Assembly: GCA_030652575.1 (NCBI GenBank)
Contig: JAUSQI010000138.1
Location: 1-39,023 of the forward strand
Direction of reading: 5' to 3'
From: Stagnimonas sp.
GTDB taxonomy: Bacteria; Pseudomonadota; Gammaproteobacteria; Nevskiales; Nevskiaceae
DNA length: 39,023 nt
Part shown: piece after piece, positions 1-39,023 of the stretch
Numbering within the stretch: position 1 is the stretch's first letter
Layout: every line of letters begins with the position of its first letter
The notes under the pieces: generated by a model
Told to the model about the DNA's origin: nothing
The model's input: the letters and a program-made list of their open reading frames with translations, nothing else
Databases searched by the model: none
Program-made: the position numbers and the translations under genes

Positions 1-457
1 GCACGATGATGCCCATGCCGCCCAGCCAGGTCAGCTCGTGGCGCCAGAGGTTCACCGACGGCGGCAGCGTGTCGAGCCCCGTCAGCACGGTGGAGCCGGT
101 GGTGGTGAGCCCCGAGATGGTCTCGAAGAACGCATCGGTGAAACTCAGGCCCTTGATGGTCATCATCAGCGGCAGCGTCGCCGTCGCCGCCATCAGCACC
201 CAGGACAGCGACACCAGCAGAAAGCCCTCGCGCGGCTTGATGTCGCGCTTGGCGTGGCGGGTGACAAACCACATCGCGCTGCCCACCACCAGGCTGACCA
301 CCATCGCCACCACGAAATCCCAGTGCTCGCCGTCGCGATACAGCAGCGAGCAGGCCAGCGGCAGCAGATAGGTGCTGCTGAACAGCATGAGCAGCAAACC
401 CAGTACGCGCGCGACAGGCAGAAGACCACGGACGGCGGCGCTGTTATTGGCTGGCAT
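1..457 (-). CDS. trkH: TrkH-family potassium uptake protein (5' part, cut by window edge)
   Basis: The minus strand is open from an ATG at 457 to the window edge, giving the first 152 residues of a larger protein. These read as hydrophobic membrane segments followed by the first pore-loop region of Trk/Ktr potassium transporters, a stretch containing [14 protein letters not shown] and then [11 protein letters not shown]. TrkH is the inner-membrane K+-conducting subunit that works with the cytoplasmic NAD-binding protein TrkA; trkA is not in the window. The start lies 9 nt after the stop of the upstream sulfite exporter gene, so the two are probably co-transcribed, although they have no obvious shared function. 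No strong ribosome-binding site is visible before the chosen ATG, so the exact start is less certain than the family assignment. Confidence 0.85.
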
Positions 458-466
458 GAAGAGAGT

Positions 467-1273
467 TTAGAGCAACACCTTGACCAGCAGCCCGCCAGCA
501 ACCATCAGGGTCAGTACCGCAAAGCCCTGCTGCAAGCGCGGCCCGGCCAGGCGATGCGCCAGCCGTCGCCCCGCCAGCATCGCCGTCACCGCGCCGCATG
601 CGAAGGGGATGCCCACCGCGACATCGAGGCGGCCGGCGACGATGGACGACACCACGGTGCTGGCCGACACCAGCGCGACCACCATCAGGGCCGTCGCGAC
701 CACCGCATGCATCGGCAGGTCGGTGGAGCGCTTCAGCGCCGGCACGATCACGAAGCCGCCGCCGACACCGAACAGGCCCGACAGGAACCCGGCGACGGCC
801 CCGGCAAGCGCCAGGGTGCGGGTGCAGAGCGCTGTCCACTCGAAGCGGCCGGTCTGCTCGTTGAGCTTGCAGGCGGCGGCATCGGTCACCACCTCCAGCG
901 CCGGCAGGCCACTCAGCTCGCGACCCGCCTGCTGGAACATGCGCAGCGCGACGAAGACCAGCACCGCCGCAAACAGCAGCGTCAGCGGCGTGGCGGGCAG
1001 GCGATGCGCCACCCACAGCCCCAGCGGTGCCAGCGCGCTGCCCACGCCCGCCATCAGCAACGCCGCCTTGTAGCGGACGATGCCGGCCCTGAGCCCGAGC
1101 GCCGTGCCGACGAGGCCCGAACTGCACACGGCCAGCAGCGCCACCGGCGCGGCATGGATGACATCCCAGTGGAAGCCGAACATCAGCAGCGGCACCGCGA
1201 TGATCGCGCCGCCCGCGCCGGTGAGTGCGAGGATGAGGCCCACCAGAATACCCAGCGCGATGGCCGTGAGCAT
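467..1273 (-). CDS. TauE/SafE family sulfite/anion exporter
   Basis: This 268-residue protein is almost entirely hydrophobic, with two similar halves: LALTGAGGAIIAVPLL near residues 16-31 and FLSGLFGVGGGFVIVPAL around 163-180. That internal duplication and the glycine-rich loop are typical of TauE/SafE (DUF81) permeases, which export sulfite, sulfoacetate or related anions across the inner membrane. The start ATG is 6 nt after the stop of the persulfide dioxygenase gene, so translation is likely coupled. The neighbour produces sulfite from glutathione persulfide, so export of that sulfite is the most economical role; this is inferred from context. A long unrelated loop (about 120-150) lies between the halves. 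Confidence 0.88.
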   Translation of the reverse strand: MLTAIALGILVGLILALTGAGGAIIAVPLLMFGFHWDVIHAAPVALLAVCSSGLVGTALGLRAGIVRYKAALLMAGVGSALAPLGLWVAHRLPATPLTLLFAAVLVFVALRMFQQAGRELSGLPALEVVTDAAACKLNEQTGRFEWTALCTRTLALAGAVAGFLSGLFGVGGGFVIVPALKRSTDLPMHAVVATALMVVALVSASTVVSSIVAGRLDVAVGIPFACGAVTAMLAGRRLAHRLAGPRLQQGFAVLTLMVAGGLLVKVLL

Positions 1274-1279
1274 GCGCGG

Positions 1280-1975
1280 CTACGGCCTGCCGCAGGCGAG
1301 GTTGGCGGGCACGGCGATATCCATCATCTTCGGATTGGGCAGTTGCAGGCTGCGCATGAAGGCGACGTACTCGGCTTCGGTCTTGCCGGCCAGACGCGGG
1401 TTGTGGCGCTTCTCCTCGCCGATCGACGAAGACATCCAGCCCTTGTAGTCGTGTGCGGGATACAGCGTGGTGTCGTCCGGCAGCTTGAACAGCCTGTTGA
1501 CGATCGAGTCCCAGCTGCGGTGCGGGTCGCCGCCCTGGAAATCGGTGCGGCCGCTGCTGCGGATCAGCAGCACATCGCCGCTGAAAACGGCCTGCGGCTG
1601 GCCTGGATGCAGCACGAAGCTGAAGGACTCATCGGTGTGGCCCGGCGTGTAGAGCGCTTGCAGGCGGATGCCATCGACATCCAGCCGCTCGCCGTCGCGC
1701 ACCTGCATCGAGACGCACTCCGCCTTGGTGAACTCGCCCATCAGCGTGACGCAGCCGGTGGCATTGCGCAGGTCGCCGAGCGCGGTGATGTGGTCGGCGT
1801 GGGTGTGGGTGTCGATGGCCTTGACCAGCTTCAGATCGAGATCGTGGATGGCGGCCAGATACTGCGACGCCTGTTCTTTCACCGGGTCGATGATCAGCGC
1901 CTCGCGCCCCGGGCCCGAGGCCAGCAGATAGGTGTAGGTGCTGGAGTCGGCATCGAAGAACTGGCGAAAGATCAT
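1280..1975 (-). CDS. ETHE1-like persulfide dioxygenase (metallo-beta-lactamase fold)
   Basis: The 231-residue protein carries the metallo-beta-lactamase motif HTHADH at residues 57-62, then PGHTDES (His113), FSGDVLL (Asp134) and YPAHDY (His175). This set matches mononuclear-iron persulfide dioxygenases of the ETHE1/Blh group, which oxidise glutathione persulfide to sulfite and glutathione. The GRTDFQGGD stretch after Asp134 is also characteristic of that group and separates it from glyoxalase II. I chose the ATG at 1975 because it opens with the family's usual MIFRQFFD beginning; an in-frame start at 2032 would overlap the upstream transporter remnant. It sits between that remnant and a sulfite exporter, an arrangement known from bacterial sulfide-detoxification loci such as Xylella and Agrobacterium bigR operons. 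Confidence 0.9.
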   Translation of the reverse strand: MIFRQFFDADSSTYTYLLASGPGREALIIDPVKEQASQYLAAIHDLDLKLVKAIDTHTHADHITALGDLRNATGCVTLMGEFTKAECVSMQVRDGERLDVDGIRLQALYTPGHTDESFSFVLHPGQPQAVFSGDVLLIRSSGRTDFQGGDPHRSWDSIVNRLFKLPDDTTLYPAHDYKGWMSSSIGEEKRHNPRLAGKTEAEYVAFMRSLQLPNPKMMDIAVPANLACGRP

Positions 1976-1988
1976 TGAGCGCTCGGCA

Positions 1989-2129
1989 TTAGCCCGACAG
2001 CAGCCCGCCGACGATGCCGCTGATGTCGGCAATACGGCCGTTGAAGGCCAGCAGCACGGCCGAGAGGCCGATCAGCACACCCCCGCCGAGGCCGCGCAGG
2101 ATGGAAGCGGTTTCAAAGACGGTGGTCAT
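1989..2129 (-). pseudogene. YeeE/YedE transporter N-terminal remnant (46 codons)
   Basis: A short reading frame starting at the ATG at 2129 encodes GGGVLIGLSAVLLAFNGRI followed by ADISGIVGGLLSG and a stop. This matches the first transmembrane hairpin of YeeE/YedE (sulfur transport, DUF395) proteins, which normally run to about 140 residues or more. Here the frame ends after 46 residues, and only 13 nt separate its stop from the persulfide dioxygenase start, so no room remains for the rest of the gene. In related sulfide-detoxification operons intact YeeE-type genes sit at this position. I read it as a gene truncated by an internal deletion, though a functional 46-residue membrane peptide cannot be excluded. 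Confidence 0.65.
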
Positions 2130-2428
2130 GACCTTTTGTCTCAAGTGGCTTCGACAGCGCAGCGTAGCGTCCAGCAAGCGGTTGTGCAGGGCGGCGCTGC
2201 GGCGGCACGCCCAGTCGCGGATCGGGGTGCGCTGCGCCAGGCCGAGGCCGGCACGAAGCCTTCGCACTTGCCGCAGAGGAGGGCAGGGACGTGCCGCTCT
2301 CCGCACAGTCGGAGAATGTGCCCGGCGGCGACTGACGATGCCCTATGGCTGCGTCAGCGACTGTGCGGGTATATTCGCTACTCGTTCAATTAAGGCCGCG
2401 CATTCGAGCGGTCCGTGAGGAGATCACC
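2130..2428. other. 299-bp intergenic region without a supported gene
   Basis: This divergent region lies between the leftward sulfur genes and the rightward aldehyde dehydrogenase. A possible -10 box TATATT is at 2370-2375 facing the dehydrogenase, but I see no convincing -35 box at the right distance. A minus-strand stretch around 2180-2330 keeps coding-like GC composition but shows no recognisable protein and no clear start, so it may be decayed coding sequence. A GAGGAG ribosome-binding site at 2417-2422 belongs to the dehydrogenase. Confidence 0.4.
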
Positions 2429-3871
2429 ATGACCGCAGCCGTACTTGCCATGCCGGAACTGACCACGCTCGACGCCGAAGTGCGCCGCGTGTTCGAGAAA
2501 CAGTTCGATACCGCCATCCGTCTGCGCCGCTCCACGGCAGACGAGCGCATCGCCAAGATCAAAAAGTTGAAGGAATCGGTGCTCGCGCACGCGGCCGCGC
2601 TGCAGGTGGCGATGGAAAAGGACTTCCGCAAGCCGGCGGTCGAGGTGGATCTCACCGAGATACTGCCGGTGGTGGCCGAGGCCAACGACGCCATCCGCCA
2701 TACCCGCAAACGCATGAAGCCGCAGGGCGTGTGGCCGACCATGCTCACCGGCGGCCTCAAGGGCTACATCCAGTTCGAGCCGCGCGGCCGCACGCTGGTC
2801 ATCGCGCCGTGGAACTACCCGGTCAATCTCTGCTTCGTGCCGCTCATCAGCGCGATCAGCGCGGGCAACACCGCCATCGTCAAGCCGAGCGAGATGACGC
2901 CGCACACCACGGCGGTGATCGTGAAGATCATCAAGGAGACGTTCAGCGAAGACGAAGTCGCCATCTTCGAAGGCGATGCCGCCACCTCCACGGCGCTGCT
3001 CGCGCTGCCGTTCGACCACATCTTCTTCACCGGCAGCCCGGCGGTCGGCAAGGTGGTGATGGCCGCCGCCGCCAAGCACCTCACCAGCGTGACGCTGGAA
3101 CTCGGCGGCAAGTCGCCGACCATCGTCGATGAAACCGCCGATCTCGAGCTCGCCGCCAAGAACATCCTCTGGGGCAAGTACACCAACGGTGGGCAGACCT
3201 GCATCGCGCCTGATCATGTGTATGTGCACGAGTCGGTGAAGGCGGCGTTCATCGAGAAGGCGAGTGCGGTGCTGAAGAACAGCTACGGTGCGACCGATGC
3301 CGAGCAGTCGCGCTCGCCCTGCCTGAGCCACAGCGTCAACCAGCGCCACGCCGCGCGCGTTGCCGGCCTGCTGGAAGATGCCAAGGCCAAGGGTGCCACC
3401 GTGCTGGCCGGCGGTGGTGTGAACATCGAGGACCAGTGGGTCGCGCCGACGCTGCTCACCGACATCCCCAAGGACGCGAAGATCATGTCCGAGGAAATCT
3501 TCGGTGCGCTGCTGCCGATCATCGGCTACAGCAAGCTGCAGTCCGTCATCGACGAGATCAACGCCAACCCCAAGCCGCTCGCGCTCTACGTGTGGAGCAA
3601 GAACGACGAGAACATCAACAAGGTGATGAAGGAGACCTCCTCGGGCGGCGCCTGCATCAACCACACCGTGGTGCACTACCTGCACGGCAATCTGCCGTTC
3701 GGTGGCGTCAACAATTCCGGCATCGGTGCGGCGCACGGCATCTTCGGCTTCAAGGCCTTCAGCCACGAGCGCGCGGTGATCCGCACGCGCTTCATGGTGG
3801 CGAAGATCTTCTTCCCGCCGTATTCCAACTTCATGAAGCGCATGGTCCAGACGCTGATGAAGATCGTCTGA
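2429..3871 (+). CDS. NAD(P)-dependent aldehyde dehydrogenase, ALDH3/coniferyl-aldehyde type
   Basis: This 480-residue enzyme oxidises aldehydes to carboxylic acids with NAD(P)+. Visible motifs in order are PWNYPVNL, GNTAIVKPSE, the cofactor-loop FTGSPAVGK, LELGGKSP with general base Glu224, GGQTCIAPDH with catalytic Cys258, and EEIFGALLPI. The 34-residue Glu-Cys spacing and the length are those of class 3 and coniferyl-aldehyde-dehydrogenase-like enzymes, which often act on medium- or long-chain fatty or aromatic aldehydes. The ATG at 2429 follows a good GAGGAG site, whereas earlier in-frame codons would add an unrelated leader. The C-terminus is basic and hydrophobic (FFPPYSNFMKRM), as in membrane-associated fatty aldehyde dehydrogenases. 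The gene appears monocistronic and ends at a strong terminator. Substrate is not readable from sequence. Confidence 0.9.
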   Translation: MTAAVLAMPELTTLDAEVRRVFEKQFDTAIRLRRSTADERIAKIKKLKESVLAHAAALQVAMEKDFRKPAVEVDLTEILPVVAEANDAIRHTRKRMKPQGVWPTMLTGGLKGYIQFEPRGRTLVIAPWNYPVNLCFVPLISAISAGNTAIVKPSEMTPHTTAVIVKIIKETFSEDEVAIFEGDAATSTALLALPFDHIFFTGSPAVGKVVMAAAAKHLTSVTLELGGKSPTIVDETADLELAAKNILWGKYTNGGQTCIAPDHVYVHESVKAAFIEKASAVLKNSYGATDAEQSRSPCLSHSVNQRHAARVAGLLEDAKAKGATVLAGGGVNIEDQWVAPTLLTDIPKDAKIMSEEIFGALLPIIGYSKLQSVIDEINANPKPLALYVWSKNDENINKVMKETSSGGACINHTVVHYLHGNLPFGGVNNSGIGAAHGIFGFKAFSHERAVIRTRFMVAKIFFPPYSNFMKRMVQTLMKIV

Positions 3872-3892
3872 AGCCAGCCAGCCCGTTTCACG

Positions 3893-3920
3893 AAGCCCCG
3901 CCCCGAGCGGGGCTTTTTTT
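3893..3920 (+). terminator. Rho-independent terminator after the aldehyde dehydrogenase gene
   Basis: The stem AGCCCCG (3894-3900) pairs perfectly with CGGGGCT (3908-3914) around a 7-nt loop and runs into seven T residues. It separates the aldehyde dehydrogenase transcript from the RND pump operon. Confidence 0.9.
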
Positions 3921-3945
3921 GGGCGCGGGCCTGAGCTGGTTGAAC

Positions 3946-3963
3946 TGATACCGATCGGTCACA
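3946..3963 (+). promoter_or_regulatory. TetR-type operator at the RND pump promoter
   Basis: TGATACCGATCGGTCACA is centred on the perfect palindrome ACCGATCGGT with TG/CA ends. It matches 16 of 18 positions of a site at 19603-19620, beside a TetR gene, and 15 of 18 of the reverse complement of the site at 19634-19651. A -35-like TTGAAC ends immediately before it (3940-3945), so a bound repressor would cover the core promoter of the pump gene. The -10 box itself is not clear. Confidence 0.7.
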
Positions 3964-3998
3964 CTCTATGCAGTCATCGTCCTTACCAAGCAACCGCC

Positions 3999-6900
3999 AT
4001 GTGGCTGATCGAACTCGCCCTCCGCCGCCCGTATACCTTCGCGGTGCTCGCCATCGTCATCCTGCTCGGCGGCGGCCTCGCGGCAAAGCAGGTGCAGAAA
4101 GACATCTTCCCCAACATCGAGATCCCGGTGATTTCGGTGATCTGGACGTATCCCGGCCTCGGTGCCTTCGACTTCGAGCGGCGCATCACCCAGTACTCCG
4201 AGAACTCGATCTCCGCCAACGTCAATGACGTCGAGCGCATCGAGAGCCAGACCACCGAAGGCGTGGGCCTGATCCGCATCTACTTTCACCCCGGCGCAAA
4301 AAGCGAGGTGGCGCTGGCACAGGCAACGGCCATCAGCCAGACCATCCAGCGCATCATGCCGCCCGGCGTCACGCCGCCGATCATGGTGCGCTACCGCGCC
4401 GACTCGGTGCCGCTGATCCAGCTCGCACTCAGCAGTGATTCGATGAGCGAGGCGCAGATCTTCGACTACGCCAATACCCGCATTCGCCCCAGCATCGCCT
4501 CGGTGCAGGGCATCACCATGCCGGCGCCATACGGCGGTGCGGCGCGACTCATCAACGTCGATATCGACCCGGCCGCCCTGCGTGCGCGTGGCCTGTCGGC
4601 TCGCGATGTGAGCGAGGCCGTGGGCCTGCAGAACCTCACCCTGCCTGCGGGTGCCGCCAAGATCGGCGATACCCAGTACGCGGTGCAGCTCAACAGCTCG
4701 CCGCTGCTGTTGCAGCAGCTCAACGACCTGCCGGTGCGCGAGGTGGGCGGCAGCATGGTGTACCTGCGTGACGTCGCCCAGGTGCGCGACGGGCAGGAGC
4801 CGCAGATCAACATCGTGCGCGTCGATGGCCAGCGCAGCGTGCTGATCCACATCCTCAAGAACGGCAACGCCTCGACGCTCGATATCGTCGAGGGCGTCAA
4901 GGCGCTGCTGCCGTCTATCCAGGCCGCCGCACCCGAGGGCATGAAGATCGAGGCGCGTTTTGACCAGAGCACCTTCGTCAGCGGCGCGATGGAGCATGTC
5001 GCCATCGAGGGTCTGATTGCGGCCACGCTCACCGCCACCTTCATCTTGCTGTTCCTCGGCTCCTGGCGCTCGACCCTGATCGTCGCAGTGTCGATCCCAC
5101 TGTCGATCTTGTCTTCCATCGCGCTGCTCACCGCCTTCGGCCACACGCTCAACCTGATGACGCTCGGTGGCTTGGCACTCGCCATCGGCATCCTGGTGGA
5201 CGAGGCGACGATCACCATCGAGAACATTCATCGCCATCGCAACATGATCATTGACGGCCGGGGCAAGGATCTGTACGACGCGATTCTGATCGGCTCCACC
5301 GAGATCGCCTTCCCGGCGCTGGTGTCGGCGCTGGTGCTCACCATCGTCTTCGTGCCGGTCTGGTTGCTTGGCGGGGTGGCGCGCTACCTGTTCATCCCGC
5401 TCGCGCTCGCGGTGGTGTTCGCGATCCTTTCCAGCTACGTGCTGTCGCGCACGCTCACGCCGGCGATGGCGAACTGGCTGCTGCGCCACGAGCCGCACGA
5501 AGACGAGCACGCGCCGCCGAAGAATGGCTTCGATCGCATCCACAAGGGGTTCAATCGTGGCTTCGAGAATCTGCGCAGCCGTTACGCACGCGCGCTGCAA
5601 TGGAATCTCGCCCATCGCGGCACCGCGCTTGCCGCGATGATTCTCGTCGTGGTCTGCACCAGTGCCGTGCTGCCGTTCGTGGGCCGCGAGTTTTTCCCCA
5701 CCGTCGATGCCGGGCAGATCCGCATGCACGTGCGGGCGCCCACCGGCACGCGCATCGAGCGCACCGAGCAGATCTTCTCGGCGGTGGAGCAGGAAGTGCG
5801 CACGCTGCTGGGCCGCGATGTGGCGCTGATTCTCGACAACATCGGCCAGCCGGCCGTGAAATACTCGATGGCCTTCGGCGACAGCGTCACCGTCGGCACC
5901 CACGACGGCGAGGTGCTGATTGCCCTCGCGCACGATCGCCAGCGCGGCGCGCCGGAGTGGATGCAGGTACTGCGCACTGAACTACCCAAGAAGTTTCCCG
6001 ACCTCGATTTCTATTTCCAGCCGGCGGACATCGTCAGCCAGATCCTCAACTTCGGCCTGCCGGCGCAGATCAACGTCAAGGTGGTGGGTTTCAAGCGGAT
6101 TGAGAACTTTGCCTTGGCGCAGCAGCTGAAACAGAAGATCGCCGCCATCCCCGGCGCGGTGGACGTGACCGTGCACCAGACCAACGACCTGCCGACGCTG
6201 AAGGTGGATGTCGATCGCCAGCGCGCGCTGCAGCTCGGCATCACCCAGCGCGATGTCGCCAACGATCTGCTGGTGACGCTCAGCGGCTCCGGTTCGGTGA
6301 CGCCCAATTTCTGGATGGACCCTGCCACCGGCAATCCCTATCGCATCGCCGTGCAGCTGCCCGAGCGCGAGATGAGCAGTGTCGAGAGCCTGGTGGGCAC
6401 GCCGGTGTCGGTCACGGGCGGTACCACGCAACTGCTCGGCAACCTCGGCACTGTCAGCCGCGCAACCGGGCCCTCGGTCATCAGCCACTACAACGTGCAG
6501 CCGAGCTACGACCTGTTCGTGAGCGTGCACGGCCGCGATCTGGGTGCGGTGGCCGCCGACCTCGACAAGGTGCTGGACGAAGCCCGCAAACAACTGCAAC
6601 CGGGCAACCGCATCGAGCTGCGCGGCACCGTCACCGCCATGCGTGACGCCTTTTCGCAGCTGGGCTTCGGCCTGCTGGGCGCTGCGGTGCTGGTTTACCT
6701 GCTGATGGTGGTCAACTTCCAGAGCTGGCGTGATCCCTTTATTGTGCTGATGGCCTTGCCGGCGGCCGGTGCGGGCGTGATCTGGGGCCTCTGGCTCACC
6801 GGCACTTTCTTCAGTGTGCCCGCGCTGATGGGCGCGATCATGACTATCGGCCTTGCCACCGCGAACTCCATTCTGCTGGTGACCTTCGCCAACCAGCGCA

Positions 6901-7190
6901 TGGACGAAGGCCTCGACAGCTTTGCCGCCGCACTCGATGCCGGCAGCACGCGCCTGCGCCCTGTGCTGATGACCGCAGGCGCGATGCTGATCGGCATGGT
7001 GCCGATGGCGCTCGGCATGGGCGATGGCGGCGAGCAGAACGCACCGCTCGGCCGCGCGGTGATCGGCGGCCTCTCGTTCGCGACCTTCGGCACCCTGCTG
7101 TTCGTGCCCGTGGTCTACGCCACCCTGCGGCGCGGCGTGCGCGCTGACCCCGCAGCGGCCAGCTTTGCTGCCCAGCATTCCACACACTGA
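3999..7190 (+). CDS. RND superfamily efflux transporter, inner-membrane subunit
   Basis: This 1063-residue protein has the architecture of HAE1-type RND pumps: an N-terminal membrane helix (residues 9-29), a large periplasmic loop, a helix bundle near 335-500, a second loop, and a final bundle near 870-1040. Helix 4 carries GILVDEATITIEN with acidic residues 401-402, the position of proton-relay residues in RND antiporters. The closing part has GLATANSILLVTFANQ, the repeat of that motif. Such pumps export drugs, detergents or metabolites using the proton gradient. The gene lies 24 nt upstream of its membrane fusion partner, the reverse of the usual order, and no TolC-like outer-membrane gene is present. 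The start has no strong ribosome-binding site. A TetR-type operator lies just upstream. Substrate unknown. Confidence 0.93.
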   Translation: MWLIELALRRPYTFAVLAIVILLGGGLAAKQVQKDIFPNIEIPVISVIWTYPGLGAFDFERRITQYSENSISANVNDVERIESQTTEGVGLIRIYFHPGAKSEVALAQATAISQTIQRIMPPGVTPPIMVRYRADSVPLIQLALSSDSMSEAQIFDYANTRIRPSIASVQGITMPAPYGGAARLINVDIDPAALRARGLSARDVSEAVGLQNLTLPAGAAKIGDTQYAVQLNSSPLLLQQLNDLPVREVGGSMVYLRDVAQVRDGQEPQINIVRVDGQRSVLIHILKNGNASTLDIVEGVKALLPSIQAAAPEGMKIEARFDQSTFVSGAMEHVAIEGLIAATLTATFILLFLGSWRSTLIVAVSIPLSILSSIALLTAFGHTLNLMTLGGLALAIGILVDEATITIENIHRHRNMIIDGRGKDLYDAILIGSTEIAFPALVSALVLTIVFVPVWLLGGVARYLFIPLALAVVFAILSSYVLSRTLTPAMANWLLRHEPHEDEHAPPKNGFDRIHKGFNRGFENLRSRYARALQWNLAHRGTALAAMILVVVCTSAVLPFVGREFFPTVDAGQIRMHVRAPTGTRIERTEQIFSAVEQEVRTLLGRDVALILDNIGQPAVKYSMAFGDSVTVGTHDGEVLIALAHDRQRGAPEWMQVLRTELPKKFPDLDFYFQPADIVSQILNFGLPAQINVKVVGFKRIENFALAQQLKQKIAAIPGAVDVTVHQTNDLPTLKVDVDRQRALQLGITQRDVANDLLVTLSGSGSVTPNFWMDPATGNPYRIAVQLPEREMSSVESLVGTPVSVTGGTTQLLGNLGTVSRATGPSVISHYNVQPSYDLFVSVHGRDLGAVAADLDKVLDEARKQLQPGNRIELRGTVTAMRDAFSQLGFGLLGAAVLVYLLMVVNFQSWRDPFIVLMALPAAGAGVIWGLWLTGTFFSVPALMGAIMTIGLATANSILLVTFANQRMDEGLDSFAAALDAGSTRLRPVLMTAGAMLIGMVPMALGMGDGGEQNAPLGRAVIGGLSFATFGTLLFVPVVYATLRRGVRADPAAASFAAQHSTH

Positions 7191-7214
7191 TTCGTTGTCT
7201 TGAGAGAGAACACC

Positions 7215-8366
7215 ATGTCCAAGCCCACTTCCAAACGCACGCCCGCGCTGTTGCTCGGCGCCACCGCGCTCGCACTGCTCGCTTTCACGGCCATCGGTCT
7301 CAGCACGCGGCTCGGTGCGGCATCCGATAAGCCGGAGCCGGCCGCCGCCGAAGCCCCGGCATCCGCCACCGACCCGCTGCGCCTGTCGGTCGTTGATGTC
7401 GTTGCCGCACCGGCGGAGACCACGTTGACGCTGCCCGGCCTGCTCACGCCCTTGCAGCAGACCTTCATCCATCCCCAGGCCAACGGCTATGTGAAACGCT
7501 ATCTGGTCGATTTGGGCGACATGGTGAAAGCCGGGCAGGTGCTGGCCGAGATCGACACGCCCACGCTCGATCAGGAGCTGCTCGCCGCGCGCGCGCGCAT
7601 GGCCCAGGCCGAGGCGCAGCTGGCACTGGCGAAAGCCAACGACAGCCGTAGCCAGAAGATGGTGGCCGAGGGCATCGTCAGCCAGCAGCGCGCCGATGCC
7701 GATGCCACCGCCGCCCAGGCGGCCGTCGCCGATGTCGGTGTCGCGCAGGCGTCCTTGCGCGCTTTGTCGGCGCAGGCGGGCTACAAGAAGGTCACCGCAC
7801 CGTTCGCCGGCCGCATCACCAGCCGCAGCGCCGAAATCGGCCAGCTGGTGGATGGCAGCGCCGCACTCTTCACGCTCGCCGACACCAGCCAGCTGCGCGT
7901 CACCGTGCAGGTGCCGCAGTCGAACATGCGCGGCGTGGCGGCGCAGCTCAAAGCCAAGGTGAGCCTGCGCGAATATCCGGGCGAGCACTTCGAGGGCGTC
8001 GTCAGCCGCACCGCCGGCGCGCTCGACGCCGCCCGCACGCTGACCACCGAAGTGCGCCTGCCCAACCCCGACGGCCGCCTGCTGGCGGGTGCCTCGGTGG
8101 ACGTGGTACTCACCGTACCCAACCTCGCGCAGGCGGTGCTCATCCCCGCCAACGCGCTCATGGTCAACAGCAAGGGCACGCAGGTGGCCCAGGTGCAGGG
8201 CGATGTACTCAAGCTGGTAGCGGTGCGGCTGGGCCGCGACCTCGGCAAGCAGATCGAAGTGATCGAAGGCCTGAAGGCCGGCGACAAGGTGGGTCTGAGC
8301 CCGCCGGATACCGTCGCTGACGGCCAGAAGGTGGCCGTCATCCCGCCCAAGCCCGCCAAGACCTGA
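7215..8366 (+). CDS. RND efflux periplasmic adaptor (membrane fusion protein)
   Basis: The 383-residue protein begins with a membrane anchor (residues 10-32), then a lipoyl-like half containing ANGYVKRYLVDLGDMVKAGQVLAEIDTP. An alpha-hairpin rich in Ala and Gln (about 120-180) follows, then KVTAPFAGRITSRSAEIGQLVDG, which is the second lipoyl half, and beta-barrel and membrane-proximal domains ending near IPPKPAKT. It bridges the RND pump to an outer-membrane channel. The ATG at 7215 is preceded by GAGAGAGAA; its first 40 residues resemble an uncleaved anchor rather than a lipoprotein signal, since no lipobox cysteine is seen. It is in an operon with the pump gene and shares its likely repression from the operator upstream of that gene. 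Confidence 0.92.
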   Translation: MSKPTSKRTPALLLGATALALLAFTAIGLSTRLGAASDKPEPAAAEAPASATDPLRLSVVDVVAAPAETTLTLPGLLTPLQQTFIHPQANGYVKRYLVDLGDMVKAGQVLAEIDTPTLDQELLAARARMAQAEAQLALAKANDSRSQKMVAEGIVSQQRADADATAAQAAVADVGVAQASLRALSAQAGYKKVTAPFAGRITSRSAEIGQLVDGSAALFTLADTSQLRVTVQVPQSNMRGVAAQLKAKVSLREYPGEHFEGVVSRTAGALDAARTLTTEVRLPNPDGRLLAGASVDVVLTVPNLAQAVLIPANALMVNSKGTQVAQVQGDVLKLVAVRLGRDLGKQIEVIEGLKAGDKVGLSPPDTVADGQKVAVIPPKPAKT

Positions 8367-8419
8367 CGCGCGGGGATCGAGGCTCTACAGTGCGTGCAGA
8401 TTTTTCGCCTCTGCCCGCC

Positions 8420-10648
8420 ATGTCGATTCGTCCTCTCGCTGTTGCCGCCTTGGTATTCGTCACGATGACTGCCCACGCCGCCGTCCCCATCCCCGACCCG
8501 CAGTTCTCGAAGGACTTCGCCGAGACGCAGAAATACGCGCTGGGCCGCCCCACCGCGCTGCGCTTCACGCCGGATGGCAGGCAGCTGTTCTTTCTGCGCA
8601 GCGGCGCGCGCGATGCGACGCGGCGGCTGTATGTGTTCGACACCACAACGGGCGCGACGCGCGAACTCATCACGCCGCAGCAGGTACTGGGGCTCGCCGA
8701 CGAAGTGCTGAGCAAGGAGGAAAAAGCCCGCCGCGAGCGCTTGCGTCTCACCGCCAAGGGCTTCGCGCGCTTCGATCTGACGCCCGACGGCAAGACGCTG
8801 CTGCTGCCGCTCTCGGGCAAGCTGTTCGCCTTCGATCTCGCGGCTCAAAAGTTGCGCACGCTGGATGATGGTGCGAAGCCCGCACTCGATGCCCGGCTCT
8901 CGCCCGATGGCAGCCGCGTGGCCTTCGTGCGCGACTACGACCTCTACGTGCGCGACCTCAACACTGCCAAAGAAACCCGCCTCACGCAGGGCGGCAGCGA
9001 GGCACTGCAACACGGCCTGCCGGAGTTCGTCGCGCAGGAGGAAATGGGCCGCTTCCAGGGCTTCTGGTTTTCGCCCGATGGCAAGACGCTGGCCTATGAA
9101 CAGGCCGATCATTCGCAGGTGGAGCGCTTCACCATCGGCGACCCGGCCAAGCCGGAAGTGGCGGCCGAAGGCTTTTATTACCCGCGACCCGGCAAGAACA
9201 ATGTGCGGGTTCGTCTGGGGCTGATGCCGGTGACGGGCGGCGCCACCACCTGGGTGCGCTGGGATGCCGAGAAGTATCCCTACCTGCTGCGCGTCGAGTG
9301 GCCCGAGACAAAGCCGGGCTCAGCACCGCTGACGCTCATCGTGCAGAGCCGCGACCAGCGCGAGCAGGCCTTCCTCACCGTCGATGCGCGCGGCAACACC
9401 CAGACGCTGCTGGTGCAGCGCGACCCGGCGTGGCTGGACCCGGACTTCGGCTTCGTGCGCTGGCTGCCCGACGGTGCGGGTTTTCTTACGGCAAGTGAAG
9501 AAAGCGGCGAGACACAGTTGCTCCGCTACGACGCCAAGGGCCGCAACCCACAGGTGCTGCTGAGCCGCGGCTTCGACAGCCTGGTGGGTGTGGCCGACGA
9601 TGGCCGCGTCACCGCCACCGTGTTCGCCACGCCGCAGGAGATGCAGGTGCTGCGCATCGACCCCAAGCTGGGGCCGGCGGTATTGCCCGAGGTGCTGGCG
9701 CGCGGCCTGGGCGAACGCTCGGCCGCCCTCGCCCGCACTGGCGGCCAGTACGCCGTCACCCAGGCCACGCTGGATGCGCCGGCCAACACCACGGTGTTCG
9801 CGGCCGATGGTCAGCGCATCGCCGATCTGCCCAGCGTCGCCGAGTTGCCGCGGGTCTGGCCCGAGCCGGAATTGATGACCGTGGAGGTGGCGGGCAATAC
9901 CTTTCACGTCGCGGTGCTGAAGCCACGCGACTTCGATGCGAGCAAGAAATATCCGGTGATCGATTCGGTCTACGGCGGCCCGACGGTGACGGTGGTCACG
10001 GCCAATGCCACGGCCTACCTGCGCGACCAGTGGCTCGCCGACCACGGCGCGATCGTGGTCAAGATCGACAACCGCGGCACGCCGCGCCGCGACCGCGAAT
10101 GGGCGCGCGCCTTCAAGGATCGCGATGGTCAGAACGGCGACGCCTTGAGCGTGATCGTCAACGACCAGGCCGATGTGCTGCTGGCACTGGCAAAGAAAAT
10201 CCCGCAGATGGATGCGACGCGGATCGGCATCAGCGGCTGGAGCTACGGCGGCACGTCGAGCGCGGCGGCGGTGCTGCTAAGGCCCGATGTGTTCAAGGCG
10301 GCAGTTGCGGGCGCACCCGTCACCGACTGGCGCGACTACGACACGCATTACACCGAGCGCTATCTCGACACGCCCCAGGCCAATGCCGAGGGCTATGCGA
10401 AGTCGGACCTCGTGGCGCGCGCGGGCGAGCTGACGCGGCCCTTGCTGCTGATTCACGGCAGCGGCGACGACAACGTCTATTTCTTCCACTCGCTGAAGTT
10501 GGCCGATGCCTTGTTCAAGGCCGGCAAGCCGTTCGAGTTTCTGCCGCTGGTCAACTTCACGCACATGGTCGCCAACCCGCTGGTGCAACAGCGACTGGAC
10601 AACCGCGTCAGCGAGTTCCTCATGCGGCACCTGGGCGGCCCGCAATAG
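8420..10648 (+). CDS. S9 family dipeptidyl-peptidase IV-like serine peptidase
   Basis: This 742-residue exported enzyme has a signal peptide (residues 1-20, ending TAHA), an eight-bladed propeller region with DPP IV-like sequence, and a C-terminal alpha/beta-hydrolase. The catalytic triad is visible: Ser608 in GWSYGG, Asp683 in HGSGDDNVYF and His715 in NFTHM. Spacing between these residues is close to that of human DPP IV. The paired acidic residues Glu207-Glu208 in AQEEMGRFQGFW match the N-terminus-binding double Glu of DPP IV, so it should cleave X-Pro or X-Ala dipeptides from peptides in the periplasm. I preferred the ATG at 8420 over a GTG at 8390 because it begins directly with the signal peptide. 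It lies 53 nt after the adaptor gene and 62 nt before the glycoamidase gene. Confidence 0.9.
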   Translation: MSIRPLAVAALVFVTMTAHAAVPIPDPQFSKDFAETQKYALGRPTALRFTPDGRQLFFLRSGARDATRRLYVFDTTTGATRELITPQQVLGLADEVLSKEEKARRERLRLTAKGFARFDLTPDGKTLLLPLSGKLFAFDLAAQKLRTLDDGAKPALDARLSPDGSRVAFVRDYDLYVRDLNTAKETRLTQGGSEALQHGLPEFVAQEEMGRFQGFWFSPDGKTLAYEQADHSQVERFTIGDPAKPEVAAEGFYYPRPGKNNVRVRLGLMPVTGGATTWVRWDAEKYPYLLRVEWPETKPGSAPLTLIVQSRDQREQAFLTVDARGNTQTLLVQRDPAWLDPDFGFVRWLPDGAGFLTASEESGETQLLRYDAKGRNPQVLLSRGFDSLVGVADDGRVTATVFATPQEMQVLRIDPKLGPAVLPEVLARGLGERSAALARTGGQYAVTQATLDAPANTTVFAADGQRIADLPSVAELPRVWPEPELMTVEVAGNTFHVAVLKPRDFDASKKYPVIDSVYGGPTVTVVTANATAYLRDQWLADHGAIVVKIDNRGTPRRDREWARAFKDRDGQNGDALSVIVNDQADVLLALAKKIPQMDATRIGISGWSYGGTSSAAAVLLRPDVFKAAVAGAPVTDWRDYDTHYTERYLDTPQANAEGYAKSDLVARAGELTRPLLLIHGSGDDNVYFFHSLKLADALFKAGKPFEFLPLVNFTHMVANPLVQQRLDNRVSEFLMRHLGGPQ

Positions 10649-10710
10649 CGCCAACCGATGGTGCGGTATTTGCGTTGCTGCTGACATCTCATTCGGGCAA
10701 AGACGCGACC

Positions 10711-12618
10711 ATGAAACTCAAACCGCTCCAGCGGGCCCTGCGATCCTTGCGCGCACCCTCCCTGGTTTGTGCCGGGCTGTGCGTCGAGTTGGTCGGCCAG
10801 GCCGCCGTGGCGCAGTCACTGCCCGACCCGAACGACCAGCCGCAGCTCACCGCCGAACCGCCGGTGCGTGTGCCGACGACGGCACAGTGCGACGAAGTCG
10901 TGCTGATGAACAAGTTCGACGGCTTCTACCTGCCCAATCCTGCCGACCCCGACGATCGCGGCGGGGTGCGCATCGGCGAGCACAAGGCCGGTGCCTGCCC
11001 GGGGCCGTGGTCCAAGGTGGTGCTGCATGTCGACGTCAGTGCGCGCGAGGGCATCAACTTTGATCGCGTGTTCGAGATCTATCTTGGCAACGCGCCGCTG
11101 TTGTCGAGTTCCACCAGCGAGCCGGTCGGCGACGACACCAACGTGCACTGGCAGCTGCAGACGGATGTCAGCGAGTTCGCCAATCTGCTGAAGAGCGACC
11201 AGTCGATCACGGGCATTCTCAACAACGCGCACTTCGACGGCTATTTCGGCATCTACTACGTGAAGATGACGCTGTCGTACTACGCGGCCGATGCCAGCAA
11301 CCCGGCCATCGACGCGCCGGATTACATCGGTGTGCTGTATCCCAAAGACGCGCAGGGTCTGCCGACCAATTACGAGTATTCGGGCTACGGCGGCTTCGAT
11401 TTCCGCAGCGCTAACAAGTTCGTGTCCTTCGAGGTCGCGGACCTGCCGAAAAACCTCGCCTCGCTGCATGCCGATCTGCGTGCGCAGGGCCACGGCCCCA
11501 ACGAGGAGTTCTGGTGGAGCGGCGGCAAGCGGCAGATCGAGATCTTCATCGACGGTGTGCTGGCGGGCTTCGCGCCGCTGTACCCGGTGCTGTTCACCGG
11601 TGCCAACGGCCCCGCCAACTGGATGCCCATCCCCTCGCCGCGCGCCTGGCATCTCGACCCGTATCGGGTCGACCTCACGCCCTTCATCGGTACTCTGGTG
11701 GACGGCCGCCCGCACACCTTCGAACTGCACATCCCGGATGCGGTGATCGAGGATGGCGATTACTGGATGGTGGGCGGCACGCTGTTCGGCCATACCGACC
11801 CGGTGCTGCTGCAAACCAGCGGGGCGCTGACGACGGTTCCGTCAGCGGGCAATGCCGTGAGCGAGTCGGGTTCGGTCAGCGTCACCGCCTCGCGCGCTGC
11901 CCAGTGGGCGGGCACGGTAGAGACATCCAACGGACGCGTGCAGACGGCGGTCGACAACCGCTTCGAGATCACCCAGACGTCGGTGGCGGGCCTTGCCAAC
12001 AACAGCCAGTGGGACTGGGTCACCGTCAGCAAAACCACGCCAGCGCTGGGCGAGCCGACCACCCGCACGGAAGCCCGGCAGTATTCGATGCGCGGCACGC
12101 TCGGCGTTGCCGGTGTGGTGCCGAGCGCATTGACGCTGGGCGATGCGGCGAGCACGGTCGTCGAAGGGCCGGCGCCCTACACGGCGCGGTCGAGCTTGCA
12201 GATGACGACGTCCGGGGCAGGACTGGCCGCCAACATCGCGCAGGTCGAGATCTATTGCGGCAGCGACAGCACGGGCTGGAACTACAACCGGATGATTACC
12301 GCATCGGGCGGCTTCGTGACCTCCGATCAGCAGGACCTCAACAACTGTCCAGAGCCGGAGGCCGTAGTCACACCAAGCCCTGCGCCGGCGCCTGTTCCAA
12401 CACCAGCGCCCGCACCGAGTCCGGCACCGGCTCCAGCACCCACGCCCTCACCTGCACCAAGTCCTGCATCACCGTCACCCGCACCCACGGTCGTACCCTC
12501 CGCCACGCTGGATGGTCGCTACGGTGGCGCGATGCCGGCCAGCCTTGCGCTGCTGTGCTTGCCGCTGGCAGCACTGTCCAGACGGCGTCAGCGTCGCGGG
12601 ATGCGCGAGCGGTCTTAG
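10711..12618 (+). CDS. Secreted PNGase A-like peptide-N4-(N-acetyl-beta-glucosaminyl)asparagine amidase
   Basis: The 635-residue protein has a signal peptide (about 1-34, ending AAVAQS). A region of about residues 60-375 resembles peptide N-glycanase A (PF12222): GPWSKVVLHVDV, FDRVFEIYLGNAPLLSSSTSEP, then NEEFWWSGGKRQIEIFIDG and PYRVDLTPFIGTLVDGRPH. Enzymes of this family release N-glycans by hydrolysing the asparagine-glycan amide bond and are best known from plants and fungi. A second, unrecognised part (about 380-550) is followed by a Pro/Ala/Ser linker (about 553-590). A short tail with GG, a hydrophobic stretch and SRRRQRR resembles a GlyGly-CTERM-like sorting signal. The neighbouring S9 peptidase suggests joint attack on glycopeptides. 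Its stop overlaps the convergent gene by 4 nt. Activity is inferred from family resemblance. Confidence 0.75.
   Translation: MKLKPLQRALRSLRAPSLVCAGLCVELVGQAAVAQSLPDPNDQPQLTAEPPVRVPTTAQCDEVVLMNKFDGFYLPNPADPDDRGGVRIGEHKAGACPGPWSKVVLHVDVSAREGINFDRVFEIYLGNAPLLSSSTSEPVGDDTNVHWQLQTDVSEFANLLKSDQSITGILNNAHFDGYFGIYYVKMTLSYYAADASNPAIDAPDYIGVLYPKDAQGLPTNYEYSGYGGFDFRSANKFVSFEVADLPKNLASLHADLRAQGHGPNEEFWWSGGKRQIEIFIDGVLAGFAPLYPVLFTGANGPANWMPIPSPRAWHLDPYRVDLTPFIGTLVDGRPHTFELHIPDAVIEDGDYWMVGGTLFGHTDPVLLQTSGALTTVPSAGNAVSESGSVSVTASRAAQWAGTVETSNGRVQTAVDNRFEITQTSVAGLANNSQWDWVTVSKTTPALGEPTTRTEARQYSMRGTLGVAGVVPSALTLGDAASTVVEGPAPYTARSSLQMTTSGAGLAANIAQVEIYCGSDSTGWNYNRMITASGGFVTSDQQDLNNCPEPEAVVTPSPAPAPVPTPAPAPSPAPAPAPTPSPAPSPASPSPAPTVVPSATLDGRYGGAMPASLALLCLPLAALSRRRQRRGMRERS
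12369..12498 (+). repeat. Proline-rich coding microsatellite (PAP/PSP linker)
   Basis: About 130 bp of degenerate CCA-GCA/CCA-AGC type repeats encode an almost pure Pro, Ala, Ser, Thr and Val stretch. It forms the linker between the body of the glycoamidase and its hydrophobic C-terminal tail. Such tracts vary in length between strains. Confidence 0.7.
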
Positions 12619-12929
12619 CGTTTCCGGGCTGCGAGAAACAGCCCGAGCAGTCGCAAGCCCCAAGAGGAATAGCGCGCGCCGACGAGCGTAGTCACTGCCA
12701 GCACACCCGCACGCCGGATCAGCTGCGGATTGGCGACCAGAAGCCGCATCAGCAGACTGCGCGGTGTGGCGGGCTGCATCACCGCCGTGCCGGGCTGGGA
12801 CATCGCCGCTGCGTTGCTGGCGGCAATGTCTCTGGGCCGCTGCACGAACTGCCGGTGCAGCAGCGCGCGTTGCGAGTCCATGCGGGCGGTGATGGCCTGT
12901 GCCGATGCGGTGTGGCTGAGCGTGCTCAT
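12615..12929 (-). CDS. YqjK-like small protein with C-terminal membrane segment
   Basis: This 104-residue protein begins MSTLSHTASAQAITARMDSQR, has a polar helical first half, and ends with a hydrophobic region around residues 70-98 (LIRRAGVLAVTTLV, LRLLGLFLAARKR). It occupies the third position in a YqjD-YqjE-YqjK-like gene order, which is the main reason for the name; the direct resemblance is weak. Its ATG overlaps the stop of the YqjE-like gene by 4 nt (ATGA), implying translational coupling. The stop overlaps the convergent glycoamidase stop. Function is not known; the E. coli counterparts are stationary-phase inner-membrane proteins. Confidence 0.6.
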   Translation of the reverse strand: MSTLSHTASAQAITARMDSQRALLHRQFVQRPRDIAASNAAAMSQPGTAVMQPATPRSLLMRLLVANPQLIRRAGVLAVTTLVGARYSSWGLRLLGLFLAARKR

Positions 12930-13342
12930 ATCAACTCCCGGATCAAATCGAGGTCGCGTTTCCATTGCTGGCTGGTGCCGGCGAAACGCTGCGTCGCCCG
13001 GCTGCCGAGCCGTTGAATCTGCCAGTAGCAATACGCGGCGCTGACCAGCATCACGATGCCGGAGCCGAACATGGCGTGGGTGCGGTATTCGGTATTCCAG
13101 AGCGTCGCGATCAGGAGGGTCACGCCGAAGATCATCCCCAGCTGCACGACCAGCGCCAGCACGAACCACAGGCCCACCACGCCGCCAAGGCGCGAAAGCT
13201 CCTGTGCGGCTTCGAGCCTCAGCAAATCCAGGTGATCACCCAGATGCTCCAGCAATACACGCGACGCATTGCGCAAACCCGGCGGTGCAGCCGCCGGGTT
13301 TGCGGGTGCCACGGTCACGTCGGTGTCGACCGTCGGTGTCAT
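12926..13342 (-). CDS. YqjE-like / phage-holin-superfamily membrane protein
   Basis: The 138-residue protein has an amphipathic N-terminal helix (HLGDHLDLLRLEAAQELSRLG). Two close transmembrane segments follow (GLWFVLALVVQLGMIFGVTLLIATLW and FGSGIVMLVSAAYCYWQI), then a charged tail. This is the layout of the YqjE/actinobacterial holin-like family (PF07332), small inner-membrane proteins usually encoded next to ElaB/YqjD proteins. I chose the ATG at 13342; a GTG two codons earlier is also in frame. The gene starts 9 nt after the DUF883 gene stop and overlaps the next gene by ATGA. No lysis function is implied. Confidence 0.78.
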   Translation of the reverse strand: MTPTVDTDVTVAPANPAAAPPGLRNASRVLLEHLGDHLDLLRLEAAQELSRLGGVVGLWFVLALVVQLGMIFGVTLLIATLWNTEYRTHAMFGSGIVMLVSAAYCYWQIQRLGSRATQRFAGTSQQWKRDLDLIRELI

Positions 13343-13351
13343 GGCCACGCT

Positions 13352-13741
13352 CTAGCGACGGCTGATGACCACACCCAGCAGCAGGCCGACAGCAAAGCCG
13401 ACGCCGATGGCTTTCCACGGCTCGTCGTGCACATAGGTGTTCACACCTTCGGCCTGATGCCTGGCCTGCGCGACCACTTTCTCGCTCGCAGCCTCAACTG
13501 ACGACTTGTAATCGGCAATGCGGCTGGTGATGTCGCTCTTGATCTTGCTGACGTCGAAGGTGCCGCCGGCCTTGGCGCTCACCATGTCTTCAAGATCGGC
13601 GATGAAGTTCTTCACTTCGTTGCCGATTGCGGAGCTGCTGGACTTCACTTCACCGGCCACCTTGTTGGCGGTGGTCTTGGCCTCGTCAGCAACCTGGCTG
13701 GCGCTGCTCTTGAACTCGTTCATCGTTGCGGATGTGTTCAT
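13352..13741 (-). CDS. ElaB/YqjD/DUF883 family membrane-anchored protein
   Basis: This 129-residue protein is a long charged, Ala/Ser/Lys-rich helix (about residues 5-95) ending in HDEPWKAIGVGFAVGLLLGVVISRR. That C-terminal tail anchor, with its DEPWKAIGVG lead and double-glycine helix, is the signature of the ElaB/YqjD/YgaM family. E. coli YqjD and ElaB bind ribosomes at the inner membrane in stationary phase. The ATG at 13741 follows GAGAGGAGAA, a strong ribosome-binding site. It heads a three-gene leftward operon with YqjE- and YqjK-like genes. A CTGAA-N6-CTGAA direct repeat lies about 80 nt upstream. Confidence 0.85.
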   Translation of the reverse strand: MNTSATMNEFKSSASQVADEAKTTANKVAGEVKSSSSAIGNEVKNFIADLEDMVSAKAGGTFDVSKIKSDITSRIADYKSSVEAASEKVVAQARHQAEGVNTYVHDEPWKAIGVGFAVGLLLGVVISRR

Positions 13742-13818
13742 CTGACTTCTCCTCTCGGTTTGGGTTGGTTGCCGCCGCCTCGGTTGGCAACGACGACAAC
13801 TCACCGTAGAGCGAGCCT

Positions 13819-13834
13819 CTGAATCGCATCTGAA
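13819..13834. promoter_or_regulatory. CTGAA-N6-CTGAA direct repeat upstream of the DUF883 operon
   Basis: Two CTGAA half-sites 11 bp apart (13819-13823 and 13830-13834) lie in the intergenic region. A one-helical-turn tandem spacing is typical of OmpR/PhoB-type response-regulator sites. No response regulator gene is in the window, and chance occurrence is possible for so short a motif. Confidence 0.35.
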
Positions 13835-13849
13835 GTGCGACCGTGTTTT

Positions 13850-14374
13850 TTATTCGCCTGCGGGCGGCATGGGTGGCGGCAGAGACGTATGCCCGGGCGG
13901 TGGCGGCATGCGACCTCCAGCGGGCATCGGCAGGCGACTCATGCCTGCGGCAAAAACTTTGCGGTCTGCCTGGCTCAGGCTTTGCGCCAGTTCAATAAGG
14001 CGCTGTTGCACCAATTGCGCGGCTTCGGTCGCTTTTGCACGCAGGATGGCGAACTCACGCTCTGTGGCGTGCGCGTCGAATGGGTCTGCGGCAAACGCCG
14101 CATCGAGTGCGCTGCGCTGCTGGCGAAGCGCCTCTAAGTGTATGCGCATCTCTGGGGCATGACGGTCGAAGAACTGCCGCACGCGCAACTGGCCCTCGGG
14201 CGATAGGGCCTGCTCAACGCCGCGCAATCCCTCCATTGGGCCACCCATTCCGGGCTTGAAGCCGGGCGGAGGGCGATGGCCCATCGGGCCGAGCCCGCCG
14301 GCGATCGCGCCGAGCAGAAAAACGTTGAGTACGAGCGAGACGATCAACCAGCGTTTGGTAGAGGGTGTGGTCAT
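13850..14374 (-). CDS. CnrX/CpxP/ZraP-like periplasmic heavy-metal-resistance-family protein
   Basis: The 174-residue protein has one N-terminal membrane segment (WLIVSLVLNVFLLGAIAGGL) and a helical periplasmic domain. The domain contains LSPEGQLRVRQFFDRHAPEMR, LRQQRSALDAAFAADPFDA and a Gln-rich helix ending LSQADRKVFA. This pattern matches the periplasmic heavy-metal sensor family (PF13801), whose members act as stress or metal sensors beside anti-sigma factors or as LTXXQ-type chaperones. The C-terminus is Pro/Gly/Met-rich with a single histidine. It overlaps the anti-sigma gene by ATGA and is the last gene of an operon whose other members are an ECF sigma factor and its anti-sigma factor. 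It probably feeds an envelope signal to that pair; the signal is unknown. Confidence 0.75.
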   Translation of the reverse strand: MTTPSTKRWLIVSLVLNVFLLGAIAGGLGPMGHRPPPGFKPGMGGPMEGLRGVEQALSPEGQLRVRQFFDRHAPEMRIHLEALRQQRSALDAAFAADPFDAHATEREFAILRAKATEAAQLVQQRLIELAQSLSQADRKVFAAGMSRLPMPAGGRMPPPPGHTSLPPPMPPAGE

Positions 14375-14826
14375 GGGGTGTCTGCCAGTTGCGTCCAATG
14401 GCTGTCTTCGAGTTGCGAAAGCTGCCACCAGTCGAAGGTGGTGTCGGTGGTCGTTGTGTTGGGCTGCAACCACAGGCCGGTGGCAAAGCCTGCCACCAGT
14501 GCGAGTGCGAAAGTGGGTACGGTCAGCCGCCAGCCGGTGAGATCCAGCCACAGTGCTTTCGCCCAGCTTGTGGTAGTCGATGTGTTGGCGGGAGGCAGGC
14601 GGGTGAACACGGCGTTCAACGCGGTTGCGGTCGGTGGCTGCGGAGTGGGCAGGGTATCGAGCAGCGCATCCAGCGCCTGTGCCTGCTGCCAGTGCTGCCG
14701 TGCGAGCGTGTCGGTGTCGAGCAGTCGCAGGGCGGCGGCGCGCTCGGCCTCAGGCCAGCGCTGGGGCGCGGCACCATAGGCCTCCAGCAACACGGCGAAA
14801 CGTTCGCGGCTCAGGGGTGCGTTCAT
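14371..14826 (-). CDS. Anti-sigma factor, single-pass membrane protein
   Basis: This 151-residue protein follows an ECF sigma gene with a 4-nt overlap. It has a cytoplasmic N-terminal domain (RERFAVLLEAYGAAPQRWPEAERAAALRLL, about residues 7-36), a proline-containing middle, one transmembrane segment (RLTVPTFALALVAGFATGLWL) and a short periplasmic tail. The N-terminal stretch resembles domains found in other gammaproteobacterial proteins encoded beside ECF sigma factors and CnrX-like proteins. It lacks an obvious zinc-binding HxxxCxxC motif, so it is not a ZAS-type anti-sigma. Role assigned mainly from gene order and topology. Confidence 0.75.
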   Translation of the reverse strand: MNAPLSRERFAVLLEAYGAAPQRWPEAERAAALRLLDTDTLARQHWQQAQALDALLDTLPTPQPPTATALNAVFTRLPPANTSTTTSWAKALWLDLTGWRLTVPTFALALVAGFATGLWLQPNTTTTDTTFDWWQLSQLEDSHWTQLADTP

Positions 14827-15419
14827 GTCAGGTCTCCAGATAAGTCGTGCCGCTCGGCTAGCAGGGCCGAGCGCAGGGCGCGACGCCCGCGTGCCAGCAG
14901 CGATTCGAGGGCGTCGACCGAAATCTCCAGCGTGGCGGCGGCTTCGATGTTGCTGAGTTCCTGGTAGTGGCACAACACGACCGCGGCGCGCTGGCGCTCG
15001 GGTAGCCCCAGCAGGGCGTGACGAAGGCGCTGTGCCACAGCCTGCTGTTGCAGGTGCACGTCGAGCGTGGCGTCGATTTCGCCTTGTTCCGGCAGCGCAT
15101 CCAGCGGGCTCTCGCGACGGCGACGCAGACGATCAGTGCAGCGCGACAGAGCGACACGATACAGCCAGGTCGAGAACTTCGCCTCGCCGCCGCGCCAGCC
15201 GCGGGTTTGTTTCCAGGCCTGCAGAAACACATCCTGTGCGACGTCCTCGGCCTCGGTGTGGCTGCCGAGCAGGCGCTCTGCCAGCGCAGTGATCGCGGAA
15301 AGATTGCGACGCACGATGCGGGCGAAGGCTACACGGTCGCCATCGGCCGCCAGCGCGATATCGGCGATATCCGGGTCGTCAGTGCCGCTCGGCATGGAGG
15401 GTGGGCCCGCGTCGAACAT
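14823..15419 (-). CDS. ECF-type RNA polymerase sigma factor
   Basis: The 198-residue protein contains sigma region 2 (HTEAEDVAQDVFLQAWKQTRGWRG and FSTWLYRVALSRCTDRLRRRR, about residues 55-102). It also has region 4 (LLGLPERQRAAVVLCHYQELSNIEAAATLEISVDALESLLARGRRALRSAL, split here as one helix-turn-helix around 136-187). These two domains alone define an extracytoplasmic-function sigma factor that directs RNA polymerase to a small regulon. The ATG at 15419 is chosen; another ATG at 15395 would shorten the leader. It lies 44 nt after a DUF4382 lipoprotein gene in the same direction and overlaps the anti-sigma gene. I do not see a convincing ECF-type promoter immediately upstream, so it may be read from the lipoprotein genes. 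Confidence 0.9.
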   Translation of the reverse strand: MFDAGPPSMPSGTDDPDIADIALAADGDRVAFARIVRRNLSAITALAERLLGSHTEAEDVAQDVFLQAWKQTRGWRGGEAKFSTWLYRVALSRCTDRLRRRRESPLDALPEQGEIDATLDVHLQQQAVAQRLRHALLGLPERQRAAVVLCHYQELSNIEAAATLEISVDALESLLARGRRALRSALLAERHDLSGDLT

Positions 15420-15463
15420 GATCAGTTTCGGACGGTAGGCGGTTGCGGCGCGCGTGTCATGTG

Positions 15464-16336
15464 CTAGCCGCCGATGGCCAGTGTTTCGGCATCGCCGGTA
15501 TCGAGTGTGATGCTGCGCGCATTGGTGAAGTTCAGGCTGTTGTAGCTCGACGGCGCATCGCTGTCCGCCGCGCAGGTGAGCGCCAGCCGGTAGCTGCCTT
15601 CGGCCAGTGTCGGCAGGGCATAGACGTAACCCTCGCCGTCATCGTCGAGCGTCACGCGGGTGGAGGCGATGGGATTGGGGCTGCGGTCGCGCGAATAGTC
15701 GCCCAGCGAGGCGCTGCCGCTGGCAAAGGCGTAGATCGCCGCACCCGCCACCAGGCTGCCATTGCTGCGGCAGCCGTTGGCATCGAGTGCGGACGTGCTC
15801 ACGCCGCCCTCGACGCTCGCGCCATCGCTCGCCTCGTAGGCGGTGAGCACCGGCTGAAACTCGAAGGTGCTGGTGCTCGCGCGCAGGTCGGATAACGAGA
15901 AGCGCAGGTCCAGCCGCGCCAGCACGGCGGCGCTGTCGCCGTCTTTCAGGGTCAGGTCGAGGGCGGCGAACGGGCCATCGGCAGATTGCGTGAGGGTGTA
16001 TTCGTTGCCGTCCTCCAGTCGCAGGCTCGGGCTGCCGGCAAGCCGCAGCCGCAGGCCCGTGTAGTGGCCGGCGGGCAGCTTGGCGGCGTTGGCGAGTTGC
16101 AGGTTGCTGCCGTCCCGGTAGTCGGTGAAGTCTTCGGTGTCGTCGCTGGCGAGATCGAGGCTGTGCAGACTGCCGGTGTCGTCGAGCAGCTCGACGGCCG
16201 CGACCTGCCCGCGCAGGCGCTCTATGTCGATTGCGCCGCCGACGGTCAGGTCCACATCGAGCTGTGCGGATTCGCAGGCGGTGAGGCCCGCGCAGAGCAG
16301 CAGCAAGGCAATCGGGTGCAGCTTGGAGTGGTTCAT
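15464..16336 (-). CDS. DUF4382-domain lipoprotein
   Basis: The 290-residue protein has a lipoprotein signal with lipobox LTAC (Cys21) followed by Glu, not Asp, favouring outer-membrane delivery. Residues about 25-175 resemble the DUF4382 domain (AVELLDDTGSLHSLDL, LPAGHYTGLRLRLAG, FEFQPVLTAYEA), a beta-sandwich found in many secreted bacterial proteins. The remainder (VAGAAIYAFASGS, STRVTLDDDGEGYVYALPTLAEGSYRLALTC) looks like a carboxypeptidase-regulatory or prealbumin-like beta domain. Function is unknown. It overlaps the preceding lipoprotein gene by ATGA, so it is translated with it, and precedes the ECF sigma gene. Confidence 0.75.
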   Translation of the reverse strand: MNHSKLHPIALLLLCAGLTACESAQLDVDLTVGGAIDIERLRGQVAAVELLDDTGSLHSLDLASDDTEDFTDYRDGSNLQLANAAKLPAGHYTGLRLRLAGSPSLRLEDGNEYTLTQSADGPFAALDLTLKDGDSAAVLARLDLRFSLSDLRASTSTFEFQPVLTAYEASDGASVEGGVSTSALDANGCRSNGSLVAGAAIYAFASGSASLGDYSRDRSPNPIASTRVTLDDDGEGYVYALPTLAEGSYRLALTCAADSDAPSSYNSLNFTNARSITLDTGDAETLAIGG

Positions 16337-17604
16337 GGCGGCAAGGTGCTGGTGCTGGCGTAGGTGCGCACCAGCACGCTGTCGGTGGTGTCTTCGGTGG
16401 CTTCGGCCTGGGTGGCGGTGACTTCCACCGTGGCATCGATGTCTTCGCTCGTGAGCTTGCCTGCCGTATCGTTGATTCCGCCGCCGATGGCCAGGCTGGT
16501 GGCGCCGCTGAGCCAGGTGACGTGACGGCCGATGGGCCGCTGCACGCCATCGGCAAAGGTGCCGAGCGCTTGCAGCACGGGCGTGTCGGGGAACTGCATC
16601 CTGAGATCGACGGGGCTGATCTTGAAGCTCAGCAGATCGGTCTCAACCGGCGTCCAGAGCTTGCTCTGCACGGTCAGCTTGGCGCTGTCGAGCGTCATGG
16701 TGAAACCGCTGGCGGCGTTGCTTGCACTGGTGTCGACGGCCTGCACGTACAACGCTTCGGTACCGGCGGTGAGGGCGAGCAGATCGTCGTCGAGGCCATC
16801 CACCTCGACGAAGCCCGCGACGTTTTGCAGCGTGCTGTCGGCGGCGGCAAACCGGGCATGCACGGTGACCGCCTCGCTGTAGCCGACTGGCAGGCGCAGC
16901 TCGCTGCCCTGCTCGTAGCCCACCTCCAGCGATTGCACGGTGGAGACGCGGAACCGGGTGCGCACGTCGCGCGTGCAACCGGCGAGCTGGGCGCTGAGTT
17001 CCAGCGTGTCGGCAGCGGCGGAGTTGGTGGTGACCACCCCGGTGGTGGCACCCACCGCTGCGAGCGCCGTGGTGCGCGGGAACGACCATTGCGCATTGCT
17101 GGTCGCCAACTGCTCGGCCTGGCCTTCGGCGTAGCGCACGTAGAGGTCGAACTGCTGTTGCACGTTCTCGGCGAGGTCGGTCAGCTCGGGCTCGATGCGG
17201 AGGCTGTCCAGCTCGCGCACTTCCACCGTCGCACTGGCCACAAAGCTCAGATAGGTCGCGGTGATCTGCGCCGAGCCGGGGCGTATCGCCAGCAGCGCGC
17301 CAGCGGCATAGACCAGGCCGTCGCTGTAGGGCGTGACGCCATCCGAGACGTACAGCGTCTCCGGGCTGCTGGAATGCCACTGCACGCGGCTGGTGAAATC
17401 GCCGGACTGCGCCGCTTCGCCCGTGAACAGCAGCACCGCGCTCACCTGCGAGGCCGTGCATTCGCTGACGCTGAAGCTCCGGGTGCTGCCGCTGCCGGCA
17501 TCGAGATAGAGCGCGCGCGGCTCGACGCCGGCGGGCAGCACGTCCTTGCCGCAGGCCGTCAGCCACAGCAGGGCGAGCCCTGGGAGGAAACGCCACATTC
17601 GCAT
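16333..17604 (-). CDS. Lipoprotein with bacterial Ig-like (BIG2) repeats
   Basis: This 423-residue protein has lipobox LTAC (Cys18) and a beta-rich body. Several segments look like BIG2 or invasin-type Ig folds, for example VQWHSSSPETLYVSDGV, GLVYAAGALLAIRPGSAQITATYLSFVASATVEV, and TWLSGATSLAIGGGINDTAGKLTSEDIDATVEVTAT. Such domains form surface-exposed stalks or adhesive modules. The ATG at 17604 shares its A with the stop of the NHL lipoprotein gene (TGATG), implying coupled translation; an ATG at 17598 is also possible. It sits between the NHL and DUF4382 lipoproteins. I cannot name a specific role. Confidence 0.7.
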   Translation of the reverse strand: MRMWRFLPGLALLWLTACGKDVLPAGVEPRALYLDAGSGSTRSFSVSECTASQVSAVLLFTGEAAQSGDFTSRVQWHSSSPETLYVSDGVTPYSDGLVYAAGALLAIRPGSAQITATYLSFVASATVEVRELDSLRIEPELTDLAENVQQQFDLYVRYAEGQAEQLATSNAQWSFPRTTALAAVGATTGVVTTNSAAADTLELSAQLAGCTRDVRTRFRVSTVQSLEVGYEQGSELRLPVGYSEAVTVHARFAAADSTLQNVAGFVEVDGLDDDLLALTAGTEALYVQAVDTSASNAASGFTMTLDSAKLTVQSKLWTPVETDLLSFKISPVDLRMQFPDTPVLQALGTFADGVQRPIGRHVTWLSGATSLAIGGGINDTAGKLTSEDIDATVEVTATQAEATEDTTDSVLVRTYASTSTLPP

Positions 17605-18806
17605 CAACCCGGGAAGAACAGGACGCGATGGTTGTTGCGGTCGAGCACGTAGAGCACGCCGTTGAAGAAGGTCACGCCGGTGGGCGACGACAGCGGGCCG
17701 TTGGCGGTCTCGCTGTCGCTGTCTTCGTCCTCATCGTCGACGTTGGCCGTGCGCGCCGTGAAGTCGTCGCGATCCTGCCCGTAGACATCCACCGCGCTCG
17801 GCGCGTTGGCGATGGGAAAGGCATCGAACTTGAGCACGCGGTTGTTGCCGGAGTCGGCGATGTAGATGCGGGTGCCGTCCGAGGCCACGCCATACGGCGT
17901 GCGCAGCGCGGTCTGGCCCACACCGGCGGTGACGCGCGAGAAGTCGGTCTGGCCGATGACGAAAGTGGCGTCGGCACCGTTCACGCGCGGCACCTGCGAA
18001 TAGAACATCACGCGATTGTTGCCCGAGTCCGCCACCATCAGACGAAAGCCGTCGGTCCACAGGCCGGCGGGGATGTTCAGGCCATCCTCCTCATCGTTGG
18101 GCGTGGCGGTGGTGAAGCCCTGCTGGCCCAGCACTACGTCGGCGGCGGTGCCGCTGACGGTCGGCACGGTGTTCCAGATCAGCACGCGGTTGTTGTTCTG
18201 ATCGCTGACGAATAGCTTGTTGTTGGCGATGGCGGCAAAGATCGGGAACGAAAGCTTGTCCGCCGCCGTGCCGGGATCGCTGCCGGTGAAATCGCCTTGC
18301 CCCAGCACCACGTCGGGTGCGGTGTTGCCGGTGGGCAGAGTGTTCCAGATCAGCACGCGGTTGTTGCCAGCATCGGCCACCACCATCTTGCCGTCGGCCA
18401 CCGCCACGCTCGCCGGCAGGGCCAGCTGCGTCGCGCCGGTGCCGGGCGAGTTGCTGGTGGCAGTGGTCTGGCCGATGACGAAATCGGCCGCCGCACCCAG
18501 GCTGCTGGGGATGGCGTTGTAGCCCAGCACGCGATGGTTGCCGTAGTCCGCCACGTAGAACAGCTGGCCATTGCTGGCGATGCTGCCGAGCGGCTGCGCC
18601 AGGCCCGCGGCCGACACTGTGCTGCCGCGGTTGGCGCTGCCGCTGGTGTAGTTGGACTGCCCCAGCACGCCGAAGGCGGTGATGAAGTCGATGCTGTCAT
18701 CGTCGTCGTCGTCGCTGCTGCCGCCGCCACAGGCGGCGAGGCCCACTGTGAGAGACAACAGCAGCGGCAGCCAGCGACGTGCAGGCGCAAGGAGGGAAGG
18801 GCGCAT
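17604..18806 (-). CDS. NHL-repeat beta-propeller lipoprotein
   Basis: The 400-residue protein has lipobox LAAC (Cys26) and an acidic linker of six Asp (32-37). Six NHL-type repeats follow, recognisable by VADYGNHRVL, VADAGNNRVL, VSDQNNNRVL, VADSGNNRVM, IADSGNNRVL and VLDRNNHRVL, each with a preceding VxGQ turn. This predicts a six-bladed propeller tethered to the outer membrane. NHL propellers bind proteins, glycans or RNA, and some are lyases; nothing here suggests catalysis. The ATG at 18806 begins directly with a basic signal peptide and follows AGGGAAGG-like sequence on the other strand only, so its ribosome-binding site is unclear. It opens a six-gene leftward cluster reaching an ECF sigma factor. 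Confidence 0.85.
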   Translation of the reverse strand: MRPSLLAPARRWLPLLLSLTVGLAACGGGSSDDDDDDSIDFITAFGVLGQSNYTSGSANRGSTVSAAGLAQPLGSIASNGQLFYVADYGNHRVLGYNAIPSSLGAAADFVIGQTTATSNSPGTGATQLALPASVAVADGKMVVADAGNNRVLIWNTLPTGNTAPDVVLGQGDFTGSDPGTAADKLSFPIFAAIANNKLFVSDQNNNRVLIWNTVPTVSGTAADVVLGQQGFTTATPNDEEDGLNIPAGLWTDGFRLMVADSGNNRVMFYSQVPRVNGADATFVIGQTDFSRVTAGVGQTALRTPYGVASDGTRIYIADSGNNRVLKFDAFPIANAPSAVDVYGQDRDDFTARTANVDDEDEDSDSETANGPLSSPTGVTFFNGVLYVLDRNNHRVLFFPG

Positions 18807-18916
18807 GGGAGGACCAGTTGAATGTGAGGGAGACTGCAAAGCGCCGCCCTGTAAAAAGGCAGCTACCCATTCAACGGCGCAGCGGGCGGATTCCGTCGGT
18901 GAAAAGTCACATCCAC

Positions 18917-18940
18917 AAAAAAGCCGGCTTGCGGCCGGCT
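18917..18940 (-). terminator. Rho-independent terminator of the TetR gene (leftward)
   Basis: Read on the minus strand, AGCCGGC pairs with GCCGGCT around a 5-nt loop and ends in six T residues. It lies 17 nt after the stop of the TetR gene at 18958 and insulates the lipoprotein/ECF operon. Confidence 0.88.
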
Positions 18941-18957
18941 CGATGCGCTACGAAGAG

Positions 18958-19572
18958 TCAGCGCGTCTGCGCGTCGATCATCGTCTCCGCTGCGCGCCGC
19001 AGCGAGGCATTGGGGCCTGAGGCACCCAGGCTCAGGCGGCTGAGGTAGGCGCCGTCCATCAACAGTTGCAGGCTGTCGGCGAGCAGCTCGGCATCGTGTG
19101 CACCGAGTGCCTTGCACAGCAGGCGCAGGCGGCGGCGCTTCTCGCGGTTGTAGCCCACCACCACGGCGCGGGCAGGGTGTGTGTCGTCGGTCAACTCCAC
19201 CGCAGCGTTGCCGATCACGCAGCCGCGCTTTTCGCAGGTCTTGGCCTTCAGCGCCAGGCTGTCGAACAGCGCCAGCAGGGCGGCGCGCGGGTCGTCCTTG
19301 TGGGGTGCGGTGGTGGCCTCCCACCACAGCCAGGCTTCGCGCTCGGACTGCTTCAGGCACTCGGCCACCAGCTCGTCCTTGCTCTCGAAGGCGCGGTAGA
19401 GGCTCATCTTGGTGGCGCCGGCCTCATGCGCAATGGAATCGACGCCGACGGCGCGAATGCCCTGCCGGTAGAACAGCTCTCTAGCTGCCGCAAAGATGCG
19501 GTCGCGCGCCGTCACGCGCGCGGCGCTGGGCGGTGAAGAATCCGTTTGAATGCCGGTGCTTGCAGTGGTCAT
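18958..19572 (-). CDS. TetR/AcrR family repressor of the SDR/OYE and probably RND loci
   Basis: The 204-residue protein has an N-terminal helix-turn-helix (RDRIFAAARELFYRQGIRAVGVDSIAHEAGATKMSLYRAFESKDELVAECL, about residues 23-73; shown here as one domain). The ligand domain contains two close cysteines in KTCEKRGCVIGNA (about 112-120). Related TetR proteins beside Old Yellow Enzyme genes, such as NemR, sense electrophiles through cysteine modification, so these cysteines are plausible sensors. It is divergent from the SDR gene, with two operator-like sites between them, fitting autoregulation. A third copy of the operator at the RND pump promoter suggests a wider regulon. The start is the ATG at 19572, since upstream codons would run through the operator. 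Confidence 0.88.
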   Translation of the reverse strand: MTTASTGIQTDSSPPSAARVTARDRIFAAARELFYRQGIRAVGVDSIAHEAGATKMSLYRAFESKDELVAECLKQSEREAWLWWEATTAPHKDDPRAALLALFDSLALKAKTCEKRGCVIGNAAVELTDDTHPARAVVVGYNREKRRRLRLLCKALGAHDAELLADSLQLLMDGAYLSRLSLGASGPNASLRRAAETMIDAQTR

Positions 19573-19602
19573 GGCGAAAATCCTTGGATACAGCCCTTGA
19601 AA

Positions 19603-19620
19603 TGATACCGAGCGGTCGCA
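19603..19620. promoter_or_regulatory. TetR-type operator, TetR-proximal copy
   Basis: TGATACCGAGCGGTCGCA differs at two of 18 positions from the site at 3946-3963. It lies 31 nt upstream of the TetR start, so binding would autoregulate that gene. Confidence 0.7.
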
Positions 19621-19633
19621 GAACATGGTGAGA

Positions 19634-19651
19634 TGTTACCGACCTGTATCA
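19634..19651. promoter_or_regulatory. TetR-type operator, SDR-proximal copy
   Basis: The reverse complement TGATACAGGTCGGTAACA matches 15 of 18 positions of the RND-promoter site. It sits 57 nt before the SDR start, inverted relative to the neighbouring copy 13 bp away, so the pair could control both divergent promoters. Confidence 0.65.
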
Positions 19652-19707
19652 GCGTCGCCATCAACATGGCGCTGATCGGTGGATTCTCAACTGATTGGAG
19701 GAGTACC

Positions 19708-20439
19708 GTGAGCACACCCAAAATTGCACTCGTCACCGGCGCCAACAAGGGCCTCGGTTTTGAAACCGCCCGCCAGCTTGGCAAGCAGGGCATCCACGTC
19801 ATCATCGCCGCCCGCGACCCTGCCAATGCCGCTGCCGCCACACTCGCCCTGCAAAGCGATGGCATTGCCGCCGAGGCGCTGACGCTCGATGTGACCAGCG
19901 CCAGCAGCATTGCCGCCGGCGTCAAGAGCGTGACCGACAAGCACGGCCATCTCGACATCCTCATCAACAACGCCGGCGTGATGCACGACGCCGAAGGCAA
20001 GAAGCCGAGCGAGCAGACGCTGGATGCCTGGCGCAAGACCTTCGACACCAATGTGTTCGGCCTCGTCGCCGTCACCAACGCCTTTCTGCCGCTCATCAAG
20101 AAGTCATCGGCGGGGCGCATCGTCAATCTCAGCAGCATCCTCGGCAGCAACACACTGCATCAGCAGAAAGACTCCGGCATCTACGACTACAAGATCCCCG
20201 CCTACAACGTCAGCAAGAGCGCCGTGAACGCCTGGACCGTGCATCTCGCGCACGAGCTGAAAGACACCGCCATCAAGGTCAACGCCGCCCACCCCGGCCA
20301 TGTGCAGACCGACATGGGCGGTGCCAGCGCGCCGATGGCGATCCCCGATGGTGCAAAGACCAGCGTCGCCCTCGCAACCCTCGCAGCCGACGGACCCACG
20401 GGCGGCTATTTCCATCTCGACCAGGCCCTGCCCTGGTAA
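19708..20439 (+). CDS. Short-chain dehydrogenase/reductase (SDR)
   Basis: This 243-residue NAD(P)H-dependent oxidoreductase shows the Rossmann motif TGANKGLG (residues 10-17), the NNAG motif in LINNAGVM, a Ser in NLSSILG and catalytic YNVSK (Tyr166, Lys170). The sequence is closest in style to plant and bacterial carbonyl reductases of the classical SDR type, which reduce ketones, aldehydes or enones. I chose the GTG at 19708 because GGAGGAG precedes it by the right distance and the protein then begins just before the Rossmann strand; an upstream ATG at 19633 would put coding sequence through the operator. It is 28 nt from the Old Yellow Enzyme gene in an operon repressed by the divergent TetR protein. 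Both enzymes detoxify reactive carbonyls. Confidence 0.9.
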   Translation: MSTPKIALVTGANKGLGFETARQLGKQGIHVIIAARDPANAAAATLALQSDGIAAEALTLDVTSASSIAAGVKSVTDKHGHLDILINNAGVMHDAEGKKPSEQTLDAWRKTFDTNVFGLVAVTNAFLPLIKKSSAGRIVNLSSILGSNTLHQQKDSGIYDYKIPAYNVSKSAVNAWTVHLAHELKDTAIKVNAAHPGHVQTDMGGASAPMAIPDGAKTSVALATLAADGPTGGYFHLDQALPW

Positions 20440-20467
20440 GCCCCAAATCAAATCACCCGGAGAACAC

Positions 20468-21538
20468 ATGACCACCCTGCACACCGCCTTACAGATGGGC
20501 GACCTCAAGCTCGCCAACCGCCTCATCATGGCGCCGCTCACCCGCACCCGCGCGGGCCGCACGCACGTCCCCAACGCCCTGATGGCCGAGTACTACAGCC
20601 AGCGCGCCAGCGCCGGCCTGATCTTCACCGAATGCACGATGGTCGCGGGCGACGCCAGCGCCTTCATCGGCGAAGGCGGCATTTTTGATGACGCCATGCT
20701 CGCAGGCTGGAAGCTCGTCACCGAGGCGGTGCACGCAAAGGGCGGCAAGATCGCGATGCAGATCTGGCACCCGGGCCGCGCCGCGCACAGCGGCATCAAC
20801 GGCGTCCAGCCGATCAGCAGCAGCAACAAGCCGATCCGCAACGAGAGCACGCATACGCTGCGCGGCAAGGAGCCCTACGAGGCGCCGCGCCCGCTCAGCA
20901 CCGAAGAAATCCCCGGCATCGTTGAGCTGTTCCGCAAGGCCACCGAGCGTGCCAAGGCGGCGGGCTTTGACGGCGTGCAGATTCATGGCGCGCACGGCTA
21001 TCTCATTGACCAGTTCCTGCGTGATGGCGTCAACGACCGCAGCGACAACTATGGCGGCTCGCTGGAAAACCGCGCGCGGTTGCTGCTGGAGATCGTCGAT
21101 GCCGCATCGAGCGTGATCGGTGCTGGCCGCGTGGGCGTTCGCATCTCGCCAATAGTCCCTTTTAACGACATGGAAGACAGCAACCCCAAGGCGCTGGTCG
21201 AGTACGTGGCGAAGCAGCTCGATGCCCGCAAGGTGGGCCACTTCGAGGTGCGCCACGACCAGCACGACCGCCCGGCCGAAGTGGAGCTGGCCAAGATCGC
21301 CCGCGCGCACTTCAAGGGCGCGCTGCTGCTCAACGGCGGCTTCGACAAAGCCAGTGGTGAGGCCGCAGTGGCCAGCGGGCTGGCCGACGGCATCGTCTAC
21401 GGCAAGCTGTTCATCGCCAACCCCGATCTGGTCGAGCGTTTCTCCGAGAGCAACCCGCCGCTCAACAAGCTCGACATGAAGACGCTCTACGCGCCGGGTC
21501 CCGAGGGCTACACGGACTACCCCACGCTCCCAGCATAA
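20468..21538 (+). CDS. Old Yellow Enzyme family ene-reductase (NemA-like)
   Basis: The 356-residue FMN-dependent TIM-barrel enzyme shows MAPLTRTRAG near the N-terminus, QIWHPGRAAH, the substrate-binding pair in IHGAHGYLIDQFL (two His), the NDRSDNYGGSLENR signature, RISPIVPF and a C-terminal phosphate-binding region GIVYGKLFIANPDL. Members reduce the C=C bond of alpha,beta-unsaturated aldehydes, ketones, maleimides and nitro compounds with NADPH. The ATG at 20468 follows CCGGAG. Within the TetR-controlled operon it pairs with the SDR for two-step reduction of enals or enones, which is inference. It is followed by a strong terminator. Confidence 0.93.
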   Translation: MTTLHTALQMGDLKLANRLIMAPLTRTRAGRTHVPNALMAEYYSQRASAGLIFTECTMVAGDASAFIGEGGIFDDAMLAGWKLVTEAVHAKGGKIAMQIWHPGRAAHSGINGVQPISSSNKPIRNESTHTLRGKEPYEAPRPLSTEEIPGIVELFRKATERAKAAGFDGVQIHGAHGYLIDQFLRDGVNDRSDNYGGSLENRARLLLEIVDAASSVIGAGRVGVRISPIVPFNDMEDSNPKALVEYVAKQLDARKVGHFEVRHDQHDRPAEVELAKIARAHFKGALLLNGGFDKASGEAAVASGLADGIVYGKLFIANPDLVERFSESNPPLNKLDMKTLYAPGPEGYTDYPTLPA

Positions 21539-21555
21539 GTTGTCTGCGCAGGCCC

Positions 21556-21584
21556 AAAGCCCTCGTCATCGGCGAGGGCTTTTT
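21556..21584 (+). terminator. Rho-independent terminator after the SDR/OYE operon
   Basis: AAAGCCCTCG (21556-21565) pairs perfectly with CGAGGGCTTT (21573-21582) around a 7-nt loop, running into five T residues. It lies 17 nt after the OYE stop. Confidence 0.9.
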
Positions 21585-21599
21585 GCTTGGCGCGCTTGT

Positions 21600-21627
21600 T
21601 TGTGCAGCTCTCTCTGAGGCTTATAAT
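21600..21627 (+). promoter_or_regulatory. Promoter of the first HigBA module
   Basis: A perfect -10 box TATAAT (21622-21627) follows a weak -35-like TTGTGC (21600-21605) at 16 bp. An inverted repeat begins directly after it, as expected for an autoregulated toxin-antitoxin promoter. Confidence 0.65.
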
Positions 21628-21644
21628 TCTCCCAATCCGGGAGA
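21628..21644. promoter_or_regulatory. Inverted-repeat operator of the first HigBA module
   Basis: TCTCCC and GGGAGA are perfect 6-bp arms around AATCC, immediately downstream of the TATAAT box. HigA antitoxins repress their own promoters through such sites; the link is inferred from position. Confidence 0.6.
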
Positions 21645-21656
21645 TGTTTTATTGCC

Positions 21657-21965
21657 ATGCGCATCATTGCCAAAAGCACGCTGAAAAAGTTTTGGCAGCG
21701 ACGTGCCTACGCCGATGCGCAAGCACCACTCGAAAGCTGGCATGAGGAAGCGACGAAAGCCCAATGGAATTCGCCGCAGGCGGTGAAGGCGCAATACGCC
21801 AGCGCCAGTATTTGCGGCCGCAACCGCGTGGTGTTCAACATCAGCGGCAACAAATACCGGCTGGTGGTGGAGATGCAGTATCAGGCAGGCATTGTCTGGG
21901 TGAAGTTCATCGGCACCCATGCGCAATACGACAAGATCAACGTGGAGACCGTCAATGACGATTAA
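21657..21965 (+). CDS. higB: HigB-type mRNA interferase toxin (type II TA)
   Basis: The 102-residue protein matches the HigB toxin family (PF09907): MRIIAKSTLKKFW at the start, LESWHEEATKAQW, the conserved NRVVFNISGNKYRLVVEMQY and VWVKFIGTHAQYDKI at the end. These are RelE-fold ribosome-dependent mRNA endonucleases. The C-terminal THAQYDKI contains the usual His and Tyr near the active site. Its last 11 nt overlap the antitoxin gene, and toxin-first order is normal for higBA. A TATAAT box and a palindrome lie just upstream. Full length, so the toxin is probably functional. Confidence 0.92.
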   Translation: MRIIAKSTLKKFWQRRAYADAQAPLESWHEEATKAQWNSPQAVKAQYASASICGRNRVVFNISGNKYRLVVEMQYQAGIVWVKFIGTHAQYDKINVETVNDD

Positions 21966-22314
21966 GCCCATCCGCACCGATGCTGATTTGCACGCTGCTT
22001 TTCGCCAGCTCGAAGCGATCTTTCAATCGGCCGAAGGCACGCCAGAGGGCGACGACCGCGATGTGCTGGTCACGCTGATTGAAGCCTACGAGAACAAGCA
22101 CTATCCGATTGATGCGCCCGATCCAGTCGAGGCCATCAAGTTCAGGATGGAGCAGCAAGGCCTCACTGCGCGTGATCTGGAGCCATTCATTGGTAGCAGT
22201 GGTCGCGTTTCAGAAGTGCTCAACCGCAAGCGCCCCTTGAGCCTGCGCATGGTCAAGCAGTTGCATGAGGGGCTGCATATTCCCTATGAGAGTTTGCTGG
22301 CAGATGCGGCGTAA
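21955..22314 (+). CDS. higA: HigA-type helix-turn-helix antitoxin
   Basis: The 119-residue protein has an N-terminal toxin-binding part (residues 1-55, FRQLEAIFQSAEGTPEGDD, HYPIDAPDPVEAI) and a C-terminal XRE-type helix-turn-helix (IKFRMEQQGLTARDLEPFIG and SSGRVSEVLNRKRPLSLRMVKQL, about 60-105). The HYPIDAPDPVEAIKFRMEQ signature is that of HigA partners of the PF09907 toxins. The ATG at 21955 overlaps the toxin end by 11 nt. It neutralises HigB and represses the promoter, probably via the inverted repeat at 21628-21644. Confidence 0.92.
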   Translation: MTIKPIRTDADLHAAFRQLEAIFQSAEGTPEGDDRDVLVTLIEAYENKHYPIDAPDPVEAIKFRMEQQGLTARDLEPFIGSSGRVSEVLNRKRPLSLRMVKQLHEGLHIPYESLLADAA

Positions 22315-22418
22315 AGCGCAAGCTGAAATCGTTGACTAGCACTGAAGAAGCGGCGGTGCGAAAAGCGCTCTCCAATGCTTGGTGAACCTCACATGTACGC
22401 TGCCCAACTCGCGGTGTC

Positions 22419-24248
22419 TCAAGGTGCAGGCGCGTCGCCGATGAACCCCGTCACGTATTCGCGAATGATCGCCGCATAGGCTTCGAGCGGGATCGACTGC
22501 GGGTTCTGGTTGAGGGCCGCGGCGATCACTTCGGTCTGCAGGCGGTTGAACTCGGCAACGACCAAGGTGTCGGCCAGCGGATTAGCCGCCAGCACCGGCG
22601 GCTTGCGGTGGTGCGTGGCCTGCTCGTAGTCGTAGGCGATGCCGATGGCGGTGGGCTCGTCCCACTTGCGGGTCAATATCTCTATTCCCTTGGGCACGCC
22701 GTCTGCCGTGAAGCCCGCCGGTACCACCACCGAGGGAATCTGTGTGGTGCTGCCGAAATCGCAGGTGCGCGGCGAGCTGCCGGGGCGGATCAGCAGGGCG
22801 TCGAGCCGCACGGTCTTGCCCTCGGCAACCGGGTAGGTATCCATGAACGCCTGCACGTAATCGCGGGTGTCGATGTGCTGTTGCAGGGCGGCTTCGCTCG
22901 GCCCCACCTCCGGGTCGCTGGCGATGGCGGCGGCGACGGTGAGGGCCGCAGGCGGTGCGACCAGCAAGGTCTCGACAATGCCGTCGGTGCCGACGCAGGT
23001 GTTGCTGCCGGGGTTGAGGCTTGAGAGGCAGCGGCGTGGTGCGGGCCGACCGTTCTCGGCCTCGAAATCCCTGAAGTAGTCGTTCCACTCGTGGTGCATG
23101 GCTGAGGCGCTGGCGCTGACGAAGTCCGGCAGTTGCACGTCGTAGACCTCGGCACCGAGCGCGCGCATGTCGTCCATCGCCGTGCGCAGCAGCGCCAGAT
23201 GCTCTCCGTCGCCTGCCGAGTCCACCGAACCGAACTGGGTGACGAAGCCGAGCTTCTTGCCCTTCAGGCCGAACCTGGTGCGATCCAGAAACACCGTGTA
23301 GTCGGTGGGCCGCTGCGGGTAGCTGGCGTTGCTGTAATCCAGCGTTTTGGGGTCGCGCGCATCCGCACTCGCCATCGCCGAGAGGGCCAGCACCACATCG
23401 TGCACCGTGCGCCCCATCGGGCCGGGTGCATCGCGCGCATGGGTGAGCGGGAACACGCCGTGCTGCGACACCAGCCCCACGCTGGGGCGGATGCCGACCA
23501 GGCCGTTCACCGAACTGGGATAGCGGATCGACATGCAGGTGTCGGTGCCGGTGCCGATGGCCGCGAAGTTGCTGGCGATGGAAGCCCCCGTGCCGCTGCT
23601 GCTGCCGCCGGGGTCCTGCGTGGTGTCGTACGGGTTGCTGGTGCGGATGCCCCGGCCGCTGGTGCCCATCACCGTGAACGCGAACTCGTCCTGATGCGCC
23701 TTGCCGAGGATGAGCGCCCCCGCGCGGCGCAGGCCCGCCACCGAGTGGGCATCGATACCGGCCTGGTGCCCGAGCATCGAGTAGCTGCCGGAGGTGGAGG
23801 GATGATCGAAGGTGTCGTAGTTGTCCTTCAGCAGCATCGGCACGCAGTGCAGCGGGCGCTTGCCGAGGCCTGCCTGCGCATACAGCGCGTCGAGTGCTGC
23901 GGCTTCTTCCACGGCCTTGGGGTTGATGGCCGACACGCCCCGCACCGGCAGGCCGCCAGCCTGCGGGAAGTCGTTGATGGCGGCGATGCGATCGACATAC
24001 ATCTGGTAGAGCGCCACACAGGTGAGTGGGCTGCCGTCGGCGAGTGTTTGCTCGCCCTTGAACCCGGCGTGGATGTCGGCGACGGTTGCCTCCACCAGCT
24101 CGAACCGTTTGGGCGTGACTGGTGGGGTCACCGGCGGCACGGTGGGGTTGCCGCCGCCAGTCGTTGTCGGCGCGCGGCTATCGCTGCCGCAGGCGGGCAG
24201 CTGCGTGACGAGGACAAGACAGAGCAGCAGGGGTAGGGCGCTGTGCAT
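22419..24248 (-). CDS. Amidase-signature family lipoprotein
   Basis: This 609-residue protein has a lipobox LPAC (Cys20), a Gly/Pro/Thr linker (25-46) and a complete amidase-signature domain. The Ser-cisSer-Lys triad is visible: Lys141 in LLKDNYDT, Ser216-218 in GGSSSGTGASIASNF, and Ser240 in GTDTCMSIRYPSS, where the usual GTDTGGSIR has Cys-Met in place of Gly-Gly. Family members hydrolyse amides, and some act on fatty amides or peptides; substrate is unknown here. The domain is split by long insertions (about 385-470), and the conserved core resumes at IPSVVVPAGFTADGVPKGIEIL. The ATG at 24248 is chosen because it begins the signal peptide. It is divergent from the LysE exporter. Confidence 0.88.
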   Translation of the reverse strand: MHSALPLLLCLVLVTQLPACGSDSRAPTTTGGGNPTVPPVTPPVTPKRFELVEATVADIHAGFKGEQTLADGSPLTCVALYQMYVDRIAAINDFPQAGGLPVRGVSAINPKAVEEAAALDALYAQAGLGKRPLHCVPMLLKDNYDTFDHPSTSGSYSMLGHQAGIDAHSVAGLRRAGALILGKAHQDEFAFTVMGTSGRGIRTSNPYDTTQDPGGSSSGTGASIASNFAAIGTGTDTCMSIRYPSSVNGLVGIRPSVGLVSQHGVFPLTHARDAPGPMGRTVHDVVLALSAMASADARDPKTLDYSNASYPQRPTDYTVFLDRTRFGLKGKKLGFVTQFGSVDSAGDGEHLALLRTAMDDMRALGAEVYDVQLPDFVSASASAMHHEWNDYFRDFEAENGRPAPRRCLSSLNPGSNTCVGTDGIVETLLVAPPAALTVAAAIASDPEVGPSEAALQQHIDTRDYVQAFMDTYPVAEGKTVRLDALLIRPGSSPRTCDFGSTTQIPSVVVPAGFTADGVPKGIEILTRKWDEPTAIGIAYDYEQATHHRKPPVLAANPLADTLVVAEFNRLQTEVIAAALNQNPQSIPLEAYAAIIREYVTGFIGDAPAP

Positions 24249-24394
24249 GGCGGACTTATTGGAGGCTGATCGACACACTCGCGCAATCGCCATGCCAAGG
24301 CGGCTACATGGATGCCCTGCGTAAGGACATCCCGCTACCATGAACTTGAACTGGAAAAATACTGCTGCAATCTATCGAGATTTCGGAGACCAAG

Positions 24395-25006
24395 ATGGAG
24401 CTGACCGCACTTGCAATGTTCGCCGCCGCCCTGCTGGTTGCTGCCGGTTCGCCCGGCCCCAGCATCGCTGCACTGGTCTCACGCGTGCTCACCAACGGCC
24501 TGCGCGATGTGCTGCCGTTTCTTGCAGCGATGTGGCTGGGCGAGGCGCTGTGGCTGACGCTTACGGTTGCAGGCCTCGCCATGATCGCGGAGGCCTTCGG
24601 CACAGTCTTCCTGATACTGAAGTATCTGGGTGTGGCCTATCTGCTCTGGCTCGCCTGGCGTATGTGGACCGCACCCGCCGAGATTGCCACCGAGGCCCTG
24701 CCGACCGCGCGCCGCCCCTCGCGCATGTTCGTGGCCGGCCTCTTGGTGACGCTCGGCAATCCCAAGATCATGGTGTTTTATCTTGCGCTGCTGCCGACGA
24801 TCATCGACCTGGATGACATCGGCTTGACCGGCTGGGCGGAGCTGACTCTGACCATGCTGCTGGTGTTAGCGGTGATAGACCTCGGCTGGGCACTGGCGGC
24901 CGTGCGTGCGCGACGCCTTCTCAAGAACCGCCGGGCTGTGCGCATCGCCAATCGAGTAAGTGCTTCGATGATGGTGGGTGCAGCGGCTGCGGTGGCGACG
25001 CGCTGA
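24395..25006 (+). CDS. LysE/RhtB family amino-acid or metabolite exporter
   Basis: The 203-residue protein has about six transmembrane helices and the LysE signature SPGPSIAALVSRVLTNGLRDVLPFLAAMWLGE (shown by its SPGP core near residues 19-22), then KYLGVAYLLWLAWRMW and LLVTLGNPKIMVFYLALLPTII. This family exports amino acids, homoserine lactones or related small molecules by proton exchange. The ATG at 24395 has GGAG 11 nt before it. The second half is slightly diverged but the NPK motif typical of RhtB proteins is intact. It stands alone, divergent from the amidase gene. Confidence 0.9.
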   Translation: MELTALAMFAAALLVAAGSPGPSIAALVSRVLTNGLRDVLPFLAAMWLGEALWLTLTVAGLAMIAEAFGTVFLILKYLGVAYLLWLAWRMWTAPAEIATEALPTARRPSRMFVAGLLVTLGNPKIMVFYLALLPTIIDLDDIGLTGWAELTLTMLLVLAVIDLGWALAAVRARRLLKNRRAVRIANRVSASMMVGAAAAVATR

Positions 25007-25093
25007 GTGCGACACTCGGATGACGTATTTAGCCAGCGTAATCCGTCTTCCATGAAGGCGGTGGGCCTCTCGATCCGTCTTGCTCCAGCCGCA

Positions 25094-25393
25094 TCAGGCC
25101 GCGATGGGGCGAGCAGAGAGATGCACGCCAAGGGAGTTGAGCACCTTGAGCACGGTCGCAAAGCTGGGATTGCCGTCAGCCGATAGCGAGCGGTAAAGCG
25201 CCTCGCGTGCCAGGCCGGTTTCGCGCGAGATTTGCATCATGCCCTTGGCGCGCGCGACCACGCCGAGTGCATGCAAGATGAAGGCGGCGTCGTCACCGCC
25301 TTCTTCAAAACAGGCTTCGAGATAGTGCTGGATGTCCTCGTCGGTCTTGAGGTATTCGGCGCTGTCGTAGGGTTGGGTGATGGTCTTGCTCAT
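25094..25393 (-). CDS. Antitoxin of RelE/HigB-type TA module (HTH, HigA-like)
   Basis: The 99-residue protein reads SAEYLKTDEDIQHYLEACFEEGGDDAAFI followed by a helix-turn-helix MQISRETGLAREALYRSLSADGNPSFATVLKVLNSLGVHLS (residues about 53-93, one domain). This is the conserved structure of putative addiction-module antidotes found with the Gp49/RelE-like toxins. It overlaps the upstream toxin gene by ATGA. It should bind its toxin and the palindrome at the promoter. Confidence 0.9.
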   Translation of the reverse strand: MSKTITQPYDSAEYLKTDEDIQHYLEACFEEGGDDAAFILHALGVVARAKGMMQISRETGLAREALYRSLSADGNPSFATVLKVLNSLGVHLSARPIAA

Positions 25394-25686
25394 GGTGAAA
25401 GTCCTTGTGCCAATGCGAGTGCGGTTTTGATGTCGCTGTCCTGTGTGGCTTTGTCGCCACCGCAGAGCAGAATCACCAGCACCGCGCCATGCTGGGTGTA
25501 ATAGACCCGATAGCCGGGGCCGACATCGATCTTTAGTTCTGCCACGCCACCCGCAAGCAGCCGATGCTGGCCGGGGTTGCCCATTTGCAGGCGGTCGATG
25601 CGCACCTGAATGCGACGCTGCGTCGGGCCGTCTCGCAGCTGTGTAAACCACTTTGCAAAGACCTTAGTTTGGCGGACTTCAACCAT
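25390..25686 (-). CDS. RelE/HigB-like (Gp49 family) toxin
   Basis: This 98-residue protein contains FAKWFTQLRDGPTQRRIQVRIDRLQMGNPG, then KIDVGPGYRVYYTQHGAVLVILLCGGDKATQDSDI (shown as the family core). This is the typical order of Gp49-like type II toxins: the GYRVYY strand, the LLCGGDK turn, and the DI-K-A helix. The catalytic mechanism in this group is ribosome-linked mRNA cleavage. The ATG at 25686 lies just after a 20-bp palindrome within the promoter. Toxin-first order and ATGA overlap with the antitoxin are standard. Confidence 0.9.
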   Translation of the reverse strand: MVEVRQTKVFAKWFTQLRDGPTQRRIQVRIDRLQMGNPGQHRLLAGGVAELKIDVGPGYRVYYTQHGAVLVILLCGGDKATQDSDIKTALALAQGLSP

Positions 25687-25693
25687 GATTTGA

Positions 25694-25713
25694 ATGTAAC
25701 TCTAAAGTTACAT
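25694..25713. promoter_or_regulatory. Perfect palindromic operator of the RelE/HigB-type module
   Basis: ATGTAACT and AGTTACAT are perfect 8-bp arms around CTAA. On the minus strand a -35 box TTGACC (25721-25716) and a -10-like TACATT flank and overlap it at 17 bp spacing, so repressor binding would block the promoter. Confidence 0.75.
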
Positions 25714-25737
25714 CCGGTCAAAACACGGGCTTTTCGC

Positions 25738-26961
25738 CTACTTCAACTCCGCCGAACTCTTACCCAATAAGCGCCGCGCAATGATGAGCAGCTGGATCTG
25801 CTGCGTGCCCTCGAAGATGTCGAGAATCTTGGCGTCGCGCGCCCATTTTTCCAGCAGATCGTCTTCGCTGTAACCAGCGACACCGCACAACTCGACGCAC
25901 TTCAGGGCGACATCCACGCAGGTGCGTCCCGCCTTGGCCTTGGCCATCGAGGCCTGTAGCGAATTGGGCTGGCGGTTGTCGGCCATCCAGGCGGCTTGCA
26001 GCGTCAGCAGGCGTGCGGCCTCGTAGTCGGCTTCCATGCGCAGCAGGTCGGCGGCAGCGGCGTGTTGCAGGCGCGCGGGTTTGCTGTAGTCGATGGACAC
26101 GCCGGCTTTTTGCAGCAACTCGCGCGTGCGTTCGAGGCAGGCGCGGGTGAGGCCGATGGCCATGCTGGCGACCAGTGGGCGGGTGTTGTCGAAGGTCTGC
26201 ATCACGCCCGCAAAGCCCTTCTCGACGTTGACCTCGGGCGTGCCGAGCAGGTTCTCCTTCGGCACGCGCACGTCCTTCAAGACGAAGGCGGCGGTGTCGC
26301 TGGCGCGGATGCCGAGTTTGTGTTCGAGCCGCGCGAGTTCAAAACCGGGCGTGCCTTTTTCGACCACGAAACTCTTGATGGCAGCGCGGCCGACGTTGCG
26401 GTCGAGTGTGGCCCACACCACCACCAGGTCGGCGCGCGCGCCGCTGGTGACGTAGATCTTCTCGCCGTTCAATACGTAGTGCTCGCCTGATTCCGTTTTC
26501 TCCAGCCGCGCGGTGGTGCGGATGTTGGCGGAATCACTCCCGGTGCCCGGTTCGGTGATCGCCATCGCCGCCCAGCGGCCCTTGAAGCGCGCCAGCTGTT
26601 CGTCGTTGGCCACCGCCGCGATGGCGGAGTTGCCCAGGCCCTGACGCGGCATGGCGAGCAGCAAGCCGACATCGCCCCAGCAGAGTTCCATGATGCCGAG
26701 CACGGTGGAAAGGTTGCTGCCGTTGCGGTTCTCGCCGGTGTCGGCGCTGCGGTCGCGGCTGGCACCGGTGGCACCCGCTCCGCCGCCACCACCGGCGGCA
26801 CTCATGCCGTCGAGCAGGCTCGCCAGCATCAGCAGCTCCTTGGGTTCGGCGTGCTCGTCGCGGTCGTACTTGCGCGAGATGGGGCGGAACATTTGTGCTG
26901 CGACCTGATGCGCCTGCGCGACGAGGCCGGTGAATTTCTTCGGGGTTTCGAGGTGGATCAT
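25738..26961 (-). CDS. Acyl-CoA dehydrogenase (FadE-like), 407 aa
   Basis: The protein shows the acyl-CoA dehydrogenase signatures AMAITEPGTGSDSANIRTTA (FAD and substrate loop), HYVLNGEKIYVTSGARADLVVVWA (split between strands), and near the C-terminus CGVAGYSEDDLLEKWARDAKILDIFEGTQQIQ, with the EGTxQIQ FAD/catalytic region. It should catalyse alpha,beta-dehydrogenation of an acyl-CoA, passing electrons to ETF. An unusual glycine-rich insertion (GGGGGAGATG, about residues 56-65) lies in the N-terminal helical domain. Together with the adjacent paralogue it resembles paired FadE subunits that form heteromers in steroid side-chain degraders, although paired homomers are equally possible. No strong ribosome-binding site precedes it. 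It lies 115 nt after its neighbour. Confidence 0.88.
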   Translation of the reverse strand: MIHLETPKKFTGLVAQAHQVAAQMFRPISRKYDRDEHAEPKELLMLASLLDGMSAAGGGGGAGATGASRDRSADTGENRNGSNLSTVLGIMELCWGDVGLLLAMPRQGLGNSAIAAVANDEQLARFKGRWAAMAITEPGTGSDSANIRTTARLEKTESGEHYVLNGEKIYVTSGARADLVVVWATLDRNVGRAAIKSFVVEKGTPGFELARLEHKLGIRASDTAAFVLKDVRVPKENLLGTPEVNVEKGFAGVMQTFDNTRPLVASMAIGLTRACLERTRELLQKAGVSIDYSKPARLQHAAAADLLRMEADYEAARLLTLQAAWMADNRQPNSLQASMAKAKAGRTCVDVALKCVELCGVAGYSEDDLLEKWARDAKILDIFEGTQQIQLLIIARRLLGKSSAELK

Positions 26962-26973
26962 TTTTTGGGTGAA

Positions 26974-27068
26974 GCGGGGTCGGGGTGCAGGGAATGGGGT
27001 ATGGGGAAAAGCGGCTCATCAGTGAAGGTGTGGCGTCCCATCCCCGGTGCCCCGACTCCCATCCCCGC
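26974..27068. repeat. Imperfect G/C-run inverted repeat between two acyl-CoA dehydrogenase genes
   Basis: A left arm of G-runs (about 26974-27006, GTCGGGGTGC..GGGAATGGGG) is mirrored by C-runs at 27037-27068 (CCCATCCCC..GCCCCGACTCCC). With a small gap the arms can form a long hairpin, and the many G-runs could make alternative structures. It may be a dispersed intergenic repeat or modulate the downstream gene; only one copy is in the window. Confidence 0.5.
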
Positions 27069-27076
27069 TGTTGCTT

Positions 27077-28384
27077 CTAAACAAGAACGACGCCTTCCAT
27101 GAAGCCGCAGGCCCGCAGGTCGCGATACCAGCGCTCCACCGGATATTCCTTGGTGAAGCCATGCCCGCCGAGCACCTGCACACCGTCGTTGCCGATCTTC
27201 ATCGCCTTGTCGGTGGCGAGCTGTCGCGCGATGGCGGCCTCGCGCACGAAGTCTTCACCGCGCTCGGCTTTGGCCGCGGCGCGCCAGGTGGCGAGACGCA
27301 GGCCATCGAGCTCGACGCTGATGTCGGCAATCATGAAAGCGACCGCCTGGCGATGGCTGATGGGTTCGCCGAAGGCGATGCGCTCGTTGGCGTAGGGGAT
27401 GACGTGATCGAGCACCGCCTGCCCACAGCCGACCGCCAGCGCACACCAAGCGAGGCGCGAGAGTGCGATGCACTCGGCATAGTCCTCAGTGCTGCCGAGC
27501 AGAGCCGTGGCTTCGAGCTTCACATTCTTGAGCGTGAGCCGCGCGGTGGCCGCTGCGCGCAGGCCCATCGCCGGTTCGGCTTGCAGCGACAGGCCTTGGA
27601 TTTTGGACTCGACCAGGAACAGGCGCGGTGCGCCGTCGAGCATGGCGGCGATCACGAACAGCTCGCAGTCGGCACCGCGCGGCACGAGTGCCTTCACGCC
27701 GTTCAACACATAGCCGTCGCCGCTGCGGCGGGCTTCTGTGGTCAGCGCAAAGGCATCGAACAAGGGTTGCGGCTCCTGCACGACGAGGGCGGCGGTGGGT
27801 GCGTTGTCGCCGGTGAAGCTCGGCAGGTATTGCGCCTGCTGCGACTCGTCGCCCCACAGTGACAAGGCGGTGGCCACCGCACCCGGTGCCAGGCAGGCCA
27901 CGGCCAGCGAGAGATCGCCCTCGGCCAGCGCCTCGGCAATCAGCACGTTGCTGACGGCATTGCGTTCGCTGCCCGCACCGCCGAAGTCCTCCGGGATGCC
28001 GAGCACGGCAAAGCCGAGTGCTGCGCTTTCTTGCAGCAGCGTGGCGGGGGCTCTGCAGGCGGTATCGGCAGCAGCGGCGGCAGGGCGCAATTGTTCGAGC
28101 GCGAAACTCTTGGCGGCATCGCGCAGCATCTGCTGCTCATCGCTGGGGGTGAGATCGAACAGCCCCGTGGCACCGGCGCGCGGCAGGCGTGCGGGCTTCA
28201 TTAGTTTCTGCGCGGCGCTGAAGCTGCGGCCCATCTTGCCCGCCACCACGAAGCCCGCGCGGGTGGAATGGAACAGACCTTTCTCCGCCCATTTGCGTAG
28301 CCCCAGTTTGTCCACGGCGCTGGAGCCAGCGAAGCGGTTGAGGGCTTTCAGGCCGAGGCCCATCGCGTTGTCGGTGAGAGACAC
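27077..28384 (-). CDS. Acyl-CoA dehydrogenase (FadE-like), 435 aa
   Basis: This protein has an extra N-terminal leader of about 75 residues, then FDLTPSDEQQMLRDAAKSFALEQLRP, LGIPEDFGGAGSERNAVSNVLIAEALAEGD, GDGYVLNGVKALVPRGADCELFVI and, near the end, QLATDKAMKIGNDGVQVLGGHGFTKEYPVERWYRDLRA. These mark an acyl-CoA dehydrogenase; the usual catalytic region after HGFTKEYPVERWYRD is present but the family EGT motif is replaced by CGFMEGVVLV, where the protein ends. The start is a GTG at 28384 preceded by TAGGAG, which overlaps the stop of the DUF1302 gene. It is transcribed with that outer-membrane protein, suggesting use of an imported lipid. Confidence 0.85.
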   Translation of the reverse strand: MSLTDNAMGLGLKALNRFAGSSAVDKLGLRKWAEKGLFHSTRAGFVVAGKMGRSFSAAQKLMKPARLPRAGATGLFDLTPSDEQQMLRDAAKSFALEQLRPAAAAADTACRAPATLLQESAALGFAVLGIPEDFGGAGSERNAVSNVLIAEALAEGDLSLAVACLAPGAVATALSLWGDESQQAQYLPSFTGDNAPTAALVVQEPQPLFDAFALTTEARRSGDGYVLNGVKALVPRGADCELFVIAAMLDGAPRLFLVESKIQGLSLQAEPAMGLRAAATARLTLKNVKLEATALLGSTEDYAECIALSRLAWCALAVGCGQAVLDHVIPYANERIAFGEPISHRQAVAFMIADISVELDGLRLATWRAAAKAERGEDFVREAAIARQLATDKAMKIGNDGVQVLGGHGFTKEYPVERWYRDLRACGFMEGVVLV

Positions 28385-28392
28385 GGGTACTC

Positions 28393-30570
28393 CTAAAAAC
28401 CGTAGCTGAAACTCAGCGACACGTTGTCGCGATCGGAGCGCGTGTTCTCACCGCGCTTGCCGCCGAAGAAGCTCTGATACAACACGCGGCTGGTGAACGA
28501 GGGCGTGATGTTGATCTCGGTGCCGCCCAGAAACTCCTTGCGGCCCTGCACGAAATTGCTCTGCGGCGCGGGCGCGTTGCCTTCGACATCCCAGGACAAC
28601 GCAAACGTCGGCTTGAACGACCAGCCGAATACCACGTCGTTGTATTCCATGCGGATCAGCGAGCGCAGACCCCAGGCGAAGTTCTCGGCAAAGCCGCGCT
28701 TCTGCTGCGTCGGGTTCAAGTGGCAGGTGTAGTCCGAAGGGCTGCCGGTGATGGCGTTGTTGCAGGAATTGGCGGCCGTCAGCCCCGTGCCGTCGGCACC
28801 GCCGCTGGCATGGGTGTCGATGGCGGTGCCGCCCTCGAACTGGAGTTCGCTCTGCTTGGGCATGTTGACCACGTGGGTGAAGCCCGCCTCGCCGAGCACG
28901 ATCACCTGATCGGCCCCAAAGGGGTTCTGCGACCAGATGCGGATGGCGGTGATGTCGAACTGCCCCACCGGCAGCCGCTCGTAGCCGCTGATGTACTGGT
29001 TCGCCCCGACCCGGCCCAGGTTGCGATAGGCGACCAGGTAGCTCGGGATGGCATGTTGCGCGCTGGGCAGGGTCGACTGCCCCAGCTCCAGGAGGTCGGC
29101 AAGGGCAGGCACTGGGATGATGTCGGTCGACAGCCCCAGGCCGGCCGCCACCTGGCCCAGGGCATTGCCGATGCCGCCCGGCGTGCCGTCGATGTCGTTG
29201 GCGGGGAAGGCCGGTTGCAGGCCCGCGAAGACCACATCCGGCAACTGCACCTGCACCGGTGCGTTGGGGCGGAAGGAATACTCGCCCGAGATCGAGAACT
29301 TGCCGACGCTGGTGTTGAAGCTGATGCCGTACATCTGGATGTTTTCGGGGTACTCCAGCAGCAACCGCAGGCTGTCGATGGGTAGAGGTTCCAGCCCCGG
29401 GCCATTGAGCAGCGTGCCGTTGAAGCCCTGGCAGTCGACCACCGCAGCGATGAGATCGCCCGAGTCGCGCGCGCAGCTGTCGTTGGCCGAGATCACCGAG
29501 GCGTAGGGCAGCCGCGAGTGATAGTTGAGGACATAGAAACTCAGTTCGGTGCCGCCGTTGAGCCACTCGGCGTTGTAGTTGATGCGTGTGCCGAACTGTC
29601 CCTGACTGGAAGGGTCGCGTTCTTCCGGATACACCGTGACCGAGGTGCTGGAGATCAGCCCCAGGCCGCCGGCCAGTCGAAATTGCTTGTTCGGGTCTTC
29701 GCCGAACTGGCCGAGGCCGATGATGGCGTAGGGCCCGCTGCCGGCGATGTCGTTGTCCGAGAAAAAGCTGCCGGCCGCATCGGGCTCGGTGCGCTTCCAG
29801 CCGAACTGGTACAGAAAATCCGCCGAGACGTTGTCGAACAGATCCATCGACAGCAGGGCCACCGGCACCGGCTGAAAAATCTCGTTGATCTCGCCACCCG
29901 GCATGCGCAGAAAGTTCTGGTTCGGCGGGTTGATCTCCGACACGCTGTTGAGCGCGATCAGATTGCTCTCGCCCCAGCGCACGGTCTGCTGGCCGACCGA
30001 GATCACCGCGGCGCGGTCGGCGATCTCGGTGGTGTACTGCACAAAGGCGTCATAGAGCCGCACGCCCTTGGCGAAGCTGTTGGCGAGAATCTCCGGACGG
30101 CGCGAGTACTCGGGCTGGTAGTTGGTGTTGAAGTGCCGCTCGTTGAAATCGGCGTTGACCGGGTCGTAGTAGCCGATGGCCCGTATGCGCGTCAGGAACT
30201 CGCCTTTCTCGAAGGTGAGATCGGTGGCGAGCTTGGTGGTGGCGTTGACCAGATCGTAGCGGTCGTAGTTGATGTCGCCGTTGTCGGCGTTGACGCCGAA
30301 GAACGAACCCTGTGCCGCCACCAGGCGCGCATTGGGCTCGGGGTTGCCCCGCAGCGAGTAGCAGTTGTCGCTGGCGCAGAGCTGCTGCTGGCCCGGCACG
30401 TTGAGCTTGCCGACGAGGTCGTTGCTGCGCGTCTGGGTGCGCCAGGTGGCCCCGGTGGAAAGCTTGTTCTTGATGGTGAGATTGCCGCCGCCCAGCTCGT
30501 ATTCGAGTGCGTGACTCGCAGGGGCAAGCGCGAATAAACCCAGGGCCATGCATGCGGCGCGATTCTTCAT
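28393..30570 (-). CDS. DUF1302 family outer-membrane protein
   Basis: The 725-residue precursor has a signal peptide (1-21, ending PASHA) and a long beta-strand-rich body. It carries the DUF1302 (PF06980) features: LTIKNKLSTGATWRTQTRSND, AVISVGQQTVRWGESN, SEINPPN, LSMDLFDNVSADFLYQFGWKRTEPDAAGSFFSDNDI (as separate strands), and a C-terminal aromatic SLSFSYGF typical of outer-membrane barrels. DUF1302 proteins are commonly encoded with DUF1329 proteins in pseudomonads and other lipid-using proteobacteria and are thought to aid uptake or export of hydrophobic compounds. The ATG at 30570 follows GAGAGGAGAG. It is divergent from the DUF1329 gene and leads an operon with two acyl-CoA dehydrogenases. 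Confidence 0.88.
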   Translation of the reverse strand: MKNRAACMALGLFALAPASHALEYELGGGNLTIKNKLSTGATWRTQTRSNDLVGKLNVPGQQQLCASDNCYSLRGNPEPNARLVAAQGSFFGVNADNGDINYDRYDLVNATTKLATDLTFEKGEFLTRIRAIGYYDPVNADFNERHFNTNYQPEYSRRPEILANSFAKGVRLYDAFVQYTTEIADRAAVISVGQQTVRWGESNLIALNSVSEINPPNQNFLRMPGGEINEIFQPVPVALLSMDLFDNVSADFLYQFGWKRTEPDAAGSFFSDNDIAGSGPYAIIGLGQFGEDPNKQFRLAGGLGLISSTSVTVYPEERDPSSQGQFGTRINYNAEWLNGGTELSFYVLNYHSRLPYASVISANDSCARDSGDLIAAVVDCQGFNGTLLNGPGLEPLPIDSLRLLLEYPENIQMYGISFNTSVGKFSISGEYSFRPNAPVQVQLPDVVFAGLQPAFPANDIDGTPGGIGNALGQVAAGLGLSTDIIPVPALADLLELGQSTLPSAQHAIPSYLVAYRNLGRVGANQYISGYERLPVGQFDITAIRIWSQNPFGADQVIVLGEAGFTHVVNMPKQSELQFEGGTAIDTHASGGADGTGLTAANSCNNAITGSPSDYTCHLNPTQQKRGFAENFAWGLRSLIRMEYNDVVFGWSFKPTFALSWDVEGNAPAPQSNFVQGRKEFLGGTEINITPSFTSRVLYQSFFGGKRGENTRSDRDNVSLSFSYGF

Positions 30571-30651
30571 TTGACTCTCCTCTCTCGGTGGCAGCGCCCG
30601 TGCGTGCGGAGCTGCTTGTAGTGGCTGGATTGTAGACGAACGTGCACACGA

Positions 30652-30669
30652 TGCCATCGCAAAATGGCA
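30652..30669. promoter_or_regulatory. Palindrome TGCCAT-N6-ATGGCA in the DUF1302/DUF1329 divergent region
   Basis: Perfect 6-bp arms around CGCAAA lie between the divergent DUF1302 and DUF1329 genes. A shared operator is possible. No regulator gene is adjacent and I cannot assign clear promoters. Confidence 0.35.
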
Positions 30670-30737
30670 AGTTTAGAAAACGCGGCGTATGCTCACGCCA
30701 CAACATAAAAACCGGCTCGGCCGGAGGAGAGACACCG

Positions 30738-32156
30738 ATGAATCACGCTGCTCGTGCGGGCCTCGTGCTCGCTGGTTTCTGGCTGGGCGCTTCGTCTGCC
30801 TATGCCGGCGTCACCGCCGCCGAAGCCGCCAAGCTCGGCACGTCGCTGACGCCGGTCGGCGCCGAAGCGGCCGGCAACAAGGATGGTTCGATACCTGCGT
30901 TTCAGGGCCGCAAGTTCTACGACGGCAAGGACCCGGAGCTGTTGACCATCACCCGCGCCAAGCTCGAGGACTACCGCAAGAACAAGCCGGACGAACTCGA
31001 AGCGCGCTTCAAGAAAGCGGCCGGCGTGGATTTCCAGAACCCGCTGTTCGAGATCACCAAGGCCAACATGGCGCAGTACGCCGCCAAGCTCACCGATGGC
31101 CACAAGGCGCTGCTCGCCAAGTACCCGACCTACAAGATGAAGGTCTACAAGAGCGTGCGTTCGGGGTTCTTCCCGGTCGAAATCGAGGCGGCCACCAAGG
31201 CCAATGCCACCAGTGCCTCACTCACCGGCACCGATGACGTGAAGGGTGCGACGCTGGGCTTCCCATTCCCCATCCCCAAGACGGGTGCGGAGGTGATCTG
31301 GAACCACAAGCTCAAGTATCGCGGCACCTCGGTGAAGCGTTTCAACAACCAGGCCATCGTCAAGCCCGATGGCTCGATCAGCATCACCAAGCTGGTGGAG
31401 GACGTGAAGTTCAAATACGCCAACCTCAAGGAGCAACCCTGGGACGGCAAGATCTACACCATGTACATGAGCGAGTCGGTGGCCCCCGCCAGCAAGGCCG
31501 GGCAGATCGTGCTGGCGCAGGAAACCTCTGATCTCAGCACCGGCGGCCGCACGGCGTACATCTATTCGCCCGGCACCGCCCGCGTGACGCGCGCACCCGA
31601 TGTGGGCTACGACAACCCGGCGCTCAACACCGACAACGAGCAGTACAACGACCAGATCGACGTCTTCAACGGCTCGCTCGACCGCTACAACTGGAAGCTG
31701 ATCGGCAAGAAGGAGATGTACATCCCCTACAACAGCCTGCAGATCAACAGCCCCAAGCTGAAATACAAGGACATCCTCAAGCCCTTCCACGTCAACCCCG
31801 ATTACCCGCGCTACGAGCTGCACCGCGTCTGGGTGGTGGAGGCAACCTTGAAGGCCGGGCTGCGCCACAACTTTGCCAAGCGTGTGTTCTACGTCGATGA
31901 AGACAGCTGGTCGATTGCCGTGGTCGACGACTACGACATTCGCGGGCAGATCTGGAAGGTGCAAGAGGCACATCTGTTGAGCCTGCCCTTCATCCCGACG
32001 GTGACCGGCATCCCCGAGTTGATCTACGACTTGCAGTCCAACCGCTACTTCGCCACCACGCTCACCAACGAAGACCCGGTAAGCGATTTCGAGGCGAAGT
32101 ACGACGACAAGTATTTCGAGCCGGCCAATTTGAAGCGCAAGGCCAAGAACAAGTAA
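30738..32156 (+). CDS. DUF1329 family periplasmic protein
   Basis: The 472-residue precursor has a signal peptide (1-23, ending SSAYA) and the DUF1329 (PF07044) pattern. Examples are GVTAAEAAKLGTSLTPVGAEAAGNKDGSIPAF, GATLGFPFPIPKTGAEVIWNHKL, YIYSPGTARVTRAPDVGYDNPA, FNGSLDRYNWKLIGKKEMYIPYN and VFYVDEDSWSIAVVDDYD (each one conserved segment). The fold is related to LolA/LolB-type lipid carriers. It is nearly always found with DUF1302, here divergent from it, so the two probably form an outer-membrane/periplasm transfer pair for hydrophobic molecules, which is inference. The ATG at 30738 follows GGAGGAGAG, and a strong terminator follows the stop. Confidence 0.9.
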   Translation: MNHAARAGLVLAGFWLGASSAYAGVTAAEAAKLGTSLTPVGAEAAGNKDGSIPAFQGRKFYDGKDPELLTITRAKLEDYRKNKPDELEARFKKAAGVDFQNPLFEITKANMAQYAAKLTDGHKALLAKYPTYKMKVYKSVRSGFFPVEIEAATKANATSASLTGTDDVKGATLGFPFPIPKTGAEVIWNHKLKYRGTSVKRFNNQAIVKPDGSISITKLVEDVKFKYANLKEQPWDGKIYTMYMSESVAPASKAGQIVLAQETSDLSTGGRTAYIYSPGTARVTRAPDVGYDNPALNTDNEQYNDQIDVFNGSLDRYNWKLIGKKEMYIPYNSLQINSPKLKYKDILKPFHVNPDYPRYELHRVWVVEATLKAGLRHNFAKRVFYVDEDSWSIAVVDDYDIRGQIWKVQEAHLLSLPFIPTVTGIPELIYDLQSNRYFATTLTNEDPVSDFEAKYDDKYFEPANLKRKAKNK

Positions 32157-32175
32157 GTTCGCAGTCCCTTTCAAG

Positions 32176-32207
32176 CGCTGTCATTCCATTCGGGATGGCA
32201 GCGTTTT
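32176..32207 (+). terminator. Rho-independent terminator after DUF1329
   Basis: A 12-bp stem (32176-32187 with 32192-32203, two G-U pairs) with a 4-nt loop is followed by four T residues. It lies 19 nt after the DUF1329 stop and 19 nt before the next gene. Confidence 0.8.
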
Positions 32208-32226
32208 CACGTACGAGAATCCCATC

Positions 32227-32445
32227 ATGGCAACCGCAAAAACCAATGTGCTGAGCGAAGCGCTCGGGGCCCCGCTGCCCCAGGGCCTCGAAGGCCTGAG
32301 CAAGCCCCAGCTCGAAAAACTGGCCTCCACGTTCGCCGCCGCCAAGGTGCAGCAGCGCGCCGCACTGGCCGACTCCACCGAAGCCGCGCTGAGCCACGTG
32401 CCCATGCTGCTGCGCGGCGCCGTGCGCAAGGTGCTGTTCGGATGA
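32227..32445 (+). CDS. Small hypothetical protein, 72 aa
   Basis: The protein is Ala/Leu-rich and predicted helical (LSKPQLEKLASTFAAAKVQQRAALADSTEAALSHV, two helices) with a hydrophobic end MLLRGAVRKVLFG. I do not recognise a family. Its ATG follows a weak GAGA site and its last four bases overlap the start of the 315-residue gene (ATGA), so the two products are likely made together. It starts only 19 nt after a terminator. Confidence 0.6.
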   Translation: MATAKTNVLSEALGAPLPQGLEGLSKPQLEKLASTFAAAKVQQRAALADSTEAALSHVPMLLRGAVRKVLFG

Positions 32446-33389
32446 GCACCATCGCCAGCCGTGCCGAAGTACTCAAGCTCGCCCGCCTGCTCGGGGCCGA
32501 TGAAAAAGGATTCGCGTTTCTCGCTGAACACGATGCTCTGGCCATCCGCGCCCTGCGCGAGCAGATGACCGCGCAGCTCTACGACGACGGCAAGGCGCTG
32601 CTGCAGAAGGTGGCGGCCGCGACCAAGCTGACGCCGACCTCGATCTCCGCCGTCATCGCCGAAAAAGCGCTTGGCCCGCTGCTGTGCGCGCGCGTCGCCT
32701 CGCTGGTCGGTGCCGAGAAGGCGATCGACATCTCCAAGCGCCTGCCCGCGCCGTTCCTGGCCGAGGTCTGCCTGCATCTCGACCCGCGCCGCACGGCCGA
32801 CATCATCCGCGGCACGCCCATCGAGCAGGTGATCGCGGTCTCGAAGATTTTGCAGGCGCAGAAGGAGTTCGTGACGATGGCGCGCTTCGTCGATGCGCTC
32901 ACGCCCGAGGCGATCAAGGCCGTCATCAACGCCACGCCGGACGAAGAGCCGCTGCTGCGCACGGCGGTGTTCGCTGAAAATCCGGCACTGCACAACGAGC
33001 TGGTCAGCTACCTGCCCAAGTCTCGCCTGAAGAGCCTCATTGCCAAGGCCACCGTCGATGCCGAGCTGTGGTCGGCCGCGCTCAGCCTGATGTCGCATCT
33101 CAACCCGCAGTGGAAGGGCGAACTAGGCCAGCTCACCAGCGAGCTGGACGACGCCACACTCGCCAAGATCGTCGCCTACTCGCAGGCGCAGAACCTCTGG
33201 GCCGTGCAACTGCCAGTGATCGCGGCCACCTCGCCGGCAGGCCAGAAACGCATGCTCGCAAGTGCAGCCATGAACACGCTGGCAGTGTTCGACGCGATGG
33301 CTGAGGCCGCCAAGGACAAGAACGTCGCCGCCGCCCTGAAAACCCTGAAGCCGCAGATGCCGGCGGCGATGCAGGCGCGGTTGGGATAA
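32442..33389 (+). CDS. Hypothetical helical-repeat protein, 315 aa
   Basis: The protein lacks a signal peptide and membrane segments and appears wholly helical. Repeated short units such as FLAEVCLHLDPRRTADIIRG, TPEAIKAVINATPDEEPLLRTAV and LHNELVSYLPKSRLKSLIA resemble tandem helical hairpins like those of MgtE-N/FliG-type scaffolds. That similarity is a fold-level impression, not a family assignment. It starts within an ATGA overlap with the 72-residue gene. Function unknown; a cytoplasmic scaffold or regulator is possible. Confidence 0.65.
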   Translation: MSTIASRAEVLKLARLLGADEKGFAFLAEHDALAIRALREQMTAQLYDDGKALLQKVAAATKLTPTSISAVIAEKALGPLLCARVASLVGAEKAIDISKRLPAPFLAEVCLHLDPRRTADIIRGTPIEQVIAVSKILQAQKEFVTMARFVDALTPEAIKAVINATPDEEPLLRTAVFAENPALHNELVSYLPKSRLKSLIAKATVDAELWSAALSLMSHLNPQWKGELGQLTSELDDATLAKIVAYSQAQNLWAVQLPVIAATSPAGQKRMLASAAMNTLAVFDAMAEAAKDKNVAAALKTLKPQMPAAMQARLG

Positions 33390-33462
33390 GCCACAGGCAG
33401 GGTTGATGGCGGCGCTCGCCCTAGAATGAAGTCTGGACAACTCCCGACTTCAAGAGCACGCC

Positions 33463-34026
33463 ATGAACCGTTTCAAACCGCTGGATTACCTCGAAGCCGC
33501 ACCACGCTGGTTCGGCCGTGCGACTGACGCCTTGGGTGCTGCCGAACGCAAGGCCCTGAGCCGCGCGGCCAAGCATCAGGCGCTGATCGAAGACCCCAAC
33601 CACAAGCTCGACGAGAGCTCGACCTTCGGCCAGCGGCTGGCCGACCGGGTGGCGGCTTTCGGCGGCTCGTGGACCTTCATCATGCTGTTCGCCACCTTCC
33701 TGTTCGGCTGGGCGATCATCAATACGGAGATTCTCGGCAAGACCGCGTTCGATCCGTATCCGTACATCTTTCTCAACCTGATGCTGTCGATGGTCGCGGC
33801 CATGCAGGCGCCGATCATCATGATGAGCCAGCAGCGCCAGTCGGTGAAAGACCGGCAGATGGCCGAGCACGACTACGAAGTAAACCTGAAGGCCGAGATC
33901 GAGATCATGGCACTGCACGAAAAAATCGACGCCATGCGCACCGAGCACCTCATGACCATCATCACCCAGCAGCAGACGCAGATCGATCTGCTGACCAAAT
34001 TGCTGGAGTCGCCGAAAGCGCTCTAA
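33463..34026 (+). CDS. DUF1003 family membrane protein
   Basis: The 187-residue protein has two transmembrane segments (FIMLFATFLFGWAII and PYIFLNLMLSMVAAMQAPIIMMS). The DUF1003 hallmark FDPYPYIFLNLMLSMVAAMQAP follows, then QQRQSVKDRQMAEHDYEVNLKAEIEI. A helical tail (ALHEKIDAMRTEHLMTIITQQQTQIDLL) can form a coiled coil. These proteins are widespread and of unknown function; some are near divalent-metal transporters. Its stop overlaps by 4 nt the convergent SRPBCC gene stop. Confidence 0.88.
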   Translation: MNRFKPLDYLEAAPRWFGRATDALGAAERKALSRAAKHQALIEDPNHKLDESSTFGQRLADRVAAFGGSWTFIMLFATFLFGWAIINTEILGKTAFDPYPYIFLNLMLSMVAAMQAPIIMMSQQRQSVKDRQMAEHDYEVNLKAEIEIMALHEKIDAMRTEHLMTIITQQQTQIDLLTKLLESPKAL

Positions 34027-34493
34027 GCCGCTTGCAGGCTGTCGCGGGTGCGTTCGAGGAAGGCATCCACGAGTGCTGCGAACTTGGCCTGGATGAAGGT
34101 CGGTGCGACGAGGCGGTACATGAAGGGCACCGGCACGTCGAACAGCTCGCCCTTCACCTTGAACTCCAGCCTGCTGCCAGTGCCTTGCTCGAGGATGCGG
34201 AACGAACCCTCGACCACGGCATTGCCCTGCTTGGCAATCGGCGTCCAAGACAGCTCGCCTTTCTTGGCATCCACCGTGTAGTGCGCGCCATAGCTCACTT
34301 CATGCGCGATGTTGGCGATCTTGCTGCCGATGGCTTTCATCTCCCACAGGTATTGATCGGGGCCGAGTTTCTTGAGGTTGCGCAACTTGGGGAAGCGGCC
34401 GATGGTGCCCTCCAGATCCTTGAACAGGGTCTTGAGCTTGGCCGGCGGCAGGTCGATGTCGAGGCTGCGGGTGATGGCGATGTTGACTTTCAT
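34023..34493 (-). CDS. SRPBCC-fold protein (CoxG/polyketide-cyclase-like)
   Basis: The 156-residue protein has the START-like pattern: an initial beta strand (MKVNIAITRSLDIDLPPAKLKTLFKD), then IGRFPKLRNLKKLGPDQYLWEMK, VVEGSFRILEQGTGSRLEFKVKGE and a long C-terminal helix (FIQAKFAALVDAFLERTRDSL). SRPBCC domains bind hydrophobic ligands in a deep cavity. It lies 24 nt after the acyl-CoA synthetase gene in the same direction, so it may bind a lipid or CoA ester of the same pathway. Specific ligand unknown. Confidence 0.75.
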   Translation of the reverse strand: MKVNIAITRSLDIDLPPAKLKTLFKDLEGTIGRFPKLRNLKKLGPDQYLWEMKAIGSKIANIAHEVSYGAHYTVDAKKGELSWTPIAKQGNAVVEGSFRILEQGTGSRLEFKVKGELFDVPVPFMYRLVAPTFIQAKFAALVDAFLERTRDSLQAA

Positions 34494-34517
34494 GGGATGC
34501 GTTGAGGTGATCTGAAG

Positions 34518-36326
34518 TTAAAGACGCAGGCTGCCGCCCTGCAGTTGTGCGAACAGCGCGGGCGTCAGCGGTACATAACCCTTGCTGCGTTCTTGCAGCA
34601 CATACAGCGGCTCGGTGATGGCACCGGGGTCGAAGCCTTCGCGCTTCAGGTCGACCTTCTTGAACTTGAAGGTGCCGGTCACTTCCTGCTCGCCCTTGAG
34701 CCGCACGAACAGCGGCACCGCGTAGGCGGGCAGATGCGTGCACAGGTGCTGCGCGAGGGCGGCACCGTCGAAGCTGCCTTGGAGCGTGATGGCGGCCATG
34801 CCGGCGCGGCCATCGGTGCCGGGCACGCTGACGCCGTAGACCACCGCCTGCTCGATGCCGCTGAAGTTGTTGAGCGCGCTCTCGACCTCGGTGGTCGCGA
34901 CGTTTTCGCCCTTCCAGCGGAAGGTGTCGCCGACGCGATCGACGAACTGGATATGGCGGCAGCCTTGGTCGCGCACCAGATCGCCGGTGTTGAACCAGCG
35001 ATCGCCTTTCTTGAACACGTCGTGCAGCACTTTCGCATCGCTGGATTTTTTGTCGGTGTAGCCGTCGAAGGGCGCGCGTTCGCTGATCTCGGCAATCAGC
35101 AGGCCGGTGCCGCCCTTGGGCACTTTCTGCAGAAAGCCATTCGCGTCGCGCAGCGTCTGTTCGTGTTCGGCATCGAAGTTGACGATGGCAAACGAGAGCG
35201 GCGAGAAACCCGCGGTGCGCGGCATGCCGAAGGCGTTGACGAAGGCGACGTTGCTCTCGCTCGCACCGTAGAACTCGCTCACCCGCTCGATGCCGAAGCG
35301 CTGCTGAAAGGCATCCCACAGTTCTGGCCTGAGGCCGTTGCCGACCATCAGGCGAATCGCGTGGTCGCGATCCTTCAGCGTTGCCGGCCGGTTGAGCAGG
35401 TAGCGGCAGAGCTCACCGATGTAGCAGAAGGCCGTGGCCTGCTGCTGGCGCACCTCGTCCCAGAAGCGGGTAGCGGAGAACTTGCGCGACAGCACCATCG
35501 TGCAACCGGAGCCCAGCACCGCGCCCCAGCTCACCGTCAGCGCGTTGTTGTGGTACAGCGGCAGGCAGCAATAAAACACATCCGTCGGCTTCAGCCGCAG
35601 CGCCATTTGCGAGAGACCCGCCATGCCGCGTAGCCAGCGGTAATGCGTCATGCGGCTGGCCTTGGGCAGGCCGGTGGTGCCGCTGGTGAACACGTAGAAA
35701 CAGGTCTCGCGCGCCTCGATCAGCGGCGTGGAAGGCGGATTGCTCTCGCGGCGCGATTCCGAGTCTTTGCGCAGGTCGGTGAAGCCGCTTTCGGCAGTGC
35801 TTTCGCCTTCCCAGAAATACACCAGGCGGTCATCGTTGCCGGGCTGGTACGGCGTGCTGGCCAGGGCCTCGCGGCACTCGGCGCCGACGATGAGCACGCG
35901 CGGGTCGATGAGACGGATGCTGTGCGCCAGCACCTCACCACGCTGCTGGTGGTTGAGCATGCCGGCGGCGGCACCCAGCTTGACCACGGCCGCGACGCAG
36001 GCCAGCGTCTCGGGGCGGTTCTCCATCAGGATGCCGACGCTGTCGCCCGCCTTCACGCCCGCCGAGGCCAGGCTGGCCGCGATGCGGTTGGCCCAGGCGT
36101 TGAAGGCGGCGTAGGTCCAGCGGCGGTCTTCGAACACCATCGCCATCGCGCGCGGCGTGTTGGCGGCGTGGCGCTCGATCAGGAGGCCGATCGAGAGCTT
36201 GGTGGCGGGCTTGATCGTCGCGAGGTTCCACAGCCCGCGCAGCACGATGGGCAGGTCCGGCATGATCTTCAGCGACGCCAAGGCAATGTCGCTGACGCGG
36301 ATCTGGTCGGTCGGGGTGTCGCTCAT
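34518..36326 (-). CDS. Long-chain acyl-CoA synthetase (FATP/VLACS-type AMP-binding enzyme)
   Basis: The 602-residue enzyme has the AMP-binding motif YVFTSGTTGLPKASRMTH (residues 211-228), the FYGASESN motif near 350, the DLVRDQG motif, and a C-terminal region GTFKFKKVDLKREGFDP that ends shortly afterward. It resembles FadD6/FATP-type very-long-chain acyl-CoA synthetases, which activate imported fatty acids or sterol-derived acids with ATP and CoA. The ATG at 36326 follows GAGGAGAG. The SRPBCC gene lies just downstream; upstream, a 152-bp inverted-repeat element separates it from a FabR/DesT-like repressor gene on the same strand. Confidence 0.9.
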   Translation of the reverse strand: MSDTPTDQIRVSDIALASLKIMPDLPIVLRGLWNLATIKPATKLSIGLLIERHAANTPRAMAMVFEDRRWTYAAFNAWANRIAASLASAGVKAGDSVGILMENRPETLACVAAVVKLGAAAGMLNHQQRGEVLAHSIRLIDPRVLIVGAECREALASTPYQPGNDDRLVYFWEGESTAESGFTDLRKDSESRRESNPPSTPLIEARETCFYVFTSGTTGLPKASRMTHYRWLRGMAGLSQMALRLKPTDVFYCCLPLYHNNALTVSWGAVLGSGCTMVLSRKFSATRFWDEVRQQQATAFCYIGELCRYLLNRPATLKDRDHAIRLMVGNGLRPELWDAFQQRFGIERVSEFYGASESNVAFVNAFGMPRTAGFSPLSFAIVNFDAEHEQTLRDANGFLQKVPKGGTGLLIAEISERAPFDGYTDKKSSDAKVLHDVFKKGDRWFNTGDLVRDQGCRHIQFVDRVGDTFRWKGENVATTEVESALNNFSGIEQAVVYGVSVPGTDGRAGMAAITLQGSFDGAALAQHLCTHLPAYAVPLFVRLKGEQEVTGTFKFKKVDLKREGFDPGAITEPLYVLQERSKGYVPLTPALFAQLQGGSLRL

Positions 36327-36384
36327 GCAGCTCTCCTCAGTGCGGAAATTACGGTCAAATCGATGCCTCCGTCGTTGGAGGTCT

Positions 36385-36536
36385 AGAAGTCATCTCACAA
36401 ACTACTGCGCTCGACATTTTGCGTGTCGGCGGTGCTCGCCGTCCTCACGGCCACCAGGCCGCTGCGGGTGCTGCGGGTGCTGCGCTCCGGCGTCACGCAA
36501 ACTGCCTTCGCTCGCTACGTTTGTGAGATGACTTCT
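36385..36536. mobile_element. 152-bp MITE-like element with perfect 18-bp terminal inverted repeats
   Basis: AGAAGTCATCTCACAAAC at 36385-36402 recurs as its exact reverse complement at 36519-36536. An inner pair TTTGCGTG (36418-36425) and CACGCAAA (36494-36501) continues the symmetry. The centre holds a GCTGCGGGT tandem (36461-36484, 2.7 copies). No coding sequence is present. GGTC occurs at both outer edges (36380-36383, 36537-36540), which could be a 4-bp target duplication if the element includes T36384. A non-autonomous transposon relic, or a structured transcript element, are both possible. Confidence 0.6.
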
Positions 36537-36543
36537 GGTCAAA

Positions 36544-37203
36544 CTAATCCCAGCGGTTCATCGCCTTCATCGCCACCGCACCGGTCATCAGCGCGTCGAT
36601 GAAGTGTGCAGTGCGGCGCACCAGTTCTGCGCGCCGCCGGGGTTCTTCGAGATAGTCGAGCGTGCGGTGGAATACCTGCTCGACGATCGGCTCGGCCAGC
36701 TCGTCCAGCATGTCGGCGGTGATGCCGGGCACGCCGTTGGTGGCGAGAATGTCTTCCGACATTTCTGCTGCCACCAGCTTGATGCGCGCACGGATCGCCT
36801 GTTGCAGGCGGCCGGACGAACCATGCAATTCACGCACGCCGACGATGAAAGCCTCGGGATGCTGGCGCGCGTAGTCGAACACGTATTCGACGGTGCGCGC
36901 GCTCACCAGTTCGACCGGCACGCCGCTCAGGCGGATGGCCCGCAGGGCAGGGGCGAGGTCCTGTGCGAACTCGTCGATGATGGCGACGCTCAGCTCGTCC
37001 AGCGACTTGAAGTGGCGATAGAAGGTGTTGGGGTTGAGGCCCGCCATGCGGCCGAGTTCGCGCACGCCCAGGGCCAGCAGGCTGCGCTTCTCTGCGGCGA
37101 GCTTGAGGGCGGCGGCAATCAGCCGCTCGCGGCCACCGGCCTCCGGCAGCTCGCGCTCGGCCAGGGTGCTACGGGTGCTCTTGCGGGGTTTGACGAGGCT
37201 CAT
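36544..37203 (-). CDS. TetR-family regulator, FabR/DesT-like
   Basis: The 219-residue protein has an N-terminal helix-turn-helix (RERLIAAALKLAAEKRSLLALGVRELGRMAGLNPNTFYRHFKSLDEL, about residues 24-70, one domain) with NTFYRHFKSLDEL typical of FabR/DesT. The ligand domain includes FIVGVRELHGSSGRLQQAIRA. FabR and DesT repress unsaturated fatty-acid genes in response to acyl-CoA pools, so an acyl-CoA or related ligand is likely. It is divergent from the flavin monooxygenase across a 34-bp palindrome and lies upstream of the acyl-CoA synthetase. The ATG at 37203 has only a weak ribosome-binding site. Confidence 0.85.
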   Translation of the reverse strand: MSLVKPRKSTRSTLAERELPEAGGRERLIAAALKLAAEKRSLLALGVRELGRMAGLNPNTFYRHFKSLDELSVAIIDEFAQDLAPALRAIRLSGVPVELVSARTVEYVFDYARQHPEAFIVGVRELHGSSGRLQQAIRARIKLVAAEMSEDILATNGVPGITADMLDELAEPIVEQVFHRTLDYLEEPRRRAELVRRTAHFIDALMTGAVAMKAMNRWD

Positions 37204-37222
37204 GCAAGGATTGTAGTCAGGC

Positions 37223-37269
37223 TTGACGCTCGCGTATACAGTCGTCTACATTGGAGTAGACAACTGTAT
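37223..37269. promoter_or_regulatory. Divergent promoter region with 34-bp TetR palindrome
   Basis: ATACAGT-C-GTCTAC (37236-37249) and GTAGAC-A-ACTGTAT (37256-37269) form a 14-bp-arm palindrome with one mismatch around ATTGGA. A plus-strand -35 TTGACG (37223-37228) and -10-like TACATT (37247-37252) overlap it, as does a minus-strand -35-like TTGTCT. Occupancy would repress both the regulator and the monooxygenase. Confidence 0.75.
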
Positions 37270-37282
37270 GCATTCGTTGCTT

Positions 37283-37377
37283 GTCATTCCCGCGAAGGCG
37301 GGAATCCAGGCAGCGCGAAGCGCACCACCTGTCGCAAAGAAAACAGATACCTGGATTTCCGCCTCCGCGGGAATGAC
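37283..37377. repeat. dRS3-like inverted repeat, copy 1
   Basis: Two 27-bp arms (37283-37309 and 37351-37377) match inversely at 25 of 27 positions. Each contains the ATTCCCGCG..GCGGGAAT core of a repeat class found in many beta- and gammaproteobacteria and named dRS3 in Neisseria. The 41-bp spacer is not conserved with copy 2. It lies in the 5' region of the monooxygenase gene. Confidence 0.8.
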
Positions 37378-37400
37378 AACCACTAAAGATGGAGTGAGAC

Positions 37401-38936
37401 ATGGCAGTGAGCAAACTCAATTCAGCAATCCATACAACGGTGGACGTGGCCATCATCGGCACCGGCTTTGCCGGGCTGGGCATGGCGATGCAGCTGAAAG
37501 AGGCGGGCCTGAACGACTTCGTGCTGCTGGAGAAAGCCGGTGAAGTCGGCGGCACCTGGCGCGACAACCACTACCCCGGCTGTGCCTGCGATGTGCCGAG
37601 CCATCTCTACTCCTTCTCGTTCGCGCAGAACCCCGAATGGTCGCGGCTGTTCTCGCCGCAGCCTGAAATCCTCAAGTATCTGAAGCGCGTCACCGACGAG
37701 CGCGGCATCCGCGAGCACATCCGCTTCAACAGCACGCTCAGCGAAGCGCGCTGGGACGAAGCTGCCGGCGTCTGGAACATCCGCACCGCCGAAGGCGATC
37801 GCTACACCGCCCGCATTCTGATTTCCGGCATGGGCGGCCTGAGCCGCCCGGCGTACCCGCAGGGCATCAAGGGCCTTGAAAACTTCAAGGGCAAGACCTT
37901 CCACAGCCAGGACTGGGATCACGCCTACGACTTGAACGGCAAGCGCGTGGCGGTGTTCGGCACCGGCGCCTCGGCGATCCAGTTCGTGCCGAAGATCCAG
38001 AAGCAGGCCGCGCGCATCGACCTCTACCAGCGCACCCCGCCGTGGATCACGCCCAAGCCCGACCGGCCGATGAGCGAGAGCACGCAAGCGCTGTTCAAGA
38101 AGCTGCCGGCTGTGCAGAACCTCCTGCGCAAGACCATCTACACGCTGCTGGAGGCCCGCGCCGTCGGCTTCGTCGTCAACCCCAGGATGATGGCGATCGA
38201 CGACAAGATGGCGCGCGCGCATTTGAAGAAGCAGGTCAAAGATCCCGAGCTGCGCAAGAAGCTCACGCCCGACTACAAGATCGGCTGCAAGCGCGTGCTG
38301 ATCTCCAACGACTATTACCCCGCCGTGTCGAAACCCAACGTCAGTCTCGTCACCGAGGGCATCCAGGAGGTCAAGGCCCACAGCGTGATCGACGGCAACG
38401 GCGTGGAGCGCGAGGTGGACGCGATCATCTTCGGCACCGGCTTTCAGGCCACCGACCCGGTGCCGGGCAAGATGATCTTCGGCAAGGGCGGCGTCGATCT
38501 GCTCGACACCTGGCAAGACGGCCCCGAGGCCTACAAGGGCACGACGGTGGCGGGCTTCCCCAATCTCTTCCTCATCGTCGGCCCCAATGTCGGCTTGGGC
38601 CATAGCTCGATGGTCTACATGATCGAGTCACAGGTGGCGTATGTGATGGACGCGCTCAAGACCATGAAGCAGATCGACAAGCCGGTGATGGAAGTGAAGG
38701 CCGAGAAGCAGGCCGAGTTCAACGCCAGGCTGCAGGAGAAAACCCAGGGCACCGTTTGGAATACGGGCGGTTGCAAGAGCTGGTACCTGCACCCGAAGAG
38801 CGGCAAGAACGTCACGCTCTGGCCCGGCTTCACCTGGCAGTTCCGCAACGAGACCAAGAAGTTCGATACCGAGGCTTACGAGCTGACGGCGCTGGCGCAT
38901 ACCGCACCAATGGGAAAAAACGTCATTCCCGCGTAG
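37401..38936 (+). CDS. Flavin-containing/Baeyer-Villiger-type monooxygenase
   Basis: The 511-residue protein has the FAD-binding motif GTGFAG (residues 20-25), GGTWRDNHYPGCACDVPSHLYSF (conserved active-site segment), the BVMO-like fingerprint FKGKTFHSQDWDH (162-174), the NADPH motif VFGTGASA, and an ATG-like IFGTGFQATD in the second half. Such enzymes insert oxygen into ketones or oxidise heteroatoms with NADPH and O2. Substrate is unknown; ketone or steroid side-chain oxidation would fit the lipid-catabolic neighbours. The ATG at 37401 follows GGAGTGAG. The last codons, VIPA and the TAG stop, come from a dRS3-like repeat, so the C-terminus has been modified by the repeat. Confidence 0.92.
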   Translation: MAVSKLNSAIHTTVDVAIIGTGFAGLGMAMQLKEAGLNDFVLLEKAGEVGGTWRDNHYPGCACDVPSHLYSFSFAQNPEWSRLFSPQPEILKYLKRVTDERGIREHIRFNSTLSEARWDEAAGVWNIRTAEGDRYTARILISGMGGLSRPAYPQGIKGLENFKGKTFHSQDWDHAYDLNGKRVAVFGTGASAIQFVPKIQKQAARIDLYQRTPPWITPKPDRPMSESTQALFKKLPAVQNLLRKTIYTLLEARAVGFVVNPRMMAIDDKMARAHLKKQVKDPELRKKLTPDYKIGCKRVLISNDYYPAVSKPNVSLVTEGIQEVKAHSVIDGNGVEREVDAIIFGTGFQATDPVPGKMIFGKGGVDLLDTWQDGPEAYKGTTVAGFPNLFLIVGPNVGLGHSSMVYMIESQVAYVMDALKTMKQIDKPVMEVKAEKQAEFNARLQEKTQGTVWNTGGCKSWYLHPKSGKNVTLWPGFTWQFRNETKKFDTEAYELTALAHTAPMGKNVIPA

Positions 38937-39015
38937 GCGGGAATCCAGTCAGCGCAAGCGTCATGCCGCTCAACAGAGCCACAGAAACCTGGATTCCCGC
39001 CTACGCGGGAATGAC
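38922..39015. repeat. dRS3-like inverted repeat, copy 2, supplying the monooxygenase stop codon
   Basis: Two 27-bp arms (38922-38948 and 38989-39015) are perfect inverted copies and belong to the same family as copy 1. The TAG stop of the monooxygenase (38934-38936) is inside the left arm. The 40-bp spacer differs from that of copy 1. The hairpin could also act as a terminator, although no T-run follows within the window. Confidence 0.82.
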
Positions 39016-39023
39016 GATGATTT

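What the first reader, a model, noticed from the sequence alone, without database searches (positions are those of the whole stretch)
37283..39015. A monooxygenase gene bracketed by two dRS3-like repeats, one supplying its stop codon
Two members of one repeat family (copy 1 at 37283-37377, copy 2 at 38922-39015) flank the gene, and the TAG stop lies in the left arm of copy 2. The repeat therefore shaped the C-terminus, and the pair could let the gene move or recombine as a cassette. In Neisseria such repeats are targets of phage-like integration. Both arms and the stop position are read directly.
Basis: partly seen in the sequence, partly recalled or inferred. Interest (0 to 1): 0.6.

Follow-up and report, generated by a model that had tools for sequence, protein, structure and literature searches.

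The report
Two scattered palindromic repeats beside monooxygenase
A bacterial oxygenase gene happens to have two copies of a common scattered DNA hairpin next to it, one of which supplies its stop codon; the gene and its regulator occur together without the hairpins in many relatives, so the pair of repeats does not look like a gene-moving cassette.

Summary
The repeats are real and correctly placed. Copy 1 (37283-37377) and copy 2 (38922-39015) are head-to-head dimers of a CGTC-1 type REP, the class to which Neisseria dRS3 belongs. The TAG at 38934-38936 lies in the left arm of copy 2, so the last four residues (VIPA) and the stop are repeat-encoded. The family is dispersed: 57 pattern matches in this 3.44-Mb Stagnimonas-like genome, reversed control 0. 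The cassette idea is not supported. The gene is half of a divergent tetR/monooxygenase pair: 65 of 80 related loci have it, none with a repeat between the genes. Copy 1 lies inside this unit. Copy 2 follows the family's habit: 22 of 30 tabulated clusters lie within 20 nt of a gene's 3' end. It fell in a C-terminal tail that varies among relatives. One pair this close is about what chance gives (0.5-0.7). Copy 1 stays unusual: it is the only divergent copy among 14 with genes called on both sides, and would put a strong hairpin in the mRNA leader. The contig ends 8 nt past copy 2, so the right flank is unknown.

The parts
36544..37203 (-). TetR-family regulator gene (219 aa, FabR-like), divergent partner of the monooxygenase
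   Evidence: Pfam TetR_N 29 bits, cut-off 24; NCBIfam FabR 78.9 bits, below its cut-off 151; a divergent tetR hit within 2 kb in 65 of 80 related loci
37223..37252 (+). sigma-70-like promoter of the monooxygenase: TTGACG, 18-nt spacer, TACATT
   Evidence: only promoter-like match in 37150-37450 (shuffles mean 0.2); CTTGAC is invariant in the 7 aligned sequences; a consensus match, not a measured start site
37234..37271 (.). palindromic operator-like site GTATAC-N4-GTCTAC-N6-GTAGAC-N4-GTATGC, overlapping the promoter; probable TetR site
   Evidence: shared with the six top-ranked related loci L111-L116; not general among the 66 pairs; binding is inferred
37283..37377 (.). repeat copy 1: CGTC-1 REP head-to-head dimer in the divergent tetR/monooxygenase promoter region, between operator and ribosome-binding site
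   Evidence: no repeat between the genes in the 65 related loci with the pair
37391..37394 (+). GGAG, likely ribosome-binding site, starting 14 nt after the last base of repeat copy 1
   Evidence: read directly; inference
37401..38936 (+). flavin monooxygenase gene, 511 aa, type I Baeyer-Villiger-like
   Evidence: Pfam FMO-like; best PDB sequence match phenylacetone monooxygenase; motif FKGKTFHSQDWD at residues 162-173
37884..37919 (+). codons of the Baeyer-Villiger fingerprint FKGKTFHSQDWD
   Evidence: the motif definition is recalled
38922..39015 (.). repeat copy 2: CGTC-1 REP head-to-head dimer overlapping the gene's 3' end
38922..38936 (+). last four codons (V I P A) and TAG stop of the monooxygenase, all inside the left arm of copy 2

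Best explanation
These are two independent insertions of a dispersed, non-autonomous CGTC-1 (dRS3-class) REP dimer next to a resident gene, not the ends of a mobile cassette. The resident unit is a divergent tetR/Baeyer-Villiger-type monooxygenase pair with a shared promoter/operator region. Copy 1 entered between the operator/promoter and the ribosome-binding site; the intergenic region is 197 nt here against about 79 nt in the nearest orthologue. Copy 2 entered at the 3' end, as this family usually does, and because it overlapped the variable C-terminal tail it supplied the last four residues and the stop. Shown: the repeat identity, the gene pair without repeats elsewhere, the position of copy 1 inside the pair, the repeat-encoded stop. 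Inferred: that the repeats were gained here rather than lost elsewhere, that the mRNA carries both hairpins, and that the hairpins change expression only mildly or not in a selected way.
For: Dispersed family: 57 pattern matches in the genome, reversed control 0, and 116, 8, 21 and 1 matches in congeners G001-G004 (up to 2 mismatches). Pair without repeats: 65 of 80 related loci have a divergent tetR hit within 2 kb, 0 of 65 have a repeat between the genes; no arm (up to 4 mismatches) in the 18.7 kb around the G002 orthologue (69%) nor in the 19.0 kb around the G015 one. Promoter/operator shared by the window and the six top-ranked loci. Habit of the family: 22 of 30 tabulated clusters within 20 nt of a gene 3' end. 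C-terminal tails of 78 related loci run from 22 to 50 residues after the last WP-type motif. Expected number of pairs this close by chance 0.5-0.7; longest exact match between the copies 14 nt.
Against: The right flank of the gene is missing (contig end), so an empty site for copy 2 cannot be shown. The empty-site comparison for copy 1 rests on a 69%-identical orthologue and exact insertion borders cannot be read; intergenic lengths are estimated from aligned starts. The window's tail length (36) is the second commonest among the 78 (14 of 78), so it gives no sign of truncation or extension. The operator is not seen by the loose pattern in most of the 66 pairs (22 hits, several not palindromic). 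The pair is patchy in the genus: found in G002, while the best hits of G001, G003 and G004 lack a tetR hit in the 17 kb fetched and group elsewhere, so the region does gain or lose this pair, though not with these repeats as its ends. The tree does not firmly place the window (no supported small set holds it).
Confidence: 0.85

Rival explanations
1. Cassette: the two direct repeats are recombination or integration sites that let the monooxygenase gene enter or leave, as suggested for pilC1 between dRS3 copies in Neisseria.
For: The copies are in direct orientation and bracket exactly one gene. [quoted passage not shown] Each copy-2 arm fits the Nf1 target subtype on one strand. The tetR/monooxygenase pair is patchy in the genus.
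Against: The gene sits near a divergent tetR with no repeat between in 65 of 80 related loci; copy 1 interrupts the tetR/operator/gene unit instead of bounding it. Neither arm of copy 1 fits the Nf1 subtype. No PF01548 (IS110) and no PF05707 (Zot) match in this genome. Longest exact match between the copies 14 nt; such a pair is about what chance gives.
Confidence: 0.05
2. Regulatory use: copy 1 became a leader hairpin that tunes translation or stability of the monooxygenase mRNA, and copy 2, which holds the stop codon inside its stem, slows termination and protects the 3' end.
For: Copy 1 lies between a predicted, shared promoter/operator and the ribosome-binding site. The leader stretch folds at -72.8 kcal/mol (z -8.3) and the 3' end at -67.5 (z -9.9), in both cases with 0 of 200 shuffles as stable. 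Copy 1 is the only divergent copy among 14 clusters with genes called on both sides.
Against: Any REP dimer folds like this wherever it lands. No repeat stands at this place in the 65 related loci with the pair. No expression data.
Confidence: 0.2
3. Assembly artefact at copy 2: the contig ends in a multi-copy repeat, so the stop-bearing repeat sequence could be borrowed from another copy.
For: 19 of the 33 repeat clusters examined lie within about 205 nt of a contig end (counted by hand); the window ends 8 nt past copy 2; the first 10 nt of contig C165 disagree with the window although its next 36 nt match the window's end exactly.
Against: The stop lies within the first 15 nt of the repeat, on the side of the unique gene, where reads anchored in the gene should decide (inference). 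The 36-nt match of C165 includes the 8 nt outside the repeat.
Confidence: 0.08

Closest known systems
CGTC-1 REP family (Di Nocera et al. 2013, PMC3733652)
   Same: CGTC/TGTC tag, 8-bp stem starting AT, 4-nt loop, CCA tail, head-to-head dimers, preference for gene 3' ends, some intragenic copies (abstract, sections 6, 14, 15 and part 1 of 17 seen).
   Different: The paper names alpha-Proteobacteria as the main home; this host is of Nevskiaceae type (gammaproteobacteria, recalled). Copy 1 stands in a divergent promoter region. In the sections seen, stop codons are said to be supplied by GTAG repeats; here a CGTC repeat supplies one.
Neisseria dRS3 (ATTCCC-N8-GGGAAT)
   Same: 3 of 4 arms fit the pattern; each copy-2 arm fits the Nf1-target subtype on one strand (definitions from PMC3898611 passages).
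   Different: Copies here are scattered single dimers, not large mosaic arrays; no Zot and no IS110 N-terminal domain match in this genome.
GTAG REPs with RAYT transposases
   Same: Short palindromes, head-to-head dimers, gene-3' location (PMC3733652 sections seen).
   Different: Different tag. Of the 45 Y1_Tnp matches in 31 genomes 20 were fetched with flanks; none of these has a CGTC arm in the DNA held. Genomes with most Y1_Tnp matches (G008, G014, G023, 6 each) have 2, 0 and 0 arm matches, and G024 has 42 arm matches and no Y1_Tnp. Against this, the arm-richest genome, G001 (116), has the best-scoring Y1_Tnp (61.4 bits).
Type I Baeyer-Villiger monooxygenases (phenylacetone monooxygenase group)
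   Same: Rossmann-type motifs and FxGxxxHxxxWD fingerprint.
   Different: 511 aa against 542 for the phenylacetone monooxygenase chain; substrate unknown. A role like that of the alkane monooxygenase AlmA was considered and not tested.

Membership tests
CGTC-1 REP | unpaired CGTC (or TGTC) tag at one end | tested here: met
   copy 1 TGTC on both arms, copy 2 CGTC on both arms (definition)
CGTC-1 REP | 8-bp stem beginning AT and 4-nt loop | tested here: met
   ATTCCCGC-GAAG-GCGGGAAT (copy 1 left), ATTCCCGC-GTAG-GCGGGAAT (copy 2, both arms); the right arm of copy 1 has one mismatched pair
CGTC-1 REP | CCA tail | tested here: met
   all four arms continue CCAG; over the 44 arms counted in the fetched stretches the commonest bases after AATC are C, A, G (36, 38 and 39 arms)
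CGTC-1 REP | many dispersed copies, mostly head-to-head dimers | tested here: met
   57 matches; 33 clusters in the fetched stretches and the window, 18 of them two-armed and 77-107 nt long, the others single arms or, at C16, one 26-nt palindrome matched on both strands
CGTC-1 REP | no dedicated transposase gene linked to the repeats | tested here: inconclusive
   no CGTC arm near the 20 Y1_Tnp places fetched, of 45 matches; other transposase families were not searched near the repeats
Neisseria dRS3 | ATTCCC(N8)GGGAAT | tested here: met
   3 of 4 arms exact; right arm of copy 1 has one mismatch
Neisseria dRS3 | target of Nf1-type filamentous phage integration | tested here: inconclusive
   no Zot and no IS110 N-terminal domain match in G000, 95% complete; copy 2 fits the target subtype, copy 1 does not
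Repeat-bounded gene cassette | repeats as borders of the gene wherever it occurs | tested here: not met
   no repeat between tetR and the gene in 65 of 80 related loci with the pair; no arm within 300 nt of the stop in 78 of 78 loci with a complete end
Type I Baeyer-Villiger monooxygenase | FxGxxxHxxxW(P/D) fingerprint between two GxGxx(G/A) motifs | tested here: met
   FKGKTFHSQDWD at 162-173, GTGFAG at 20 and GTGASA at 187; fingerprint recalled
Type I Baeyer-Villiger monooxygenase | oxygenation of ketones to esters | not testable with these tools
   needs an enzyme assay

The most novel reading that the evidence does not exclude
The two REP dimers have rewired the expression of one gene: copy 1 is a stable hairpin inserted between operator and ribosome-binding site of a TetR-controlled promoter, and copy 2 holds the last codons and the stop inside a 28-bp stem, so that both initiation and termination of translation of the monooxygenase run through repeat hairpins, perhaps with stalling at the stop.
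Probability: 0.12. Interest if true: 0.45.

Novelty: new member of a known kind. Interest (0 to 1): 0.2.

Why it matters
It shows how a common scattered hairpin can provide the end of a protein and rebuild a gene's leader without moving the gene, and it warns against reading two repeats around a gene as a cassette. The tetR/monooxygenase operator shared by this Nevskiaceae group is a testable regulatory unit, and this lineage offers a natural comparison of the unit with and without a leader hairpin.

Tried and rejected
Cassette or recombination between the copies: rejected on synteny, divergence of the copies and chance spacing.

RAYT mobilisation: no arm near the 20 Y1_Tnp places fetched (of 45), and no clear match between Y1_Tnp and arm counts over 31 genomes, judged by eye; G001, with most arms and the best Y1_Tnp score, speaks the other way.

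Phage/IS110 integration: no PF01548 or PF05707 match in G000; G004 has both and 1 arm match; G001, with 116 arm matches, has one PF01548 match below the family cut-off.

Other copies supplying stop codons: a mechanical scan gave eight further candidate frames. For the three longest (L208, L203, L214) the frame has no Pfam match while an overlapping frame on the other strand does. The other five (117-199 codons) were not tested, so I do not claim that copy 2 is the only one.

Contig C165 as the downstream neighbour: positions 11-46 match the window's end exactly, its first 10 nt do not. A translated comparison of its first 6 kb with stretches around the monooxygenase in ten relatives' loci gave only scattered low-similarity pieces or nothing, and its best DNA matches in congeners lie on other contigs. 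Left open.

An apparent repeat downstream of the gene in L114 is a 4-mismatch match over 1 kb away; one search had printed reverse-strand positions in reversed coordinates.

Operator search across all 66 pairs with a loose pattern gave 22 hits, several not palindromic; only the seven-sequence alignment, chosen by me from the top of the list, is used.

AlmA: passages of PMC11784139 were seen; they report a repressor AlmR near almA in another bacterium. No sequence comparison was made.

Later REP papers: PMC12306157 and PMC6006769 were only searched for words; CGTC occurs there only in the reference to Di Nocera et al.. A search on REPs and ribosome stalling listed one review, not opened; the stalling idea is recalled and unsupported here. 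One search gave a listing only.

Full report
WHAT IS THERE. The window is a complete 39,023-bp contig (C150) of a 3.44-Mb, 177-contig draft genome, 95% complete. Its genus includes Stagnimonas: the same-genus contigs G003:C3 (499,372 bp) and G002:C50 (25,737 bp) have the lengths of contigs of Stagnimonas aquatica and Stagnimonas sp. C4 in the named collection (inference). The ORF at 37401-38936 encodes a 511-aa flavin monooxygenase (Pfam FMO-like). Its best PDB sequence match is phenylacetone monooxygenase, and it carries FKGKTFHSQDWD, the Baeyer-Villiger fingerprint as I recall it. Upstream, divergent, is a 219-aa TetR-family regulator.

THE REPEATS. Copy 1 (37283-37377) and copy 2 (38922-39015) are head-to-head dimers of a short palindrome, TGTC or CGTC-ATTCCCGC-loop-GCGGGAAT-CCA. 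This is how Di Nocera et al. 2013 define CGTC-1 REPs (8-bp stem, 4-nt loop, CCA tail), and that paper states that Neisseria dRS3 repeats are CGTC-1 elements (PMC3733652, section 6). The genome holds 57 pattern matches with up to 3 mismatches and none of the reversed control. In the four other genomes of the genus the number runs from 1 to 116 (up to 2 mismatches); among all 31 genomes of that search 15 have at least one.

STOP CODON. The last four codons (GTC ATT CCC GCG) and the TAG stop are the first 15 bases of copy 2. The stop is a loop variant: 4 of the 44 arms counted in the fetched stretches and the window have TAG as loop codon, 31 have AAG or CAG. With AAG or CAG the frame would run on and stop at TGA in the right arm of the same repeat (from the frame printed). 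Related loci have tails of 22 to 50 residues after the last WP-type motif (78 of 80 loci with a complete end; the window has 36, as do 14 of the 78), and the top-ranked one stops at the equivalent of residue 497. 14 of the 78 end in VPA, none in VIPA, and none has an arm within 300 nt of the stop. The repeat did write this C-terminus, but in a part of the protein that varies among relatives.

IS IT A CASSETTE? The evidence says no. The 80 related loci are the best of 499 (a few genomes appear twice). In 65 of them a divergent tetR hit lies within 2 kb, and none of these 65 has a repeat between the two genes. In the six top-ranked loci and the window the intergenic DNA shares a promoter-like CTTGAC box and a long palindrome, GTATAC-N-GTCTAC-N-GTAGAC-N-GTATAC, with 28 invariant columns over 7 sequences; a loose pattern found it in only 22 of all 66 pairs, not always truly. 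In the window the repeat follows this site after 11 nt and precedes the ribosome-binding site; the intergenic distance is 197 nt against about 79 nt in Stagnimonas sp. C4. Copy 1 therefore lies inside a two-gene unit that exists without it. Within the genus the pair was found in G002. For G001, G003 and G004 the best monooxygenase hit has no tetR hit in the 17 kb fetched and groups elsewhere in the tree, which does not firmly place the window itself. No arm was found in the 18.7 kb around the G002 pair. The neighbouring acyl-CoA ligase (34518-36326) has relatives in G002:C17, G003:C3 and G004:C15 with no tetR hit in those stretches. So the pair as a whole has a patchy history; its left border would then lie left of tetR, not at copy 1 (inference), and its right border cannot be seen.

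CHANCE. With 33 to 39 repeat places in 3.44 Mb, 0.5 to 0.7 neighbouring pairs closer than 1.64 kb are expected at random. One was seen here.

WHERE THE FAMILY SITS. In 30 fetched stretches of the genome and the window I found 33 clusters (up to 4 mismatches). Places C31, C152, C7, C86 and C100, with 2-3 mismatches, were not fetched. Three clusters were left out of the table (C163 and the second on C12, unclear genes; C88, inside a gene). Of the remaining 30, 22 lie within 20 nt of a gene's 3' end, copy 2 included. Of the 14 with genes called on both sides, 10 are between genes in one direction, 3 convergent and 1 divergent, the last being copy 1. Gene calls came from a simple script, not from a gene finder. 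This agrees with the published habit of REPs (PMC3733652 section 15). 19 of the 33 clusters lie within about 205 nt of a contig end (hand count), as does copy 2, so the repeats seem to break the assembly.

HOW IT MOST LIKELY WORKS. The best reading is two separate insertions of a non-autonomous repeat. How CGTC REPs move is unknown; Di Nocera et al. conclude that they apparently lack a dedicated transposase (abstract). Here no CGTC arm occurs near the 20 Y1-transposase places fetched, of 45 found, and no PF01548 (IS110) or PF05707 (Zot) match exists in this genome. If transcribed from the predicted promoter, the mRNA would begin with a large hairpin (leader stretch -72.8 kcal/mol, z -8.3) and end with another that contains the stop codon (-67.5, z -9.9). 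Whether that alters expression is untested.

VERDICT. The finding is a new member of a known kind, with one mildly unusual feature: a REP dimer in a probably TetR-controlled leader.

Noticed in passing
G000:C88:10781-10872 (L205, ORF 2086-4980 on the minus strand): A CGTC dimer lies in frame inside a 964-aa DNA-polymerase-I-like gene (named from its sequence; no family scan was run). Of the 29 other genomes' loci scanned, only G001 has an arm at the same place (3 mismatches, decayed); G002 and G003 have other proline- and glycine-rich stretches there. REP-tagged DNA polymerase I is reported in PMC3733652 section 15.
   Followed up: partly
window 36385-36536: A second, different repeat, partly self-complementary (68%), between the acyl-CoA ligase and tetR; related stretches at G000:C117:7658-7772 and C102, and in G001-G004. 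It lies at the left side of the tetR/monooxygenase pair.
   Followed up: partly
window 37234-37271: Long palindromic operator-like site shared by the divergent tetR/monooxygenase intergenic regions of seven loci including this one.
   Followed up: yes
L191 (G000:C165) 1-46: Positions 11-46 match the window's last 36 nt, including 8 nt outside the repeat, but the first 10 nt differ; it may be the missing downstream contig.
   Followed up: partly
G000:C49:43397-43478 (L214): A signal peptidase II gene (Pfam) has a possible ATG start inside the right arm of a repeat (AATGAC), the mirror case of a repeat-supplied stop; a later start is equally possible.
   Followed up: no
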